Origin: Streptomyces sp. TRM68367 | GTDB lineage: Bacteria > Actinomycetota > Actinomycetes > Streptomycetales > Streptomycetaceae | DNA: 64,000 nt | Reading direction: 5' to 3' | Assembly: GCF_014495685.1 (NCBI RefSeq) | Contig: NZ_JACTVI010000007.1 | Coordinates: 1-64,000, forward strand | Part shown: positions 1-64,000 of the stretch, in pieces | How the letters are laid out: every line of letters begins with the position of its first letter | How positions within the stretch are numbered: position 1 is the first letter of the stretch | Translations under genes and position numbers: made by a program | Notes under the pieces: generated by a model | Seen by the model: the letters and a program-made list of their open reading frames with translations, nothing else | Database searches by the model: none | Told to the model about the DNA's origin: nothing

Positions 1-1297
1 AGGAGGCGATCACTCCCGGAGTCAGTCACACACCGTGACACCACGTCAGTGCGTGAGACGAGGCGCACCGCTCAACTTCGAAGACCCCACAATTGCCGAG
101 GTCTGGCCTCCTACTACCGCCGCGAGGCCGGTATCCCGCCTCCACTCCGCTGGCAAAACCCTGCCCTCAGCTCGGACGACCCCGCGCTGCGGTCGGCCGC
201 GGCCCACGCCAAGCAGCTCGGCGACGCCAACGGCTGGTCACCATCGCTTATCCGGTGCGCGATGGACGGCCTGATGGCGGTGCTGGAGGGCCGCCCGCCC
301 GGCAAGCCCGTGAAGCTCACCGAAGTCCGTACGCCAATACCGCGACAGGCTTCCAGCCACCGGGTCGCCGAGGTCCTCGCCAATCTGGATCTTCTCGACG
401 ATGACAGCACCCTGGCGATCCGCGCCTGGATCGACCGCCGCACCAGCGAACTGCCCGCCGGCTTCGCCGCCGACGTCCGGGCCTGGCTGCTGGTCCTGCT
501 CGACGGTGACAGCCGCACCAGACCCCGGTCCCACACCTGTGTCTACGTCTACTTCGGATGCGTGAAGCCCCTGCTGGAGATCTGGGCGACCACCCGTGGG
601 CACCTGCGAGAGATCACCGTCGCCGACGTGACTACGGCCCTGGACCGGTTGTGCGGATGGCGGCGTCGCAACGCGATCGCCGCACTGCGCTCACTGTTCC
701 GCTTCGCCAAGAAGCGCGGGCTGATCTTCGCCAACCCCACCACCCGCCTCGAAGCCGAGAAAATCGAGCGGAGCCTCCTGCCGATGACCGACGCCGAGGT
801 GCTCGCCGCCCAGCAGATCACCGTCACCCCGGCACAACGGCTGATCGTCGCCCTGGCCGCCGTCCACGCCGCCCGCGCCACCGCCGTCCGACGCCTCACC
901 CTGGACGACCTCGACCTGCCCAACCGCCGGATCACCATCGCAGGACACGCCCAACGACTCGGCGAACTGCCCCACCGGACCCTGCTGGCCTGGCTCGACC
1001 AACGCCGGCACCACCTGGCCCAAGACTCCGAACCGGCACGTGCTCATCAACGCGAAGACCGTCCTGGGGACCGGGCCAGTCAGCGCCGAATACCTCAAGC
1101 GACACCTGCTGCACCAGGGCGTCTACCTCGAACGCATCCGCGGCGACCGGGTACTGCACGAAGCTCTGACGATCGGCGCCGACCCGTTGCACCTCGCCCT
1201 GGTCTTCAACCTCCCCCACACCACCGCGAGACGCTACGCGACCATCGCTCAGAGCCTGCTGGAGGACCAGATCGAGCGGGCCGCCGGGAACGAATGA
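1..1297 (+). pseudogene. Tyrosine-recombinase-like integrase, frameshifted, open at left edge
   Basis: The reading frame is open from the first base, so the true start may lie outside the window. It resembles actinobacterial phage-type site-specific integrases: an N-terminal SAM-like core-binding part (around VTTALDRLCGWRRRNAIAAL, then FRFAKKRGLIFANPTTRLE) and a catalytic part beginning near TPAQRLIVALAAVHAARA. At about 1020-1040 the protein moves from frame 1 to frame 2, where it continues with HVLINAKTVLGTGPVSAEYL and ends at 1297. The C-terminal part lacks an obvious complete R-H-R-Y set. A single-base indel, either real or from sequencing, explains the break. The family is inferred from motif feel, not from a search. 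Confidence 0.6.
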
Positions 1298-1347
1298 GCA
1301 TCCTGCCAATCAGGCGCTCGGGGGCGGTCAGTTGCCCGCGATCGGCC

Positions 1348-1917
1348 TCACAGCTGCGGTGGGACCGGCCGGCCGAGAAACGCGGCGAGCCGATCGATGG
1401 CCGGAGCGGTCTCCTCGACGGGTTGCGGCTCGGCGAATCGTCCCGTTCGGGACTGAGTGGAGAGCTGGACCTGAACGAACGCCAGGGCCTGCTCGGCAAG
1501 GTCTTCGGGCAGCCGGGCAGGGATTCCGGTGGCCTGGGCGAGGTCCCATCCGTGAGCGAGCAGATCGTACAGGCGGATGTGCAAGCGCTCGGCGCCCGTG
1601 GCACTCCCCAAGGGTCCGCGATAACTCCGCTCGAGTACCCCGGGACGGGAGAAAGCGGCCTGCAGCGAGGCGCTGGAGGACCGGTAGGCTCCGACCGGGT
1701 CGTCACCGAGGCGGTCTGCTCCGCGCTCGGGCATCGGGCCATCCTCGATCATGGCTGCGAACACCAGGTCCATGCCGACCAGGTGGTTGACCACCTCGCG
1801 CACGTTCCATTCCGTGCACGGCGTCGGCGCCTTCCACTGCTCGGCGGGGACCTCGGCGATCAGGTCGCCGACGACTTCGGACGCGCGCGCGAGATCTTCA
1901 ACAGAAACGGTAGTCAT
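1348..1917 (-). CDS. TIGR03086-type / maleylpyruvate isomerase-like DinB-fold protein
   Basis: A 189-residue protein with the N-terminal signature of the actinobacterial mycothiol-dependent metal-binding (DinB-fold) family: PTPCTEWNVREVVNHLVGMD near residues 32-51 contains the histidine of the metal site, and HIRLYDLLAHGWDLAQATG near residues 115-133 supplies the second histidine region. Family members bind divalent metal and often use mycothiol, but the substrate of this one is unknown. The ATG start fits the family length. It faces the integrase remnant and shares no operon. It is intact, unlike its neighbours. Confidence 0.8.
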   Translation of the reverse strand: MTTVSVEDLARASEVVGDLIAEVPAEQWKAPTPCTEWNVREVVNHLVGMDLVFAAMIEDGPMPERGADRLGDDPVGAYRSSSASLQAAFSRPGVLERSYRGPLGSATGAERLHIRLYDLLAHGWDLAQATGIPARLPEDLAEQALAFVQVQLSTQSRTGRFAEPQPVEETAPAIDRLAAFLGRPVPPQL

Positions 1918-2119
1918 CCGGGGAGACTACGGCGTCATCTGCCAGACCTCCCAAGGGTTTTGCGTCGGTGCGGAGAAGCCCTGTCGAACCGGGTGACCGC
2001 GCGATCGCTTAACGTCGATGAGTACCTCCTCCGCCCACCAATAACAGCGACGCGGAACCCACCGCCCTTCCGAGCACGCCTGCAGAAGATGCCGTGGGTT
2101 CCCGGTGAAAGCCCCTCAG
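1918..2119. other. Intergenic stretch, nothing recognised
   Basis: About 200 bases between the DinB-fold gene and the IS3 remnant. It should contain the promoter of the minus-strand gene at 1917. No reading frame with a recognisable product was seen. Confidence 0.5.
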
Positions 2120-2176
2120 TCACGCTGGATCGTCGCCGAGTAGGACGCCGCCCCCAGGAACGAGAAGGGCGCGGTC

Positions 2177-2431
2177 TTGCGCCGGGAACGGCTCTACCAC
2201 TCGCACGTCAAGGAGTGGCGGGCCGCCCGGGATGCCGGGGCCCTGGAAAGCCTGGTCGACCGCCGGACCAGCCCGGCCCGCACGAAGAAGTCCGCCGCGG
2301 AAGTGGAGAACGAGAAGCTGCGCCAGCAGGTGGAGCGGCTGCAAAAGGACCTGGCCCGGAACAAGGCCGCACTCGAAGTGATGGGAAAAGCCTCTGCGCT
2401 CTTGGAAATGATCTCCGAGAGCGCGGACTGA
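2177..2431 (+). pseudogene. IS3-family OrfA (helix-turn-helix and leucine zipper part)
   Basis: It encodes the OrfA C-terminal part: LYHSHVKEWRAARDAGALES, then a charged coiled coil (AEVENEKLRQQVERLQKDLA) that ends in the usual KASALLEM segment before the frameshift to OrfB. The same frame continues upstream without a convincing start, so the N-terminal helix-turn-helix is incomplete. In functional copies OrfA and OrfB are joined by programmed -1 frameshifting; here the following region is also damaged. Confidence 0.7.
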
Positions 2432-2439
2432 GGCACGCG

Positions 2440-3450
2440 GCCGACCCGGTCCTCGACACCGCGTTCCACCGGTGTCGAGGGCCGGCTGGGCATCACGGCC
2501 GCGTGCCGGCTGACCGGCCGCTCCAGGGCCACCCACTACCGTCGGCTCAAGCCCCCGGCAACCCCGCGCAGCCCGCTCCCGCGTCCAGGCGCAGCCCTCG
2601 GCTCTGACGGGCCAAGAGCGTGCCGTGGTACTGGAGTTGATGAACAGTGCCGAGTACGCAGAGCTGCCGTCGGCGCAGATCTGGGCCCGTGAGCTGGACG
2701 CCGGCCGCTATCACTGCTCGGTCTCCACGATGTACCGGGTCCTGCGCGAGCACGGGCAGTCCGGCGAGCGGCGTCGTCAGGCCACCCACCCGGCCAAGGC
2801 GGTGCCCGAACTGGTGGCCATCGCCCCCTTGCAGGTCTTGGGATATCACCAAGCTCGCCGGACCGGCCAAGGCATCTGGTACCACGCCTACGTCGTCATC
2901 GACATCTTCAGCCGTTACATCGTCGGGCACACCGTGGAGCGTGCCGAATCCGCGAGCGTGCCGAGGAGTTGATCCGCGAGAGCATCGAATGCAACGGCAT
3001 CGTGCCCGAGGCCGTCCACGCCGACCGGGGCACCTCCATGACGTCCAAGAAGGTCTCCCAGCTGCTGATCGACCTCGGTGTCACCCGCAGTCATTCCCGG
3101 CCGAAGGTCTCCGACGACGCCCCCTACAGCGAGGCCCAGTTCAAGACCACCAAGTACATGTCCGACTACCCGAACGATTCGATTCCCTGGCGCACGCACG
3201 CGAGTGGTTCGACGCGTTCACGTCGTACTACAACCATGAGCACCGGCACTCGGGTATCGGCTGGCACACACCTGCGAGTGTCCACTTCGGCACCGCCGAA
3301 GAGGTCCGCGACCAGCGCGCCGTCACCTCGCCGCGGCCTACACCAGCCACCCCGAACGCTTCGGCCGCCGCCCCACACCACCCGAAACACCCCGGCAAGC
3401 GTGGATCAACGACCCCGCCAACCGCAGGGAACCCACACCACAGATCTCAT
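2440..3450 (+). pseudogene. IS3-family OrfB, rve/DDE transposase, several frameshifts
   Basis: The DDE catalytic core can be followed across three frames. YVVIDIFSRYIVGHTVE (about 2890-2940) carries the first Asp. AVHADRGTSMTSKKV (about 3011-3055) carries the second. PYSEAQFKTTKYMSDYP (about 3122-3170) carries the Glu. The C-terminal part SYYNHEHRHSGIGWHTPASV lies in yet another frame. A local out-and-back shift at about 2840-2870 scrambles the segment that should read WDITKLAGP. The three catalytic acids survive, but no single frame contains them all. Confidence 0.75.
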
Positions 3451-3646
3451 AGCATCACAAACGTCTCACTGGACTTGAAATCTTCCGCGGCGCCCGCCAG
3501 TACGGGACGAGGCTGGGAACTCAGCGACTGTTGCTCACCCAACTCGGCGTCGGCTGCGCGTCCCGGCCCACCTCGTCCTTGCAAGGAGACGACACCGGTC
3601 GTACTGTTTGTGCCCGAACGACTTCGGTCCTTCGAGGGGAGCCGCA

Positions 3647-4843
3647 GTGGAAGACGTTCGGGAGTACGCCGCCGCACTGACCGTCGAGGACCTCGACCGC
3701 GACCCTTACCCGGTCTATGCCAGGCTGCGCCGGGAGGCGCCGGTGGCCTGGGTGCCCGCCGTCGGTCTGTGGTTCGTCACCCGGTGGCGGGACGTCGAGC
3801 GGGTGGCCACGGACACCGAGTCGTTCACAGCCGCACTGGACGACTCCCCGCTCGACCACTCCTTCGGCAGTCCCACGATCCTCACGGTCGACGGCGACGT
3901 CCACATGGAACTCCGCAGGAGCCTGGACGCCAAGTACCGCCCCCGCGCGGTCGCCTCCTACATCGACGACCTGGTGGGTCCCCTGGTCGAGGAACGGATC
4001 GCCGCCCTGCGCGGCAGGGACCGGGCCGAGTTGATGACCGAGTACTTCGAACCCATCTCGGTGCTCAGCCTGGGCCGCGTCCTGGGCCTGGGCGATCTGC
4101 CTGCCGACACCCTCCGCTCCTGGTTCTCCCGCCTGTCCGACGGTGCCACCAACTTCGAGAAGGACCCGCGCAAGCAGGCCCGGTCCGACGGCGCCGCGCG
4201 GGAGATCGACCAGCATGTCGGGGCTCTGATGACGCGGCTCGCCACCGCCCCGGACGACAGCACGGTCTCGCACATGCTGCACACGGCCATGCCGCCGGGC
4301 CGGTGCCGCGCACGGGAGTTCGTCATGCCGAGCTTCAAGGTGATCCTGCTGGGTGGCATGCAGGAACCCGGCCACGGCGGCGGCACGGTCGTGGCCGGCC
4401 TGCTCGCCTCCCCCGGCCAGGCCGCCGCCGTGCGGGCCGATCTGGACGAGATGGTTCCCAGGGCCGTCGAGGAGGGACTGCGCTGGGTGGCCCCGATCGG
4501 CACACAGACCCGCCAGACCGCCCGGGAGGTGGAGTTGGCGGGCGTCACCCTGCCTGCTGGAGCCCCGGTCGCCGCCGTGGTGTCGTCGGCCTCCCGCGAC
4601 GAGGAACTGTTCGACGCTCCCGACACGTTCAACGTCTTCCGCGCGGGCCGCAACCACCATGCCGCGTTCGGCTTCGGCCGCCATTTCTGCACGGGCCACG
4701 CCTTCGCCCGCCACCAACTGCGCCTGGCGCTCCGCGGCCTGCTGGAGGCGTTCCCGAACCTGCGCCTCGACCCCGAGCACCCGCCCGTCTTCCGCGGCTG
4801 GGAGTTCCGCGCACCGCGCAACCTCGACGTCCTGCTCTCTTAA
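3647..4843 (+). CDS. Cytochrome P450 with unusual I-helix
   Basis: A 398-residue soluble bacterial P450. The heme loop FGFGRHFCTGHAFAR puts the cysteine ligand near residue 348, and the K-helix ExxR is in EEGLRWVAP. The I-helix reads GGMQEPGHG near residues 236-244: where most P450s have an acid followed by Thr (A/G-G-x-D/E-T), this one has Glu240-Pro241. The GTG start at 3647 is preferred because GAGGGG precedes it at the right distance; an earlier in-frame start at 3608 has no such site. No ferredoxin or reductase gene is adjacent, so redox partners must come from elsewhere. The substrate is unknown. Confidence 0.88.
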   Translation: MEDVREYAAALTVEDLDRDPYPVYARLRREAPVAWVPAVGLWFVTRWRDVERVATDTESFTAALDDSPLDHSFGSPTILTVDGDVHMELRRSLDAKYRPRAVASYIDDLVGPLVEERIAALRGRDRAELMTEYFEPISVLSLGRVLGLGDLPADTLRSWFSRLSDGATNFEKDPRKQARSDGAAREIDQHVGALMTRLATAPDDSTVSHMLHTAMPPGRCRAREFVMPSFKVILLGGMQEPGHGGGTVVAGLLASPGQAAAVRADLDEMVPRAVEEGLRWVAPIGTQTRQTAREVELAGVTLPAGAPVAAVVSSASRDEELFDAPDTFNVFRAGRNHHAAFGFGRHFCTGHAFARHQLRLALRGLLEAFPNLRLDPEHPPVFRGWEFRAPRNLDVLLS

Positions 4844-4928
4844 GGGGTCCTTGCACTGTGCCCGCCCCAGCCGAAGCCACCTGGGCCTTTTCCAGAGGAG
4901 AGATGAGACGCCGGTGGCATCGGCTCGC

Positions 4929-5669
4929 TCACAACCCCCACAGCCCCTTTCCGAGGGTGATCACACCTCCGGCCAGGGCAAGCAGGAGTACGAGGAGACG
5001 CGCTCGTTTCTCGGGGACGTGTCCGGCGAGTTTCCTGCCGGTCAGGGCGCCCGCGGCCATCGCGCCGACGGCGAGGCCCCAGACGGTAGCGCTGAGCCTC
5101 GGTATCCCGTTGGACGCCACAGAGACGGCGTTGACGACGACCCCGTAGAACTGTGCGTTGGGCACGAACTCCACGACGGTCCACTCCGCGTTGACGGCAT
5201 ACAGAGACACGGGCGGCCCGCCCACGCCCGCCGCGGAGTTCATGAATCCGCCGACAGCACCAGCGGTGACCGCACCCGCGCCGTCCCGCAGGGCGGCAAC
5301 GCGCGTGCCGCGCATCACCAGCACGACGGCCACGGTCACGAGCACCCCCATACAAGCCATCAGCACGGGCTCGGGCAGCCGCCGCGCCATCCACGTCCCG
5401 GCCGGCACGGTGCACACGGCCGCCGTGCACAACGGCACCATGGCCTTCAGCCGCACCCTCCGCCATCCGACGGCGAGCCCGACGACACTGATGACTCCGG
5501 CAGCACAGTTGGCGAGCACGACGCCTTCAGCCGGCCCAAGGAGCAGCACCAGCGCGGGAACGGCGACGAGGGCAAAACCCATCCCGGTGAGCCACTGCAC
5601 ACAGGCACCCAACAGCACGACCCCGCCCAGCAGCAGCTCCTGCGCCCACGCACCCGTCAACGGCGGCAT
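4929..5669 (-). CDS. TauE/SafE-family membrane protein, putative sulfite/anion exporter
   Basis: A 246-residue, strongly hydrophobic protein with about seven or eight membrane segments arranged in two halves, as in the TauE/SafE (DUF81) family. The internal GAVGGFMNSAAGVGGPP segment around residues 137-153 is the typical second-half motif. Family members are proposed to export sulfite, sulfoacetate or related organosulfonates, but many remain uncharacterised, so the substrate is open. It is convergent with the P450 gene and 85 bases from it. Confidence 0.85.
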   Translation of the reverse strand: MPPLTGAWAQELLLGGVVLLGACVQWLTGMGFALVAVPALVLLLGPAEGVVLANCAAGVISVVGLAVGWRRVRLKAMVPLCTAAVCTVPAGTWMARRLPEPVLMACMGVLVTVAVVLVMRGTRVAALRDGAGAVTAGAVGGFMNSAAGVGGPPVSLYAVNAEWTVVEFVPNAQFYGVVVNAVSVASNGIPRLSATVWGLAVGAMAAGALTGRKLAGHVPEKRARLLVLLLALAGGVITLGKGLWGL

Positions 5670-5757
5670 CCTCTCGGACGTACAGGCGGCCCGGGAACGC
5701 CAGGCTACTCAGGATCGGGGTGAACGGCCCAGGGCCAGTGCCGGGTCCGCAGCAAGG

Positions 5758-6480
5758 TCAGAGCATGCCGGGGGCGGATGCGTGGGCCACGCGGCGGAGG
5801 AACCTGTCGACCAGGTCGTATGCCCGCTGCCGGGAGTCCTCGCGCGACGCTCGGGTGTCGGCTATCAGGCGGTCCGGGGCTACGCCGTGTTGCTCGGCCT
5901 GGGTTCTGCCTCCGAGCACGAGCCATTGCCGGAGGGTCTCCTCGGTGATCTCGGGGTGGAACTGCACGCCGAGGGCCCGCCCGGCGCGGAACGCCTGAGG
6001 GCCGACCGCGCTGCGGGCCAGTTCCACAGCTCCGGGTGGGACGGTGAACCGGTCGAAGTGCCACTGGAACCACGGCCCTTCGGGGACCGAATCCGCGGCC
6101 TCGGGTTCGATGGTCATCCAGCCGATCTCGGGGCGCGGGGCGCGTTCGACGGTTCCGCCGAGGGCCGTCGCCAGGGCCTGCCCTCCGAAGCAGATGCCGA
6201 GGATGGGAATGTCCGTGGCGTGGGCGCGGCGCAGAAGGTCCAGTTCGCCTTCGATCCAGGGGCCGGTCGCGGTCTTGTCGTAGATGGACCAGGGAGCGCC
6301 CAGTATCAGGATCAGGTCGTAGGCGTAGGGGGCGGGGAAAGTGAAGTCCACGGCGGGGTCGTGGTGCCGCTCGGCCGGGACCACCGTCCGCTCGTCGAGG
6401 TCGTAGCCGTGCTCCGCGAGACGGCTGCCGATGGGGCCGGGCGAGGAGGCGTGGTCGTGGCGTATGACGAGGGCGCGCAC
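5758..6480 (-). CDS. Class I glutamine amidotransferase-like protein
   Basis: A 240-residue class-I amidotransferase fold. The nucleophile elbow GICFGGQALA gives the catalytic Cys, and VQFHPEIT gives the His-x-Glu of the triad. The GTG start at 6480 gives an N-terminus of VRALVIRHDHASSPGPIG, normal for this family. It sits downstream of the LLM-class flavoprotein and the wrecked glutamine synthetase on the same strand. That trio suggests a role in gamma-glutamyl amide or polyamine metabolism, where such proteins hydrolyse gamma-glutamyl intermediates. The amidotransferase is intact while its synthetase partner is not. Confidence 0.82.
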   Translation of the reverse strand: MRALVIRHDHASSPGPIGSRLAEHGYDLDERTVVPAERHHDPAVDFTFPAPYAYDLILILGAPWSIYDKTATGPWIEGELDLLRRAHATDIPILGICFGGQALATALGGTVERAPRPEIGWMTIEPEAADSVPEGPWFQWHFDRFTVPPGAVELARSAVGPQAFRAGRALGVQFHPEITEETLRQWLVLGGRTQAEQHGVAPDRLIADTRASREDSRQRAYDLVDRFLRRVAHASAPGML

Positions 6481-6521
6481 GTGAGTTCTTCCCTTCGGTT
6501 CTGCCCTTGTTCGGTGGCCTG

Positions 6522-7460
6522 TCAGACCAGTGCGGATACGCGCCGTACGACCTCGCGGCAGAAGACTCCGACGCCGTCGGGATCGTCGATGAACTGCGAG
6601 GGCTTGACGCAGAACGTGGTGAAGCCCTGCGCCATCTGCTCGGGAATGGACGCCAGTGCCTGGCCGAGGTCGGCGCACGAGGTGTCGTCGGGGAAGACCG
6701 CGCGGGTGCCGCCGATCAGCTCCAGGTCGGCGATGTCCCGTCCGGCGGTGCTCATCGCGTCGGCGAGCTTGCACAGCTCCTCGGGTGCCGGGCGGCCGAG
6801 GGGGTTGAAGGCGTGGCCGTGGCGGACGATCCGGCGGACCATGGCGTCGTGCATGCCGGCGCCGCCGAAGCACAGGCGCGGTCCGTCGGGGCGGTACGCC
6901 TTCGGCTCGAAGTAGACGTTCTCGAAGGAGTAGTGCTCGCCTTTGTGGGACACCGGGGACGGGCCCCACAACTTGGCCCAGATCTCCAGGTGCTCGTCCA
7001 GCAGCCTGCCGCGCCGGGCGAACGGCACCCCGAGCGCCGCGTACTCGTCGCGGCTCCAGCTGACGTTGGGGAGCACCGTCAGGCGCCCCTCGGAGAGGAG
7101 GTCGAGGGTGCCGAGTTCGCGGGCGAGCAGGAGTGGGTGGCGCAGCGGGGCGATCACGGCGGAGGCGGCGAGGCGGATCCGCTCGGTGACCGCCGCGGCG
7201 GCGCTCAGCAGGAGCAGGGAGTTCGGCCAGGGGGTGTAGGGGTCCTGGTTGCCCGGCAGGGCGTAGTCGCGGGGGTTGCCCATCACGCCGTTCGCGCCCG
7301 CGTCCGGGCCGAGGACAATGTGCTCGCTGATCATGACGGAGTCGAACCCGGCGTCCTCGGCCTCGCGCGCCCAGCGCACCACCGCGGGCAGGTCGGCCCG
7401 GCCGCCGGTCATGGTCCAGTTCTCGCTCAGCACCAGTTGCATGCGGGGAACAGTCGTCAT
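6522..7460 (-). CDS. LLM-class flavin (F420/FMN)-dependent oxidoreductase
   Basis: A 312-residue TIM-barrel luciferase-like monooxygenase. Typical stretches include AEDAGFDSVMISEHIVLGPD near the N-terminus and LTVLPNVSWSRDEYAALGVP in the middle. The ATG at 7460 is preceded by GAGGGA and gives an N-terminus of MTTVPRMQLVLSENW. It is 41 bases upstream of the amidotransferase gene and probably co-transcribed with it. The cofactor (F420 or FMN) and the substrate cannot be read from sequence. Confidence 0.85.
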   Translation of the reverse strand: MTTVPRMQLVLSENWTMTGGRADLPAVVRWAREAEDAGFDSVMISEHIVLGPDAGANGVMGNPRDYALPGNQDPYTPWPNSLLLLSAAAAVTERIRLAASAVIAPLRHPLLLARELGTLDLLSEGRLTVLPNVSWSRDEYAALGVPFARRGRLLDEHLEIWAKLWGPSPVSHKGEHYSFENVYFEPKAYRPDGPRLCFGGAGMHDAMVRRIVRHGHAFNPLGRPAPEELCKLADAMSTAGRDIADLELIGGTRAVFPDDTSCADLGQALASIPEQMAQGFTTFCVKPSQFIDDPDGVGVFCREVVRRVSALV

Positions 7461-7516
7461 GGTCCCTCTTTCGTACACAGGGTCGTCGAGGCGGCTCACG
7501 GGTTCGTCGAGGCGGC

Positions 7517-8130
7517 TCAGAGCATCCACGAGTACTCGTGGAACTCCCAGTCGGCGACGGCCCGTTCGAACCAGGCCAGCTCTTGGCGCTGAGCGCGGCG
7601 AAGACTTCGGCAAAGCGCTCGCCCAGCGCCTCGGCGAGCACCTTGCCCCCTTCGAGGGACCTCAGGGCTGCGCCGAGCGAGGCGGGCAGCGGCGCGCCCA
7701 CGCCGCCGTGGTCGCCGGTGATGGGCGGCAGGGGCGTGAGCTCGCGTTCGATGCCGTCGAGTCCGGCGGCGAGCAGGGCCGCGACGGACAGCCAGGGGTT
7801 GCACGCTGGTCGCCGATCCCGATCTCGATGCGGGCGCCGGGTCCGCGCTCGGGCGGGATGCGGGCGTAGGCGAGTCGGTTGTCGTAGTCCCGGTTGGCGG
7901 TGACGGGCGCAACGACGGGGTGCAGTCCGCGCGCGGCCAGGCGGTCGCTCTGCGCGCGCAGCATCGAGCGCGGGTCGAAGCGCAGCGGGGTGCCTCCGGC
8001 GGCGGGGTCGGAGACCTCGGCGAGGAGGTAGGCCGCGCGCGGCATGCCGCCGGAGACCGCGAGCGTGCCCGGGTCGATGCGGTCATCGGCGTCGGGCCAG
8101 CCGCTCTTGGCGGTCTCGGGGACGTCGGGT
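7517..8130 (-). pseudogene. Glutamine synthetase-family gene with internal deletion and frameshifts
   Basis: Both ends of a type-I glutamine synthetase-like (gamma-glutamylpolyamine synthetase) protein are visible, but the ATP-binding centre, about 250-300 residues, is missing. The N-terminal part runs GGMPRAAYLLAEVSDPAAGG through LAARGLHPVVAPV and jumps to the late segment NRDYDNRLAYARIPPERGPG. A frameshift near 7808 leads to GAPLPASLGAALRSLEGGK, and another near 7590 leads to the natural C-terminus ERAVADWEFHEYSWML. It heads the group with the flavoprotein and amidotransferase genes. Confidence 0.8.
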
Positions 8131-8194
8131 CAGTTGGTCGGCGGTGGCGGGCGGATGGCGGGCGGGCACCGAGCCTCCTCCAGTCTGCGACTCA

Positions 8195-8206
8195 TTTGAA
8201 GCCAAA
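8195..8206. promoter_or_regulatory. Inverted repeat, possible operator of the glutamine-synthetase group
   Basis: TTTG-AAGC-CAAA lies upstream of the decayed synthetase, inside an AT-richer patch of the 8131-8397 gap (TTTGAAGCCAAACAATAGG). It could be a regulator site left from the working operon. The arms are only four bases, so chance is possible. The rest of the gap shows no gene. Confidence 0.25.
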
Positions 8207-8397
8207 CAATAGGCGCCCATGAGGTGCCAGGCAAGGTTTCTTGAAAGTTTGCCGACCCGGGGCGCCGCCTCGACATCGACGTGGGCTGCGCGGGCGTCCC
8301 GGAACTCAGGAGAGGGGCCGTCCGGTGGCTCCTCAGCCCTGTGACGCTTCGCTGGTTGCCGCCGATTCCAGGCGGGCCGACGTGACCCCGGCGCTCG

Positions 8398-8967
8398 TCA
8401 CTGGCCCACTCTTCCGTCGATGCACTCGCGCAACAGGTCGGCGTGCCCGCAGTGACGGGCGTACTCCTCGATCATGTGGACCATGAGCTCCCGAACCGCG
8501 ATCCTGTCCTCCCCCAGACGCTCGCTCAGCTCCGGGTGCTCGGCCAGCGCGGCGTCGGTCGCTGCCTGTTCGCGTGCCAGAGCGGAATACGCGGCGTCGA
8601 CCACGGCCTGGTCGGCGACGGCTCCGTCGAAGTCCGCGTCACGCTTGCCGTACAGCTTCGGCAGCGGATCGCCGTCGCTGATCCAGTTCTGCCAGTCCCG
8701 TTCCACCTCGGCGAGGTGCCGGAGCAGGCCGAGCAGCGACATGGTCGACGGTGGAACGGACCGACGGGCCATCTGCTCCGCGGCAAGGCCCTCGCACTTC
8801 ATCCGCAAGGTCGTGCGGTAGTCCGTCAGGAAGTCCCGAAGTGTGTCGAGTTCGCCGCCCGGACTGGCTCCGTCGCGGTTGCGGGGGTCGTCGTCCGGGT
8901 CAGCCCACATGTCGGGGTAGACCGTTGCCCGGCTCCATCGTGTGGGTTGGTCAGTCACACGCTCCAT
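8398..8967 (-). CDS. DinB-family (DUF664) protein
   Basis: A 189-residue DinB/YfiT-like four-helix protein. Typical family segments are LGLLRHLAEVERDWQNW (first metal-type histidine, near residue 85) and ELMVHMIEEYARHCGHADLL (C-terminal histidine triad region). Members of DUF664 bind metal and are often mycothiol-linked transferases, but this one has no assigned reaction. The ATG at 8967 (MERVTDQPTRW) was chosen because the upstream extension is not family-like. It stands alone on the minus strand. Confidence 0.82.
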   Translation of the reverse strand: MERVTDQPTRWSRATVYPDMWADPDDDPRNRDGASPGGELDTLRDFLTDYRTTLRMKCEGLAAEQMARRSVPPSTMSLLGLLRHLAEVERDWQNWISDGDPLPKLYGKRDADFDGAVADQAVVDAAYSALAREQAATDAALAEHPELSERLGEDRIAVRELMVHMIEEYARHCGHADLLRECIDGRVGQ

Positions 8968-9087
8968 CGTCGTCCGTGAGGTAACGAGTTCGCCAGTGAT
9001 TTGCGGTCCGGCATCGGCGCTGTGCCGGCACACCGCCGCCCGCGTCGGCGACCAACGGATTCCATCGCGTCGTCCGGACGCGAACCG

Positions 9088-9500
9088 TCAGTACGCCACG
9101 GTGATGCGGCGGCGTTTCGGCGCGCTCTTCTCCACCTCGCCGGGGGCGATCTCGCCGGCCGGGGAGACGTAGGTCCAGTCGAGATCGGCGACCTCGGCAC
9201 GGAAGAGGCGCCGCAGCACCTCGCGCTGGGCGAGCGACTCGGCAGATCTCGGCGACGTCCGGGGTGTCGACCCGGTCCACACCCGACGTGGTCCGCAGGC
9301 TGCCGACGCCGCCGACGACCACCCGGCGGCGTACGCCCGCCGTGCGCAGCCACTCGATCGGTGAGCGGTACGTCGCCAGCAGCGGGGCCGCCGGTCGGAG
9401 CCGTCGCGGGGCGGGAGACGGCGGAGACCACCGCATCGTGACCGGCGGCGGCCTCTGTTACCGTGCCCGGCACGGAGGCGTCGAGCGACGCGACCGCCGG
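9088..9500 (-). pseudogene. NAD(P)H-binding atypical SDR (YwnB-like), decayed copy 1
   Basis: Three frames together give an NAD(P)H-binding protein of the YwnB/biliverdin-reductase-B-like family. The pieces are a fragment with AGHDAVVSAVSRP, then RTAGVRRRVVVGGVGSLR and VDRVDTPDVAEICR, then DLDWTYVSPAGEIAPGE ending KRRRITVAY. At least two frameshifts are needed. The N-terminal glycine motif is lost where the gene runs into the opposite-strand GH43 fragment. A second decayed member of the family lies at 12447-12870. Confidence 0.7.
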
Positions 9501-9530
9501 CGCCGACCACCGGGGGAGGCCGGCCGAGGC

Positions 9531-10103
9531 ATGAACCGCGCCTACTTCCACATCGACGGCGGCCTCTACTCCGAGGGCCAGGATGCGTGGCTCGTGCTGC
9601 ACAACAACCTGTACGCCAGGTTCCGGGACGACATGGAGGACATCGTCCCGACCACCAATCTCCCGAAGTTCCGGCAGAAACCGTACTCACCCGAGCCGTA
9701 CCTCGAAGGCGCCTACGTGTTCAGGTACGAGGGCAAGTACTACGTCGTCCAGGCCGCCTGGGACTGGAAGACGAATCTCGACGGCACCACGCGGTACGCC
9801 TACGACGAGGGTCGCCAGCAGTACCAGTACGACGCGGTCGTCGCCGTTTCGGACACCTTCGAGGGGCCGTACTCCGAGCGATGGACTGCGGGCGTCGGCG
9901 CCGGCCACAACAACTTCTTCGTGGACCACCACGGCCGCCCGTGGGCGACGTTCTTCCTCAACCCGGCCGCCGGCTACTGGTCCGTCCCCGAACGCATCAC
10001 CGACGCCGCCGTGCCCGGTGTCGTGCAGCTGGAATGGACCGGCCTGGAGGGCAACCGCTTGTACGTCAAGCGCCGAAACGGTGGTCGCGCGGTCAGCAGT
10101 TGA
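9531..10103 (+). pseudogene. Glycoside hydrolase family 43-like protein, N-terminally truncated
   Basis: The 190 residues from the ATG at 9531 look like the later blades of a five-bladed beta-propeller GH43-type enzyme. YLEGAYVFRYEGKYYVV carries the family's Glu-Gly catalytic-acid motif, and AGHNNFFVDHHGRPWATFF resembles the GHN...D.GR...YH blade motif. The first blade, which would carry the catalytic-base Asp, is absent; upstream sequence belongs to an opposite-strand pseudogene. It is probably a 3' fragment of an arabinan- or xylan-type enzyme. Confidence 0.65.
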
Positions 10104-10130
10104 CCACACGACGCGGGCAGCAGCCTGGCG

Positions 10131-10370
10131 GGCCGGCCCGCCAGGCTGCCCTCCTTCCGGTGGAGGTACGACGAGGGTGAGGTCGCGACGCCGGCCAACT
10201 CGCTCCTGGTGACCTTCGAGCTGGTTCCGTCCGGTGCGGGCACGCTGGTGCACTTCACCGAGTCGGGGCTCGGGGAAAAGGGCCGGGATGCAGCCGTACT
10301 CGAGGAGGCGTACCGCGAGCACGTCACCGGCTCGGATCACTTCCTGCCCCGCCTGGGGACCCGACCGGAA
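10131..10370 (+). pseudogene. SRPBCC / Aha1-type (AHSA1) domain fragment
   Basis: The fragment FRWRYDEGEVATPANSLLVT, FELVPSGAGTLVHFTESGL and YREHVTGSDHFLPRLGT matches the C-terminal half of activator-of-Hsp90-like SRPBCC proteins. The N-terminal half is missing. A different frame just downstream (PHDVKISNWHWTLLGDG) is unrecognised and may be another fragment. Confidence 0.65.
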
Positions 10371-10440
10371 GCTGGTCGAAACCGGCAGGGGCGAGCCCGC
10401 GCCGCACGACGTCAAGATCAGCAACTGGCACTGGACCTTG

Positions 10441-10956
10441 CTAGGGGATGGCCACCGGGTCCGCGGCAAGGTCGATGGTGAACGCCACCCGATCGAATCC
10501 GGGGCCGTCGTAGTCCGGCTTCACGGCTGAGGCCGCGAAGCCGAGCCGAGCGTGAAACGCTTGCGACGCAGTGTTCTGGGGGCTGGTGATGCAGTGCACG
10601 TGTCGGCGCCCGTGTGACCGGGCGAGGGCGAAGAAGGCCCGGTACAGGGCACGCCCGATGCCCTGCCCGTGCAGCGCCGGGTCGACGCCCACGAAGTGCA
10701 CATAGGCGGTTTCGGGCTCTGTCTGCGACAGAAAGCCGACCAGGAAGGCGGCGACCTCTCCACTGCCACGTTCGACCAGAAAACTGGTGGTGGTGAAGTG
10801 CTGGAAGTACAGCCGGGGCAGAAGCAGCGCACGTTCCGTCGCCCCTGCCTCCCCTTTGAGGCCACCCCACCACGTGTCCAGTACGGCGAGCACTCGGAGA
10901 TGGTCTTCGACGGCAAGGTGCCGGGCCCTCAGGCCAGCGGGTAGATCGTCGATCAT
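10441..10956 (-). CDS. GNAT-family N-acetyltransferase
   Basis: A 171-residue GNAT protein. The acetyl-CoA pyrophosphate loop is in VDPALHGQGIGRALYRAFFA (Q/R-x-x-G-x-G/A pattern), preceded by the beta-4 strand YVHFVGV and followed by a beta-5 region HCITSPQNTASQAFHARLGF. The acceptor substrate is unknown. The ATG at 10956 gives MIDDLPAGLRARHLAVEDHL, a normal GNAT start. It is intact and flanked on both sides by fragments. Confidence 0.85.
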   Translation of the reverse strand: MIDDLPAGLRARHLAVEDHLRVLAVLDTWWGGLKGEAGATERALLLPRLYFQHFTTTSFLVERGSGEVAAFLVGFLSQTEPETAYVHFVGVDPALHGQGIGRALYRAFFALARSHGRRHVHCITSPQNTASQAFHARLGFAASAVKPDYDGPGFDRVAFTIDLAADPVAIP

Positions 10957-11072
10957 CTGGGCATGATGCCATCCGCGCGAGGCGACCGGGACGGCGATCC
11001 GCCGGCGGCTGCACGAGAGCCGGGGCCCCGGTCCGGAGCCGTCGAGTGACAGGAGGAAGCGCACCAGCTTCC

Positions 11073-11530
11073 TCAGCGCTGGGCGCGGGCGTGGAAGTCG
11101 GCGATCCGCCCCACACAGCGACGGGGTTGGAGTACATCGGCCAGTGACCGCTGTGCGGGACCTCGGCCAACTCGACGCCGTTCGCGGCGAGTTTTCTCAG
11201 GCTCGCCGCGTACAGGGCGCCGGCGAACTGCGGGGAGCGGCGCACCCGTTCGGTGAAGTCGGCCGCGAAGCATTCGGGGTCGTCCGTGGGTGCGTAACGA
11301 TCTGCCGGCTCAGAAAGCAGTCCTCCGGGGCCACGTTGCCCTCGATGTCGACAAAACTGAGGACGCGGTCGGGCTGCTGGTGGCCGAGCAGCAGCGCGGT
11401 CAGGCCGCCCATGGAGTGCCCGGCCAGATGGAACCGCCGGATCTCCGCCCGGTCCGGTACCGCCTGGGCGGTCCGTATCAGGAACGGTTCAGCACCGCCA
11501 TGGCATGAGTCCACCGGAATGCCGTCCACA
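11073..11530 (-). pseudogene. Alpha/beta hydrolase, truncated and frameshifted
   Basis: The nucleophile elbow LAGHSMGGLTALLLGHQQPD is intact, and a C-terminal part carries the catalytic histidine (AEVPHSGHWPMYSNPVAVWG), but these lie in different frames with breaks near 11250 and 11110; the end GRIADFHARAQR is in a third. The first beta strands before about 11530 are missing, with the DeoR gene starting its C-terminus nearby. The gene is not functional as written. Confidence 0.75.
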
Positions 11531-11593
11531 GACTCAAAGCCTGATTCTGACTTCCAACGATATGGAGGGCGTCTCGCAATACCAGCTCTCGCG

Positions 11594-12388
11594 TCAGTTC
11601 GGCCGGTGTGTGCCAACGGGCCGCGCCACTGTCGGTATCACCCTCACACCGGCCTCGCGCAGAGCCAAGCAGGTCGCGTCGTCTTCCGATGCGTTGGTGA
11701 TGAGTGCGTCCAGCTCCTCGGGGCCGCAGATCTTGACCATGCCGGTTCCGGGGAACTTGATCTTGTCGGCCAGGAGCACTACCTTGTCGCTGGCGGCGAT
11801 CATGGCGCGCCGAGCGGGCACCTCGGCCACGGTGGTGTCCATGACCTGGCCCCCGGGGCGCAGGCCGCAAGCACCCATGAACAGCCAGTCGGCGTGAACT
11901 TGGCGAAGGTTGTCCTCGGCCATGAAACCGTCCAGCATGCGTGACTCACGGATGACCATGCCTCCGAGCAGCATCAGGTCGATGCTTTCGTCACCGTTGA
12001 GTTCGTCATACACAGCGAGGTTGTTGGTGATCACGGTGAGTCGGCGACCGTGCAGTTGAAGTGCCAGCCGGTGGACCGTTGTGCCGCTGTCGAGAATGAC
12101 CGACTGGCCGTCCTCGATCATTGTGGCCGCTTGGGCGGCAATGGCGTCCTTCCCTGCCACCTGAACCTCGGCGGCCTCGTCGAAGGGCGGCTGCTCCTCC
12201 TCGACAACCGCTCCGCCATGGACCCGGGTGAGCAGCCCGTCCGCCTCCAGCTTGAGAAGGTCACGGCGGATGGTCGCCGCACTGGCGTGAAGCCGCTCGG
12301 CCAGGCCGGTCACGGAGGCGGTGCCGCCGGAACGCAGGGCCTGCAGGATGAGTTGGTGTCGTCGCTCAGCCAGCACACAACGGGACAC
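11594..12388 (-). CDS. DeoR/GlpR-family transcriptional regulator
   Basis: A 264-residue repressor. An N-terminal winged helix-turn-helix (VTGLAERLHASAATIRRDLL, residues about 26-45) is followed by the DeoR C-terminal sugar-phosphate sensor domain with VILDSGTTVHRLALQL and a late ADKIKFPGTGMVKICGPEEL. Start is a GTG at 12388; a second GTG four codons in is possible. Regulators of this family normally control an adjacent sugar-metabolism operon, but only fragments neighbour it, so its original target is probably gone. Confidence 0.85.
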   Translation of the reverse strand: MSRCVLAERRHQLILQALRSGGTASVTGLAERLHASAATIRRDLLKLEADGLLTRVHGGAVVEEEQPPFDEAAEVQVAGKDAIAAQAATMIEDGQSVILDSGTTVHRLALQLHGRRLTVITNNLAVYDELNGDESIDLMLLGGMVIRESRMLDGFMAEDNLRQVHADWLFMGACGLRPGGQVMDTTVAEVPARRAMIAASDKVVLLADKIKFPGTGMVKICGPEELDALITNASEDDATCLALREAGVRVIPTVARPVGTHRPN

Positions 12389-12446
12389 TACACGCTACGG
12401 GCTGGGGCAATCTGCTGACTTCAGCGGCAGTTGACGACTACGCCGG

Positions 12447-12870
12447 TCAGTAGCCGACGGTGCAGCGGCGGTTGAGGTACCGGGGGAACTCGATCTCGTC
12501 GACGAGGGCGAAGACGTAGTCCTCGCAGGTGATGCGGGCCTGGCCATCGGCGTCGGCGAGGGCGCACCAGGCGTCGAGTGCCCGGATCCGGCCGATGGCG
12601 TACGGCTTGAACTCCGCCGGGAAGCCGGGGGCGTCGAAGAAGCGCAGGCCGTCCCCCGTTCAGGAGGCTCGCGCCGCCGCCCCTGTGGAGGATGCGCGGG
12701 GCCCTTTGGGCCCAGGGCACGGACGGCCCGCGGCGACCGTGGCCACGGCGACCGTGTAGAGACGCGCGTCGGGGCCGCCGACGGCGGTGACCTCGTGGCC
12801 GCGGGCTGCTGCCTTTGTGACGACGCGGGAGCCCGCCTTTCCGGCGGCTCCGAAGAGTCCTGGCCATCGC
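12447..12870 (-). pseudogene. NAD(P)H-binding atypical SDR (YwnB-like), decayed copy 2
   Basis: The N-terminal dinucleotide motif is in LFGAAGKAGSRVVTKAAARG followed by HEVTAVGG. The C-terminal half APGFPAEFKPYAIGRIRALD, then ADADGQARITCEDYVFALVD, ends with RRCTVGY. The centre is deleted and frames change at least twice (around 12660 and 12730). It is the same family as the remnant at 9088-9500 but clearly a different gene. Confidence 0.65.
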
Positions 12871-12879
12871 CCTGGGCCG

Positions 12880-13100
12880 CGGTCTGGTCGCGTACGGCGG
12901 GCAGTGCGTGCACGGCTGTGCCGAAGCGTGCGGCGCCGTGGAAGTGGTCCGGTGGGCGTGGGTGGTGATCAGCCGATCGATCGGCTTGCCCAGTGCCCCT
13001 TGGCGTACGCGACGGCCTCGTCGGCGCAGGCCAGCGCGTACTCGGCCTCCGTCCGGCCGTCCAGGGCCCTTCCACCCTCGCCCCTGGTGGGCGCACGGAC
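12880..13100 (-). pseudogene. Metallo-beta-lactamase-fold hydrolase fragment
   Basis: PIDRLITTHAH in one frame continues as DHFHGAARFGTAVHALP in another. Together these form the H-x-H-x-D-H metal motif of the metallo-beta-lactamase fold. Only the early part of the domain is left, and it abuts the decayed NAD(P)-binding gene on the same strand. Confidence 0.6.
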
Positions 13101-13156
13101 GAGATACGCTGGGGACCCTCCCTGGTCGAAATCGGACATCGCCGGGTGAGGTCATC

Positions 13157-13450
13157 ATGTCCGCTCAGGACAACAGCCCTGCGAGTGGCGGCCTGATCCC
13201 GGGGTCCGGCTTCAGCCCTCCGGCCGCTCCCGTCTCCGGCTTCGAGATCACCGACCTGGCCACGCTGCCCGGCCGGATGAGCGGCGGCGCCCTCCAGCGC
13301 GTCGCGGCGGGTGAAGAACTTGCCGAAGGTGGTGGCTTCGGAGAAGCCCCGGGCGCGTCCGGTGATCGGTCGACGGGCGATTGTCAGTGGTCGGTGTCAC
13401 GCTGGGGGTATCCAGGATCTGCGAAAGGGAACCGGCATGATCACCACTGA
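13157..13450 (+). CDS. Hypothetical reading frame, doubtful
   Basis: An ATG at 13157 opens a 97-codon frame (MSAQDNSPASGGLIPGSGF and so on) rich in Gly, Pro and Ser that runs 14 bases into the VOC gene. No family is recognised. It may be the N-terminal scrap of a lost gene, because its last 30 codons look non-coding. Confidence 0.3.
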   Translation: MSAQDNSPASGGLIPGSGFSPPAAPVSGFEITDLATLPGRMSGGALQRVAAGEELAEGGGFGEAPGASGDRSTGDCQWSVSRWGYPGSAKGNRHDHH

Positions 13451-14234
13451 CTTCGCCCCCGGCTCACCTTGCTGGCTCGACCTCGGCGCGCCCGACGTCC
13501 GGGCCACCGCGGCCTTCTACGGCGCGGTGCTCGGCTGGGAGTACGAGTCGATGGGCGAAGGAGAGGACATGGAAGGCGGGATGTTCCGGAAGGACGGCAG
13601 GGTCGTCGCCGGACTCGGCAAGCTCACCGAGGAGGGAGCGCGGCCCGCCTGGATGATCTACTACTGCGTCACCGACGCGGACGCCACCACCCGGGCGGTG
13701 CAGAGCGGGGGCGGCACGGTGCGGGTGCCACCGAGAGATCTCGACGACTGGGGCCGAATGGCCCAGTACAGCGACCCGCTGGGGGGTCAGTTCGCGGTCT
13801 GGCAGCCGGGGACGAACAAGGGCGCCGAGCTGGTGGACCAGCCGGGTTCGCTGTCGTGGACCGAGCTGTTCACGAGCGACGCCAGGGCCGCGAAGGAGTT
13901 CTACGGCGATGTCTTCGGCTGGCAGTTCAGCGACATGGAGCTGCCGGGCGGCGGGGGCACGTACAGCCTCATCACACCCGCCGGGCTGCCCGAGGAGCGC
14001 ATGCACGGCGGCGTGATGGAGCTGCCCAAGGAGAACCTCGCCCTGACGAACGGGCGGCCGTACTGGCACCCGGTCTTCGCCGTCACCGACTGCGACGCGG
14101 CGGTCGCCGCGGTCACCGGGAACGGCGGCAGCGTGCAGATGGGGCCGGAGGACGCGGAGGGCGTCGGCCGGCTGGCGGTCTGCCTCGACCCGTGGAACGC
14201 GGACTTCGTGGTGCTCACCCCTGCCGAAAGCTGA
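13437..14234 (+). CDS. VOC-family protein, two glyoxalase-like modules
   Basis: A 265-residue protein with two vicinal-oxygen-chelate repeats. Module 1 starts at PCWLDLGAPDVRATAAFYGA (about residues 11-30) and module 2 at SLSWTELFTSDARAAKEFYG (about residues 129-148). Each ends with the usual DPLGGQFAVWQP or DPWNADFVVLTP strand. Such proteins include glyoxalase, dioxygenase and antibiotic-binding members; the substrate here is not known. The ATG at 13437 follows AAAGGGA. It is an intact gene in a region of decay. Confidence 0.85.
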   Translation: MITTDFAPGSPCWLDLGAPDVRATAAFYGAVLGWEYESMGEGEDMEGGMFRKDGRVVAGLGKLTEEGARPAWMIYYCVTDADATTRAVQSGGGTVRVPPRDLDDWGRMAQYSDPLGGQFAVWQPGTNKGAELVDQPGSLSWTELFTSDARAAKEFYGDVFGWQFSDMELPGGGGTYSLITPAGLPEERMHGGVMELPKENLALTNGRPYWHPVFAVTDCDAAVAAVTGNGGSVQMGPEDAEGVGRLAVCLDPWNADFVVLTPAES

Positions 14235-14528
14235 GACGGCCCTACGACCGGCGAGCGACGCCCGCGTACGCGTGCGCGGACTGCGGCCCGCGTCCCGCTC
14301 ACCCACCTGTGGCCGGGGACAGATCCGGACGCCGCCCAGGAGGCGGCTGCCGAAGCCTTCGAGCACCCTCTCTGCGTCGCATCCCCCGGACTCGTCGCAC
14401 ACCTCAGCCCCACCGCACGCCGCGCGAAGTGATCCGGAAGGGCTCCGAAATATTTCGGCGATACCGCCCCGGAGATCCATCACTGAAACTCAGGGCACCG
14501 TCACCAGCGACGGCGGTACGTACGACAT
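14235..14528. other. Intergenic stretch, no convincing gene
   Basis: Nearly 300 bases between the convergent VOC and sigma-factor genes. One frame contains REVIRKGSEIFRRYRPGDP, which looks protein-like, but it has no start and no recognised family. It may be a remnant. Confidence 0.4.
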
Positions 14529-15683
14529 CTACCGTCGGCGGTCGTTGAGCCGGGCGGCCTGGCGTGTCAGGTAGTCGCGTTCGGCGAGGTTGGAGGCCTT
14601 GTGGGCCGCCTCGGCGTACAGCCGTGCCGCCGCCGCCAGGTCGCCGTCGCGCTCGTGGAGGTACGCCGCCACCGCGGCGTGGCGGGGCAGTGAGTCGTCC
14701 AGCGCCGCGAGCGCCGCCAGACCGGCGCGCGGCCCGTCGGCCTCGCCGACGGCCACGGCGCGGTTGAGCCGGACGACCGGGCTGTCGGTCAGGCGCGTGA
14801 GCTCGTCGTACCACTCGACGATCTGCACCCAGTCGGTCTCCTCGGCGGTGGGCGCGTCGGCGTGGAGTGCCGCGACGGCGGCCTGGGCCTGGAACTCGCC
14901 GAGGCGGTCGCGGGCGAGGGCCGCCTGCAGGATCTCGACGCCCTCGGCGATCGACTCGGTGTCCCAGCGGCCGCGGTCCTGCTCGGCGAGCGGCACCAGG
15001 CTGCCGTCGGGCGCGGTCCGGGTGGCGCGCCGGGCGTGGTGGAGCAGCATGAGGGCGAGCAGCCCCGCGACCTCCGGGTGGTCGATCGTGGCCGCGAGCT
15101 GCCGGGTGAGCCGGATGGCCTCGGCAACGAGGTCGACGTCGCCGGAGTAGCCCTCGTTGAAGACCAGGTAGAGGACGCGCAGCACGGTGGCCACGTCGCC
15201 GGGCTGGTCGAACCGCACGCCGGAGACGGTGCGCTTGGCCCGGCTGATGCGCTGCGCCATGGTCGCCTCGGGCACCAGGTAGGCCCGGGCGATCTGGCGG
15301 GTGGTGAGTCCGCCGACGGCGCGCAGTGTGAGCGCGACGGCGGACGACGGCGTCAGCGACGGGTGGGCGCACAGGAAGTAGAGCTGGAGCGTGTCGTCCA
15401 CGGTGGGCGCGGGCCCGGGCGCCGGCTCCTCGCCGACGAGGTCCTCACGCCGGCGGCGGGCGGTGTCCGCGCGGGTCGCGTCGAGGAACTTGCGCCAGCC
15501 AACGGTGACCAGCCAGCCCTTCGCATCCCGCGGCGGGTCGGCCGGCCAGACGCGGACCGCCTCGACGAGTGCGTCCTGTACGGCGTCCTCGGCCGCCGCG
15601 AAGTCGGCTCCGCGGCGGACGAGGATGGCGAGCACGCTCGGCGTGAGGCTCCTGAGCAGGGCCTCATTCAATGATGAGGTCAC
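14529..15683 (-). CDS. ECF42-group RNA polymerase sigma factor (COG4941, DUF6596)
   Basis: A 384-residue extracytoplasmic-function sigma factor with the long C-terminal helical/TPR-like extension that defines ECF42. Region 2 is near RRGADFAAAEDAVQDALVEA, with WLVTVGWRKFLDATRADTAR following. Region 4 is near LTTRQIARAYLVPEATMAQR. The extension includes VLYLVFNEGYSG and PVVRLNRAVAVGEADGPRAG. The GTG start at 15683 overlaps the stop of the YCII gene by four bases (GTGA), so the two are translationally coupled. ECF42 factors have no classical anti-sigma factor; the extension and the DGPF partner are thought to replace it. Confidence 0.9.
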   Translation of the reverse strand: MTSSLNEALLRSLTPSVLAILVRRGADFAAAEDAVQDALVEAVRVWPADPPRDAKGWLVTVGWRKFLDATRADTARRRREDLVGEEPAPGPAPTVDDTLQLYFLCAHPSLTPSSAVALTLRAVGGLTTRQIARAYLVPEATMAQRISRAKRTVSGVRFDQPGDVATVLRVLYLVFNEGYSGDVDLVAEAIRLTRQLAATIDHPEVAGLLALMLLHHARRATRTAPDGSLVPLAEQDRGRWDTESIAEGVEILQAALARDRLGEFQAQAAVAALHADAPTAEETDWVQIVEWYDELTRLTDSPVVRLNRAVAVGEADGPRAGLAALAALDDSLPRHAAVAAYLHERDGDLAAAARLYAEAAHKASNLAERDYLTRQAARLNDRRR

Positions 15684-16087
15684 TCCGTGATGGTGGGCGG
15701 CGCGGCCAGGAACGGGCGCAGCTCGAGCCACTCGTGGATCGGCTTCCCGCCGGCCCCGGGGGCGGCCGACAATTCCCCGGCCAGTTCGAGGGCGCGCTCG
15801 TAGCTGTCGACGTCGATCACCATCCAGCCGGCGATGAGGTCCTTGGTCTCGGCGAACGGGCCGTCGGTGACCGGCGGCCGCCCCTCGCCGTCGTAGCGGA
15901 CCCACGCTCCCTCGGGGGCGAGCGCCTGACCGTCGACGAACTCGCCTGTCTTCTCCAGCCGGGCCGCGAAGTCGTTCATGTACTGCACATGCGCCGAGAT
16001 CTCCTCCGGCGTCCACTCGTCCATGGGCACGTCGTTGACCGCCGCCGGAGCGCCGCGGTAGTGCTTGAGCAGCAGGTACTTGGCCAT
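15680..16087 (-). CDS. YCII-related DGPF-domain protein, partner of ECF42
   Basis: A 135-residue YCII/DGPF protein with the name-giving motif in TDGPFAETKDLIAGWMVIDV near residues 85-104. Genes of this kind are the characteristic neighbour of ECF42 sigma factors and are usually their regulatory targets. It is first in the operon, with the sigma gene overlapping its stop. AGGAGAAA lies directly upstream of the ATG at 16087. The biochemical role of DGPF proteins is unresolved. Confidence 0.88.
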   Translation of the reverse strand: MAKYLLLKHYRGAPAAVNDVPMDEWTPEEISAHVQYMNDFAARLEKTGEFVDGQALAPEGAWVRYDGEGRPPVTDGPFAETKDLIAGWMVIDVDSYERALELAGELSAAPGAGGKPIHEWLELRPFLAAPPTITE

Positions 16088-16327
16088 TGTTTTTCTCCTC
16101 GGTGCTGTGCGACCCATTCTGGTCGCGTTCACCCCGGGGACGGAGCCAGCCACGCGTTCTCGACATCGCCGCCCGAGTTTTTCGGTTTTTGTTGATGAGC
16201 CCTGGGCGGGCCGTCCCGTGGTGCGCTCGGACTGCGCATGTTGCCGGTTAAGCGGCTCTAGGGGTAACGTGCGTACCCGCTCAGCGCGGCGCCATCTCGC
16301 GCCCGACCACCACAAAGGGGAGACCGG

Positions 16328-16443
16328 ATGGCCGAGGCACGCGACATCGACGCCGTCGTCTTCGACGTCCTCGGAACGATGGTCGACGAACCGGGCGGAC
16401 TCCGAGCGGCCATTCGCGAAGCGGTGCCGCCATCCGACGACGG
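16328..16443 (+). pseudogene. HAD-superfamily (haloacid dehalogenase-like) N-terminal stub
   Basis: ATG at 16328 then DIDAVVFDVLGTMVDEPGGL, which is the HAD motif I (DxxG[T/S], here D-V-L-G-T with nucleophile Asp in VVFD). After about 38 residues the homology stops at a junction with an opposite-strand fragment. The upstream 16088-16327 gap should hold the promoters for this stub and for the YCII gene. Confidence 0.7.
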
Positions 16444-16710
16444 GCGTTGTCGACGAGGGTGAGCAGGGCGGCGTCCGTGCGGTCCTGTTTGTCGTCGTCG
16501 GCCATGTCGAAGGTGTGGGTGGCGACGGTCCGCACCTCGCGCCGCAGCTCGGCGCGGGTCAGCCCGCCGGACCCGGCGTCCTCACCGGCGTGGGCCACCG
16601 GTGGTGACGCCGGTGAGCGTGACCAGCGTGGCGCACCCGAGGGCGACCGCCAGGCCGGCCACCCGCCGACGGTGACCGGCCGCACCTGTGTCGTTGCTGT
16701 CATCGGCCAT
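16440..16710 (-). pseudogene. Small secreted protein of unknown function, frameshifted
   Basis: ATG at 16710 gives MADDSNDTGAAGHRRRVAGL and a hydrophobic signal segment (AVALGCATLVTLTGVTT). A frameshift near 16600 leads to LTRAELRREVRTVATHTFDM and DKQDRTDAALLTLVDNARR. It then stops against the HAD stub. Family unknown. Confidence 0.5.
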
Positions 16711-16832
16711 GCCGGTCAGCCTCGCCGGTCCGGGCGCCCGGCCGCCATCAGGCCAACTCCCCTGTGTGGGTGGGGATAACCCGAGAGCGCACGTCCTGTC
16801 GCCCGGCCGCCCGAAGGCCGCCGACGGCCTCG

Positions 16833-16980
16833 CTACCGTGTGCCGCCCGCCGCGGGGCTGGTGCGGACGGGCTGCTGCCCGCCGCCGCTGTAGTTGCCGT
16901 TGAAGCGGTACAGCCACAGGCCGTCGACGGCCAGGTAACCCTGGAGGTACGGCTGCTGGTCGACGGCGAACTGCAGGCTA
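16833..16980 (-). pseudogene. C-terminal fragment of a sugar ABC substrate-binding protein
   Basis: LQFAVDQQPYLQGYLAVDGL followed by WLYRFNGNYSGGGQQPV is the characteristic end of periplasmic-binding-protein type 1 sugar receptors (ribose/rhamnose type). Only about 48 residues remain, ending at a natural stop. Confidence 0.6.
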
Positions 16981-17180
16981 CGACCGCACTCTCACCGACC
17001 TCGTCGGCGACCTGTCCACCCGCAGGGAAACCTTCCGCCGGCTCTGGGCCGGCCACGACGTGCGCGCTACGGCCGAGGCACCAAGCGTCTCCAGCACCCG
17101 GTCGTGGGCTCGCTCGACCTGCGCTACGACATCCTCCAACCGGCCGCCGAGCCCGGCCTGACGCTGATCACACCGACCAG
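16975..17180 (+). pseudogene. C-terminal fragment of an XRE/MmyB-like regulator
   Basis: YDRTLTDLVGDLSTRRETFR and RLWAGHDVR, then after a frameshift near 17070 GTKRLQHPVVGSLDLRYDIL and QPAAEPGLTLIT. This is the end of the MmyB-like ligand-binding domain found in Streptomyces helix-turn-helix regulators. An intact relative lies at 28272-29156. Nothing further was recognised in 17181-17387. Confidence 0.65.
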
Positions 17181-17387
17181 AACCAGGCGTCGGCGCGGGA
17201 TGCCGAACACGGCGGCGCGTCCACCGGGACACCGGGTGGCTGAGAGGAGCCCGTAAGGGCCTGGGCCTGCCTGTTCGCCCGGCCAACGCGGCACGACAGT
17301 GCGTCCGAGGCGGGCCGCAGCTGCCCGGGCCTGCTCGTTGCTGACCGGGTGGGTTCCGTACAAGCCGCTCTCGGCCGGCGTCTGCCA

Positions 17388-18155
17388 TCAACTGCGCAAG
17401 TACGAGGCGCCGTTGACGTCGAGGATGGTGCCCGAGGACCACTCGGCGGCGGGAGAGGCGAGCCACAGGACGGCCGCCGCGATCTCCTCCGCGGTGGCAA
17501 CCCGGCCGAAGGGGCTCTGGGCACGGATCGCGGCGCCCTCGGGGCCTTCGAGACGCGCGGAGACCCGTTCTGTGGCGAAGAAGCCGGGGGCGACCGAGGC
17601 CACGGCGATACCGTGCGGTGCCAGCGAGACCGCGAGCGACTGGCCCAGGGCATGCACCGCCGCCTTCGTGGCCCCGTAGGCCGGGTGGTCGGGTTCGCCG
17701 CGGAAGGCGCCCCGGGAGCCGACGTTGACGATCCTTCCGCCGCTGCCCTGGTCGATCAGGCGCCGGGCCACGAGATGGCTGAGGTTCGCCGTGGCGAGCA
17801 GGTTCACGGCCACATGCTGCTGCCAGACCGCCACCCACTCCTCGTACGAGGTCTCCGCCAGGGGGTGGCGGATGTTCACCGCGGCGTTGTTCACCAGGAC
17901 GTCGATCCCGCCGAGCGCCTCCGCCGCCGCGTCCACCACGGCCGCCGCCCCCGCCGGGTCCGCGAGGTCGCCTCCGACCAGGGTGTGGCCGGTGCCGGCG
18001 AGGGAGTCGAGGGTGACGCGCGCTTCCTCGGCGCGCGTACCGAAGTGGACGGCGACCCAGTCGCCGCCCGCCGCGAACGCCTGCGCCACCGCACGGCCGA
18101 GGCCCCGCGACGCGCCACTGACGAGGACGCGCCGACCGGATTCTGGGATGCTCAT
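17388..18155 (-). CDS. Short-chain dehydrogenase/reductase
   Basis: A 255-residue classical SDR. The cofactor motif is VSGASRGLGRAVAQAFAAGG (TGxxxGxG pattern, residues about 12-31), the strand motif is DVLVNNAAVN, and the active site has Ser in IVNVGSRGAF and YxxxK in PAYGATKAAVHAL. The end (LDVNGASYLRS) is a normal SDR C-terminus. The ATG at 18155 sets the glycine motif at the usual position. Substrate unknown. It is intact between fragments. Confidence 0.85.
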   Translation of the reverse strand: MSIPESGRRVLVSGASRGLGRAVAQAFAAGGDWVAVHFGTRAEEARVTLDSLAGTGHTLVGGDLADPAGAAAVVDAAAEALGGIDVLVNNAAVNIRHPLAETSYEEWVAVWQQHVAVNLLATANLSHLVARRLIDQGSGGRIVNVGSRGAFRGEPDHPAYGATKAAVHALGQSLAVSLAPHGIAVASVAPGFFATERVSARLEGPEGAAIRAQSPFGRVATAEEIAAAVLWLASPAAEWSSGTILDVNGASYLRS

Positions 18156-18219
18156 GAAGGGGTGCCTTTCGACCAACGATGTGGGGAACTCACCTGATCC
18201 TCCTGCATCGGCCTCTCCC

Positions 18220-18656
18220 TCAGCTCGAGGTGGCCTTCTCCGCGTCGTCATTGCGGTGGGCGAGCTCGGTGACCCCCACAGGGCGATGCCGATCACCAGT
18301 GGGACGCCGGCTATCCGGTACTGCATGGCGGGGCGCCCGGAGGACCAGGGCAGGACCAGGTAGAGGCAGGTGATCGCGCCCACCACTGGCAGGATGCGGC
18401 CGGCCCGGAAGTGCTTGGCCGTCACCTTGTCCCTGCGCAGCACGAGCACCGACACGTTGACGACCGCGAAGACCGTGAGCAGCAGCAGTGATGTCGTCCC
18501 GCCCAGCAGGGACACGACCGGGCTGTCGGGGTTCAGCGAGACGAAGCTGACCAGCCCGAAGGCGATGGCGGTGGTGAACAGGATCGCGGCCTGCGGAGTA
18601 CGGCGCACGGCGTCCACCTTCGCCAGCAACGGCGCCAGCACTCCCTGCTTGCTCAT
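18220..18656 (-). pseudogene. APC-family amino acid permease, C-terminal fragment
   Basis: It contains the last membrane segments of an amino acid/polyamine permease: AAILFTTAIAFGLVSFVSLN, LLLLTVFAVVNVSVLVLRRD and GRILPVVGAITCLYLVLPWS. The frame shifts near 18250 just before the C-terminal tail. About two-thirds of the protein is gone; the break at 18656 abuts a fragment on the other strand. Confidence 0.7.
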
Positions 18657-18657
18657 C

Positions 18658-18909
18658 CCGTACAGCTACAACTGCCTCGGCTTCGCCTTGCTGCTGGGAG
18701 CCGGTATCGACCGCGCCATCCGCCGACGACCGGCTCGGGTGCCGTGGGCGGCGGCAGCCGCGGTGCTGATCGCCCTGGTACCCGTGAGCCTGCACCTGCG
18801 GCCCCCCGAGAGCCGCCACGACGATGTCGTCGCCATCGGCCGCGCCGTACCCGAGGCCGGCCACCCCGGCGACGGCCTGCTCCATCTGCCCGGCCGCCAC
18901 CATGTCTGA
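18658..18909 (+). pseudogene. C-terminal fragment of a GT39-like membrane glycosyltransferase
   Basis: A hydrophobic segment (LGFALLLGAGIDRAIRRRPA, then PWAAAAAVLIALVPVSLHL) followed by a soluble end with IGRAVPEAGHPGDGLLHLPG. This resembles the C-terminal end of Streptomyces mannosyltransferase-like integral membrane proteins. It begins at the exact junction with the permease fragment and has no start codon of its own. Confidence 0.5.
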
Positions 18910-19090
18910 ACACAGGCCCGCCCCCGGACACCCGAGGCCTGACGGACCTCGCCACGCCCAGGAGGTCGCGAAGCGCCGCACACTGCAAAAGTATTTCCCG
19001 CACACCACTATGCTTCTACGTTCCTGTAGAACATGTGCGCGGCTAGATCGCGTCGCGCAGACACACGTACGTGAAGGAGCGGACGCCACG

Positions 19091-20062
19091 ATGGTGTTCA
19101 AACGACTGCTCGGCTCGCTCGGTGTGGGTGGCCCCACGGTCGACACGGCCCTCGACCAGGGCCCGATCCGGCCCGGCGACGCGCTCAACGGCCAGGTCCG
19201 TCTCCAGGGCGGCAAAGCCGGCTTCGACATCGAGCACATCACGCTGGAGCTGGTGGCGCGGGCCGAGGCCGAGCACGAGGGGGGCGAGAGCGAGGGCGTC
19301 GTCGCCTTCGACCGGCTCACCGTCGGCGGCGGCTTCCGGCTCGGCGAAGGCGAGCCGCACAGCGTGCCGTTCAGCGTGACGCTGCCGTGGGAGACGCCGA
19401 TCACCGAGCTGTACGGCCAGAGCCTGGGCATCGTCCTGGGCGTGCGCACCGAGCTGTCGGTGGCCGGCGCGAAGGACAAGGGCGACCTCGACCGGCTGAC
19501 CGTCGCGCCGCTGCCCGTACAGGAGGCGATCCTCGAGGCGTTCGGGCAGCTCGGGTTCGGCTTCAGGTCCGCCGACCTGGAGTACGGGCGCATCGGCGGC
19601 ACCGGCCAGCAGCTGCCCTTCTACCAGGAGATCGAGATCACCCCGTCGCCGGGGTACGCGCGCCAGGTGAACGAGATCGAGGTGACCTTCCTGGCCGGCC
19701 CGGGCGGGCTGGAGGTGGTCCTGGAGGCCGACAAGCGCGGCGGCCCGTTCTCGTCCGGCCATGACGCACTGACCCGCTTCACCGTCACCCACGACGGCGT
19801 CGGGCACCAGGACTGGAACGCCGTCGTCGACGGCTGGGTCCGGCAACTGATCGAACACCGAGCGGCATACGGCGCGCACGCCGCGTACGGTCACCACGGG
19901 CCCGGGTTCGACGAGCATCAGCAGGGCGGCCACCGTTCCGGCCCCGGCACGGGCACCGCGATCGCGGCCGGAGCGGCCGGGCTCGCGGGCGGCATGGTCG
20001 CGGCCGAAGTCGTCGACGAGGTCGGGGACTTCTTCGAGGGAGAAGAGGACGACGAAGGCTGA
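19091..20062 (+). CDS. Spo0M-like sporulation-control protein (arrestin-like fold)
   Basis: A 323-residue Spo0M-family protein. The N-terminal 220 residues are the arrestin-like double beta-sandwich (MVFKRLLGSLGVGGPTVDTA, GKAGFDIEHITLELVARAEA, HSVPFSVTLPWETPITELYG). The C-terminal quarter is His/Gly-rich, with a hydrophobic GTAIAAGAAGLAGGMVAAEV patch and an acidic tail ending EGEEDDEG. In Bacillus, Spo0M modulates sporulation entry; the role in actinomycetes is not settled. The ATG at 19091 is preceded by GAAGGAG. The region upstream (18910-19090) has a TTCTAC-GTTC-CTGTAGAA hairpin-like element. Confidence 0.85.
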   Translation: MVFKRLLGSLGVGGPTVDTALDQGPIRPGDALNGQVRLQGGKAGFDIEHITLELVARAEAEHEGGESEGVVAFDRLTVGGGFRLGEGEPHSVPFSVTLPWETPITELYGQSLGIVLGVRTELSVAGAKDKGDLDRLTVAPLPVQEAILEAFGQLGFGFRSADLEYGRIGGTGQQLPFYQEIEITPSPGYARQVNEIEVTFLAGPGGLEVVLEADKRGGPFSSGHDALTRFTVTHDGVGHQDWNAVVDGWVRQLIEHRAAYGAHAAYGHHGPGFDEHQQGGHRSGPGTGTAIAAGAAGLAGGMVAAEVVDEVGDFFEGEEDDEG

Positions 20063-20089
20063 GCAGCACTCCGTCTGACATCTCCTGGA

Positions 20090-20830
20090 TCACTGTTGTA
20101 CGGCGTCCAGGAGCACGGGCAGGGAGCGGCGGAACTCGCGTGCCCGTACGGCGGAGAGTGGGTGTCGGCCAGACGTGGGTGGTCGTGGCGGAGCGCCTGG
20201 CCTCCCTCGGCACCCCTTTCCAGGACGAGCCGGAGTCGGTCGTCGCCCAGGAGAAGATCCCGCGGGAGCGCCCTCCTGGGCGGCACCACCGCCGAGAGCC
20301 TCCTGGCCACGGTGGTGGTGTCGTACTTCGCCGCCTTCGGCGCCCCGAACCTGCTGTTCGAGCACATCGTGGGCCACCTTCACGGTGCGCTTCGCGAGCG
20401 CCGACTGCCCCTCCTGGTCAGCACCCGCACGAACACCGCCACGTCGAACGCCGTGCGCTGGCAGGCCACGTCGTGCACGATGCTCGCGGTGATCGGGGCG
20501 CGCTCGCTGCCGGACTCCGCGTCCTGCCGCATCCAGGCCAGCTCGGCGGCCTCCTTCACGGGCCGGGACAGGGCCGCCGTCGCCATCAGCATGACCGTGT
20601 CCCGCCCCTCGGGCGAGCTCGACCAGTTCCTCGACCGGGTGACGCAGCGCGAAGGCGTGCAGGGCGCGCATGGCCATCGCCTCGCGGTGCTCCTCCCTGC
20701 GCAGGATCCCCACGAACCGCTGGACCTGGATCCGTGTCACCCAGGCGTAGGCCTCGTTGAGCGACTCGGCCAGGTCCGGCTGGAACAAGCGGTCCGTGCG
20801 GCGGCTGCCTTCGGTGCGGTCGGTAGGGGG
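20090..20830 (-). pseudogene. Unrecognised gene broken by several frameshifts
   Basis: Protein-like segments switch frames along the minus strand. LFQPDLAESLNEAYAWVTRI and LHAFALRHPVEELVEL lie at the 5' side. EAAELAWMRQDAESGSERAP and ACQRTAFDVAVFVRVL follow. A C-terminal end AREFRRSLPVLLDAVQQ stops at 20090. The pieces read as one protein of about 240 residues with three or more frameshifts. The family is unknown to me. Confidence 0.5.
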
Positions 20831-20929
20831 GCGCCGGTCATCCGCCGCCCAGCATCGCGGGTTCGATCTCACCCCAGTGGGATACCACGGGGCGATCGCG
20901 GCGGCCGCGGCCCTGCTGGCGCGGGCGAC

Positions 20930-21229
20930 TGGGGCAGATCGTGCTGCCGTAGACATGCTGCTGCACTTCGCCCTGCCCCCGGTCACCCGGCTGCACCGGG
21001 CCGCCGCCCTCCGCAACACGCAGGGGCCGCGGGCCGCGCTGGCGGAGGTGGACGGCCTCGCCGCGGAGCTCGACCGGTACTACCTGTTCCACGCCACGCG
21101 CGCCGGCCTCCGGCGCGCGCTGGGCCACCCCGACGAGGCCCGTGCCGCGGACCGGCTCGCGCTCGAGCTGACCGCCAACCCCGCCGAACACGGCCCTGCT
21201 CCAGGAACGCGCCGCGTCCTGAGCGATCG
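20930..21229 (+). pseudogene. C-terminal remnant of a second ECF42-type sigma factor
   Basis: AAALRNTQGPRAALAEVDGL, HATRAGLRRALGHPDEARAA and DRLALELTANPAE are the end of the ECF42 C-terminal extension. Compare RAVAVGEADGPRAGLAALAA in the intact gene at 14529-15683. A one-base shift near 21190 moves the last residues (LLQERAAS) to another frame. The sigma domains are absent. Confidence 0.65.
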
Positions 21230-21304
21230 ATGCCGCCCGCCGGGCGGGAACCAGGCCGGCCCTCCCCGGCGTTGAGCAGTACAGGAGCGAAGCTGGGGGT
21301 CCTC

Positions 21305-21976
21305 ATGGTGTACGGATCGCATGACCACCCTGGATCTCGGTACGGACCGGGCGGTGCGGCCCGCCCCGCACGCGGGGCGCGCCGGGCCCGGGTGAGAGAT
21401 GCCGGCGTTCTGATGGTTGCCTGGGTCGCCCTGCTGTGGGTGCTCGAGGCCGTCGACGCGGCGAGCGGCCACGCGCTGGACACGTTCGGCGTCAGCCCGC
21501 GCGAGGCCGGCGAACTGCGGGACGTCGTGCCCTCCGCCTTTGTGCACTTCGGCTTCGACCATCTCGCTGCGAACAGCGTGCCGCTGCTGGTACTCGGCTT
21601 CCTCGCCGCGCTGTCCGGTATACGCCGGTGCCTCGCCGTCGTCGCTGTGATCATGCTCGTCGGCGGCCTGGGCGTGTGGCTGACGGCCCCCGCCCACTCC
21701 ACGACCGCGGGTGCGTCCGGCGTCGTCTTCGGTCTCTTCGGCTATCTGCTGCTGCGCGGCTTCGTCGATCGCCGCGTCGGCGACATCCTGGTGGGTCTCC
21801 TGGTCGGCGCGGTCTACGGCTCGATCCTGTGGGGTGTCCTGCCGACAACGACCGGGGTCAGCTGGCAGGGGCATCTCTTCGGACTCCTGGGCGGCATAGC
21901 CGCGGCCTTCGCGTTCCGGCGGTCCCGCGACGGCAGCGATGCGCTCTCGGACAGAGGAAGCCGCCGGTACGCGTGA
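21305..21976 (+). CDS. Rhomboid-family intramembrane serine protease
   Basis: A 223-residue polytopic protein with a rhomboid core. HFGFDHLAANSVPLLVLGF is the H-x-x-x-x-H-L-x-x-N helix. GASGVVFGLFGYLLLRGF carries the catalytic GxSG serine, and SWQGHLFGLLGGIAAAF carries the catalytic histidine. About six membrane segments fit. The ATG at 21305 sits after a GGGGGT stretch; the first 35 residues are polar and Arg-rich. The enzyme would cleave membrane-spanning substrates, unknown here. It is followed by the PL7 gene 134 bases on. Confidence 0.85.
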   Translation: MVYGSHDHPGSRYGPGGAARPARGARRARVRDAGVLMVAWVALLWVLEAVDAASGHALDTFGVSPREAGELRDVVPSAFVHFGFDHLAANSVPLLVLGFLAALSGIRRCLAVVAVIMLVGGLGVWLTAPAHSTTAGASGVVFGLFGYLLLRGFVDRRVGDILVGLLVGAVYGSILWGVLPTTTGVSWQGHLFGLLGGIAAAFAFRRSRDGSDALSDRGSRRYA

Positions 21977-22110
21977 GTGCCGCGGGGCGGCCAACGTGGC
22001 AGGACGGCGCCGCCCGCCGAGCGCACGGGTTTCGGGACCCGTCCCGTCGACGACGGCTACGGTTCGCGTCGGGCCAGACCGAACACCCGACGAGAGGGAG
22101 GAAACCCTCC

Positions 22111-22893
22111 ATGCCAAGCACTCGGACCTGCGTGCTGGCGGTCATCACCGCGGCCGTTTCGACCGCCGTGTTCACGCTGCCCGCCCAGGCCGCCACAGCG
22201 GTCCCGCCCGAGCGGGCCGCCGCCCGGTGCGCGTACCCGTCCGAGGTCCTCGACCTGACCGACTGGAAGCTGACGCTGCCCACCGGCGAGGACGAGGATC
22301 CCACCGAGATCACCCAGCCGGAGCTGGCGGCCTTCTCCGCCGACCCCTGGTTCCGGGTGCGTGGCACCTGTGACGCGGTCCGGTTCCGGGCCCCCGTCAA
22401 CGGCGTGACGACGGGAGGTTCCAGCTACCCGCGCGCCGAGCTGCGGGAGATGACCGACGGCGGCGAGGACGAAGCCGCCTGGTCCACCACGGACGGCAGG
22501 CACACCCTGGCGGTGACCGAGGCGTTCACGGCACTGCCCGCCGAGAAGCCGCACCTGGTGGGCGCGCAGGTCCACGGCGGGGACGACGACGTCACGGTCT
22601 TCCGCCTCGAAGGAAGCAGCCTCTACATCACCGACGGCGACGACCGGCACCATCACCTCGTCACCGACGACTACGAGCTGGGCACCGAGTTCGAGGCCAG
22701 GTTCCTGGCAGAGGACGGGAAGATCCGCGTCTACTACAACGGGAAGCCGCAGACCACGATCTCCCACGACGGCGACGCCAACTACTTCAAGGCCGGGGCC
22801 TACACCCAGGCCAACTGCGACAACGCCGACCCGTGCGCCGACTCGAACTACGGCGAGGTTCGCATCTCGGACATCAAGGTCGCCCACTCCTGA
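22111..22893 (+). CDS. Secreted polysaccharide lyase family 7 (alginate lyase-like)
   Basis: A 260-residue protein with a Sec signal peptide (residues 1-28, TCVLAVITAAVSTAVFTLPA then cleavage near AQA-A) and a complete PL7 jelly-roll. The three PL7 signatures are present: RAELREM (R-x-E-L), QVHGGDDD (Q-I/V-H) and YFKAGAYTQ (Y-F-K-A-G-x-Y-x-Q). Together these carry the catalytic His, Tyr, Gln and Arg. A QVH rather than QIH centre is often linked to polyguluronate or mixed-link preference variants, so the exact polymer is open. The ATG at 22111 follows GAGGGAGG. It stands alone. Confidence 0.9.
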   Translation: MPSTRTCVLAVITAAVSTAVFTLPAQAATAVPPERAAARCAYPSEVLDLTDWKLTLPTGEDEDPTEITQPELAAFSADPWFRVRGTCDAVRFRAPVNGVTTGGSSYPRAELREMTDGGEDEAAWSTTDGRHTLAVTEAFTALPAEKPHLVGAQVHGGDDDVTVFRLEGSSLYITDGDDRHHHLVTDDYELGTEFEARFLAEDGKIRVYYNGKPQTTISHDGDANYFKAGAYTQANCDNADPCADSNYGEVRISDIKVAHS

Positions 22894-22922
22894 CCGGCGG
22901 ACGGGCCGGCAGCGTCCCTCCC

Positions 22923-24918
22923 CTACGTCGTGCCGAGGGCGGCGAGCCAGTGGTCCACTGGGCCGAGGGTGACCAGGCCGCTGCCGGCGCCGGCGAGTTC
23001 TCCGGAGGCCGGCTGCAGGCGGGTGCGGAGGGTCTGCAGCGCGGCCTGGTCGCCGAGTTCCAGGGTCAGGGCGGCGTGCAGGCAGCACAGTACCTCGTAG
23101 AGCAGGTCCGCGGGCGGCTCGGGCAGGGTGTGCAGTCTCGCCCGGGCGTCGGCGTGGCGGCCGGTGCGCAGCAGGACGAAGGGTTCGGCCCAGGGGGCGT
23201 ACGGGCCCCAGTCCGTGTCCGCCGCCGGGTCGATGTGTGCGGCGGCCCGTGACGCGGGTGTGGTGGCGTCGGCCAGGTGCAGGCAGAGCCGGGCGAGGGG
23301 CAGCAGTCCGTGCTCCACGCCGGGCATGCCGGCGCCGTCCAGCAGCCGGGCGGCGGCCCGGTATGCGGTCCCGGCCCGGGCACGCTGCCCGGAGGCGGCC
23401 AGCCGCAGCGCCCGGTACCAGTGGGTGAAGACGCACACCAGTGGCCGTTCGTGGCGCTCGGCCAGCGCGTCCGCCGCGGCGGGGTGTTCGTCCGCCGTCG
23501 TGAAGTCGCCGAGTGCGCTGTTCGCCTGTATGCGGATCAGGTGGCCGAGCACCTCGAAGTTGACCAGGCCGTGCCGGGCGGCGAGCGCGATCAGCTCCTC
23601 GCCGATCACGTCCCGCCGCGGCGCGAGACCGGCCCGGGTGCAGGACTGCATGAACGCCCCGTTGAGGGCGAACGCCAGCAGCGTAAGGTCGTCCAGGCGG
23701 CGGGCGGTCTCCTCCGCCTCGCGGGCGGCCTGCGGGCCGCGCGGTGATCTGGTGCCGCGCATCTCCAGCGCGATCGTGGCGAGCAGCCGGCAGCGGGCCA
23801 CCTCGTGCGCGGTGTCGTCCGGCAGCGCTGTCAGGGTGCGCTCGGCGGCCGCGACGATCTGCCGGGCCTGCTCCGGGTCGTCGCTGCGGGGCCAGATCGC
23901 GGGGACGTCGTACGCGCCGATGACCCGGGCGATCAGTTCCGGGTCGCCGAACTCCTCCGCTGCCGTGACGGCTGCGAGGCGATGCTCCCGGGCCGCCGCG
24001 AGGCCGCTGCCTCCGGTCACCGCGAGGTTGCGGAGCAGGCCGACCGTCGACTCCAGCCGGGATCGCGCCCCCGCGGCGACCGTGCGGTCGTACGCCTCGG
24101 CCGCCCGCGTCCACAGCCGGGCCGCCGCCGTCACCGGTTCTGCCGGCGGGTCAGGGCGTGGGTCCTGGGCGAGGACGTCCGCCTCCAGGCGGCGCAGCCG
24201 CGGGCCGGGATCCACCCCGAGGCGGTCGGCCAGCATCGCCCGGGCCCGGCGCAGTACGGCGAGCGCGTCCGCCTGGCGGCCCGCGCGGTACAGCGCGAGG
24301 GCCAGCAGCCGCCAGGCTTCCTCCCGCCAGGGGTGCTCGGCCACGTGCGCGTCCAGGGCACGGCCTCGGCGGCCAGCCCGAGGGCAAGCCGGGCCTGTGC
24401 CTGCTGCTCGCCGGCCCGCAGCCGCAGCTCGGTCAGGCGAGCGCTCGGCGCGGACCCAGGCGTCTGCGGCGGCCTCGGCGTAGGCGGGGCCGCGCCACAG
24501 CGCCAGCGCGTTCTCCAGGTGCTCCAGTGCCTGCCCGGGCGGCGCCGCGGCGGCGGCGTCGACGGCCGCCTCGAACCGCCAGGCGTCCACGGCGTCGGGT
24601 GCGGCCCGCAGCGCGTAGCCGGGGCCCTCGGTGACCAGCAGGCGGGGCGCGTTGCGGGCGGTCCGGCTCCAGGATGCGGCGCAGTGCGGCGACGAAGGTC
24701 TGCACGGCGCCGACCGCGCGCGGTCCGGGCTCGTCCCACAGGTCCTCCACCAGCCGGGCGACCGGGACCACGCGGCGCCGAGCGACGATCAGCCGGGCGA
24801 GCACGGCCCGGTGCCGGGGGCCCTTCAGTGCGAGGGCGTCGCCGGCGCCGTCCCACGCGGAGGCGCCCGAACAGGTCGCCGCCGAGCTCCGCAAGCTCCT
24901 GGCGCGGCGAGCCCACAT
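22923..24918 (-). pseudogene. BTAD/SARP-like regulator with TPR-type C-terminus, frameshifted
   Basis: This was a regulator of about 640 residues. An OmpR-type winged helix (GPRHRAVLARLIVARRRVVP, VARLVEDLWDEPGPRAVGAV) is followed by a bacterial transcriptional activation domain (LENALALWRGPAYAEA, HPWREEAWRLLALALYRAGR, LGVDPGPRLRRLEADVLAQD) and a long helical-repeat region. No NB-ARC ATPase is seen. Frames change near 24655, 24440 and 24355, all in the DNA-binding/BTAD half, while the C-terminal 500 codons remain open. Confidence 0.8.
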
Positions 24919-25019
24919 CCGACGGCCGTCAGGAAGAGAGTTACGCCGTCACTCCCCTGGGTGATCTGGCAGGCCCGCGAGCTCTGACGCCCACCGTCGC
25001 ATCCCTGGGTTCTCCGCGA

Positions 25020-25365
25020 TCTCCGCATAGGCTCGAACTGTTCACGGCATTGCCGCCGAAGGATGCCGCCGGCGGTGGCGGGGACCCGCTCGACACGATC
25101 CTGCGCAACCTCGGCCGGGACACGGTCATCGTCACCGGAACGCTCACCAACTACTGCTGCGGCACCACGGCCCGGCAGGCGTACGAACGCGGATACCCGG
25201 GTGATGTTCGGCTCGGACGTCACGGCCACCGACGACGAGTCCCGCCAGGAACCGGAACTCGCGGTCCTGCGCAAGGGCTTCGCCCTGGTGCTCACGGCCG
25301 AGGAGATCACGGACCGGCTGAGCGAGCGGACAAATGGTGAGACAATCGACATCCGCTCTCTCTGA
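25020..25365 (+). pseudogene. Isochorismatase-like cysteine hydrolase, C-terminal fragment
   Basis: TILRNLGRDTVIVTGTLTNY followed by CCGTTARQAYERGY is the isochorismatase-fold nucleophile region. After a shift near 25200, VMFGSDVTATDDESRQEPEL and LTAEEITDRLSE complete the C-terminus. The N-terminal half is missing, replaced by the opposite-strand BTAD pseudogene. Confidence 0.75.
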
Positions 25366-25400
25366 ACACCGTTCTCTCTGAGACGGAGGGGAAAACGCCC

Positions 25401-26291
25401 GTGGACCTGGACGCCGTCGCCGACGAGCTCTACGGGCTGCGGCCGGAGGACTTCACCGCCGCCCGCGACGCACGCGCGGCAGCAGCACGCAAGGAGGGCG
25501 ACCGAGCCCTCGCCGAGAAGATCGGCAAGTTGCGCCGGCCGAGCCTGTCGGCGTGGGCCGGCAACCTGCTCGTCCGCGAGCAGCCCGAGCAGGTCGAGCC
25601 GCTGCTCCGGCTGGGCGAAGGGCTGCGCCAGGCGCATCGCGAGCTGAACGGTGACCAGCTGCGCGAACTCGGCCGCCGGCAGCGGACCCTGATCAACGCG
25701 CTGACCCGTCAGACCCGCCACCTGGCGGCGGAGGCCGGTCACCCGATCGGTGAGAGCACCCTGCACGAGGTCGAAGACACCCTGCACGCCGTGCTCGCCG
25801 ACCCGGAGGCCGCGCAGGAATGGGCGGTCGGCCGCCTGGTCAAACCCCTCTCCCCCACCGCCGGTTTCCCCACCGCCGAGGCCGAAGCCCTGGCCCGGGT
25901 ACCCGCCTCGCCTGCAAAACCACCGGCCGACCGCCAGAAGAGCCAGAAGAGCCAGCCGGACGCAGAGCGGCACCGGCGGCTTACTCGGGCGCGACAGGAA
26001 GCCGAGGAGGCGGAGCAGGAACTGCACACCCTGGAGGAGGAGGCCACGGCGGCCGGACGCGCCGCGCAGGACGCGGCAGAGTTGGTGGGCAGGCTCCAGC
26101 AGCGCATCGACGAGCTGACCGAGGCGCTGAAGGGCGCCGAGGACGAGCAGCAGGAGGCCCGTGCCGCCGAGAAGGAGGCGCGCGAGCAGGTGCGGAACAC
26201 CGACCGCCGGGTCCGGGAGGCCCGGCGCCGGGCCAGAACCGCCGTCGCGCGTGCCGAGCGGCTGTCCGCGAAGGAAGAGCGTGCCTCTTAG
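25401..26291 (+). CDS. Hypothetical protein with long C-terminal coiled coil
   Basis: A 296-residue soluble protein, strongly helical. The N-terminal part (residues 1-150) has ARKEGDRALAEKIGKLRRPS and LSAWAGNLLVREQPEQVEPL, a pattern common in a conserved but unnamed Streptomyces family. Residues about 185-296 form an Ala/Glu/Arg coiled coil (ELHTLEEEATAAGRAAQDAA, VREARRRARTAVARAERLSA). GTG at 25401 follows GGAGGGGAAA. It shares 11 bases with the DeoR-type start at 26281, so the two were probably coupled. Confidence 0.8.
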   Translation: MDLDAVADELYGLRPEDFTAARDARAAAARKEGDRALAEKIGKLRRPSLSAWAGNLLVREQPEQVEPLLRLGEGLRQAHRELNGDQLRELGRRQRTLINALTRQTRHLAAEAGHPIGESTLHEVEDTLHAVLADPEAAQEWAVGRLVKPLSPTAGFPTAEAEALARVPASPAKPPADRQKSQKSQPDAERHRRLTRARQEAEEAEQELHTLEEEATAAGRAAQDAAELVGRLQQRIDELTEALKGAEDEQQEARAAEKEAREQVRNTDRRVREARRRARTAVARAERLSAKEERAS

Positions 26292-26827
26292 TCCCCCACC
26301 CGGATCCCAGGCCCGGCGCGACCGGATCCTGCACCTGGCCACCACGACCGGCCTCACCAGCGTCGAGGAGTTGTCGCAGCGCTTCGGCGTCACCGCCTCC
26401 ACCATCCGCCGCGACCTCGCCAAGCTGACCGCCGACGGCCGCCTCGCCCGCGCCTACGGCGGAGCCATGGCGCTGACCGCCCATCCGGAGGCGTCGCTGC
26501 GGCAGCGCACCGGCGAGGCGTTCGAGGAGAAGCGGGCCATCGCGCGCCGGGCCGCCGCCGAGGTGCGTGCCGGTGAGACGGTGCTGCTGGACGCCGGATC
26601 GACCGTGGGCGCCCTCGCGCACGAACTGCGCTCGGCGAAGGAACTCACCCGACCGACACCCCGATGCTGTCCGACCCCGGCCGCTCCCGCACTCCCCGGC
26701 ACTCCCGCCGCTCGGCCGGCTCGTCTCACCCGACGAGGTCGCCGGACTCACCGCCTTCCTCCTCGGCCCGGAGGGCGGCACGATCACCGGCCAGCAACTC
26801 GTCCAGTGCGCCGGGGCCTCGCTCTGA
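26281..26827 (+). pseudogene. DeoR-type regulator N-terminus joined to an SDR tail
   Basis: GTG at 26281 opens a DeoR/GlpR protein: VEELSQRFGVTASTIRRDLA is the helix-turn-helix, and GETVLLDAGSTVGALAHELR starts the sensor domain. Homology ends at about 26655. From about 26715, in another frame, SPDEVAGLTAFLLGPEGGTI and TGQQLVQCAGASL are the end of an SDR enzyme. A deletion therefore fused the 5' part of one gene to the 3' end of another, out of frame. Confidence 0.75.
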
Positions 26828-27475
26828 CGGATCCGGTGCGGCAACGCCGACGATGTTCTCGCCCACGGTCCGGACACGGGCCGCCCATCCCAGCGCCGTG
26901 AGTTCGCCCGTCAGGGTCCGGGCGTCGTGGAACACCTTCACGATGCGGTACCGGCCGCCGTCGCCGAGTCGGCGCAGCACTGTGGGAACGGGCCCCGGCT
27001 CGACGCCTTCCTCGCTCACGGCGGCGGCCGGCCCGTCGTCGACGAAGACGGCTCTGCCGCCCGGCGCGAGAAAGCCGGCGACGGTGTGCCAGAAGGCCGG
27101 CAGCCGCGCCGGCGGGACGTGGGAGAGCCAGAAGGCGAAGAACACCGTGTCGTAGCGCCGGGGCGGCTGCCAGTCGAAGACGTCGGCCCGGACGAACCGC
27201 ACGTTGAGGGCAGGAGTACGCCCGCGAGCGATGGCCAGCACCTCCGCGGCCGCGTCGACAGCGGTCACCGAGTGCGCTCGGGCGGCGAGCGCGGGAGTCC
27301 ACGGGCCCGTTCCGCAGGCCAGCTCCAGCACATCTCCGGCCACCGGAAGGCAGTCCACGACGGTCAGCAACCGCCGTAGCTCCTCGCGCTCCGCGTAGGG
27401 CCGGTCGTATTCGGCCGCACCTGCACGGTAGTAGGCGAGCTGTTCCGCCAGGAGGGCGTCGCCATCGTCGGTCAT
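26726..27475 (-). CDS. Class I SAM-dependent methyltransferase, probable altered C-terminus
   Basis: A 249-residue reading frame. Motif I is LELACGTGPWTPALAARA, motif II is VTAVDAAAEVLAIARGR, and the later FVRADVFDWQPPRRYDTVFF and FLAPGGRAVFVDD are typical of a Rossmann methyltransferase (methyltransferase-25/-11). After GENIVGVAAP the last 39 residues read through the opposite-strand SDR tail (26715-26827). The native stop codon seems lost and the C-terminus is therefore probably foreign. The ATG at 27475 (MTDDGDALLAEQLAYY) is supported by homology-like content. Substrate unknown. Confidence 0.75.
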   Translation of the reverse strand: MTDDGDALLAEQLAYYRAGAAEYDRPYAEREELRRLLTVVDCLPVAGDVLELACGTGPWTPALAARAHSVTAVDAAAEVLAIARGRTPALNVRFVRADVFDWQPPRRYDTVFFAFWLSHVPPARLPAFWHTVAGFLAPGGRAVFVDDGPAAAVSEEGVEPGPVPTVLRRLGDGGRYRIVKVFHDARTLTGELTALGWAARVRTVGENIVGVAAPDPSERGPGALDELLAGDRAALRAEEEGGESGDLVG

Positions 27476-27533
27476 GACCCGTATGGTCGGGTCTGTCCCT
27501 GGGACAAGGTCAACCCCGGCAGCGCTACCGCTC

Positions 27534-27737
27534 TCAACCGGAGGGGCGCTCGGGAGGCCCGGACGAGTATCTCGGATCCCGGTTGACGGAGGGCGAAGGT
27601 GGCCCCTGCAGCAGTTCCGCTGCCTGGTTCTCCGTGTGCGCGGCCGCCATCTGGGCCTCCGCCACCACGTCACCGCGTTCGCGCACCAGGTCCTCGTAGA
27701 TCGGCAGATGGTCGGCCTCGGCGGATGCCTGTGTCAC
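27534..27737 (-). CDS. Small conserved-looking hypothetical protein
   Basis: A 67-residue acidic protein (VTQASAEADHLPIYEDLVRE, then ERGDVVAEAQMAAAHTENQA). GTG at 27737 is preferred over the TTG nine codons upstream because GGAG lies seven bases before it. It is probably helical. The function is unknown. The last 20 residues, rich in Pro and Ser, may be read-through. Confidence 0.5.
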   Translation of the reverse strand: MTQASAEADHLPIYEDLVRERGDVVAEAQMAAAHTENQAAELLQGPPSPSVNRDPRYSSGPPERPSG

Positions 27738-28271
27738 CGTGCTGCTCCTTCCGTTGCTCGCCAAAGTCAGTGGCTCACCACATACAAAAGAGCCGGAAGG
27801 CTGTTATCAAGGAAACTAAGTAGGAGTTGCGCGTCCATCGTGAAAAGGTCCTGTGACCAGCGCTGTAGCAGGGGCGGGCACCGAGTGGCGCGGTCGGGGT
27901 GCACCAGAGGTGCGACGGCGTACGGGAAAGGGGCGGCACAGGTCCTCCGTGCGGCCGTCCCTCCTCCGGTCGTGGCGGAGGGAGGCGACGGGCATGGGTG
28001 GGGGCGGCATCTACGAGCCGGACCGAGCCGCGCGTCGGCGCGGACGCGCTCCGGTCGCGGACGACAGTCGTGGGAGGACTGCGGCTGCTACACCTGCTGG
28101 ACCACGGAGCTTCTTATGGTCACCGCTGACGCCGTAGGGAGTTCGGCGCCCGTGCCGCCCGGCTGCGCAGCGGACCGGACCGACGCGGCCGGTTCGCGAA
28201 CCGATACGGCAAAGCAGCCGGACAGCAGCGCCGTCCGCCAACTCCCCCGAACCTCGGGTCGACAAGCCACG
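27738..28271. other. Non-coding or eroded stretch
   Basis: About 530 bases with several overlapping open frames on both strands, none with family-like sequence or a good ribosome-binding site. The promoter of the 27737 gene should lie near 27780-27830, where the sequence is AT-richer. Confidence 0.4.
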
Positions 28272-29156
28272 CTATGGCCTGTTCGCTTCGGCGACGGCCC
28301 CGTTGGGGGTACGGGCACCTGTGACGCGAAGACGGTCCAGTTTCCCGGCGTCGTCGCTTCCGGCCGCCGCCGTGTAGGTGACCATGCGCAGGTCCGCGCC
28401 GGGGACGAGGAGGACGTCGCAGTCGAGGTGGAGATCGCCGATCTGCGGATGGCGGATCGTCTTGCGGTCGGTCGTGTGCTCGGCGGCAGCCGTCGCCGCC
28501 GCCCAGTGCCGGGCGAAAGTGCCGGAGGTTTCGCGCAGTTCCCGCACGAGACGACCGAGTTGGGCGTCCCCTGGATAGCGGGACACCGTGTCCTTGAGGT
28601 CGGCGACGATCGACGCGGCGAAGGCGTCGTGTCCCCGCTCGGACCGGACCGGACGCATCGCGGCACGGGCGGCGCCGTTGCCGAAGAGGGCGCGGGCGAG
28701 GTTGCGTTCGGCGGCGGGTACGTCGGAGGGGTCGCCGTGCAGGGCGCTCCACGTGGTGTTCCACCACACCAGGCTCCAGTCGGCGGCGAACACCCCGATC
28801 GGGACGTCGCCCAGGCGGGCGGTGAGCCGTTGGATCCCCGGGGGCACATGGGTGCTGACCGTCCCGTCCTGGGGCGGCAGGAGTCCGGCGCTCCGGAACA
28901 GCTGGTCGCGCTCGGTACGGGAGAGCTGGAGGGCCCGGGCGAGGGCGCCGACGACCTGGGCCGAGGGGTTCTTCGCGCGTCCCTGCTCCAGGCGCAGGAC
29001 GTAGTCGAAGGAGAGCCCGGCGAGCTGTGCCAGCTCCTCGCGGCGTAGCCCCTTGGCACGGCGGCCGTCCGTCACGGTGAAGCCGGCGTCGGCCGGGGAC
29101 AGTCGGTCGCGCCAGGCGCGCAGGAGTGCGGCGAAGCCGGAGCGGGAGGAAGCCAT
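28272..29156 (-). CDS. XRE-family regulator with MmyB-like ligand-binding domain
   Basis: A 294-residue regulator. An XRE helix-turn-helix (LRREELAQLAGLSFDYVLRL then EQGRAKNPSAQVVGALARAL, residues about 37-76) is followed by the MmyB-like domain (GVFAADWSLVWWNTTWSALH, RYPGDAQLGRLVRELRETSG, KTIRHPQIGDLHLDCDVLLV). That domain is PAS-like and binds fatty acids in characterised relatives. The gene is divergent from the SDR gene at 29291 with a 134-base shared promoter region. This arrangement is common for these regulators and implies control of that SDR. Confidence 0.88.
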   Translation of the reverse strand: MASSRSGFAALLRAWRDRLSPADAGFTVTDGRRAKGLRREELAQLAGLSFDYVLRLEQGRAKNPSAQVVGALARALQLSRTERDQLFRSAGLLPPQDGTVSTHVPPGIQRLTARLGDVPIGVFAADWSLVWWNTTWSALHGDPSDVPAAERNLARALFGNGAARAAMRPVRSERGHDAFAASIVADLKDTVSRYPGDAQLGRLVRELRETSGTFARHWAAATAAAEHTTDRKTIRHPQIGDLHLDCDVLLVPGADLRMVTYTAAAGSDDAGKLDRLRVTGARTPNGAVAEANRP

Positions 29157-29290
29157 GGTGTCATTCTCGCTGTGCGGCGCCGGATGAGCCTGGGTACTGC
29201 CGGTCCTAGTGACGCGCACGGCCCTGGTCGGCGTCGGCGCCAGCAGCGAGCGTGGGGACGTCCCGGCGGCCGACCAGGTGAGGAGTCCCC

Positions 29291-30223
29291 ATGCAGCACA
29301 CCCTCGTGATGACGGGCGTGAGCAGTGGCATCGGCCGCGTGGCCGCGGAGCAGATCCTGCGCCGGTCGCCGCACGTGCACCTCCTCGTCGTCACCCGCGG
29401 CTCCTCCGGCACACGGCCGGCCGCGAACCTCGGCGCGGGCGGGCACGCGGTCTCGCACGTCCCGGCGGACCTCGGTTCACTGGAGAGCGTCCGCGCGGCC
29501 GCCGCCGGCATCCGCGACCGGCTCGACCGCGGTGAACTCCCGCCCCTGCGCGGGTTCGTGGGCAACGCGGGCACGCAGTACGCGAACGCACTCACCGAGG
29601 GACCCGACGGGTTCGAGTCCACCTTCACCGTCAACGTGCTCGCCAACCACCTGTTCGTGCGCCTGCTCCAGGACCGCCTCGCCCCTCCCGCCCGGATCGT
29701 GCTCACCGCCAGCGACACCCACTTCGGCGACTTCCGGCACAACTTGGGCATGGTGCCGGGCCCCGTCTGGAAGTCCCCGGACGTCCTCGCCCGCACGGGC
29801 GCCTTCCCCGAGCCGGAGACCACGACGGCCGGCCGCACCGCGTACTCGACGAGCAAGCTGGCGGTGATCCACCTGGTGCACGAGTACGCGCGCCGGCTGC
29901 CGGCCGGGATCGACGCCGTCGCCCACAACCCGGGCTTCGTCCCTGGCACCGGCCTCGCCCGCAATGCAGGCCCCGTCGCCCGGTTCGCGGTACGGCGCAT
30001 CCTGCCGGTACTGGCCCTCACTCCGTTCGCCACCGGCCGCACCACCGCGGGCCGCCACCTCGCCGACGTGGTCCTCGGCACGACCCGGGCGCCGAACGGC
30101 TCCTACGTCGACCGCAGGCGTGCGGCCCGCTCCGCGGCGGAGTCCTACGACCCAGGGCGCGAAGCGGAACTCTGGGAGGCCGTCGAGCGGTTCACCGCAG
30201 ATCGAGGTCGCGGACGCCCTTGA
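29291..30223 (+). CDS. SDR-family NAD(P)-dependent oxidoreductase, likely target of the divergent XRE regulator
   Basis: A 310-residue SDR of the retinol-/protochlorophyllide-reductase-like branch. Its cofactor motif is VMTGVSSGIGRVAAEQIL, the NAG motif is GFVGNAGTQYANAL, the active site has Ser in RIVLTASDTHFGDF and Tyr/Lys in TAYSTSKLAVIHL. The ATG at 29291 follows GAGGAG. It carries an extended C-terminal region beyond residue 230. Substrate unknown. It converges on the amidinotransferase gene with a three-base gap. Confidence 0.86.
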   Translation: MQHTLVMTGVSSGIGRVAAEQILRRSPHVHLLVVTRGSSGTRPAANLGAGGHAVSHVPADLGSLESVRAAAAGIRDRLDRGELPPLRGFVGNAGTQYANALTEGPDGFESTFTVNVLANHLFVRLLQDRLAPPARIVLTASDTHFGDFRHNLGMVPGPVWKSPDVLARTGAFPEPETTTAGRTAYSTSKLAVIHLVHEYARRLPAGIDAVAHNPGFVPGTGLARNAGPVARFAVRRILPVLALTPFATGRTTAGRHLADVVLGTTRAPNGSYVDRRRAARSAAESYDPGREAELWEAVERFTADRGRGRP

Positions 30224-30226
30224 CCG

Positions 30227-31393
30227 TCAGAAGTACGATGCGAGCGTGCCGCGGCGGCGGATGTCGAGCGTCGCGCAGTGGAACGAGCCGCCGAACGGGG
30301 CGTAGTGCAGCAGGTCGCACGGGATCGGCTCGAACCCCCACTGCTCGAGTGCGCGCAGCATGCCGGTGTGGTGCCGCTCGGCGATGACCCGCTTCTCGTC
30401 GATCATCAGGACGTTCATGCTGAGCCACTTGCCGCACATCGAGGTGATCCTCAGCAGGCGGTCGTCGATCGGGTCGGGTTCCGGGGCGACGAGGACGTCC
30501 CAGGAGTTCAGCACGTCGGGCAGGCGGTCCACGTCGACGTAGTCCGGGTTGACCAGCACCTTGCCGGGCTTGAGCAGGATGAACGTCGTGTCGATGTGCA
30601 TGGGGGTACGGCACCGGCTCTCGATCTCGTGGATGCGGTAGCCAGGCCCCAGGTGGCGGCGCAGCCACTCGATGCCCAAGTGGTTGGTGACGTTGCTCCG
30701 GGTGACGAACAGGTCGCGTCCCGCGCGTACGAAGTCCGCCGCGTCGAACACCGGCTCGAACTCGGTGAGGATGTAGCGCATGGGCTCGCCGGACTCCGGG
30801 ACCCGGAACCCCGGGTCGTACAGCTCGTCGGTGAGCTGCGGTTTGGGGGCCGCCGTCCAGCGCGCACCGCGGCGGAAGTAGTCCTTGAGGAGCTCGCGGT
30901 ACGAGTGGGTCTCGAAATACCGGCAGGGCCAGGCCATCGGCGTCTCGATGATCTCGTCGCCGATGACGAGCATGCTGTCCCGCGGGCAGGTGTTGCAGAA
31001 GCCTCGCGAGGACCAGTCGGGGGTGCGGAAGCGCTGCCGGTGGTCGACCGCGTCCGGGCGCCGGACCGTGACGCCGAGGGACTGCAGCAGAGCGACGAAC
31101 TGGTCGAGTTCGTGCTGTGCCCGCTCGATCAGCACCCGCGGGTACCTGTAGCCGGCGGCGAGACCCTGCAAGCGCGCCGCCCAAGGAGGGACGTTGCAGG
31201 TCACGACCGGATGCCTGGAGGGCATGGTCGCGCCGTCGAGACGCCCGACGATGATCTCTTCCAGCGGGTCCCATTCGTTGTGCGAACGGACCGGCGAGAC
31301 GAGGGTTTCCGCGGCGTCGCCGGCCGAGGCCGACGGCGCCTGCGTCACATGGTCCAGTTCGACAGCTACGTTCTTGGACCCGGCCAACTCCAT
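30227..31393 (-). CDS. Amidinotransferase, glycine/inosamine-phosphate (AGAT/StrB) type
   Basis: A 388-residue guanidino-group transferase of the beta/alpha-propeller fold. Characteristic segments are CPRDSMLVIGDEIIETPMAW, FEPVFDAADFVRAGRDLFVT (the family Asp region), RTPMHIDTTFILLKPGKVLV (catalytic His), KWLSMNVLMIDEKRVIAE, and GGSFHCATLD with the catalytic Cys at about residue 373. The C-terminal IRRRGTLASYF is nearly the vertebrate AGAT ending. Such enzymes move an amidino group from arginine to glycine, an inosamine phosphate or another amine. No aminoglycoside genes adjoin it, so the acceptor is unknown. The ATG at 31393 (or GTG at 31396) follows GGGTAGG. Confidence 0.88.
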   Translation of the reverse strand: MELAGSKNVAVELDHVTQAPSASAGDAAETLVSPVRSHNEWDPLEEIIVGRLDGATMPSRHPVVTCNVPPWAARLQGLAAGYRYPRVLIERAQHELDQFVALLQSLGVTVRRPDAVDHRQRFRTPDWSSRGFCNTCPRDSMLVIGDEIIETPMAWPCRYFETHSYRELLKDYFRRGARWTAAPKPQLTDELYDPGFRVPESGEPMRYILTEFEPVFDAADFVRAGRDLFVTRSNVTNHLGIEWLRRHLGPGYRIHEIESRCRTPMHIDTTFILLKPGKVLVNPDYVDVDRLPDVLNSWDVLVAPEPDPIDDRLLRITSMCGKWLSMNVLMIDEKRVIAERHHTGMLRALEQWGFEPIPCDLLHYAPFGGSFHCATLDIRRRGTLASYF

Positions 31394-31595
31394 CACCTAC
31401 CCGTCGATCCGGTTTCCCCGGGGTGCAGGCGTCCTGGCGGACGGAAGTCGCCCAGCGGGCGAGCAGGAAGCCGTGCAGCCCTGCGGAACCGGAGCCCTGT
31501 CACCGGGCACCGTCTCTGTGCCGCGCTCTGCCTCATACGTACCCGCGGTCGCCGACGTACCAACGCGTATGCACCGTGCTCGCTCTCGGGGGATG

Positions 31596-31973
31596 ATGGA
31601 AACAGTCCATGCCCGGACGGTCGCGGAGGTGGTCGCAGTGGCATCCGAACCCGGCCGAGCCCCGTCGCCGACGGTCGACATCGCGGCGACCGGCCCCCAG
31701 CGCATCCGGCTCACCCTGGCCGGGGACCTGGGCACCGGAGCCCTGCGCGAGCTGGAGGAACGGTTCGCCGACCGGCGGCTCGCCGAGGCCGTCGAGTGGG
31801 ACGTCGACATGAGCGGTGTCGGCCACCTCGACCTCGCCTGCGCCTACGCCCTCCTGCGGGCGGCCACCGAGCGCCCGGCGAACGCGGCGCTCACCGTCCA
31901 CGGCGCCCGGCACGATGTGCGGCGCACCCTGCGGCACACCGGATTCGAGGCGGTGGCGGAGATCGGCGGCTAG
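31596..31973 (+). CDS. STAS-domain protein (anti-anti-sigma factor-like)
   Basis: A 125-residue protein. After an N-terminal extension, IRLTLAGDLGTGALRELEER, VDMSGVGHLDLACAYALLRA and DVRRTLRHTGFEAVAEI follow the STAS pattern. In the usual D-S-G motif, Ser would be the site phosphorylated by an anti-sigma kinase; here VDMSGVGHLD has Ser at the expected position. No kinase gene is adjacent. Two ATGs (31593, 31596) are possible after GGGGG, and a later GTG near 31638 cannot be excluded. Confidence 0.7.
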   Translation: METVHARTVAEVVAVASEPGRAPSPTVDIAATGPQRIRLTLAGDLGTGALRELEERFADRRLAEAVEWDVDMSGVGHLDLACAYALLRAATERPANAALTVHGARHDVRRTLRHTGFEAVAEIGG

Positions 31974-32239
31974 GGCTGTTGCCCTTGAAACATCCCTGTC
32001 CGCCGCTCTGTGTGAACGGGTTTCGGCGCCTCGCGTGACCAGGCCGCCGGGTGCGGACAACTGCGGGCAGGTACACGGGCGTTGGTGCGCGAAGCTGTGA
32101 TCCGCCGTGCGCGACCCCTAGGTGTGCTGAGATCGGCTTCTACGGGGGCGTGGCCCACAAGAGCGGCTGACGCCGGGGGCGGCGGTCGTCGTACGGTTCG
32201 GGCGCCTGTTCCGCCAAGGGCGGACCGGGCCACGGGGCC
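31974..32239. other. Intergenic stretch, nothing recognised
   Basis: About 265 bases between the STAS gene and the FAD-monooxygenase remnant. Open frames exist but show no family-like sequence. Confidence 0.45.
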
Positions 32240-33010
32240 GCGCCGGTAGTGGATGCCCAGCTCCGAGACCGGCCGGGTGGGAGCTGGTGGCTAGGGTGAA
32301 CGCGCGGTCGGTGAGGCGGCGGACGCTGCGGGCCGACCGGGGCCCCGGCCTCGTACGTGTCCAGCAGCTCCTGGGGCGCCGCGCCCCGGCAGACGAGGGC
32401 GATCTTCCAGCCGAGGTTCAGGGCGTCCTGGATGCCGGTGTTCCTGCCCTGGCGCCGGCCGCGGGCTGTCGATGTGGGCCGCGTTCCCGGCCAGGAAGCA
32501 GGGGCCGGAGCGGATGGGGGTGCCCCCGGTCGGGCGAAGCCGAGACTGGGTGAGGGCGGCGCCGCGGTTGTGGAGCCGGAAGCCGGTCATCCAGACCGGG
32601 TCACGCAGCGGCAGCCGGTGCGGGGTGTACCGGTCGGCGATGTCCTGCGGGAGCGGCACCGTCACCTCGGTGTCCGGTGCTCCGGCCCTCGGAAGCCGGT
32701 GCCCGCCTGGGCGCGGACGGTGCTGTGCGCTCCGTCGCAGCCGACGACATGGCGGGCCGCACGGTCTCCTGGGTGCCGTCCCGGTGCCGCCGATGCTCGG
32801 CGAGCACCCTCTCGGTCTCCGCCTGTGAGAGGAACCGCAGGAAGGAGTACGGGGTGTCCTTGCCGCCGATGTCGAACAGCGGCAGCGCTACGACGCGCCG
32901 TGGCAGGTGCCGCCGCAGCCGCGGCGCCGGGTTGCCGCGCTCGACCAGTTCGTAAGTCACCCCGAATCCAGCCAGGGCCTCCAGCGCCCGCGATTCCCGA
33001 CCCACGGTAT
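32240..33010 (-). pseudogene. PHBH-type FAD-dependent aromatic monooxygenase, decayed
   Basis: The N-terminal Rossmann GxGxxG is lost, but ALEALAGFGVTYELVERGN, VVALPLFDIGGKDTPYSFLR and HVVGCDGAHSTVRAQAG (the GD motif region) are clear. TVPLPQDIADRYTPHRLPLR and [11 protein letters not shown] (the second FAD-ribityl GD motif, with Asp changed to Asn) follow in other frames. The C-terminal [14 protein letters not shown] is in a further frame. At least three frameshifts are needed. It resembles polyketide hydroxylases. Confidence 0.75.
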
Positions 33011-33153
33011 GCGGCGAGGCGCCCGCGTGATCTGAAACATACTGGCCTCGGACATACACGTTGGCCGCCCGATTGTGGATAGCTTGTTGTGCTTGTCCCG
33101 CACCCGGCGCCGTGTCATCGGGAGAGCCGTCCCACCGACCGTCCAGGAGACCC

Positions 33154-34902
33154 ATGCGCCCCCGGATACCCTCCGTCCCGCGAATGACCTCCGTTGCGCG
33201 AAGAGGCTCCGTGCCGCGGACAGGCTCGATGCCGCCCCTCGCCCTGGCCGTCGGCGCGCTGGCCGTCGGCGTCGGCGGCCTGTATCTGGCCGGGCTGCTG
33301 CTCACGGGCGGCGAGATCGACTCGGGTACGACGGTGGGGGGCGTGGACATCGGCGGCCTGAGCCGTGCGGAGGCGGTCCGGAAGCTGGAGAAGCAGCTGG
33401 ACCGGCCCCGCGAACTGGCCGTCCGGGTCGGCGACCGCAAGGGCACGGTCGATCCGCGGCGGGCCGGATTCACCTACGACATCGAGCGGAGCGTCGACCA
33501 GGCGACGCGCAGCGGCGCGGACCCGGTCAGTGTGATCGGCGGGCTCTTCCGCTCGGGCGGTGCCATCGAGCCGGTCGTACGGGTCGACGAGGACAGGACC
33601 CGCGCCGCCCTGGGAACGCTGGCCAGGACGCTCGACCAGAAGGTCCGCGACGGCGCTGTCGGCTTCAAGGACGGCAAGGTCAGGCAGACCGCCCCGCGCA
33701 CCGGGTACGCGCTGGACGTGGACACCGCGGTCGGCGTCCTGCGCACCTCCTTCCTGCGCGGCACGGACGACGCTGTCACGGCCCTGCCCGCCCGCGAGGC
33801 CGAGCCGGAGGTCACGGCGGCGGAGGTGCGGCGGGCGGTGCGCGAGTTCGCGCGGCCGGCCATGTCGGCGCCCGTCAGGCTCACCGCGGGTGACCAGCGG
33901 TTCACGGTCAGCCCGGCCGTCCTGGGCGAGCATCTGAGCATGCGGCCGGACGACACCGGCAGGCTGACACCGAATCTCGACGGCAAGGGCCTGTACGCCG
34001 CCCCGACGGTGACCCGCTCCCTGGCCGACGTCACCGGCAGGCCCGAGAACGCCCGGCTGCGGCTCGACGGCGACAAGGTCGTGGTGGCCGAGGACGCCAG
34101 ACCCGGCCGCCAGGTCACCGCCAAGGCGCTGGGCGAGGCCGTGATGCCGCTGCTCACCAAGTCGGGCGCCGCCCGCACCGGAGAGCTGGCCACGCGGACG
34201 GTGCGGCCGGAGGTGACCCGCGACAACGCCGCGCGGCTGGGCCTGACGAAGAAGATGTCCTCCTTCACCGTCAACTTCGAACCGACGCCCTACCGCACGA
34301 AGAACATCGGCCGGGCCGCGGAACTGATCAACGGCTCCGTCGTCATGCCCGGCGAGACCTGGAGCTTCAACCGGACCGTCGGTGAGCGCACCGAGGCCAA
34401 CGGCTTCGTCGAGGGCATCATGATCCTCGACGACCGGTTCACCAAGGCGTCCGGCGGCGGTGTCTCCGCCGTGGCCACGACCGTGTTCAACGCGATGTTC
34501 TTCGCCGGGGTCAAGCCCGTGGAGTACGGCGCGCACTCCTTCTACATCGAGCGCTACCCGGAGGGCCGTGAGGCGACGGTCGCCTGGGGCAGCCTGGATC
34601 TGCGGTTCACCAACGACTCCGGCAAGGCGATCTACATCCAGGCCGGGTCGACCGACACCTCGGTGACCGTCTCCTTCCTCGGCACCCGGAAGTACGACGA
34701 GGTCAAGTCGGTCAAAGGGCCGCGTACCGAGGTGAAGCAGCCGGAGCGGAGGGTGAGCAAGGACAAGGAGTGCGTGCCGCAGACGCCGCTGGAGGGCTTC
34801 GACGTCACCGTGGAGCGGGTCCTCGTCGACGACGGCCGGGAAGTGAGGCGGGAGCCCTTCCGCACCCACTACGCCCCGCGCAACGAGATCGTCTGCGAGT
34901 GA
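33154..34902 (+). CDS. VanW-family cell-envelope protein
   Basis: A 582-residue protein anchored by one N-terminal membrane segment (PLALAVGALAVGVGGLYLAG, residues about 28-47). Two repeated peptidoglycan-binding-4-like modules follow (GGVDIGGLSRAEAVRKLEKQ and a related later stretch). The VanW domain starts near NFEPTPYRTKNIGRAAELIN and includes PGETWSFNRTVGERTEANGF and the GGGVSAVATTVFNAMFFAG loop. VanW proteins are found in glycopeptide-resistance clusters and widely in Gram-positives; the function is unknown but probably wall-linked. The ATG at 33154 follows AGGAG. No van genes are adjacent. Confidence 0.87.
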   Translation: MRPRIPSVPRMTSVARRGSVPRTGSMPPLALAVGALAVGVGGLYLAGLLLTGGEIDSGTTVGGVDIGGLSRAEAVRKLEKQLDRPRELAVRVGDRKGTVDPRRAGFTYDIERSVDQATRSGADPVSVIGGLFRSGGAIEPVVRVDEDRTRAALGTLARTLDQKVRDGAVGFKDGKVRQTAPRTGYALDVDTAVGVLRTSFLRGTDDAVTALPAREAEPEVTAAEVRRAVREFARPAMSAPVRLTAGDQRFTVSPAVLGEHLSMRPDDTGRLTPNLDGKGLYAAPTVTRSLADVTGRPENARLRLDGDKVVVAEDARPGRQVTAKALGEAVMPLLTKSGAARTGELATRTVRPEVTRDNAARLGLTKKMSSFTVNFEPTPYRTKNIGRAAELINGSVVMPGETWSFNRTVGERTEANGFVEGIMILDDRFTKASGGGVSAVATTVFNAMFFAGVKPVEYGAHSFYIERYPEGREATVAWGSLDLRFTNDSGKAIYIQAGSTDTSVTVSFLGTRKYDEVKSVKGPRTEVKQPERRVSKDKECVPQTPLEGFDVTVERVLVDDGREVRREPFRTHYAPRNEIVCE

Positions 34903-35022
34903 CGTCAGGCGCGCGACGCGGCCGCCTGGCGGTAGGGCTCCGGCTTCATGCTGCGACTGTCGGTATCCGAGCCGTATTCAGTCCGTGTCGACGGACGCGA
35001 CCTGGCAGCACCCTCCTTCCCT

Positions 35023-35036
35023 AACAACTGTTTGGT
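35023..35036. promoter_or_regulatory. KstR2-type operator in front of the ipdF-like gene
   Basis: AACAACTGTTTGGT, read on the other strand ACCAAACAGTTGTT. It fits the shape of the mycobacterial KstR2 palindrome recalled as AnCAAGnnCTTGnT, with the G/C of the inner arms changed to A and G. The almost identical ACCAAACGTTTGTT lies at 42920-42933. It is 80 bases upstream of the first SDR gene and touches a possible -10 element (TAGATT at 35036). The TetR gene at 35914 is the expected ligand. Confidence 0.7.
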
Positions 35037-35115
35037 AGATTAACGTTGGCGGGGCGTCAGCCGTCGAGCGCCGTCCGGAGTGCGTCTGCGGCGGCCTGCC
35101 GAAGGAGGTCCGCCG

Positions 35116-35898
35116 GTGACCACGCCGTCGTATGTGCCGGGCCACGAGCTGCTGCGTGGTCGCAGCGCCGTCATCACCGCCGCCGCGGGTGCCGGCATCG
35201 GCGGTGCGACCGCGCGGCGGCTGCTGGAGGAAGGGGCGCGGGTCGTGCTCTGCGATGCCCACGCCCGCAGGCTGAAGGAGTCCGAGGCGGAGCTGGCCGA
35301 TGCCTTCGGAGCGGACCGGGTCGCGGCCGCAGTCTGCGATGTCACCGACGAGGCGCAGGTCGCCGCGCTGTTCGAGCTGGCCGAGGAGCGGCACGGGCGG
35401 CTGGACATCGTCGTCAACAACGCCGGTCTGGGGGGTACGGCCGACCTCGTCGACATGACCGACGAGCAGTGGGGCACGGTCCTCGACGTCACGCTGAACG
35501 GCACCTTCCGCTGTACTCGTGCCGCGCTGCGGCGGTTGAAGGCCGCGGGCGGTGGCGGGGTCGTGGTCAACAACGCCTCGGTGATCGGCTGGCGGGCGCA
35601 GAAGGGCCAGGCGCACTACGCCGCCGCGAAGGCCGGGGTCATGGCGCTCACCCGGTGCGCGGCGCTGGAGGCCGCCGAGTTCGGGGTCCGGGTCAACGCC
35701 GTCGCGCCGAGCCTCGCCATGCATCCGCACCTGGTGAAGGTCACCACGCCCGGTCTGCTGGAGGAGCTGACGGTCCGCGAGGCCTTCGGGCGGTACGCCG
35801 AACCGTGGGAGGTGGCCAACGTGATCGTCTTCCTGGCGTCCGGCTACTCGTCGTACATGACCGGTGAGGTCGTATCGGTCAGCAGTCAGCATCCGTGA
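35116..35898 (+). CDS. ipdF: SDR, IpdF-like (5-hydroxy-HIP-CoA reductase type)
   Basis: A 260-residue SDR. Its cofactor motif is VITAAAGAGIGGATARRLLE, the NAG motif is IVVNNAGLGGTADLVDM, and the active site has Ser in VVVNNASVIGWRAQ and YxxxK in AHYAAAKAGVMALTR. It is the counterpart of Rv3559c (IpdF), which acts on the CoA thioester of the steroid C/D-ring remnant, judged from position beside KstR2 and FadA6 genes as well as sequence type. The GTG at 35116 follows GGAGG. It is first in an operon with the regulator (15 bases on) and thiolase. The exact substrate is inferred, not shown. Confidence 0.75.
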   Translation: MTTPSYVPGHELLRGRSAVITAAAGAGIGGATARRLLEEGARVVLCDAHARRLKESEAELADAFGADRVAAAVCDVTDEAQVAALFELAEERHGRLDIVVNNAGLGGTADLVDMTDEQWGTVLDVTLNGTFRCTRAALRRLKAAGGGGVVVNNASVIGWRAQKGQAHYAAAKAGVMALTRCAALEAAEFGVRVNAVAPSLAMHPHLVKVTTPGLLEELTVREAFGRYAEPWEVANVIVFLASGYSSYMTGEVVSVSSQHP

Positions 35899-35913
35899 GG
35901 CGAGAATGACCTG

Positions 35914-36537
35914 GTGCCGAACAGCAATAGTGACCGTAAGAAGACGGCTGTGAGCGCCGCTCCCGAGCGGCGGGAGGAGATCCTCGCCACCGCCGCCGAG
36001 GTGTTCGCCGCGCAGGGCTACCGCGCCACCACCGTGCGCCGGATCGCGGACGAGGCGGGGATGCTCGCGGGCAGCCTCTACTACCACTTCGACTCCAAGG
36101 AGTCGATGCTCGACGAGATCCTCTCCGGCTTCCTGAACGACCTGTGGGCCAGGTACGACTCCGTGCTCGCGGCCGGCCTCGGGCCCAGGGAGACGATCGA
36201 GGCCCTTGTCACCGAGTCCTTCCGGGAGATCGACCGGCATCTCGCCGCCGTCGCCATCTACCAGAAGGAGGCGAGGCAGCTGCAGGCCCAGCCGCGGTTC
36301 GCCTATCTCGCCGAGTCGCAGGTGAAGTTCGAGAAGGCGTGGCTGGGCACGCTGGAGCGCGGGGTGGCCGACCGGGTCTTCCGCGCCGACCTCGACGCCC
36401 GGCTCACGTACCGCTTCCTGCGCGACACCGTCTGGGTCGCCGCGTCCTGGTACCGGCCGGGCGGACTGCACAGCCCGGAGGAGATCGCCCGCCAGTACCT
36501 GTCGATGGTGCTGGAGGGCATCACGCTCCGGGGATGA
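35914..36537 (+). CDS. kstR2: TetR-family repressor, KstR2-like
   Basis: A 207-residue TetR protein. The DNA-binding region RREEILATAAEVFAAQGYRA then TTVRRIADEAGMLAGSLYYH is close to that of KstR2, which represses the steroid C/D-ring genes and is released by HIP-CoA. The C-terminal ligand domain (FREIDRHLAAVAIYQKEARQ, ASWYRPGGLHSPEEIARQYL) is of matching length. It starts at GTG 35914, 15 bases after the IpdF-like gene, and so is probably autoregulated through the operator at 35023. The second palindrome at 42920 places the minus-strand ipd genes and the two later SDRs under the same control. Confidence 0.82.
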   Translation: MPNSNSDRKKTAVSAAPERREEILATAAEVFAAQGYRATTVRRIADEAGMLAGSLYYHFDSKESMLDEILSGFLNDLWARYDSVLAAGLGPRETIEALVTESFREIDRHLAAVAIYQKEARQLQAQPRFAYLAESQVKFEKAWLGTLERGVADRVFRADLDARLTYRFLRDTVWVAASWYRPGGLHSPEEIARQYLSMVLEGITLRG

Positions 36538-36564
36538 CCCCGAGAGGCTTCAGAAGGAGTGGCC

Positions 36565-37722
36565 ATGGCCGAGGCATACATCGTCGAAGCGGTCCGCACC
36601 CCGGTCGGCAGGCGAGGCGGCGGACTGTCCGCCGTGCACCCCGCCGACCTCGGTGCGCATGTGCTGGGGGCGCTGATGGAGCGCTCGGGTGCCGACCCGG
36701 CGGCCGTCGAGGACGTCGTGTTCGGCTGCCTGGACGCGGTCGGGCCGCAGGCCGGCGACATCGCCCGCACCTGCTGGCTGGCCGCCGGTCTGCCCGAGGA
36801 GGTGCCCGGCGTGACGGTGGACCGGCAGTGCGGCTCCTCGCAGCAGGCCGTGCACTTCGCCGCCCAGGCGGTGCTGTCGGGCACCCAGGACCTGGTGGTC
36901 GCGGGCGGCGTGCAGAACATGTCGATGATCCCGATCGCCTTCGCCACCCGCCAGGCTGCCGAGCCGCTCGGCATGACGCAGGGCCCCTTCGCGGGCTCCG
37001 AGGGCTGGCGGGCCCGGTACGGTGACCGGCCGGTCAACCAGTTCGTCGGCGCCGAGATGATCGCCGGGAAGTGGGGCATCTCCCGCCTGGACATGGAGGA
37101 GTTCGCGCTGCGCTCCCACCAGCGGGCGGTCCGCGCCATCGACGAGGGCCGCTTCGACCGCGAACTCGTCCCGTACGGCGACGTGACGACCGACGAGGGG
37201 CCGCGCCGCGACACCAGCCTGGAGAAGATGGCCGGCCTGAAACCGGTGATCGACGGCGGCAATATCACCGCCGCCTGCTCCTCCCAGGTCTCCGACGGCG
37301 CCTCCGCCATGCTGCTGGCGAGCGAACGGGCCGTACGGGAACACGGGTTGACCCCGCGTGCCCGCTTTCACCACCTCTCGGTGCGCGGCGAGGACCCCAT
37401 CCGCATGCTGACCGCGCCGATCCCCGCCACGGCGCATGCCCTGAAGAAGACGGGGCTGGCACTCGACGCCATCGACCTGGTCGAGATCAACGAGGCGTTC
37501 GCACCCGTCGTACTGGCCTGGCTCAAGGAGACCGGCGCCGACCCCGACAAGGTCAATGTCAACGGCGGCGCCATCGCCCTCGGCCACCCCCTGGGCGCCA
37601 CCGGCACCAAACTCATGACCACACTCCTGCACGAACTGGAACGCACCGGCGGCCGCTACGGCCTCCAGACGATGTGCGAGGGCGGCGGCCAGGCCAACGT
37701 CACCATCATCGAGCGGCTCTGA
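36565..37722 (+). CDS. fadA6: Acetyl-CoA C-acyltransferase, FadA6-like thiolase
   Basis: A 385-residue thiolase, the same size as FadA6. The acylated cysteine is in TVDRQCGSSQQAVHFAAQAV (about residue 89). The catalytic histidine is in NGGAIALGHPLGATGTKLMT, and the second cysteine is in LQTMCEGGGQANVTI. NEAFAPVVLAWLKETGADPD is also typical. FadA6 carries out the thiolytic step that removes acetyl-CoA from steroid C/D-ring acyl-CoA intermediates. The ATG at 36565 follows AAGGAG; translation is 27 bases downstream of the regulator's stop, in the same operon. Confidence 0.88.
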   Translation: MAEAYIVEAVRTPVGRRGGGLSAVHPADLGAHVLGALMERSGADPAAVEDVVFGCLDAVGPQAGDIARTCWLAAGLPEEVPGVTVDRQCGSSQQAVHFAAQAVLSGTQDLVVAGGVQNMSMIPIAFATRQAAEPLGMTQGPFAGSEGWRARYGDRPVNQFVGAEMIAGKWGISRLDMEEFALRSHQRAVRAIDEGRFDRELVPYGDVTTDEGPRRDTSLEKMAGLKPVIDGGNITAACSSQVSDGASAMLLASERAVREHGLTPRARFHHLSVRGEDPIRMLTAPIPATAHALKKTGLALDAIDLVEINEAFAPVVLAWLKETGADPDKVNVNGGAIALGHPLGATGTKLMTTLLHELERTGGRYGLQTMCEGGGQANVTIIERL

Positions 37723-37733
37723 GACCCTGCTGC

Positions 37734-39374
37734 TCAGGCAGGGCGTGCACGGGCCAGTTCGAGGACGGCCAGGCGGGCCGCTTGGTGTACCGCGACGGTG
37801 CGCAGGCCGGTGCGGGCCGCGAGGGCGGTGAGGTCGGCGACGGTGCGTTCGCGGCCGCCGAAGTAGACCAGCATGCGCAGGTCCATCTCCGTGGGCGGTG
37901 TGCCGTCGGCGCCGGTCTTCTCGATGACGAAGACGCGGCCGTGCCATCCCGCCGCCTGCGCGCAGCGCCGCAGGATGGCGAGGGCCGTGTCGTCGTCCCA
38001 GTCGTGCAGGACGGCGCACAGGAGGTAGCCTCCGGCGCCCGGCGGCAGGGCCTGGAAGAAGTCGCCGGGTACGGCGTCGCCGCGGTCGGTCAGGCCCGCT
38101 GCCGCCAGGGTCTCGCGGGCCGCCGCCGCGGTGTCCGGCTGGTCGAGGACCGTGCCCCGCAGCGCGGGGTAGGCGCTCAGCAGGGCGGTGAGCAGGGTGC
38201 CGTTGCCGCCGCCGACGTCGATCACCTCGCCCAGTGAACCCCAGTCGAAGGCGGGCACGATGTCCTCGGCCCAGGCTGCCGCGTCGGTGCCCATCTGGGC
38301 GTCGTAGGAGGCGGTGCGCACGGGGTCCGCCGCCAGGTCGTCCCAGAAGGGCCTGCCGAACTGGGCCGGGAAGGCGGCCTCGCCGGTGCGCACGCTGTGC
38401 AGCAGCCGGGTGAAGGCCAGATCGGCGCGGCCTACGGCACCGTCGAGGTCCAGTACGGTGCGGAGGCCGGACGGGTGGCCGCCGCGCAGTTCCTGGCCTC
38501 GCGGTGTCAGCGCGTAGCCGGCGAAGGGGTCGTGGGTGAGCACGCCCACCGAGGCCAGGTGCCCCATCAGCCGGTCGAGGGCGTCCGCGTCGGTGCCCGT
38601 GGCCGCGGCCAGTTCGGGTGCCGTGCGCAGTCCCGCCGTGATGTGGTCGGCGAGCCGCAGGGTGGCCGCCACGCGCAAGGCCATCGGCGTCACCAGGTCC
38701 GCCATCGCCCACAGCCCCGTCCCGGCCGAACCGTCCTCCGCCATCAGGCCCTCCCCCATCCCGGCACATGACGACACCAGCCTGTTGGGCCCGGACAGCG
38801 GGCGGCAACCGGTTATCCGCCGGATTCGCACCGTACGGCTGTGCGGGCCGAGCGCAGGTCCGCCCGGCAACTTCTCTCCCCACGCCGCGTCCTGCGCCAG
38901 CTTCTCGGCGATCCGGTCGTGGAAGCTCTTGTGCTCAAGGGCCTCCTCGATGTCGGTGACGACCCGGCAGAGCGGGTACGGGATCTCCGCCTCAAGGTCG
39001 GCCAGGGCCGCCTCGGTGGCCCGCCACTCGGCCGCCAGACGGCCGACGACCCGGCGGGCCTTGTCGGTGAGCATCACCTGTTTCGTGCGCGCGTCGTCCC
39101 CCTCGACGGTCTGCACCCAGCCCGCCTTGCGCATCGCGGCGACCTTCTGGCTCAGCGCCGAATGCGTGCGCTGCACCGACTCGGCCAGGTCCGTGATGGT
39201 CATGGGCCCGTGCGCATGGAGCCGCAGCAACTCCATGACATAGCTCGGCTTGAGCCCGTCGATCCGCTGCTCCGAGTAGACCCGGGCGATGTCGGCGTCC
39301 ATGGCGGCCTGGAGCAGGCGCAGCGGCCGCCAAAGGCTCTGCTCGGTCGGGTCGGGCGCATGAGGATCAGTCAT
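37734..39374 (-). CDS. MarR regulator fused in frame to an O-methyltransferase
   Basis: One uninterrupted frame of 546 codons. Residues 1-170 are a MarR regulator: MTITDLAESVQRTHSALSQK is the helix-turn-helix and DDARTKQVMLTDKARRVVG the wing. After a linker of about 40 residues, residues 211-546 are a class-I small-molecule O-methyltransferase with a dimerisation winged helix (VAATLRLADHITAGLRTAPE), SAM motif EVIDVGGGNGTLLTALLSAY and VLHDWDDDTALAILRR. A strong ribosome-binding site inside the frame (38742-38760) suggests the enzyme can also start at ATG 38744. Either two genes lost the stop between them, or this is a true fusion. It is inserted between fadA6 and ipdC and looks unrelated to steroid metabolism. 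Confidence 0.75.
   Translation of the reverse strand: MTDPHAPDPTEQSLWRPLRLLQAAMDADIARVYSEQRIDGLKPSYVMELLRLHAHGPMTITDLAESVQRTHSALSQKVAAMRKAGWVQTVEGDDARTKQVMLTDKARRVVGRLAAEWRATEAALADLEAEIPYPLCRVVTDIEEALEHKSFHDRIAEKLAQDAAWGEKLPGGPALGPHSRTVRIRRITGCRPLSGPNRLVSSCAGMGEGLMAEDGSAGTGLWAMADLVTPMALRVAATLRLADHITAGLRTAPELAAATGTDADALDRLMGHLASVGVLTHDPFAGYALTPRGQELRGGHPSGLRTVLDLDGAVGRADLAFTRLLHSVRTGEAAFPAQFGRPFWDDLAADPVRTASYDAQMGTDAAAWAEDIVPAFDWGSLGEVIDVGGGNGTLLTALLSAYPALRGTVLDQPDTAAAARETLAAAGLTDRGDAVPGDFFQALPPGAGGYLLCAVLHDWDDDTALAILRRCAQAAGWHGRVFVIEKTGADGTPPTEMDLRMLVYFGGRERTVADLTALAARTGLRTVAVHQAARLAVLELARARPA
38742..38760 (-). promoter_or_regulatory. Internal ribosome-binding site and start for the methyltransferase part
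   Basis: On the minus strand GGGGGAGGGCCTG precedes ATG at 38744, which begins MAEDGSAGTGLWAMADLVTP, a natural N-terminus for this O-methyltransferase family. Independent translation of a 336-residue enzyme (37734-38744) is therefore plausible. Confidence 0.6.
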
Positions 39375-39386
39375 GACGGTGAATAT

Positions 39387-39410
39387 AACAGTACTTATAT
39401 AAGTGCTGTT
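39387..39410. promoter_or_regulatory. MarR-type palindromic operator
   Basis: A 24-base inverted repeat centred at 39398/39399: left arm AACAGTACTTAT, right arm ATAAGTGCTGTT, one mismatched pair. It lies 13 bases upstream of the MarR start codon, so binding would block the gene's own promoter or ribosome access. The next gene on the other side (ipdC, ends at 39440) points toward it and would not be controlled by it. Confidence 0.8.
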
Positions 39411-39439
39411 ACTACTTTGCGGTGATGCTGATGTGGGAG

Positions 39440-40495
39440 TCAGTCCGGGTGGGGCAGACCATGCAGCGCGGCCTGCGCCTCGGCCATGATCCGGTCGACG
39501 AGTCCGGCGCAGGACGGCAGGTCGTCGATCACGCCGGCGACCTGCCCGGAGGCCATCACGCCGAGGTCGGTGCGGCCGTCGACCATCGCGGCCCTGAGCA
39601 GCATGGGGGTGTTGGCGGCGAGCAGGACCTGGCTCCAGGTCAGGTCCTTGCCGTGCTTCATCGCCAGGCCGTCACGGACCATCGCCGCCCAGCTCATGCC
39701 GGTCTCGCGCCGGAAGGCGGCGGCGTGGCGGACCGCGCGCCACAGGGACGCGGCCCGGCCGGAGCGCTCCAGCGTGTCGACGAGTTCGCTGCGCAGCATC
39801 CGGTGGGGCAGGCCGTCGACCTTGGTGGTCACGGTGACGTCCTGCACGGCGGCGGCCAGGTAGCGGGCCTTGACCGGGTGGGGGACGGTGCTGTCGGAGG
39901 TGAGCAGGAAGCGGGTGCCCATGGCGACGCCGGCGGCGCCGTAGGCGAGTGCCGCGACCAGACCGCGCCCGTCATGGAAGCCGCCCGCCGCGACCACCGG
40001 GATGTCGACGGCGTCCACGACCTGCGGCAGCAGCACGGTGGTGGCGACGCTCCCGGTGTGCCCGCCGCCCTCACCGCCCTGCACCACGACCGCGTCCACG
40101 CCCCACGCGGCGACCTTCTCCGCGTGTCGCCGCGCGCCCACGGAGGGGATGACGACCACACCGGCGTCCTTGAGCCGCGCGATCAGCTCACGCGAGGGCG
40201 CGAGCGCGAAGGAGGCGACCTTGACCCCCTCGTCGATGACGATCCCGACCCGCTCGGCCGCATCGCCCGCGTCCGCCCGGACGTTGACTCCGAAGGGCGC
40301 GTCGGTACGGGACTTGACCTCGCGGACCGCCGAGCGGAGCTGATCCACCGTCATGGTGGCGGAGGCCAGGATGCCCAGCGCCCCGGCATTCGCGGTGGCC
40401 GACACCAGGCGGGGGCCGGCCACCCAGCCCATGCCCGTCTGCACGAGGGGATGCCGCACACCGACCAGCTTCGTCAGCGCAGTGTCGATCGTCAT
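39440..40495 (-). CDS. ipdC: Nitronate monooxygenase-family flavoprotein, IpdC-like
   Basis: A 351-residue FMN TIM-barrel protein. VRHPLVQTGMGWVAGPRLVS at the N-terminus, VVVQGGEGGGHTGSVATTVL and VVAAGGFHDGRGLVAALAYG are the flavin-binding signatures of the nitronate-monooxygenase/enoyl-reductase group. In the steroid pathway IpdC is the flavoenzyme needed before ring C can be opened. It is last in the ipdB/ipdA/echA20 operon, and its ATG overlaps the ipdB stop by four bases (ATGA). The assignment rests on sequence type plus the same gene order as Rv3553 next to Rv3552-3550. Confidence 0.84.
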   Translation of the reverse strand: MTIDTALTKLVGVRHPLVQTGMGWVAGPRLVSATANAGALGILASATMTVDQLRSAVREVKSRTDAPFGVNVRADAGDAAERVGIVIDEGVKVASFALAPSRELIARLKDAGVVVIPSVGARRHAEKVAAWGVDAVVVQGGEGGGHTGSVATTVLLPQVVDAVDIPVVAAGGFHDGRGLVAALAYGAAGVAMGTRFLLTSDSTVPHPVKARYLAAAVQDVTVTTKVDGLPHRMLRSELVDTLERSGRAASLWRAVRHAAAFRRETGMSWAAMVRDGLAMKHGKDLTWSQVLLAANTPMLLRAAMVDGRTDLGVMASGQVAGVIDDLPSCAGLVDRIMAEAQAALHGLPHPD

Positions 40496-41247
40496 GCCGC
40501 CGGCACCTCGCGCTCGCGCAGCCCCGTCGGGTCGACCACCTCACGGATCAACCGCAGTTCCTCGGCGGTGGGTTCGCGGGTGTGCGGCACGTCGTCGGGG
40601 ATCGTCAGCGCGAAGCCCGTGGCGGCGGCGACCTGTCCGGCCGTCACGCCGGGATGCAGGGAGCGCACGCGCATCGTGCGGTCCGGTGTGGCGAAGTCGA
40701 ACACGGCGAGGTCGCTGACGACTTGGGCGAGGTGGTGGTAGCGGGTGGCGGACGGGCCGGCCGCGACGGCACGGTCGTAGCCGACACCGCAGACCATGTC
40801 GACCCGCTCGACGAAGACCCGCTCGGAGTGGCGCGGAATCCAGTAACTGGTCGGATTGTTCAGGGTGTTGACCGGGGCTCCGCGCACGCCCAGCAGCTGC
40901 CGCTTCGGCCGGGACCAGTAGCCGATGCAGGAGATGTTCTGGTTGCCGTACCGGTCGATCTGGCTGGCGCCCATCATCACGTGCCGCCGACCGGTGGCCA
41001 CCAGGGCCAGGTGCTGGCGGTACGGCAGCCAGCCCTCGACCACCTCCGCCCTGGCACCCACCGCCGGGACGTCCGCCGTCAGCAGCGCCTCGCCGTCGGT
41101 CAGGAGCAGGTCGGGGGCGAAGGTCAGCCTCGCCAACCGGGCCCCGATCGCCGGGACGGTGCCGATGGGGGCGGCCAGGATCTCGCCGGCGCCCCGCCAG
41201 GCCTCGGCGCAGGCCACCACGCAGTACTCGGCCCGGGTCACCGTCAT
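40492..41247 (-). CDS. ipdB: IpdB, beta subunit of the steroid ring-C hydrolase IpdAB
   Basis: A 251-residue member of the class-I CoA-transferase fold, beta side. ATGRRHVMMGASQIDRYGNQ, GVRGAPVNTLNNPTSYWIPR and MRVRSLHPGVTAGQVAAATG are typical of IpdB. IpdAB resembles a glutaconate-type CoA transferase but acts as a hydrolase that opens the last carbocycle (ring C, COCHEA-CoA) of steroids. It overlaps ipdA upstream and ipdC downstream by four bases each, so the three are translationally coupled. Length matches the mycobacterial protein. Confidence 0.87.
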   Translation of the reverse strand: MTVTRAEYCVVACAEAWRGAGEILAAPIGTVPAIGARLARLTFAPDLLLTDGEALLTADVPAVGARAEVVEGWLPYRQHLALVATGRRHVMMGASQIDRYGNQNISCIGYWSRPKRQLLGVRGAPVNTLNNPTSYWIPRHSERVFVERVDMVCGVGYDRAVAAGPSATRYHHLAQVVSDLAVFDFATPDRTMRVRSLHPGVTAGQVAAATGFALTIPDDVPHTREPTAEELRLIREVVDPTGLREREVPAA

Positions 41248-42125
41248 CGGGCATCCTCCTCTTCGAAGGCCTTGTGAAAGGCGGCGACCGCGGCCCGGTA
41301 GGCGTCCTCGTCTCCCGACAGGAAGCGTTCGGTGAAGGCACGCCAGGTCGCCGGGTCGCGGGCGGCCTGCGCGTAGGCGCGCTGGAAGGGCTCGTCGCGG
41401 TCGTGGTCGGGGACGCAGGAGGTGAAGTGGGCGCCGTTCGGGGTCTCGGCCACGCCGGTCACGAACGCCCGCTTGACCAGCAGAGTTTGTGGTCCGGCGG
41501 CCTTGAGCAGGTCCGCGGTGTCCACGATCCGCTCGCAGGAGACGTAGGCCGTGTCGGCGGCCTGGCAGAACAGGTCGTCGAAGTACGGGTCGGGACCCAG
41601 GTACTGGGCGTTGCCGTGCACGTCCGCCCGGTTGAGGTGGACGAGCGCCGCATCCAGCCGGAGGGCCGGGACCGCGAGGAGTTCCTCGCCGTCGTCGTAC
41701 GGTGACGTGACCGTGCGCAGATGCGGGTTGACCCGCATCACGTCCGAGCCGAGTCCGGCGCGGATCGGCAGGAAGGGCAGCCGGTGCGCGGCGGCGGTCA
41801 GGCCCCACATGAACATGGCCTCGTCCAGCTCCACCAGCTCCAGGGCTCCCTGCTGCCGGGCCGCCGAGAAGTGAGGTTCCAGCGGGATCGAGTCGAGCGT
41901 GACGAACGCCGCGACCAGCTTGCGGATCTTGCCGGCGGCGGCGAGGAGGCCGACGTCCGGGCCGCCGTAGGAGACGACGGTGAGATCGGTGACATCGGAG
42001 CGCAGCAGTGCGCGCACCAGTGCCATCGGCTTGCGCCGCGAGCCCCAGCCGCCGATACCGATCGTCATGCCGCTGCCGAGCCTCCCGACGACCTCGTCGG
42101 CGGTCATCATCTTGTCCCTGCTCAC
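41244..42125 (-). CDS. ipdA: IpdA, alpha subunit of the steroid ring-C hydrolase IpdAB
   Basis: A 293-residue CoA-transferase-fold protein. Its signature GSGMTIGIGGWGSRRKPMAL, LTVVSYGGPDVGLLAAAGKI, HRLPFLPIRAGLGSDVMRVN and LHGNAQ-type segment NRADVHGNAQYLGPDPYFDD match IpdA very closely, including the late GAHFTSCVPDHDRDEPFQRA. It pairs with IpdB to hydrolyse the ring-C beta-diketone of the CoA-bound steroid remnant. Starts at GTG 42125, two bases after the echA20 stop, and overlaps ipdB by four bases. Confidence 0.9.
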   Translation of the reverse strand: MSRDKMMTADEVVGRLGSGMTIGIGGWGSRRKPMALVRALLRSDVTDLTVVSYGGPDVGLLAAAGKIRKLVAAFVTLDSIPLEPHFSAARQQGALELVELDEAMFMWGLTAAAHRLPFLPIRAGLGSDVMRVNPHLRTVTSPYDDGEELLAVPALRLDAALVHLNRADVHGNAQYLGPDPYFDDLFCQAADTAYVSCERIVDTADLLKAAGPQTLLVKRAFVTGVAETPNGAHFTSCVPDHDRDEPFQRAYAQAARDPATWRAFTERFLSGDEDAYRAAVAAFHKAFEEEDAR

Positions 42126-42127
42126 GC

Positions 42128-42898
42128 CTACTGCTCCTGCCCGGAGTCGCCGGTGGTGCCGGAGGTGCCGAAGGTGCCGCGCACCCGGTCGGCGACGCCG
42201 CTGAGGCCCGCCTCGAAGGTGAAGCCCTGCTCGAAGCGGTAGCTGCGGCGGACGTCGACCGGGTCGATGCCGTTGATCGCGGCCTTGGCGAGGCGGAGGA
42301 GGTAGCCGTCCTTCGCGGCGATCTCGCGCGCCAACTCCAGGGCAAAGGCGTGGAGTTGATCGCGTGGGACCACCTGCCACACCGATCCGTGCCGGTGCAG
42401 CTCCGCGGCGGTGACGGTGCGCGAGGTGTAGTACATCGTGCGCATCAGGTGCTGCGGGACCAGGCGGGCCAGATGGGTGGCCGCGCCGAGCGCGCCCCGG
42501 TCCAGCTCCGGCAGGCCGAAGGTCGCGTCGTCGCTCGCCACGATCGCGTCCGCGTTGCCCACCAGGCCGATCCCGCCGCCCACGCAGAAGCCTTGCACGG
42601 CCGCGACCACCGGGACCTCGCAGTCGTAGACCGCGCCGAACGCCTCGTAGCAGCCGCGGTTGACGCCGATGAGGGCTCCGTTGTCCGCCGAGCGCTGGAG
42701 CTCCTTGATGTCGACACCGGCGTTGAAGCCGCGCCCGGCCGCGGTGAGCACCACGCACCGCGCCTTGGGGTCGGCCCCGGCGGCGCGGACCGCGGCGGCC
42801 AGGTCGTACCAGCCCTGCACCGGAAGGGCGTTGACGGGCGGGAAGTCCACGGTGACGACGGCGACGCCTTCTTCCGGGGCGGAGGTGGAGACACCCAT
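42128..42898 (-). CDS. echA20: Enoyl-CoA hydratase/isomerase-family protein, EchA20-like
   Basis: A 256-residue crotonase-fold protein. The oxyanion-hole segments are TAAGRGFNAGVDIKELQRSA and VQGFCVGGGIGLVGNADAIV, with the catalytic region in ATFGLPELDRGALGAATHLA. EchA20 hydrolyses the CoA-bound bicyclic intermediate and opens steroid ring D. First gene of the echA20-ipdA-ipdB-ipdC operon, divergent from the SDR at 42977, with the KstR2-type palindrome between the two starts. The ATG at 42898 is placed by AAAGGTAG upstream. Confidence 0.85.
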   Translation of the reverse strand: MGVSTSAPEEGVAVVTVDFPPVNALPVQGWYDLAAAVRAAGADPKARCVVLTAAGRGFNAGVDIKELQRSADNGALIGVNRGCYEAFGAVYDCEVPVVAAVQGFCVGGGIGLVGNADAIVASDDATFGLPELDRGALGAATHLARLVPQHLMRTMYYTSRTVTAAELHRHGSVWQVVPRDQLHAFALELAREIAAKDGYLLRLAKAAINGIDPVDVRRSYRFEQGFTFEAGLSGVADRVRGTFGTSGTTGDSGQEQ

Positions 42899-42910
42899 GA
42901 GCGGATCAGC

Positions 42911-42945
42911 TACCTTTCCACCAAACGTTTGTTAGGTGAAGGGTA
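42911..42945. promoter_or_regulatory. KstR2-type operator in the echA20 / SDR divergent promoter
   Basis: The core CAAACGTTTG (42922-42931) is a perfect palindrome. ACCAAACGTTTGTT (42920-42933) repeats the site at 35023-35036 apart from two bases. Dyad symmetry extends outward with mismatches (TACCTTTCCA on the left, GGTGAAGGGTA on the right). It lies 22 bases from the echA20 start and 44 from the divergent SDR start, so one bound repressor could silence both operons. Confidence 0.78.
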
Positions 42946-42976
42946 GCAGCGGTCCATGCGCTGCGGGAGGTGTCCA

Positions 42977-43783
42977 TTGGCAGCGATCACCGATCTGTCC
43001 GGGTCCGTCGCCGTCGTCACCGGCGGTACCCGGGGCGTGGGCGCGGGCATCGCCCGCGCCCTGCTGGAGGCCGGCGCCGCGGTCGTCATCTGCGCCCGCC
43101 GCGCCCCGGACGAGCCGGTCGAGGGCGGCGGGCGCACGGCCCGCTTCCTGCCGGTCGACCTGCGCGACCAGGACTCGGCCGGCGTCTTCTTCGAGCGGAT
43201 CCGGGACGACTACGGCCGCCTGGACACCCTCGTCAACAACGCCGGCGGCACCCCGTACCGGCTGCTCGGCGAGGGCGGGGGCGCCCGGCACGCCCGCGTC
43301 GTCGAGTTGAACCTGCTCGCCCCGCTGACCGCCTCGCTCGCCGCGTACGAGGTGATGCGCGGTCAGTCCGGCGGCGGGTCGATCGTGATGATCGGCAGCG
43401 TCAGCGGCAGCCGCCCCTCCCCCGGCTCGGCGGCGTACGGCGCCGCCAAGGCCGGTCTGGAGCACCTGGCGCGGACGATGGCCGTCGAGTGGGCCCCGCA
43501 CGTCCGGGTCAACACCCTCGTCCTCGGCATGGTCCGCACCGAACTGTCCCACTTGCACTACGGCGACGAGGACGGCATCGCGGCCGTCGGCCGCACGGTC
43601 CCCCTCGGCCGCCTCGCCGACCCCGCCGAGATCGGCGACGCCTGCGTCTTCCTCGCCTCCGACCACGCCTCCTACATCAGCGGCGCCAGCCTCCTCGTAC
43701 ACGGCGGCGGGGAGCGGCCCGCCTTCCTGGACGCGGCCCGCCAACGAGTGACCCCTACGGCTCGGAAGGACACCCCACCATGA
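42977..43783 (+). CDS. SDR of the steroid C/D-ring cluster (Rv3549c-like)
   Basis: A 268-residue SDR with VVTGGTRGVGAGIARALLEA, TLVNNAGGTPYRLL, Ser in IVMIGSVSGSRPSPG and YxxxK in AAYGAAKAGLEHLAR. A TTG start at 42977 is chosen because GGGAGGTG lies five bases before it and the upstream codons are not SDR-like; an ATG at 42956 would add seven residues and lacks such a site. It overlaps the next SDR by four bases. By position it corresponds to Rv3549c, whose steroid substrate is not firmly established. Confidence 0.8.
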   Translation: MAAITDLSGSVAVVTGGTRGVGAGIARALLEAGAAVVICARRAPDEPVEGGGRTARFLPVDLRDQDSAGVFFERIRDDYGRLDTLVNNAGGTPYRLLGEGGGARHARVVELNLLAPLTASLAAYEVMRGQSGGGSIVMIGSVSGSRPSPGSAAYGAAKAGLEHLARTMAVEWAPHVRVNTLVLGMVRTELSHLHYGDEDGIAAVGRTVPLGRLADPAEIGDACVFLASDHASYISGASLLVHGGGERPAFLDAARQRVTPTARKDTPP

Positions 43784-44691
43784 CCGGACTGTGCACCGCA
43801 CGCGTCGTCGCCGTCACCGGAGCCGGCCGCGGGCTCGGCCGCGCGCACGCCCTCGCCTTCGCGGCCGAGGGCGCCCAGGTCGTCGTCAACGACCTCGGCG
43901 TCGGCATCGACGGCACCGGCAGAACCGCCGGGCCCGCGCAGCAGGTCGCAGACGAGATCCGGGCGCGGGGCGGGCACTCGGTCGCCCACACCGGTGACAT
44001 CACCACGGCCGACGGCGCCGCCTCCCTCGTACGCACCGCCCTGGACACGTACGGCCGCCTCGACACGCTCGTCAACAACGCCGGGTTCCCGCGCGACCGT
44101 ATGCTCGTCAATCTCGGCGAGGACGACTGGGACGCCGTCCTGCGCGTCCATCTCAAGGGGCACTTTCTGCCGCTCAAGCACGCCGCCGCGCACTGGCGGG
44201 CCGAGGCGAAGGGCGGCCGCACGCCCGAGGCGCGGGTCGTCAACACCAGTTCAGGAGCCGGGCTGCTGGGCAGCGTCGGGCAGGGCAACTACTCCGCCGC
44301 CAAGGCCGGCATCGTGGGCCTGACCCTGGTCGCCGCCGCCGAACTGCGCCGCTATGGCGTGCAGGTCAACGCCATCGCCCCGGCCGCCCGCACGCGCATG
44401 ACGGAGCACACCTTCGCCCACACCATGGCCGCCCCCGCGGACGGCGGCTTCGACGCCATGGCCCCGGAGAACGTCTCCCCCCTCGTCGTCTGGCTCGGCT
44501 CCGCCGCCTCGGGCGGGGTGACCGGCCGGGTCTTCGAGGCCGAGGGCGGCCGCATCACCGTCATGGAGGGCTGGCGTCCCGGCCCGACCGCCGACAAGGG
44601 CGCCCGCTGGAGCCCGGCGGAGGCGGGCGAGACGGCACTGAAGCTGCTCGCGGAGGCGGAGCCGCCGCAGCCGGTGTACGGAGCTCAGTAA
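43780..44691 (+). CDS. SDR of the steroid C/D-ring cluster (Rv3548c-like)
   Basis: A 303-residue SDR of the longer multifunctional-enzyme type. It has VVAVTGAGRGLGRAHALAFA, VVVNDLGVGIDGTGRTAGPA (typical of peroxisomal-MFE-like SDRs), Ser in RVVNTSSGAGLLGSVGQ and YxxxK in GNYSAAKAGIVGL. ATGA overlap with the preceding SDR implies coupling. It corresponds by order and type to Rv3548c. Together with the previous gene it forms the operon divergent from echA20. Confidence 0.82.
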   Translation: MTGLCTARVVAVTGAGRGLGRAHALAFAAEGAQVVVNDLGVGIDGTGRTAGPAQQVADEIRARGGHSVAHTGDITTADGAASLVRTALDTYGRLDTLVNNAGFPRDRMLVNLGEDDWDAVLRVHLKGHFLPLKHAAAHWRAEAKGGRTPEARVVNTSSGAGLLGSVGQGNYSAAKAGIVGLTLVAAAELRRYGVQVNAIAPAARTRMTEHTFAHTMAAPADGGFDAMAPENVSPLVVWLGSAASGGVTGRVFEAEGGRITVMEGWRPGPTADKGARWSPAEAGETALKLLAEAEPPQPVYGAQ

Positions 44692-44975
44692 GCGGCGCCG
44701 TACTGGGGGGGCGAACCGGGTCGGTCGTACGGGGTCGGTCGTACGTGGACGGCGCGTTCGCCCGCGGCTATGTCGTCGGCGGCGCTGTTGCCGCGGCGGG
44801 CCGTGGTGATGCCCCAGGCGGCGACGAGGACGGCCAGCCCGGCAGCGGCCGCCACCGCGCGCGGACGCCACGAGGGGCGGTTCCCGGGCCCGTTGGCCCC
44901 GGAGGCACCGGGTTCCCGGTCACCGGTCCGGGAGTTGCCGGCCGACTGGCGGGTCAGCGCCCGCACCGCACGCCA
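44685..44975 (-). pseudogene. C-terminal fragment with one membrane segment, unknown
   Basis: The frame reads RPSWRPRAVAAAAGLAVLVA followed by AWGITTARRGNSAADDIAAG and ends PPQYGAAY. It has no start and continues from the acyltransferase-like fragment after a frame change. It overlaps the end of the SDR gene on the other strand by seven bases. Confidence 0.4.
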
Positions 44976-45168
44976 GGGGTGCCCAGCGGTGCTTCCAGGC
45001 ACGCGCCGAGGGAGCCGCGAGCGCGAGCGCGGCGCCGAGCAGCAGGCCGAAGGCGCGGGTGTCGCTGCCGAAGTAGGCGCGGGAGCTGTCCTCACCGGGC
45101 TGGTGGACCAGCGCCATCGCGATGAGGGACGCGATCGCCGCCGCCAGGACGACGGCGAGGCCTTGTCC
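44976..45168 (-). pseudogene. Acyltransferase-3 (OafA-like) membrane fragment
   Basis: IASLIAMALVHQPGEDSSRA then YFGSDTRAFGLLLGAALALA is the mid-protein signature of acyltransferase-3 family membrane proteins (Y-F-x-S-D-T-R-A). It is joined directly to an LCP fragment upstream. Neither end of the acyltransferase is present. Confidence 0.65.
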
Positions 45169-45443
45169 GTGGTGATGGCGCTGGTGACGTCGTCGAGCAG
45201 CTGGTACGAGTGGACGGGGTCCGTCAGCACGTCGGTGGAGCGTATCTGGGTGAGCAGGGCCTTCATGAAGGTCCGCTGGAGCTCGATGCGGCCGAGGTCG
45301 CTGCCGTCGCCGATGCCGTGCCGGGTGCGTACGAGTCCCAGGGCCTGTTCACCGTTCAGGCGCTGCCAGCCCTTGGAGAGGTGGGCGTGGCTGTCGGGAT
45401 CGTCGATGTTCTGCGGGACGTTGACCCGGACCCCGCCGAGCAC
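45166..45443 (-). pseudogene. LytR-CpsA-Psr (LCP) family internal fragment
   Basis: GGVRVNVPQNIDDPDSHAHL, GEQALGLVRTRHGIGDGSDL and GRIELQRTFMKALLTQIRS cover the core of an LCP phosphotransferase, including the conserved R-x-R-H and D-x-x-R motifs. Both ends are missing. LCP enzymes attach polymers to peptidoglycan; this piece cannot. Confidence 0.75.
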
Positions 45444-45468
45444 TCGTTCGGTGCACGGGCCCCGGGGT

Positions 45469-46167
45469 TCAGCCCGTGCCCGGTGTCGTGTGGGACTCCA
45501 GGGCGGCGCGGGTGTCGTTGCCGTAGACGCCGGTCTCGTCGCCGCGGACGCCGTACCAGAGTTGGAAGCGGGCCACCGCGTCGGTGAGGACGGCGTCGTA
45601 GCGGCCGCTGGTGGAGCCGTTGTCGTAGACGTTCGGGACGCGCAGCAGACGTTCCTGGAGCGCGGTCACCTCTGGGCCGGTGTCTCCCTCGCGGAGGGTG
45701 CCGGCCCCGTCGGGGTCGGCCGGGCCCGTGGGGGCGGGGTCGGCCGGGGCTGCCGCGGACGGCGGCGGGGCCGGTGCCGCCTTGTCGCCCTTGTCGTCCG
45801 CCCGGCCGGGCAGCAGGAGGGCGCCGCCGAAGCCGATCACCGCGGCCGCGGCCACGGCCACCGCGACGGCGGCACGCCGCGGCCCGGATCGGTTTCCGGC
45901 GGTGCGGTCCGGGGCCCGCGCCGGCCTTCCGGCTCCCGTCGCAACCGGGGGCAGTTCCTGTGTCGCGGCCTCGGAGCCGGGCGGCGGATCCGGCAGCGCG
46001 ACCGTGTCGTAGCCACCAGGGGTGATGTCACGGCCACCGACGCCGGGAGGCAGTGGCAGGTCCTTCAGCAGTTCCGCGAGCGCGTCGGTGCGGCGGGGCC
46101 GCAGAACGCGCACAGGTTCGAGTACCGGGCCGTGCTGCGGCTGCCCGGGGTCGGACGGTGTCGACAC
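45469..46167 (-). CDS. Membrane-anchored peptidoglycan-binding-domain protein
   Basis: A 232-residue protein. A Pro-rich cytoplasmic N-terminus (residues 1-100) contains ALAELLKDLPLPPGVGGRDI. One membrane segment (AAVAVAVAAAAVIGFGGALL) and a Pro/Ala linker follow. The C-terminal peptidoglycan-binding-1 module is LREGDTGPEVTALQERLLRV plus AVLTDAVARFQLWYGV. GTG at 46167 follows AAGGAG. Such proteins often accompany RNA-polymerase sigma or envelope-stress genes; here it sits upstream of the LCP remnant. Confidence 0.82.
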   Translation of the reverse strand: MSTPSDPGQPQHGPVLEPVRVLRPRRTDALAELLKDLPLPPGVGGRDITPGGYDTVALPDPPPGSEAATQELPPVATGAGRPARAPDRTAGNRSGPRRAAVAVAVAAAAVIGFGGALLLPGRADDKGDKAAPAPPPSAAAPADPAPTGPADPDGAGTLREGDTGPEVTALQERLLRVPNVYDNGSTSGRYDAVLTDAVARFQLWYGVRGDETGVYGNDTRAALESHTTPGTG

Positions 46168-46258
46168 GCTGCTCTCCTTGCGTCCCTTGCGTGGGCTGGG
46201 CCCATCCCCGACGAGTGATACGGGCCGGCGCCCCCCGGGAGTTCACCGGCACCGCGCC

Positions 46259-46273
46259 AGTGCACTCAGTTCC
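46259..46273. promoter_or_regulatory. TetR operator copy 1 (imperfect)
   Basis: AGTGCACTCAGTTCC, on the other strand GGAACTGAGTGCACT. It shares ACTGAGTGC with two better copies at 46285 and 47117. It lies in the gap between the peptidoglycan-binding gene and the TetR gene. Confidence 0.5.
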
Positions 46274-46284
46274 GCGGCGGGAGA

Positions 46285-46296
46285 GCACTGAGTGCC
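46285..46296. promoter_or_regulatory. TetR operator copy 2
   Basis: GCACTGAGTGCC, a near-perfect palindrome with arms GCACT and AGTGC around a central G. It is 33 bases upstream of the TetR start codon and fits autoregulation. Confidence 0.65.
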
Positions 46297-46328
46297 ATCG
46301 CGGCCGGTCGGATGCTACGTTCCCGTTC

Positions 46329-47093
46329 ATGAGCTCCGGCAGCGCGGCGCCCCGTCGCGGTGAGAAGGCGCAGGCGGCCGCGGTGAAGCCGCCCATGCGG
46401 GACGCGCTGGTCGCGGCGGCCTTCCGGCTGTTCCTCGAGCGGGGCTACGAGCAGACCACCGTCGACGACATCGTGGCCCTCGCCGGGGTCGGGCGGCGGT
46501 CGTTCTTCCGGTACTTCCCGTCCAAGGAGGACGTGGTCTTCCCTGACCACGAGCGGTGCCTGGCCGACATGACGGCCTTCCTCGCCGCGAGCGGGGGCGA
46601 ACACGAACCGGTGCAGCGGGTGTGCGACGCGGCCCGGCTCGTGCTGCGGATGTACGCCGAGAACCCGTCGTTCTCCGTGCAGCGCTACCGACTCACCAAG
46701 AAGGTGCCGGGGCTGCGCGCGTACGAGTTGTCGGTGGTGTGGCGCTACGAGCGGGCCCTCGCCGAGTACCTGCGCGGGTGCTTCGCCGGCCGCCGGGACG
46801 GAACCCTCCAGGCCGATGTCATCGCGGCCGCGGTGGTCGCCGCGCACAACAACGCGCTGCGCTCCTGGCTGCGTTCGGACGGGAAGGACGACGCGAGCGC
46901 GGCGGTGGACCACGCGCTGGGCTATGTGCAGGCCCGCTTCGGCGCCGCTTCCGCGCCTGCGGCGGACGCGCAGGCGGAGGAGGACGTGGTGGTGCTCGTG
47001 TCGCGGCGCGGAGCGCCCCTGTGGCGAGTGGTGCAGGAGATCGAGTCCACGCTCGGCCGCCCCGGAGGCGGGCACGAGAACTCCCCACAGTGA
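46329..47093 (+). CDS. TetR-family regulator
   Basis: A 254-residue TetR protein. The helix-turn-helix is MRDALVAAAFRLFLERGYEQ then TTVDDIVALAGVGRRSFFRY, ending FPSKEDVVF. The C-terminal domain includes NPSFSVQRYRLTKKVPGLRA and YVQARFGAAS. It has a longer tail (after about residue 205) than typical members. Copies of GCACTGAGTGCC occur before it and before the next gene, which suggests it represses itself and the DUF35 gene. The ATG at 46329 was used; a later Met (MRDAL) is possible. Confidence 0.85.
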   Translation: MSSGSAAPRRGEKAQAAAVKPPMRDALVAAAFRLFLERGYEQTTVDDIVALAGVGRRSFFRYFPSKEDVVFPDHERCLADMTAFLAASGGEHEPVQRVCDAARLVLRMYAENPSFSVQRYRLTKKVPGLRAYELSVVWRYERALAEYLRGCFAGRRDGTLQADVIAAAVVAAHNNALRSWLRSDGKDDASAAVDHALGYVQARFGAASAPAADAQAEEDVVVLVSRRGAPLWRVVQEIESTLGRPGGGHENSPQ

Positions 47094-47116
47094 GGGTACG
47101 GAGTGCCTTTACTAGT

Positions 47117-47129
47117 GGCACTGAGTGCC
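47117..47129. promoter_or_regulatory. TetR operator copy 3, before the DUF35 gene
   Basis: GGCACTGAGTGCC, a perfect palindrome around a central G, 77 bases upstream of the DUF35 start. A further half site GAGTGCC lies at 47101. The same core occurs before the TetR gene. Confidence 0.7.
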
Positions 47130-47205
47130 ATACGCTGAGCATGTGCACGGTGGCACGGCGAACCGCGCACGTGGGATTCCGGCCGAGTGCAGGGAGTTGA
47201 CCAGC

Positions 47206-47625
47206 GTGTACCACCACACAGGAACCGCCGCTCGGCAGGCAGCCGGCTCCGCGACGGGCGTGCTCGACCCCGGCGCAGGCGCCCCGGGCTCGGAGGCCAT
47301 CCTCTTCCAGCGCTGCACCTGGTGCGGCACCGCCATGTACCACCGGCTGCTGTGCCCGGTCTGCCGGGGCAGCGAGCTGCGCACCGAGCACAGCCAGGGC
47401 ACCGGCACGGTGCGCCACTCCACGGTGGTGCACCGCAACACCCCGGCCGCACGCAACGTGTCCCTGGTCGAGATGGCCGAGGGGTTCGTCGTACGCGGCC
47501 GGGTCATGGGCCCGCCCATCGGCATCAACAGCGGGGACCCGGTCCGGCTGTCCACGGCCAAGGACCCGGTACGCGCCGAGCCGGTCTTCCAGCTCGTCGA
47601 CGAGCCGTACCGCGCCTGGAGCTGA
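47206..47625 (+). CDS. DUF35 Zn-ribbon / OB-fold protein
   Basis: A 139-residue protein with a four-cysteine rubredoxin-like zinc ribbon (RCTWCGTAMYHRLLCPVCRG, C-x2-C...C-x2-C) followed by an OB-fold (TGTVRHSTVVHRN, ARNVSLVEMAEGFVVRGRVM). DUF35 proteins partner thiolase-like or hydratase enzymes; ChsH2 in steroid side-chain cleavage is an example. No thiolase adjoins it, but a FadA6-like thiolase is 10 kb away. GTG at 47206 follows AGGGAG. Control by the adjacent TetR is inferred from the shared palindrome. Confidence 0.8.
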   Translation: MYHHTGTAARQAAGSATGVLDPGAGAPGSEAILFQRCTWCGTAMYHRLLCPVCRGSELRTEHSQGTGTVRHSTVVHRNTPAARNVSLVEMAEGFVVRGRVMGPPIGINSGDPVRLSTAKDPVRAEPVFQLVDEPYRAWS

Positions 47626-47634
47626 CGGCCTGAA

Positions 47635-48796
47635 TCAGTAGGCGCCCGGTATCAGCGCGTCGGTGCGGACCGGGCCTCCCGTCTCGAAGCTCCGGTTGGC
47701 GGCCAGGCCCACGGCCAGGGCGAGCGCGCCGTCGCGTTCGGTGGCCGTCGGGTGGGACGCCGCCGGTTCGGTCGGCCCTGCGGAACCGGCCGGCCGTGCG
47801 GGGCCGGCGGGGCCGAACAGCGCGTTGAGCGTGCGCGGGTCGCCGCCGCCGTGGTCCTCGTGGGCGACCTCGAGCCGGACGTCCCGGGGCGGCTGCCCCA
47901 GGGGACGCACGGTGAGGCGGGCGCCGCCCGCGTGCTCCGCGGTCGTGTCCCCGTGCACGGCGCCGTACGCCGAGGTGACCCGGGTCAGCGGCGGCTGCCA
48001 GCGGCTCTCCTCGACCTCCAGTTCCAGCCGGCCGGCGCTGCCGTTGAACATGACCCGGTAGCCCTCCCACGGCGAGTAGGCGGTCAGGTGGTACGTCATC
48101 GTCGCGCCGCCCACGTACCGCACGAGCACCGCCATGTCGTCCTCGATGCTTACGGGGCCGTCGAAGACGGTCACGTAGGGAGCCGTCGTCGCCCTCGGCG
48201 TCGAGGTACAGGGCGCGCAGCGTGTCGTTGGCGGCGAGGTCCAGGGCGAAGGGGTCGTCGGCGGCGGGGGCGGCGCCGTGGGCGCGGTCGTAGTCCCGGC
48301 GCAGTCCGTGGCGTTCGCCCGCGGCGCGGCCGCAGAAGCCGAGCCGTCCGTAGCCGAAGGCCTCCTGCGGTACGTCGGCGAGCCACCAGTTGACCAGGTC
48401 GAAGTGGTGGGACGACTTGCCGGTCCCCCGGACGGTGTGGAGGATGCGGGCGCAGCGCTCGGCGTCGACGGTCATCGGCTTCTCGGTGACCACCCGGCAG
48501 CCCGCCTGCAGGGCCGAGACGATGTAGCGGTCGTGTGCGGCGTCGACGGTGGTGACGACGACCTCGTCGATGTCCTCCTTGGCCAGCATGTCCGTGAAGC
48601 GGTCGGGCTCCCGCTCGGTCGCGGCGGGCGCGCCGGCCCCGGTGAGCAGCCGGTTGTGGAAGGCCATGCGGGTCGGGTTGGGGTCGCACAGCGCGGCGAC
48701 GACGTGGCCGGGGCGTTCGGCGAGGCCCCGGGTGAACAGCTGGGCACGGTGGCCGGTGCCGACGACGGCTGCACGCAGGCGGGAAGTACGGCTCAT
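47635..48796 (-). pseudogene. Gfo/Idh/MocA-family oxidoreductase, frameshifted
   Basis: ATG at 48796 gives the Rossmann start RLRAAVVGTGHRAQLFTRGL and the family motif RVVTEKPMTVDAERCARIL. Then KSSHHFDLVNWWLADVPQEA follows. Near 48175-48195 the frame changes, with a small loss, to VSIEDDMAVLVRYVGGATMT and YHLTAYSPWEGYRVMFNGSA, and the protein ends at 47635. An intact relative of the superfamily is at 55722-56921, but the two differ. Confidence 0.8.
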
Positions 48797-49214
48797 GGAG
48801 GTGGCCTTTCCCGCCGCCGGACCGTCCACTCCGCCGGGTCGGGGCCCTTCTGAAACGGTTCAGCGAGGAGGCCGGGCGCGTCCGGCACATCCGGTTCGCC
48901 GGACCATGCCGTGGGCCTGCTGTTCGGCGCCCCGGCCGTGGCCGTCCTCCTGTTCCGCGAGGACCGGCGGGACTTCGGCGAGGAGGGTGGCGGGCGTTCC
49001 TGGCGGCGGCCAACCCAACACGATCGAGTTAAAGCTGTCTGGCCCCTCCTGAGCCCTCAAGCTCCCGGCGCCTCGGCCACTCCGCGACCACCTGAACCGA
49101 CGAGATCGCCCGCACACTGAACACCGCCACCTTCCGCCCCGTATGAAAGTAGGGCACTCAACTGCCTGAGCGCCCCGCGATGTTGACCGCGCTGCACGGG
49201 TTCGGGAGCCATGC
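48797..49214. other. Intergenic stretch with a possible membrane-protein scrap
   Basis: About 420 bases. On the plus strand near 48905-48990, VGLLFGAPAVAVLLFREDRR reads like the end of a permease, with no start. The remainder should contain the promoter of the protease gene at 49215. Confidence 0.35.
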
Positions 49215-50588
49215 ATGAGGCACGCACGACGACGGGTCGTCCGGCGAGTGACACGGCTGGCTGCCGTCGGCGGACTCCTCCTGGGAGGAGTGATGGTCAC
49301 ACGCGCCGTGGCGAGCGAGCCGCCCGACGCGTCCGCCGTCCCGCGCACGACCGCCGCGACCGGCGACAACGGCCCCGGCATGGGCGCCGACCTCATGGAA
49401 CGGCTCGGCACCTCGCGTACGGCGGGCAGCTGGATGGACGCCGACGGGAAGCCGGTCGTCGCGGTCACCGACGAGGAGTCCGCCACCGAGGTCCAGCGGG
49501 CGGGTGCGAAGGCGCAGATGGTCGAGCACAGCATGCGTGAGCTCAAGTCGGCCACGAAGACGCTGCGTTCGGCGCCCCGGGTGGCGGGGACGGCGTGGAT
49601 GATGGACTACAGGACCAACGAGATCGTGGTCCGCGGCGACAGCACCGTCTCGGCGGCCGACTGGTCGCGGATGACCGACCTCGCGCACGACATCGGCGCC
49701 TTCGTCCGCATGGAGCGCACCGAGGGCACCTTCACCACCCGCATCAACGGCGCGCAGCCGATCCTGTCGACCGCCGGGCGCTGCTCGGCCGGCTTCAACG
49801 TGACCGACGGCCGCAGCGACTTCATCCTCACGGCAGGGCACTGCGGCCCCAACGGCTCCGTGTGGTTCGCCGACAACGGCGGCCGGCAGCAGGTGGGGCC
49901 GACGATCAAGGGGAGCTTCCCCGGCGACGACTACTCCCTGGTGAAGTACGACAGCGGCCGGGCGGGCGAGGGCGCCGACGTCGTGTCGGTCGGTGGCGGC
50001 AAGGGCGTGCGGATCACCGGAGTCGGTGATGCGTCGGTCGGACAGCGGGTGTTCCGCAGCGGCAGCACGAGCGGGCTCCGCGACGGCGAGGTGACCTCGG
50101 TCGACGCCACGGTGAACTACCCCGAGGGCACGGTCAGCGGCCTCATCGAGACGAACGTGTGCGCCGAACCCGGCGACAGCGGCGGTCCGATGTTCGCCAA
50201 CGGGATCGCGCTCGGGGTGACATCGGGCGGCAGCGGGGACTGCACGCAGGGCGGTACGACGTTCTTCCAGCCGGTGCCGAAGGCGCTCACCGACCTGGGC
50301 GTCAAGCTCATCGTGTCGGCGCCGGCCAGCTCGGGCGAGAAGGGCGGGTCCGCGCCGCCCACGCAGGGCGCCGCGGCGCCGGGTGACGCCTCGCCGGGTT
50401 CCTCGGCCCCCTCAGCGGGCGGCACGACCGGTGAGACGCTGCTGGCCAGCCTCTCCGACCCCCGGAACATCGGCCCCGGGCTGCTGGTGATGGGCGGCAG
50501 CATGGTGGCTCTGGTGGCCGCGCGCTGGATCCGCGCGGAGCAGGACCGCAAGGCGTACCGGCGGTACTACTCGGCGACCTGGGGCTGA
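49215..50588 (+). CDS. S1E-type (streptogrisin-like) serine protease with C-terminal membrane anchor
   Basis: A 457-residue protein. An N-terminal signal region (RLAAVGGLLLGGVMVTRAVA) leads to an alpha-lytic-type prodomain (about residues 60-185). The protease domain has catalytic His in FILTAGHCG, Asp in GDDYSLVKYD and Ser in CAEPGDSGGPMF. After the protease come a Pro/Gly/Ser linker and one membrane segment (GPGLLVMGGSMVALVAARWI) with a basic cytoplasmic tail RAEQDRKAYRRYYSATWG. Most streptogrisins are freely secreted, so the C-terminal anchor is unusual and would hold the protease at the cell surface. The ATG at 49215 gives a twin-Arg-rich start (RRRVVRRVTR). Confidence 0.87.
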   Translation: MRHARRRVVRRVTRLAAVGGLLLGGVMVTRAVASEPPDASAVPRTTAATGDNGPGMGADLMERLGTSRTAGSWMDADGKPVVAVTDEESATEVQRAGAKAQMVEHSMRELKSATKTLRSAPRVAGTAWMMDYRTNEIVVRGDSTVSAADWSRMTDLAHDIGAFVRMERTEGTFTTRINGAQPILSTAGRCSAGFNVTDGRSDFILTAGHCGPNGSVWFADNGGRQQVGPTIKGSFPGDDYSLVKYDSGRAGEGADVVSVGGGKGVRITGVGDASVGQRVFRSGSTSGLRDGEVTSVDATVNYPEGTVSGLIETNVCAEPGDSGGPMFANGIALGVTSGGSGDCTQGGTTFFQPVPKALTDLGVKLIVSAPASSGEKGGSAPPTQGAAAPGDASPGSSAPSAGGTTGETLLASLSDPRNIGPGLLVMGGSMVALVAARWIRAEQDRKAYRRYYSATWG

Positions 50589-50767
50589 CCGGTCGTCCCG
50601 GCGTCGGCGGCGCGGAGGCTCGGGAGGCACCTCAGCGCTGCCGGTGCCGGGCACTGCGCGGTCGCGGGGGCGGGCGGGCAGACGCACAAGCGCCCGTGGC
50701 ATGACGTGACCCGGCCCGCAGCCTGCCGATCGGCCGTGCCGAGGTCGGTGTGAGAAAGGGCACCCGT

Positions 50768-50787
50768 CCGGAAGGGCACCCTTCCGG
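50768..50787. terminator. Hairpin terminator between convergent genes
   Basis: CCGGAAGGG then a two-base CA loop then CCCTTCCGG, a perfect nine-pair stem. It lies between the protease gene and the convergent small gene at 50826, so it can serve both strands. There is no long U tract, as usual in Streptomyces. Confidence 0.6.
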
Positions 50788-50825
50788 TCAGGTCAGCGGG
50801 AACAAGGCGGCGAGGCGCGGAGCGC

Positions 50826-51011
50826 TCAGGCGGCCTTGTCCGGGTGCGGGGCCGCGGTGGCCCACTCCATGACGAGCCGCTGGTACTCTTCGCGCTGCTC
50901 GACGCTCAGTGTCCCGCCCGCCCGGCGCCACAGCGCCCGGATCTCCTCGTTGACCTCGGCTGCCGATCGCTCGGTAGGGGGTTCAACAGTGGTGGACATG
51001 GTGTGAAGCAT
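50826..51011 (-). CDS. Small hypothetical protein
   Basis: A 61-residue charged protein containing STTVEPPTERSAAEVNEEIR and TLSVEQREEYQRLVMEWATA, helical in appearance. The ATG at 51011 is chosen over one at 50999 because GGAG precedes it at a suitable distance. No family recognised. It is the convergent neighbour of the protease. Confidence 0.6.
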   Translation of the reverse strand: MLHTMSTTVEPPTERSAAEVNEEIRALWRRAGGTLSVEQREEYQRLVMEWATAAPHPDKAA

Positions 51012-51111
51012 ACGGCTCCGCAGGTGAAGGTGATGTGAGCAATGGCGAACAATTCGGACCTTCCGGACCGTGTTGCTGATCACGTCCATCTCCCAGGGGA
51101 GATCACGGAGT

Positions 51112-52278
51112 TCACGCCCGCGCGGTGCCCAGCACCAGCACCTGGATCGCCAGGACGGCAGCGCCGCGCGCCCAGTCGTGAAAGTCGGACACCTTGGTCT
51201 CCAGATCGAGCGGTGCGGCCAGCGGATGCCGATTGACCCGGATCGCCTCCTCCACCGCCTTGGCGGCCACGTCCATCAGGCCGACCCCCTCCCCGGCGAG
51301 CAGGATCTTCTGCGGCAGGACGAAGTTGGAGATCTGTGCCACCAGCGTGCCCAGGGCACGGGCGGCCTCGTCGACGACGCGGGCGGGCATGGGGTCGTCC
51401 TCGGCGGCGAGGGCGAGGATCTCGTCATAAGGCAGATCGCGGCCCGTGGCGGCGCGGATCTGGTAGCAGATGCTGGGGATCGTCAGCAGCGAGACGGCAC
51501 TGCCCCGCCGGCCGTCGGGGGTGAGCGGACCGTCGGGACTGAGGATCCAGTGGCGGCCGAAGCCCCGGTCCTCCTCCGCGTACGGCACCCGCTCGCCGCC
51601 CAGGACCAGGCCGTAGCCGATGCCGGCGCCGATGGTGAGGACGACGAAGCGGTCCAGGCCCCGGCCGGCGCCGAACCAGCTCTCGGCCTCGACGAGGGCG
51701 GCGACATCGTTCTCGACGACCACCGGCAGCCCGGTGCGCTGCTCCACGAGGCGGGCCAGCGGGACGTCCCGCCACTGCAGGAACGGTGACTCGTCGACCA
51801 CGGCACGGTCCTGGACCAGGCCGCCCACGCCGATGCCGATGCCGGCCAGCCGCGGGTGGCCGCGGGTCAGCTCGGTGGTCATCTCTGCCAGCAGGTCGGC
51901 GACCTCGTCCGGGTCGTGCGAGGTCAGGGGACGGTCGTAGCGGGCGACGATGTCGCTCCTGAGGGTGGTGACGACGCCGTACACCATGTCTTCGGTGATC
52001 TTGAAGCCGAGGAAGGAGCGGGAGTCGGCGACCACGTCCAACGGCAGCGAGGGGCGGCCCTGGCGCACCTCGCCCGGGGGGCCGGCCTCGGGCACCTCCA
52101 CCAGCAGGCCGGACTCGATCAGCGGCTTGGTCAGCCGGGTGAGGCTGCCGGCCGAGAGGTCCAGGCGCCGGGCCAGCTCGGTGCGCGACAGCGGTCCGTG
52201 GACGAGCACCTCGATCGCCACCGAGCGTTCGCCGGGGCTGAGCGGGAGCCAGCTGGCGGCACCTGCGGCCATGGACAT
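51112..52278 (-). CDS. ROK-family transcriptional regulator of the adjacent sugar operon
   Basis: A 388-residue NagC/XylR-type protein. The N-terminal winged helix is GPLSRTELARRLDLSAGSLT. The ROK domain includes LAGIGIGVGGLVQDRAVVDE, GLPVVVENDVAALVEAESWF and FVVLTIGAGIGYGLVLGGER. Where ROK proteins bind zinc with C-x-C-G-x-x-G-C-x-E, this one reads TPDGRRGSAV, so the zinc cysteines are gone. The N-terminal phosphate-binding D-x-G-x-T is also not conserved. It is therefore a pure regulator, not a sugar kinase. It is divergent from the ABC operon at 52440, with two repeated sites in between. Confidence 0.87.
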   Translation of the reverse strand: MSMAAGAASWLPLSPGERSVAIEVLVHGPLSRTELARRLDLSAGSLTRLTKPLIESGLLVEVPEAGPPGEVRQGRPSLPLDVVADSRSFLGFKITEDMVYGVVTTLRSDIVARYDRPLTSHDPDEVADLLAEMTTELTRGHPRLAGIGIGVGGLVQDRAVVDESPFLQWRDVPLARLVEQRTGLPVVVENDVAALVEAESWFGAGRGLDRFVVLTIGAGIGYGLVLGGERVPYAEEDRGFGRHWILSPDGPLTPDGRRGSAVSLLTIPSICYQIRAATGRDLPYDEILALAAEDDPMPARVVDEAARALGTLVAQISNFVLPQKILLAGEGVGLMDVAAKAVEEAIRVNRHPLAAPLDLETKVSDFHDWARGAAVLAIQVLVLGTARA

Positions 52279-52291
52279 CGACCTCCCTCAT

Positions 52292-52311
52292 GATTCCTTT
52301 CGCACTGAAAC
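52292..52311. promoter_or_regulatory. ROK operator, copy 1
   Basis: GATTCCTTTCGCACTGAAAC, 13 bases upstream of the ROK start codon. Its pattern GATTC(C)TTTCGCA-x-x-x-AAA repeats at 52378. The position over the ROK ribosome-binding region fits autoregulation. Confidence 0.6.
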
Positions 52312-52377
52312 CAACATGGCCACTGTAGGACGAAACCTGCCGCTCGGAAAAGATGATTGCAGGCCTCTTGACGCATT

Positions 52378-52397
52378 GATTCTTTCGCATCAAAAGT
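52378..52397. promoter_or_regulatory. ROK operator, copy 2, and ABC-operon promoter
   Basis: GATTCTTTCGCATCAAAAGT, a direct repeat of the site at 52292 apart from one missing base. A candidate -35 TTGACG lies at 52368-52373 just upstream, so the site falls between -35 and -10 of the ABC operon starting at 52440, ideal for repression. Confidence 0.62.
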
Positions 52398-52439
52398 AAG
52401 TGGCCCGAGGATGAGCCGCCGCACGCGAGGGAGTCTCCG

Positions 52440-53405
52440 ATGACCATCGCCTCCAGCAGCCCACCGTCGCGTCTGCCCCTGGGCGGCGCCACCGGGGCGC
52501 AGAGCCGACAGAAGACAGGCCGGTCGACGGCCGGTGAGAACCAGGGCGACGGACGCCTCGCCGCGGTGTTCATCGCACCCGCCCTGCTGGGCTTCCTGGT
52601 CTTCCTGCTCTGGCCGACGCTGCGGGGCATCTACCTGAGCTTCACCGACTTCAACCTGCTGACGCCGGAGAAGTGGGTGGGTCTGGACAACTACGTCCGG
52701 ATGGTCAACGACCCGATCTTCTGGAACTCGCTCTGGGTCACCGTCGAGTACGTGGTCCTCAACATCGGCGTGCAGACGGTCGCGGCCCTGGCCATCGCCG
52801 TGCTGCTCCAGCGGCTGACGCAGTCGTCGGTGCTGCGCGGGGTCGTGCTCACGCCGTATCTGATGTCGAACGTCGTCGCCGGCATCGTCTGGCTGTGGAT
52901 CCTCGACACCCAGCTCGGCATCGGCAACGAGATCATCTCGGGCCTCGGTTTCGGCCGCATCCCGTTCCTGGCCGACGAGACCTGGGCGATCCCGACGATC
53001 GCCCTGATCAACGTCTGGCGGCACGTCGGCTACACCGCGCTGCTGCTGTTCGCGGGCCTCATGGCCATCCCGAACGACATGTACGAGGCCGCGAAGGTGG
53101 ATGGTGCGAGCGAGTGGCGGATGTTCTGGCGGATCACGATGCCGCTGCTGCGGCCGGTGCTGGCGGTCGTGCTGATCATGACGGTGATCGGGTCGTTCCA
53201 GGTGTTCGACACGGTCGCCGTGACGACTGCGGGCGGACCGGCCAACGCCACCAACGTGCTGCAGTTCTACATCTACGGCGCCGCCTTCGGCCGCTTCCAG
53301 TTCGGCTACGCCTCCGCGATGTCCGTGGCCCTGCTCGTGGTGCTGAGCGCGATCACCGTCCTCCAGTACCGGCTCACCCGGGCCGGCCAGACCGACCTCG
53401 GCTGA
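52440..53405 (+). CDS. Carbohydrate ABC transporter permease (MalF-like)
   Basis: A 321-residue inner-membrane permease with six segments. The first starts at VFIAPALLGFLVFLLWPTLR. The EAA loop that contacts the ATPase is YEAAKVDGASEWRMFWRITM then PLLRPVL. It is first in a four-gene operon with a second permease 18 bases on, a lipoprotein receptor and a dehydrogenase. No ATPase gene is present, and in Streptomyces such carbohydrate importers usually share MsiK. The ATG at 52440 follows GGGAG. The sugar is unknown. Confidence 0.9.
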   Translation: MTIASSSPPSRLPLGGATGAQSRQKTGRSTAGENQGDGRLAAVFIAPALLGFLVFLLWPTLRGIYLSFTDFNLLTPEKWVGLDNYVRMVNDPIFWNSLWVTVEYVVLNIGVQTVAALAIAVLLQRLTQSSVLRGVVLTPYLMSNVVAGIVWLWILDTQLGIGNEIISGLGFGRIPFLADETWAIPTIALINVWRHVGYTALLLFAGLMAIPNDMYEAAKVDGASEWRMFWRITMPLLRPVLAVVLIMTVIGSFQVFDTVAVTTAGGPANATNVLQFYIYGAAFGRFQFGYASAMSVALLVVLSAITVLQYRLTRAGQTDLG

Positions 53406-53423
53406 CGGAAGGGAGACGCCGAC

Positions 53424-54344
53424 ATGGCTGCCGTGGCAGAAACGACGACGACCGTACGGCCCGCACGGCGCAGGCCCTCCTTCGGGCGGGTCGTGGCCTG
53501 GACGGTGATGACCGCGATCGTGCTCATCACCCTGCTGCCGTTCTACTGGATCCTGCGCACCGCGCTCTCCTCGAACCCGGGGCTTGCGGCCCATCCGACC
53601 GATCCGCTGCCGGTCGACCTGACCACCGGCGGTTTCGAGCGGGCGCTCGGCCTGCAGTCCGCCGAGGAGGCGGTCGCGCAGGGAGGCGCGGGCGGCGGGC
53701 TGAAGTTCTGGCGCTATCTGCTCAACTCGGTGCTCGTCTCGACGCTTGTCACCACCTGCCAGATCTTCTTCTCCGCGATGGCCGCCTACGCCTTCGCAAG
53801 GCTGCGCTGGCGGGGCCGGGACACGGTGTTCGCCCTGTTCCTGGCCGGGCTGATGGTGCCGACCATCTTCACCCTGCTGCCGAACTTCGTGCTCATCAAG
53901 GAACTCGGCCTGGTGGACAACCTGCTGGGCATCGCGCTGCCGACGATGTTCATGACGCCGTTCGCGGTGTTCTTCCTGCGCCAGTTCTTCATGAACCTCC
54001 CCAAGGAGGTCGAGGAGGCGGCACTCCTCGACGGCGCCGGAAAGGTGCGGATCTTCTTCCGGGTGCTGCTGCCGATGGCGTCCACGCCGGTCATGACGCT
54101 GGCCGTGCTGACGTACATCACGTCCTGGAACGACTACTTCTGGCCGCTGATGGTGTCCTACAGCGACAGTTCGCGCGTGCTGACGGTGGCGCTGGCCATC
54201 TTCCGGGCACAGACCCCGCAGTCCGGCATCGACTGGTCGGGCCTCATGGCGGCGACGCTCATCGCGGCGCTGCCGATGCTCGTGCTGTTCGGCTTCTTCG
54301 CGCGCCGCATCGTCAGCTCCATCAGCTTCACCGGGCTCAAGTGA
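53424..54344 (+). CDS. Carbohydrate ABC transporter permease (MalG-like)
   Basis: A 306-residue partner permease. The start is VVAWTVMTAIVLITLLPFYW, and the EAA loop is KEVEEAALLDGAGKVRIFFR then VLLPMAS. A 30-residue insertion after the first segment (TGGFERALGLQSAEEAVAQG) is longer than usual and probably forms an outside loop. It forms the heterodimeric channel with the preceding permease. The ATG at 53424 follows GGGAG. Confidence 0.9.
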   Translation: MAAVAETTTTVRPARRRPSFGRVVAWTVMTAIVLITLLPFYWILRTALSSNPGLAAHPTDPLPVDLTTGGFERALGLQSAEEAVAQGGAGGGLKFWRYLLNSVLVSTLVTTCQIFFSAMAAYAFARLRWRGRDTVFALFLAGLMVPTIFTLLPNFVLIKELGLVDNLLGIALPTMFMTPFAVFFLRQFFMNLPKEVEEAALLDGAGKVRIFFRVLLPMASTPVMTLAVLTYITSWNDYFWPLMVSYSDSSRVLTVALAIFRAQTPQSGIDWSGLMAATLIAALPMLVLFGFFARRIVSSISFTGLK

Positions 54345-54354
54345 GGGAATGGTC

Positions 54355-55707
54355 ATGCGATTTCGATTCCGTACGGTCGGGGCGCTGGCCGGGGCCCTAA
54401 CGTTGTCCCTGGCGACCGGGTGCGCCCAGGGCGGCGGCACCGGCTCGTCCGCGAAGAACACGGTGACGTACTGGCTGTGGGACGCCAACCAGCTGCCCGC
54501 CTACCAGGCCTGCGCCAAGGGCTTCGAGAAGCAGAACCCGGGTCTGAAAGTGCAGATCACCCAAATGGGCTGGGACGACTACTGGACCAAGCTCACCGCC
54601 AGCTTCATCGCGGGCACCCAGCCGGACGTGTTCACCGACCACATCCAGAAGTTCGGCCAGTTCGCCGACCTGCAGGTGCTTGAGCCGCTGGACGACCTGG
54701 GCATCAAGGACTCCGCCTACCAGCCGGGGCTGGCCGCCAACTGGATCGGCCAGGACGGCCACCGCTACGGCGCCCCGAAGGACTGGGACACCGTCGCCCT
54801 CTTCTACAACGAGAAGATGGCGAAGGACGCCGGTCTCACCGCCGAGGAACTCAACAACCTGTCCTGGAACCCGAAGGACGGCGGTTCCTTCGAGAAGGCC
54901 CTCGCGCACCTGACCGTCGACAAGAACGGCAAGCGGGGCGACGAGCCCGGTTTCGACAAGAACAACGTCAAGGTGTACGGCCTGGCGTCCAAGGGCGGTG
55001 GCTACGCCGACGGCCAGACCCAGTGGAGCAGCTTCGCCGCCTCCGCGGGCTGGAACTACACCGACAAGAAGCGGTGGGGCACCAAGTACCGGTACGACGA
55101 CAAGACCTTCCAGTCGGTCGTCAAGTGGTACTTCGGCCTGGCGAAGAAGGGCTACATGGCGCCCCTGTCCGACTGGAACTCCCAGTCCAACGAGGGCAAC
55201 GTCCAGGTGGCCGCGGGCAAGGCGGCGGCCTCGCTGGACGGGGCGTGGATGATCTCGACGTACGCCGGTTTCAAGGGGATGACCATCCGCTCCGCCCTCA
55301 CGCCCGAGGGCCCCACCGGCAAGCGCGCCACGATGATGAACGGACTCGCCGACTCCATCACCAAGAACGCCCGCAACAAGGCGGGCGCCAGGAAGTGGGT
55401 GAAGTACCTGGCGTCGGACGAGTGCCAGACGACGGTGGGCCGTTACGGCGTCGTCTTCCCGGCCACGCCCGACGGCACGGACGCCGCGGTGGCGGCGTAC
55501 AAGAAGAAAGGCATCGACGTCTCGGCGTTCACCGAACCGGTGGCCGACAAGAAGAACTTCACCACCTTCTCCTACCCGATCACCGACTTCGCGGCGGACG
55601 TGCAGGCGCTGATGGACCCCGCCATGGAGGACATCTACGGCAACGGCAAGCCCGTGAGCAGCCTCGACCAGACCAACGACCAGATCAATCTCATTCTCGA
55701 CCAGTGA
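54355..55707 (+). CDS. Extracellular sugar-binding lipoprotein of the ABC importer
   Basis: A 450-residue family-1 solute-binding protein. Lipoprotein signal: MRFRFRTVGALAGALTLSLA followed by the lipobox ATGC with Cys at about residue 23. The mature part includes VTYWLWDANQLPAYQACAKG, FIAGTQPDVFTDHIQKFGQF and AAGKAAASLDGAWMISTYAG, common in receptors for mono- or oligosaccharides. ATG 54355 is preferred over 54349 because GAGGGA is then at proper spacing. It is 10 bases downstream of the second permease. Confidence 0.9.
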   Translation: MRFRFRTVGALAGALTLSLATGCAQGGGTGSSAKNTVTYWLWDANQLPAYQACAKGFEKQNPGLKVQITQMGWDDYWTKLTASFIAGTQPDVFTDHIQKFGQFADLQVLEPLDDLGIKDSAYQPGLAANWIGQDGHRYGAPKDWDTVALFYNEKMAKDAGLTAEELNNLSWNPKDGGSFEKALAHLTVDKNGKRGDEPGFDKNNVKVYGLASKGGGYADGQTQWSSFAASAGWNYTDKKRWGTKYRYDDKTFQSVVKWYFGLAKKGYMAPLSDWNSQSNEGNVQVAAGKAAASLDGAWMISTYAGFKGMTIRSALTPEGPTGKRATMMNGLADSITKNARNKAGARKWVKYLASDECQTTVGRYGVVFPATPDGTDAAVAAYKKKGIDVSAFTEPVADKKNFTTFSYPITDFAADVQALMDPAMEDIYGNGKPVSSLDQTNDQINLILDQ

Positions 55708-55721
55708 AGGGCACGCCTTAC

Positions 55722-56921
55722 ATGACGTTCTCGCTCGGCATCGTCGGCGCCGGCCAGTTCTCCGGCCAGTTCGCCACGCTGTTCCAGGCACACCCCGGCA
55801 TCAGCGACGTCTACGTCACCGATCTGCTGCCCGAACGGGCCGAACAGCTCGCCGCCGCCCAGGGGCTGGCGGGCACCTTCCCCACGTACGAGGCCATGCT
55901 GGAGTCCCCGGCCGTCGACGCGGTCGCCATCTTCACCCAGCGCTGGACCCACGGGCCGCTGGTCGTGCAGGGCCTGAACGCGGGCAAGCACGTGTACTCC
56001 GCGGTTCCCATGGCGATCGCCACGGAGGAGATCGCGGCGATCATCGACGCGGTCAGGGCGACCGGGCTGACGTACATGATGGGCGAGACCAGCCAGTACA
56101 ACCCGGCGACCGTGCACGCCCGCAACCAGATAGCCGAGGGCGCCTTCGGGCGGCTGTTCTACGCCGAGGGCGACTACGTCCACGACATGGACCTCGGGTT
56201 CTACGAGGCGTACCAGTACAGCGGCGGCGAGAACTGGAAGGCGACCGCCAGCTATCCCCCGCTGCTGTACCCGACGCACTCGGTGGGCGGTGTGCTGGGT
56301 GCCTGGCAGACGCACGCGGTGAGCGTCTCCGCGATCGGGGTGAGCGACGACCGCGCGGACGGCGTCTTCGACACGTCGGTCAGCCAGTTCGGCAACGACG
56401 TCTCCAACGCGACCGCGCTGTTCGAGGTGGCGGGCGGCGGTTCGTTCCGTACGAACGAGTTCCGGCGGGTGGGCTATCCGTCCCACATCCGGGAGTCGCG
56501 GTTCCGGTTCTTCGGGACGGAGGCGAGCATGGAGCAGGTCGCCACGGTCGCGCTGTGGCAGGACAAGAAGGGCGTGAAGGACATCAGCGAACTGCTGGAG
56601 CCCAAGCCCACCCTGTCCCCGGACGACCCCTCGCTCCAGCACATCGCGCCGGACCTGCGGGCCGCGTTCACCTCCGGGTCGGCGCCCGTGCACGACCGTG
56701 CGCGGCTGCCGCGGGAGTTCGACAACCTGCACAACGGCCACGAGGGCAGCCACCACTTCCTGGTGGACGACTTCGTGACCGCGGTGAACACCCGCACCCT
56801 GCCGTCGGTGAACGCGTGGGTGGCGGCCCGCTACACCCTGCCGGGCATCATCGCGCACGAGTCCGCGCGGCAGGGCGGGGCCCGGCTGGAGATCCCGGAC
56901 TTCGGGGACGCTCCCCAGTAG
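55722..56921 (+). CDS. Gfo/Idh/MocA-family dehydrogenase of the sugar operon
   Basis: A 399-residue NAD(P)-dependent oxidoreductase. The Rossmann start is SLGIVGAGQFSGQFATLFQA. The family's EKP motif is degenerate, reading YSAVPMAIATEEIAAI, so the Lys usually used for catalysis is missing at this spot. The C-terminal domain has ASYPPLLYPTHSVGGVLGAW with a His in the expected active-site region. The gene follows the lipoprotein by 14 bases and presumably oxidises or epimerises the imported sugar or its uronate. Confidence 0.84.
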   Translation: MTFSLGIVGAGQFSGQFATLFQAHPGISDVYVTDLLPERAEQLAAAQGLAGTFPTYEAMLESPAVDAVAIFTQRWTHGPLVVQGLNAGKHVYSAVPMAIATEEIAAIIDAVRATGLTYMMGETSQYNPATVHARNQIAEGAFGRLFYAEGDYVHDMDLGFYEAYQYSGGENWKATASYPPLLYPTHSVGGVLGAWQTHAVSVSAIGVSDDRADGVFDTSVSQFGNDVSNATALFEVAGGGSFRTNEFRRVGYPSHIRESRFRFFGTEASMEQVATVALWQDKKGVKDISELLEPKPTLSPDDPSLQHIAPDLRAAFTSGSAPVHDRARLPREFDNLHNGHEGSHHFLVDDFVTAVNTRTLPSVNAWVAARYTLPGIIAHESARQGGARLEIPDFGDAPQ

Positions 56922-56947
56922 CGGCTGTGCGGGCCGGGTGCCTGGGA

Positions 56948-57643
56948 TCAGGTGCCCGGCTTGCGGCCGTACACGAAGACGTCGTCGCCCTTCTTCAGCA
57001 GCGACCAGTACCTCTTGGCGTCGGTCTTCGTCATGTTGACGCAGCCGTGCGAGCCCGGCGGGTTCCACATGCTGACGCCGACGGAGTGGAAGGCCTGCCC
57101 GCCGTCGAAGAACTGGCTGTAGGGCATCGGCACGTGGTAGATCGACGAGACGTGGTCGATGTTCCGCCAGTAGATCTTCTTCATGCCGGTGCGGGTCTCG
57201 TACCCGTTGCGCCCGGTGCGGACCGGCACCGGGCCGTAGACCAGCTTCTTGCCGTCCTGGATCCAGCTCAGCTGGAGCGTGAGGTTCACGCAGGCGATCC
57301 GGCCCTTGTTGACCGGGCACTTGCCGGCCTTGTTGGGGTGCTTCCCGACAGCCTTCTGCTTGTTCATGAGGTTCATCACGCCCCAGGTGACGGACCCGGC
57401 GTAGCCGATGTTCGGCGTGATGCCGTGTTTGGTCTGGAATGACCGGATCGCCGTGCAGTCGGCGGCGGACTGCTTGCCGTCGGCCGGGCGGCCGAGGAAC
57501 TTCTCCACCTGCTTCTGGTACGGCCCGGTCTGCGTGGTGCAGCTCGCGGCCTGCGCCGGTGTCGCGCCGAGCGCGAGCGAGAGCGGCGCCACCAGTGCGG
57601 TGATCCCGGCGGCGACGGCGGTCCGTCTGCGTATGTCCCCCAT
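56948..57643 (-). CDS. Secreted L,D-transpeptidase (YkuD) with peptidoglycan-binding module
   Basis: A 231-residue exported protein. The signal peptide is AVAAGITALVAPLSLALGAT (cleavage near AQA-A). A short peptidoglycan-binding part follows (TQTGPYQKQVEKFLGRPADG, SFQTKHGITPNIGYAG). The YkuD catalytic domain ends FHSVGVSMWNPPGSHGCVNM, giving His and Ser-His-Gly-Cys, with Cys as nucleophile. The enzyme makes 3-3 cross-links or attaches proteins to the wall. It converges on the dehydrogenase gene with a 26-base gap. Confidence 0.9.
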   Translation of the reverse strand: MGDIRRRTAVAAGITALVAPLSLALGATPAQAASCTTQTGPYQKQVEKFLGRPADGKQSAADCTAIRSFQTKHGITPNIGYAGSVTWGVMNLMNKQKAVGKHPNKAGKCPVNKGRIACVNLTLQLSWIQDGKKLVYGPVPVRTGRNGYETRTGMKKIYWRNIDHVSSIYHVPMPYSQFFDGGQAFHSVGVSMWNPPGSHGCVNMTKTDAKRYWSLLKKGDDVFVYGRKPGT

Positions 57644-57739
57644 GGCTGGTCAGCCCTTTCGCACAGTGTTCGACGGGACCGCGCGGGCCGCGGTCCCTGC
57701 CATCTAGACCGGCGCCGGGCGGCAGCGGTTGCCGGGGGC

Positions 57740-57990
57740 GCTCACGCTGCGACGAAACGGTGACAATCCGCGCCGCGCAGCCGCCCGGGCGGGAGCCGCC
57801 GGTGCGTACGCGCGTGCCGCGCTCGCGAAGGACACCTCCGACCGGATGCTCGCGGCGCTGCGCAGCGGTGAGCTCGACATCGCCGTGGCCGGGCTCACGG
57901 ACGCCGGGCTGCCGCCCGGTGTGGCGGTGCGGGTGCTTGTCGACGTGCCGCTGGTGGCGCCGCGGCCTCGGACCATCCGCTGCTACGGGC
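57740..57990 (+). pseudogene. LysR-type regulator, fragment of the ligand-binding domain
   Basis: MLAALRSGELDIAVAGLTDA then GLPPGVAVRVLVDVPLVA resembles the middle of a LysR effector domain. It has no helix-turn-helix and no C-terminus, and ends where the opposite-strand SDR fragment begins. Confidence 0.5.
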
Positions 57991-58022
57991 GTGCGCCGGC
58001 CGTACGGCCGTGCCGCCGACCG

Positions 58023-58302
58023 CGCTGCGTGAGCACACGTCGAGCGAGCCGAAGGCGGCCGCGGCGTACGCCACGGCCGCCTCGCCCGCCGCCCGGTCCG
58101 CCACGTCGCACGCGAACCCTTCGGCGGCCACCCCCTCGTCCCGCAGTAGCGCCGCCGTCTTCTCGGCCTCGGCCAGGTCCGCGTCGGCCACGAGGACCCG
58201 CGCCCCCTCCGCGGCGAACCGGCGCGCCGTGGCCGCACCGATGCCGCGCGCCGCGCCGGTGATGAGAACTCCGTATCCCTCGAAGCGCCTTGTGTCCGTC
58301 AT
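58023..58302 (-). pseudogene. SDR N-terminal fragment
   Basis: ATG at 58302 begins MTDTRRFEGYGVLITGAARG, then IGAATARRFAAEGARVLVAD and ALLRDEGVAAEGFACDV, ending FGSLDV, at which point the SDR fold is cut before the catalytic Tyr/Lys. About 90 residues remain. Confidence 0.75.
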
Positions 58303-58358
58303 GGCGCCGACGGTACGTGCGGGACGAGCGGCCGGACAGGTGCTGTGCCGGTGCGGTC

Positions 58359-59273
58359 TCAGCGGTACCCGGTCGTGTCGGCCGGCTTGTCCGCGTCCTG
58401 GACCTCGAGGAGGTAGCGCCAGGCGTCGGGGCGGCTGCCGTCGAGGTCGGTGAAGCCGTAGACCTGGGCGAGGCCGCCGCTGGAGAGGGAGGCGCCGTTG
58501 AAGCGGGACACCTCGGGGTCGGCGGCGAGTGCGGCGACGGCACGGCCGACGTAGCGGGGTGTCTCCGAGATGGCGAAGTGCGGCGTGCGGGCGAGGGCGT
58601 CGCGCCAGTTGTCCTCCCTTACGCCGAAGTTGTCGAGCATCATCTCCGAGCGCAGCCAGCCGGGGGTCAGCGCGACGGCCGTGGCACCGCGCGGGCCCAG
58701 TTCGTGGCCGAGGGCGAAGGCCATGCGCAGGACGGATGCCTTGGCGAGGTCGTAGAAGAAGTTGACCCGGTAGTTGTCCCGGTTGTACTCCGACGTGCCG
58801 TCGGTCATCTCGACCACCAGGCCACCGGGCCGGCGCAGCAGCAGGGGCAGGGCGTGGTGGCTGGTGATCGCGTGGGTGTCGACCGCGAGCCTGAGCAGCC
58901 TCAGCCCGTTGTCGAGGTCGTGCTCCCACACCGGACTCTCCCATTCGAAGAGCGTCTCGCCGCCCCAGATGTCGTTGACGAGGATGTCGAGGCGGCTCTG
59001 CTCGTCCGCGATGCGGTCCACGAGGGTGCGGACCTGTGCCGGGTCGAGGTGGTCGGTGGGTACGGCGATGCCGTGGCCGCCGGCCTCCGTGACCAGGTCG
59101 GCGGTGTCCTCGATGGTCTCGGGGCGGTCGTACTCCGAGCGGCGCTCGCGGGTGCTGCGCCCGGTGACGTAGACGGTGGCCCCGGCGGCCCCCAGCTCCA
59201 CGGCGGTTCCCCGTCCCGCTCCCCTGGTCGCCCCGGCGACCAGTGCGACCTTTCCGTGCAGCGGCTGTGACAT
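58359..59273 (-). CDS. SDR-family oxidoreductase
   Basis: A 304-residue SDR with VALVAGATRGAGRGTAVELG, DILVNDIWGGETLFEWES (replacing NNAG with ND-x-W-G), Ser near MTDGTSEYNRDNYR and YxxxK in FFYDLAKASVLRMAF. The variant belongs to the branch with a longer 30-residue C-terminal extension (RPDAWRYLLEVQDADKPADT). Function unknown. The ATG at 59273 places the glycine motif at residues 13-19. Confidence 0.84.
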   Translation of the reverse strand: MSQPLHGKVALVAGATRGAGRGTAVELGAAGATVYVTGRSTRERRSEYDRPETIEDTADLVTEAGGHGIAVPTDHLDPAQVRTLVDRIADEQSRLDILVNDIWGGETLFEWESPVWEHDLDNGLRLLRLAVDTHAITSHHALPLLLRRPGGLVVEMTDGTSEYNRDNYRVNFFYDLAKASVLRMAFALGHELGPRGATAVALTPGWLRSEMMLDNFGVREDNWRDALARTPHFAISETPRYVGRAVAALAADPEVSRFNGASLSSGGLAQVYGFTDLDGSRPDAWRYLLEVQDADKPADTTGYR

Positions 59274-59379
59274 GTCCGGCCTCCCGAATCCTCTGCGGTG
59301 CTCGTCGCTTAGAGGGTGACGGGTAAGCCGGACATCTTCTGTCGCCTATTGCGGGCGTCGTCCGTCAGTGTCGTCGCCG

Positions 59380-60009
59380 TCAGTGTCCGCGCGCGATCCA
59401 CTCCTCCAGGTGCGGGGCCTCGGCACCGATGCTGGTCCCGTCGCCGTGGCCGGTCAGGACCTTGGTCTCGGGCGGGAGGGTGAGCAGCCGGTCCCGGATC
59501 GAGTCGATGATCGTCGGGAAGTGTGAGTAGGAGCGGCCGGTGGCGCCGGGGCCGCCCTGGAAGAGGGTGTCGCCGGTGAAGACGGTGCCCAGGCCGGGGT
59601 CGTACAGGCATACGGCGCCGGGCGCGTGCCCGGGCGTGTGCATTACCCGCAGATCGGCACCCGCCGCCTCGATCAACTGGCCGTCGGTCAGCCAGGCGTC
59701 GGGGTCGCGGTCCGGATGGGCCTGCTTCCACAGGGGCAGGTCGTCCTGGTGCAGCCAGATGGTGGCGCCGGTGCGGTCGGCGAGGGCGGGGGCGGCGTTG
59801 ACGTGGTCGTTGTGGGCGTGGGTGCACACGATCGCGGTCAGCCGGCGGTCGCCGACGGCCCGGGCGATGGCGTCGGCGTCGTGCGCGGCGTCGATGACGA
59901 TCACTTCGTGGTCGTCGCCGACGAGCCACACGTTGTTGTCGACGTCCCAGCTGCCGCCGTCGAGGGTGAACTGACCGGAGGTGACGAGGTGTTCGACGCG
60001 GGCGGCCAT
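59380..60009 (-). CDS. Metallo-beta-lactamase-fold hydrolase of the mycothiol formaldehyde pathway
   Basis: A 209-residue MBL-fold protein. The metal motif is VCTHAHNDHVNAAPALADRT, and later ligands are in MHTPGHAPGAVCL, FTGDTLFQGGPG and LTGHGDGTS. It is the usual partner of mycothiol-dependent formaldehyde dehydrogenase (Rv2260 beside Rv2259) and is proposed to hydrolyse S-formylmycothiol to formate. The start codon overlaps the dehydrogenase's stop by one base (TGATG on the coding strand), so the two are coupled. Confidence 0.88.
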   Translation of the reverse strand: MAARVEHLVTSGQFTLDGGSWDVDNNVWLVGDDHEVIVIDAAHDADAIARAVGDRRLTAIVCTHAHNDHVNAAPALADRTGATIWLHQDDLPLWKQAHPDRDPDAWLTDGQLIEAAGADLRVMHTPGHAPGAVCLYDPGLGTVFTGDTLFQGGPGATGRSYSHFPTIIDSIRDRLLTLPPETKVLTGHGDGTSIGAEAPHLEEWIARGH

Positions 60010-61097
60010 CAGAGCATCACCACCGAGCGCAGGACGTCACCGTGGTGCATCCGCTCGAAGGCCTTCTCCACCTCGTCCAGGGCGATCGTCTCGGTGACGA
60101 ACGCGCCCAGGTCCAGGCGGCCTTGCAGGTGCAGATCGACGAGCATGGGGAAGTCGCGTGAGGGCAGGCAGTCGCCGTACCAGGACGACTTCAGCGCCCC
60201 GCCCCGGCCGAAGACGTCCAGCAGCGGGAGTTCGAGTTTCATCTCCGGGGTCGGTACGCCGACGAGGACGACCGTGCCGGCCAGGTCGCGGGCGTAGAAG
60301 GCCTGCTTGTACGTCTCCGGGCGGCCCACGGCCTCGATGACGACGTCGGCGCCGAAGCCGCCGGTCAGCTCCCGGATCGCCTCGACGGGATCGGTCTGGC
60401 GGGAGTTGACGCTGTGCGTGGCCCCCATCGACCGGGCCGTCTCGAGCTTACGGTCGTCGATGTCCACGGCGATGATCGTCCCGGCGCCGGCCAGGTGCGC
60501 CCCGGCGATCGCCGCGTCCCCGACGCCGCCGCAGCCGATCACGGCCACACTGTCGCCGCGCCCGACGTTCCCGGTGTTGATCGCGGCGCCGATCCCGGCC
60601 ATCACCCCGCACCCGAGCAGCCCCGCCACCTGCGGCGCGACGCCCGGGGCCACCTTCGTGCACTGCCCGGCCGCGACCAGCGTCTTCTCGGCGAACGCCC
60701 CGATCCCCAGCGCCGGGGAGAGTTCCTGGCCGGTGGCGGCGAGGGTCATCTTCTGCTCGGCGTTGTGGGTGTCGAAGCAGTACCAGGGCCGTCCGCGCAG
60801 ACACGCCCGGCAACGACCGCACACCGCCCGCCAGTTCAGGATCACGAAGTCCCCGGGCGCGACCTCCTCGACCCCGTCGCCGACCGCCTCCACCACGCCG
60901 GCGGCCTCGTGCCCGAGCAGGAAGGGGAAGTCGTCGTTGATGCCGCCCTGCTTGTAGTGCAGGTCGGTGTGGCACACCCCGCACGCCTGCACCTGTACGA
61001 CGGCCTCGCCGGGGCCGGGGTCGGGCACGACGATCGTCTCGACCCGTACCGGCTCGTCCTTGCCCGGTGCGATCACACCCCGTACTTCCTGCGCCAT
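60009..61097 (-). CDS. mscR: S-(hydroxymethyl)mycothiol dehydrogenase / nitrosomycothiol reductase
   Basis: A 362-residue medium-chain zinc alcohol dehydrogenase of the class-III type. The catalytic zinc ligands are in [17 protein letters not shown] and [20 protein letters not shown]. The structural zinc cysteines are in [20 protein letters not shown]. The NAD motif is [20 protein letters not shown]. It matches MscR/FadH in length and in its C-terminal [14 protein letters not shown]. It oxidises the formaldehyde-mycothiol adduct and reduces S-nitrosomycothiol. The ATG at 61097 is followed by an operon with the MBL gene. Confidence 0.92.
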
Positions 61098-61233
61098 GGT
61101 GCTGACTCCTTCGTCGGCCGCGTGTCGGTTCGTCTCGACCCTACGCGCGACTGATCAGTAACAGCGGAAATGAGCGATGCATCCGCCCGATGATTCAAGC
61201 CACATCCCAAAACAAATACCCCAGGGGGGTACC

Positions 61234-61380
61234 ATGCGCTTCTCCAGCCGGGCCTTCGTCTGCTCCGTCGTCTCGCCGTTCGCGGCCGCACTGCTGGGCA
61301 GTCTCCCCCACAACCGTCCGCCCCCGGCCGATCTCGACGCCACACTGGCCGAGTTGGTCCGGCGGACGGCGACCCCGTAG
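61234..61380 (+). CDS. Small exported peptide, hypothetical
   Basis: A 48-residue frame, MRFSSRAFVCSVVSPFAAAL followed by LGSLPHNRPPPADLDATLAE. The N-terminus looks like a signal or membrane segment. The ATG at 61234 follows GGGGGGTACC, a good ribosome-binding site. No family recognised. A longer start at 61177 lacks such a site. Confidence 0.5.
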   Translation: MRFSSRAFVCSVVSPFAAALLGSLPHNRPPPADLDATLAELVRRTATP

Positions 61381-61463
61381 CCGGCCGCGCCAAGCGGAAT
61401 TCGCAGGCCGTGCGGGCGGGTGCGACGTAGCCTGAACGTTCCGCCGACTCCCCGAGGAGCCCC

Positions 61464-63218
61464 GTGAGCATCGCCGACATACGCACAGGTCCGCCCGCCT
61501 GGCGGCAGCTGCTCGGTTACGTACGACCGTACCGGTGGAGCCTGTTGGCGGGCGCGCTGCTCTCGCTGGTCACCGGGGCGACCGGGCTGCTGCTGCCGCT
61601 GGTGGCGCGCGGGCTGATCGACGACCTGGGGCGCGACCGGGCCATCACCGGCGCACTGCTGCTGATGTCGGTGCTTGTGGTCGCCAACGCGGCGGTGGGC
61701 GCGCTGGGTTCGTACGTCCTGCGGCGCACCGCCGAGTCGGTGGTGCTCGGCGCGCGCCGCACCCTGTCGTCGTATCTCCTGCGGCTGCGGATCGCGGCCG
61801 TGGACCGCACGGAACCCGGCGACCTGATGGCCCGCATCACCTCCGACACCACCCTGCTGCGCGCGGTCACCACCGACTCCCTCGTGGGCTTCGGCACGGG
61901 CGGGCTCACGCTGCTCGCGACCGTGGTGCTGATGGGCCTGGTGGAACCGGTCCTGCTGGGCGTCACGCTGGCCGTGATCGTGGGCGCGGGTGTGGTCCTC
62001 GGCGTGATCGTGCCACGTATCAACAAGGCGAGCCGGCAGGCGCAGGACGCGGTCGGGGTGATGGGCGCCTCGCTGGAGCGGGTGCTCGGCGCGCTGCGGA
62101 CGGTGAAGGCGTCCAGCGCCGAGCACCGGGAGGAGCGCGCGCTGCACGAGGCGGCCGAGGAGTCGTGGCGGCAGAGCGTGCGGGCCGCCAAGTGGTCGGC
62201 GGCGGCCGGGAACACGTCCGGGCTGGCGATGCAGATCGCGTTCATCACGGTGCTCGCGGTGGGCGGTGCGCGGGTCGCGACCGGCGCCATCGACGTGGCC
62301 ACGCTGGTGGCGTTCCTGCTGTACGTCTTCTACCTGATGTCGCCGATCGCGCAGGTCGTCGGCGCCGTCACCGAGTACCAGACCGGTGCTGCCGCGCTCG
62401 CCCGCATCCAGGAGGCGCTGCGGCTGCCCGCCGAACCGGCCGCGCAGCCCGCGCCGCTGCCCCCGGCGGGCGCCGAACCGGCCGCGCTCGCCTTCGAGGA
62501 CGTGCGCTTCCGCTACGCCGACGACCTGCCGTACGTCCATCACGGGGTGACGTTCGCGGTGCCCGCCCGGGGCATGACGGCGTTCGTGGGCCCGTCCGGC
62601 GCGGGCAAGACCACGGTGTTCTCCCTCATCGAGCGGTTCTACGACCCCGACTCCGGCCGGATCGCCCTCGACGGCCGGGACCTCGCCGACTGGGAGCTGC
62701 CCCGGCTGCGGTCCGCGATCGGGTACGTCGAGCAGGACGCGCCGGTGCTGTCCGGCTCGCTGCGCGACAACCTGCTGCTGGGCAACCCGGAGGCGGACGA
62801 GGACACGCTCACCCGGGTGCTGAAGACGACCCGCCTGGACGGCCTGGTCGCCGGGCTGCCGCAGGGGCTCGACACGCTCGTCGGGCACCGCGGCACCAAG
62901 CTGTCGGGCGGCGAGCGGCAGCGCGTCGCCATCGCCCGTGCCCTGCTGCGCCGGCCCCGGCTGCTGCTGCTCGACGAGGCCACCTCGCAGCTGGACGCGG
63001 TGAACGAGGCGGCGCTGCGGGACACGGTCGCCGACGTGGCCCGGACGACCACGGTGCTGGTCGTCGCGCACCGGCTGTCGACGGTGACGATGGCCGACCG
63101 GATCGTCGTGATGGACATGGGCCGGGTCCGCGCCGTCGGCACCCACCGTGAGCTCGTGACCGCTGATCCGCTCTACGCGGAGCTGGCGGCGACCCAGTTC
63201 CTGGCCACGGCGGACTGA
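61464..63218 (+). CDS. ABC exporter, fused membrane and ATPase domains
   Basis: A 584-residue half-transporter of the MsbA/LmrA type. Residues 1-310 hold six membrane segments (start at [20 protein letters not shown]). Residues 350-584 are the ATPase: Walker A in [21 protein letters not shown]-loop in [13 protein letters not shown], signature [20 protein letters not shown], Walker [15 protein letters not shown] and the H-loop [11 protein letters not shown]. It probably homodimerises. The GTG at 61464 follows GAGGAG. The cargo is unknown; a terminator follows. Confidence 0.92.
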
Positions 63219-63229
63219 GCACGGCGGGA

Positions 63230-63257
63230 GGGGGCCGCCCGGCGTCGGGCGGCCCCC
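63230..63257 (+). terminator. Hairpin terminator after the ABC exporter
   Basis: GGGGGCCGCCCG, loop GCGT, then CGGGCGGCCCCC: a perfect 12-pair stem 12 bases after the stop codon. No U tract follows, which is common for actinobacterial terminators. Confidence 0.8.
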
Positions 63258-63285
63258 TCGGGGCGGGGCTCAGCGGCCACTTTCA

Positions 63286-63420
63286 GTGGACGGCGGGGAC
63301 CAGGTTCATGAGGTCCTGGGCGCCTGCCCCGGCCGCGTTCGCCATGGGTGCGGCGAGGCCGGCGACACCGGCGGCGAGGCAGACGGCTGCGCTTGCCGAC
63401 CCCGCCGGAGCGGAGGACGC
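63286..63420 (-). pseudogene. Possible small secreted peptide or its remnant
   Basis: On the minus strand ASAAVCLAAGVAGLAAPMAN followed by AAGAGAQDLMNLVPAVH looks like a signal peptide with an AxA-like cleavage and a short mature end. There is no clear start codon or ribosome-binding site in frame near 63420, so it may be broken. Confidence 0.35.
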
Positions 63421-63480
63421 TCGAAGGTGAGGCCTCGCGGCCCGTGCCCCTCGGGCCGAAGGCCTGCGAAGGAGGTCACC

Positions 63481-63846
63481 ATGGGAACCGCGGCAGAACC
63501 CGCGTTCGACAGAGAGACACTGCGCCGGGCCTTGGAAGGCCAGGCCCCGGACATCCTGCTCTCCCTCTACGCCGACGACGCGGAGTTCCGCATCGTCGAC
63601 CGCACGACCCAGCCCAGTCACCCCAAGGTCCTGCACGGCCGGAACGAGATCGGCCGGATGCTGGAGGACGTCTACAGCCGCGACATGACGCACAAACTGG
63701 AACGCTGCGTCATCCAGGGCGACCAGGCCGCCTACAGCGAGAGCTGCGAGTACGCGGACGGCGTCCGTGTGCTCTCCGAGTCGATGCTCTCGCTGCGGGG
63801 CGGCAAGATCGCCGAGCAGACGCTGGTGCAGGCCTGGGACGAGTAG
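63481..63846 (+). CDS. NTF2-like (SnoaL-type) protein
   Basis: A 121-residue protein with a cone-shaped NTF2 fold: DRETLRRALEGQAPDILLSL, YADDAEFRIVDRTTQPSHPK, VLHGRNEIGRMLEDVYSRDM and MLSLRGGKIAEQTLVQAWDE. Members are cyclases, isomerases or small-ligand binders; this one is unassigned. The ATG at 63481 follows the strong site GAAGGAGGT. Confidence 0.82.
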   Translation: MGTAAEPAFDRETLRRALEGQAPDILLSLYADDAEFRIVDRTTQPSHPKVLHGRNEIGRMLEDVYSRDMTHKLERCVIQGDQAAYSESCEYADGVRVLSESMLSLRGGKIAEQTLVQAWDE

Positions 63847-63893
63847 GAGGAGCCTCGCCGACGGCCCGTGCGCCCCTCGGTTAGGGTGGGCCC

Positions 63894-63965
63894 GGGCCGT
63901 GACTGGCGCTGAGGTGGAGCACCACCGGGGAGCGGCCCCGCGGAGCAGATGCCGTGCGCCTGGGC
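63894..63965 (+). promoter_or_regulatory. ZTP riboswitch (pfl motif)
   Basis: The conserved parts are in order. GGGCCGTGACTGGCG is the 5' consensus. GGTGGAGCACCACC is the internal hairpin. GGGGAGCGGCCC pairs back with the 5' strand. GCGCCTGGGC matches the 3' pseudoknot box CCGCCUGGGC. ZTP riboswitches sense the purine/folate-stress nucleotide ZTP and turn on one-carbon genes. A -10-like TTAGGGT lies at 63881-63887. The start codon at 63994 is 28 bases downstream, suited to transcriptional or translational control. Confidence 0.9.
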
Positions 63966-63993
63966 GAACCGAGCACCAGCCCAGGAGTGGATC

Positions 63994-64000
63994 ATGTCCC
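63994..64000 (+). CDS. Start of a riboswitch-controlled gene, probably glyA, cut by the window end
   Basis: ATG at 63994 after AGGAG reads Met-Ser before the window ends. Downstream of a ZTP riboswitch in actinobacteria the usual gene is glyA (serine hydroxymethyltransferase), whose Streptomyces proteins begin Met-Ser. Only the context supports the name. Confidence 0.45.

Follow-up and report, generated by a model that had tools for sequence, protein, structure and literature searches.

A probable recent chimeric gene joining a MarR regulator to an O-methyltransferase in a single Streptomyces genome

In Streptomyces sp. TRM68367 we found that a MarR regulator and an O-methyltransferase (OMT) are encoded by a single open reading frame of 546 codons, which starts with ATG and has no internal stop (Table 1; coordinates are those of the window, by which we mean the whole 64,000-nucleotide stretch of DNA analysed). 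We interpret this frame, with a probability of roughly 60%, as a recent chimeric gene that would give both an autoregulated MarR–OMT fusion and, from an inner start, the OMT alone. A first-pass annotation of the same DNA had proposed a true fusion, a dual product or a recent loss of a stop codon. Each proposal was partly right: the joint frame stands, whereas loss of the stop by point mutation does not, and a dual product is favoured by the inner ribosome-binding site (RBS) and ATG, which match those of the OMT gene of Streptomyces pini. The fusion is known from one genome, a draft assembly of 284 contigs.

Table 1. Features of the fused gene and its surroundings (window positions)
Feature	Position	Strand	Basis
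Fused frame, MarR–linker–OMT, 546 aa	37734..39374	-	ORF, Pfam
MarR part, residues 1-166	38877..39374	-	comparison with standalone MarRs
Codon 167 (GAG), usual stop site of standalone relatives	38874..38876	-	comparison
Joint, about 25-31 nt, no significant match to either parent among loci compared	38846..38876	-	
Linker, probably once the 5' leader of OMT	38745..38845	-	homology to S. pini upstream DNA
Near-palindrome CGGATAACCGGTTGCCG in the leader	38803..38819	-	S. pini comparison, genome search
Single T without counterpart in S. pini	38795	-	alignment
Inner RBS and OMT ATG (GGGGGAGGGCCTGATG)	38742..38757	-	
OMT part, 336 aa, NcsB1-like	37734..38744	-	Pfam, structure match
Palindromic operator AACAGTACTTATATAAGTGCTGTT, putative	39387..39410	not assigned	pattern search
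-10-like TATATT	39382..39387	-	by eye

Two complete domains in one frame

Both halves of the frame scored above curated Pfam cut-offs. The MarR domain was recognized as MarR_2 (residues 40–96 of 546; 35.7 bits, cut-off 27) and as MarR (26.1 bits, cut-off 24.6), and the OMT carried a complete Dimerisation domain (residues 221–294; 45.5 bits, cut-off 25.6) and a complete Methyltransf_2 domain (residues 322–524; 126 bits, cut-off 22.3). The earlier description of a stop-free frame joining a MarR domain to a methyltransferase is thus borne out, as is that of an RBS and ATG inside it, with GGGGGAGGGCCTG standing ahead of codon 211 (A at 38744). An open linker is weak evidence by itself, because in this GC-rich DNA 11309 of 18248 stretches of 135 nt (62%), sampled at 7-base steps along both strands of the window, were open in a given frame; among shuffled linkers 39% were open. 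What goes beyond chance is the presence of two complete domains in one frame, their relatives being standalone at every locus examined.

The GC content of the linker at codon positions 1, 2 and 3 was 0.67, 0.67 and 0.80, which is no coding periodicity; the corresponding values were 0.72, 0.45 and 0.93 for MarR and 0.78, 0.56 and 0.92 for the OMT. Linker residues 166–219 were predicted as coil with pLDDT of about 20–32, in a model built from an alignment of the window and OMT rows only, with no standalone MarR, so that confidence in the MarR part was low too; alignments placing the OMT N terminus on MarR, or the reverse, were set aside for this model. A riboswitch or other structured RNA in the patterned-looking linker was considered and rejected: there was no Rfam match at threshold (best sX9, 12.6 bits, cut-off 44), and the fold was no better than those of shuffled sequences (z +1.0). 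A ZMP/ZTP riboswitch (RF01750) does lie at the end of the window (63889–63972, forward strand; 57.2 bits, cut-off 39).

The MarR half descends from a MarR–exporter pair

The MarR part was 63–85% identical to standalone MarR proteins at 33 distinct genome loci, and at least 76% identical at 24 of these. A stop codon of their own was present in all 37 distinct standalone MarRs compared (33 distinct sequences and four plasmid rows), mostly after W-x at codon 167, the 193-aa protein of L032 being longer. The first-pass annotation had advised looking for a stop near 38760–38870 in orthologues. The stop is there, usually at codon 167, just outside that interval, and often overlaps the start of an exporter gene. 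This gene, encoding a protein of the MFS type, lay 3' of MarR on the same strand and within about 560 nt in 31 of the 33 distinct genome loci, the exceptions being L036 and L118; in 17 of the 31 its start preceded the end of that MarR stop by 9 nt, and at L035 the exporter matched MFS_3/MFS_1 (Pfam). The named MarR loci came from Streptomyces, Kitasatospora, Nonomuraea, Actinoplanes, Paractinoplanes and Protofrankia. Each of the 16 named loci carried one half and never both, nine having MarR (L032–L039 and L046) and seven the OMT (L031 and L040–L045).

We also found the MarR on eight plasmid records, and MFS homology was present somewhere in all four that we opened (L138–L141). In L141 an MFS gene comes next after MarR; in L138 a converging gene is next to MarR and the annotated MFS gene is upstream on the other strand; in L139 what looks by eye like the start of an MFS gene separates MarR from an IS21 helper gene; and in L140, which is unannotated, the sequence continues past MarR into a similar MFS-like start, again judged by eye. 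The exporter after MarR is absent or shortened at L036, L118, L138 and L139, with the IS21 helper gene beside one of them. The fused gene has no downstream MFS gene: the OMT is followed by a converging thiolase gene, and the window has no MFS gene at all. Elsewhere in the genome we detected no second MarR copy at E 1e-5, and the best MFS matches, on other contigs, were only 34% and 27% identical.

A similar arrangement is described in PMC6036246, in which sav_4189–sav_4190 comprises a small MarR gene beside a co-transcribed MFS gene, with palindromic sites over its own promoter, and SAV4189 represses its own MarR–MFS operon and is released by the antibiotics HygB and Thi. Two differences stand out against that account: the SAV4189 site is a 13-bp TTGCCYKHRSCAA element (PMC6036246), whereas the palindrome here is 24 bp (AACAG...CTGTT) and indicates another MarR group, and the fused gene has an OMT in place of the MFS gene.

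Using one regular expression, we found the 24-bp palindrome upstream of MarR in 25 of the 33 distinct genome loci. No second site with three or fewer mismatches was found in the 9.67-Mb genome, which led us to reject a wider MarR regulon and makes the gene probably its own only target. By eye, TATATT touches the palindrome and lies 7 nt before the MarR ATG with no RBS between them, so the mRNA is probably leaderless. A simple scan for promoters gave no consensus match.

The OMT half resembles NcsB1

The closest relative of the OMT was a standalone gene in S. pini (82% protein identity over 330 residues). The best solved structure was PDB 3i53 (E 9.4e-99; residues 7–331 of 336), NcsB1 of the neocarzinostatin pathway; the match covers nearly the whole length of the OMT part, although NcsB1 itself is a standalone enzyme. 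The motifs DVGGGNG and LHDWDD are present and align with 3i53. They contain, respectively, the SAM-binding DVGGG motif and the HDW motif. Position 11 of the 3i53 chain, which has a role in substrate binding, is R in that structure and W here, and the substrate may differ. A methyltransferase from plasmid SGLP1 of S. globisporus C-1027 (WP_010056295.1) was 56% identical over 330 residues; its gene stands alone beside a P450 gene with a tyrosine 2,3-aminomutase gene nearby, in contrast to the fused OMT here. The OMT relatives at the Streptomyces plasmid loci L136 and L137 are flanked by an MMPL transporter on one side and a P450 on the other, and genes for an aminomutase or an anthranilate synthase occur in the vicinity.

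Across the other 37 MarRs 52 positions are invariant, and the MarR part departed at 0 of them. The OMT part was compared with 23 OMTs, namely 22 of the closer sequences in a set of 54, with S. pini among them, plus one from a plasmid, and departed at 0 of their 61 invariant positions. A count of 0 was likewise the median for the relatives, and the worst showed 3 (MarR) and 4 (OMT). Judged by these alignments, both halves are without decay, yet this carries little information on the time since they were joined.

The joint was made by recombination

DNA homology between the MarR part and the nine named standalone loci ended at 38871–38880, having begun at 39410–39413 in seven of them and at 39353 in L034 and L037. 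Homology to the S. pini OMT gene began at 38845, 101 nt before the ATG. The matching stretch, which covers most of the linker, agreed with S. pini at 91 of 114 positions (80%), 101 nt of them lying upstream of the ATG, with one single-base gap. It took in the near-palindrome as well as the RBS, and the two species are alike in the inner RBS and ATG. Among all loci compared, only S. pini shared the leader stretch significantly, and for the 25–31 nt of the joint nothing better than E 0.39 was found among the loci compared, the window itself aside. These alignments mark the joint as a product of recombination, because MarR homology ends at 38871–38880 and homology to the upstream DNA of a different gene starts at 38845. 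Loss of the MarR stop by point mutation was rejected: the GAG at codon 167 has no base in common with TGA, position by position, and the DNA downstream is homologous to the upstream region of another gene, not to the exporter.

The linker is probably the former untranslated 5' leader of the OMT gene, which is now read through. Owing to the one-base gap, the upstream stretch is not preserved as a reading frame between the window and S. pini. In S. pini, too, the 69 codons ahead of the OMT ATG are open in frame, so its leader can be called untranslated only presumptively. The near-palindrome differs at one base in S. pini and is the sole exact copy in the TRM68367 genome, where five further sites occur at two mismatches; it is possibly an old OMT operator.

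The continuity of the frame depends on few bases. Removing in silico the T at 38795, which S. pini lacks, ended the MarR frame after 209 aa at a TGA overlapping the OMT ATG (TGATG), and of 132 deletions of one base tried across the linker, 130 closed the frame no later than the OMT start. These results, together with the missing coding periodicity, would suit a two-gene operon in which the leader of the true sequence, or of a very recent ancestor, lacks this base and the two genes are translationally coupled as MarR and MFS genes were. The fused frame would then stem from a sequencing error of one base or from an insertion of very recent date. We consider this unlikely. The T does not lie in a T homopolymer, the joint is well within a contig of 199,873 bases, all 132 single-base insertions kept the MarR frame open throughout the stretch, and S. 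pini, the one sequence available for comparison and a diverged one (80% across the leader), may itself have lost the base. The single-base difference may reflect a recent insertion here, a loss in S. pini, the only relative sharing the leader, or a sequence error, and the operon keeps some weight for this reason.

The cassette lies between converging genes

The MarR–OMT cassette forms an insert of about 1.7 kb (window 37722 to 39440) between two converging catabolic genes, and no neighbouring frame is broken by it. An ipdC-like gene was present in 135 of 199 genus genomes, and in the best 19 of these 135, which we inspected, neither MarR nor OMT occurred within 1.5 kb of it (0 of 19). Thiolase and ipdC-like genes were adjacent and converging in nine of the 19, with a gap down to 36 bp (L096); the other ten had no thiolase match within the 1.5-kb flank. 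At L100 a different insert of about 1 kb occupies the same gap, suggesting an insertion-tolerant spot. By eye, two adjoining forward-strand frames elsewhere in the window (2625–2972 and 2969–3478) resemble transposase pieces.

The earlier statement that the gene interrupts the steroid genes was too strong, as the cassette sits in the gap separating the 3' ends of a converging gene pair and leaves their frames whole. Nor were the names fadA6 and ipdC confirmed by curated models (NCBIfam): the thiolase passes the equivalog model for acetyl-CoA C-acetyltransferase but not the one for the steroid thiolase, and the ipdC-like protein belongs to the nitronate-monooxygenase family and reaches no curated NCBIfam cut-off. 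A steroid reading of these neighbours is plausible.

Its odd position between converging genes and its occurrence in one genome would be consistent with a non-functional recombination chimera in which decay has not yet begun, as would the absent or shortened exporters after MarR at the four loci named above. We regard this explanation as very improbable, given that none of 113 invariant positions is changed and that the operator is intact.

No second fusion was found

Protein searches of 61 relatives, 392 genus genomes and 394 class genomes, the latter two scoring the best three candidates per genome, found no second fusion. Neither did DNA searches over the joint in 392 and 395 genomes (the genome itself being included in each count) or inspection of the 16 named loci, and the plasmid collection held no place covering 80% of the fused gene. 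The genome sets overlap, and the counts are not additive. One match (L004, the same as G007), covering query residues 111–527, seemed to run from MarR into the OMT over a stop, but there is no MarR at L004, and the gene before its OMT is unrelated (by eye). When 13 OMT loci were searched for MarR at E values up to 10, the best hit was at chance level (E 0.07); this set contains L004 but not G121, which gave a like match. Further MarR hits, weaker ones among them, came from G031, G009, G030 and G635.

Regulator–enzyme fusions such as MarR–GNAT, ArsR–methyltransferase, PutA and BirA are widespread families, and like the protein described here they combine a DNA-binding domain and an enzyme in one chain. 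The gene could belong to an established fusion family of its own, whose OMT would reset the switch by modifying the ligand of MarR; two intact domains in one frame and an operator unique to the gene, forming a closed one-gene loop, would fit this. Such a family is the least probable of the explanations we weighed, since no second fusion turned up in the genomes, named loci or plasmids searched, the 13 OMT loci (L004 among them) have no MarR, and the linker resembles a translated leader. Set against the four known families, the present case has a single joint, and its linker is probably such a leader. A search of publication titles, which covers titles only and does not prove absence, found none on a MarR/O-methyltransferase, a MarR/methyltransferase-domain or a general regulator–enzyme fusion.

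Discussion

The comparisons show a MarR gene with its operator–promoter, cut just before its stop and fused to an unrelated NcsB1-like OMT gene whose whole coding region is kept, along with its RBS and DNA from upstream of it. In our preferred reading, a dimer of the MarR domain would bind the palindrome over its own promoter and repress the gene, by analogy with SAV4189, and an aromatic or drug-like ligand would release it. A probably leaderless mRNA would then be translated into the 546-aa MarR–OMT protein. As the sequence stands, a ribosome coming from the MarR start must read into the OMT, which predicts a 58-kDa product. The OMT start within the frame should work too, and the old RBS and ATG would give a free OMT of 336 aa. 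The enzyme would O-methylate an aromatic hydroxyl, and a methyltransferase would thereby have replaced an exporter as the output of the MarR regulator.

This is, so far, a unique chimera, known from one genome, of two well-known and otherwise ordinary families, and it is probably an accident rather than an established fusion protein. A more ambitious suggestion, which we put forward as a long shot, is that the gene is a newborn feedback loop, in which an autorepressor, whose sole operator in the genome lies at its own promoter, carries its own inducer-modifying enzyme and methylation of the inducer by the OMT, fused or free, turns the gene off again. If that were true, we would be seeing a regulatory protein that has only just come into being, joined through a translated 5' leader. 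With relatives of both parents at hand, the origin of the fusion can be traced, from truncation at the stop beside an exporter gene to joining with the leader of another gene. The surviving OMT start would buffer the accident of joining, and the gene may offer a small system for the question of fused versus free enzyme.
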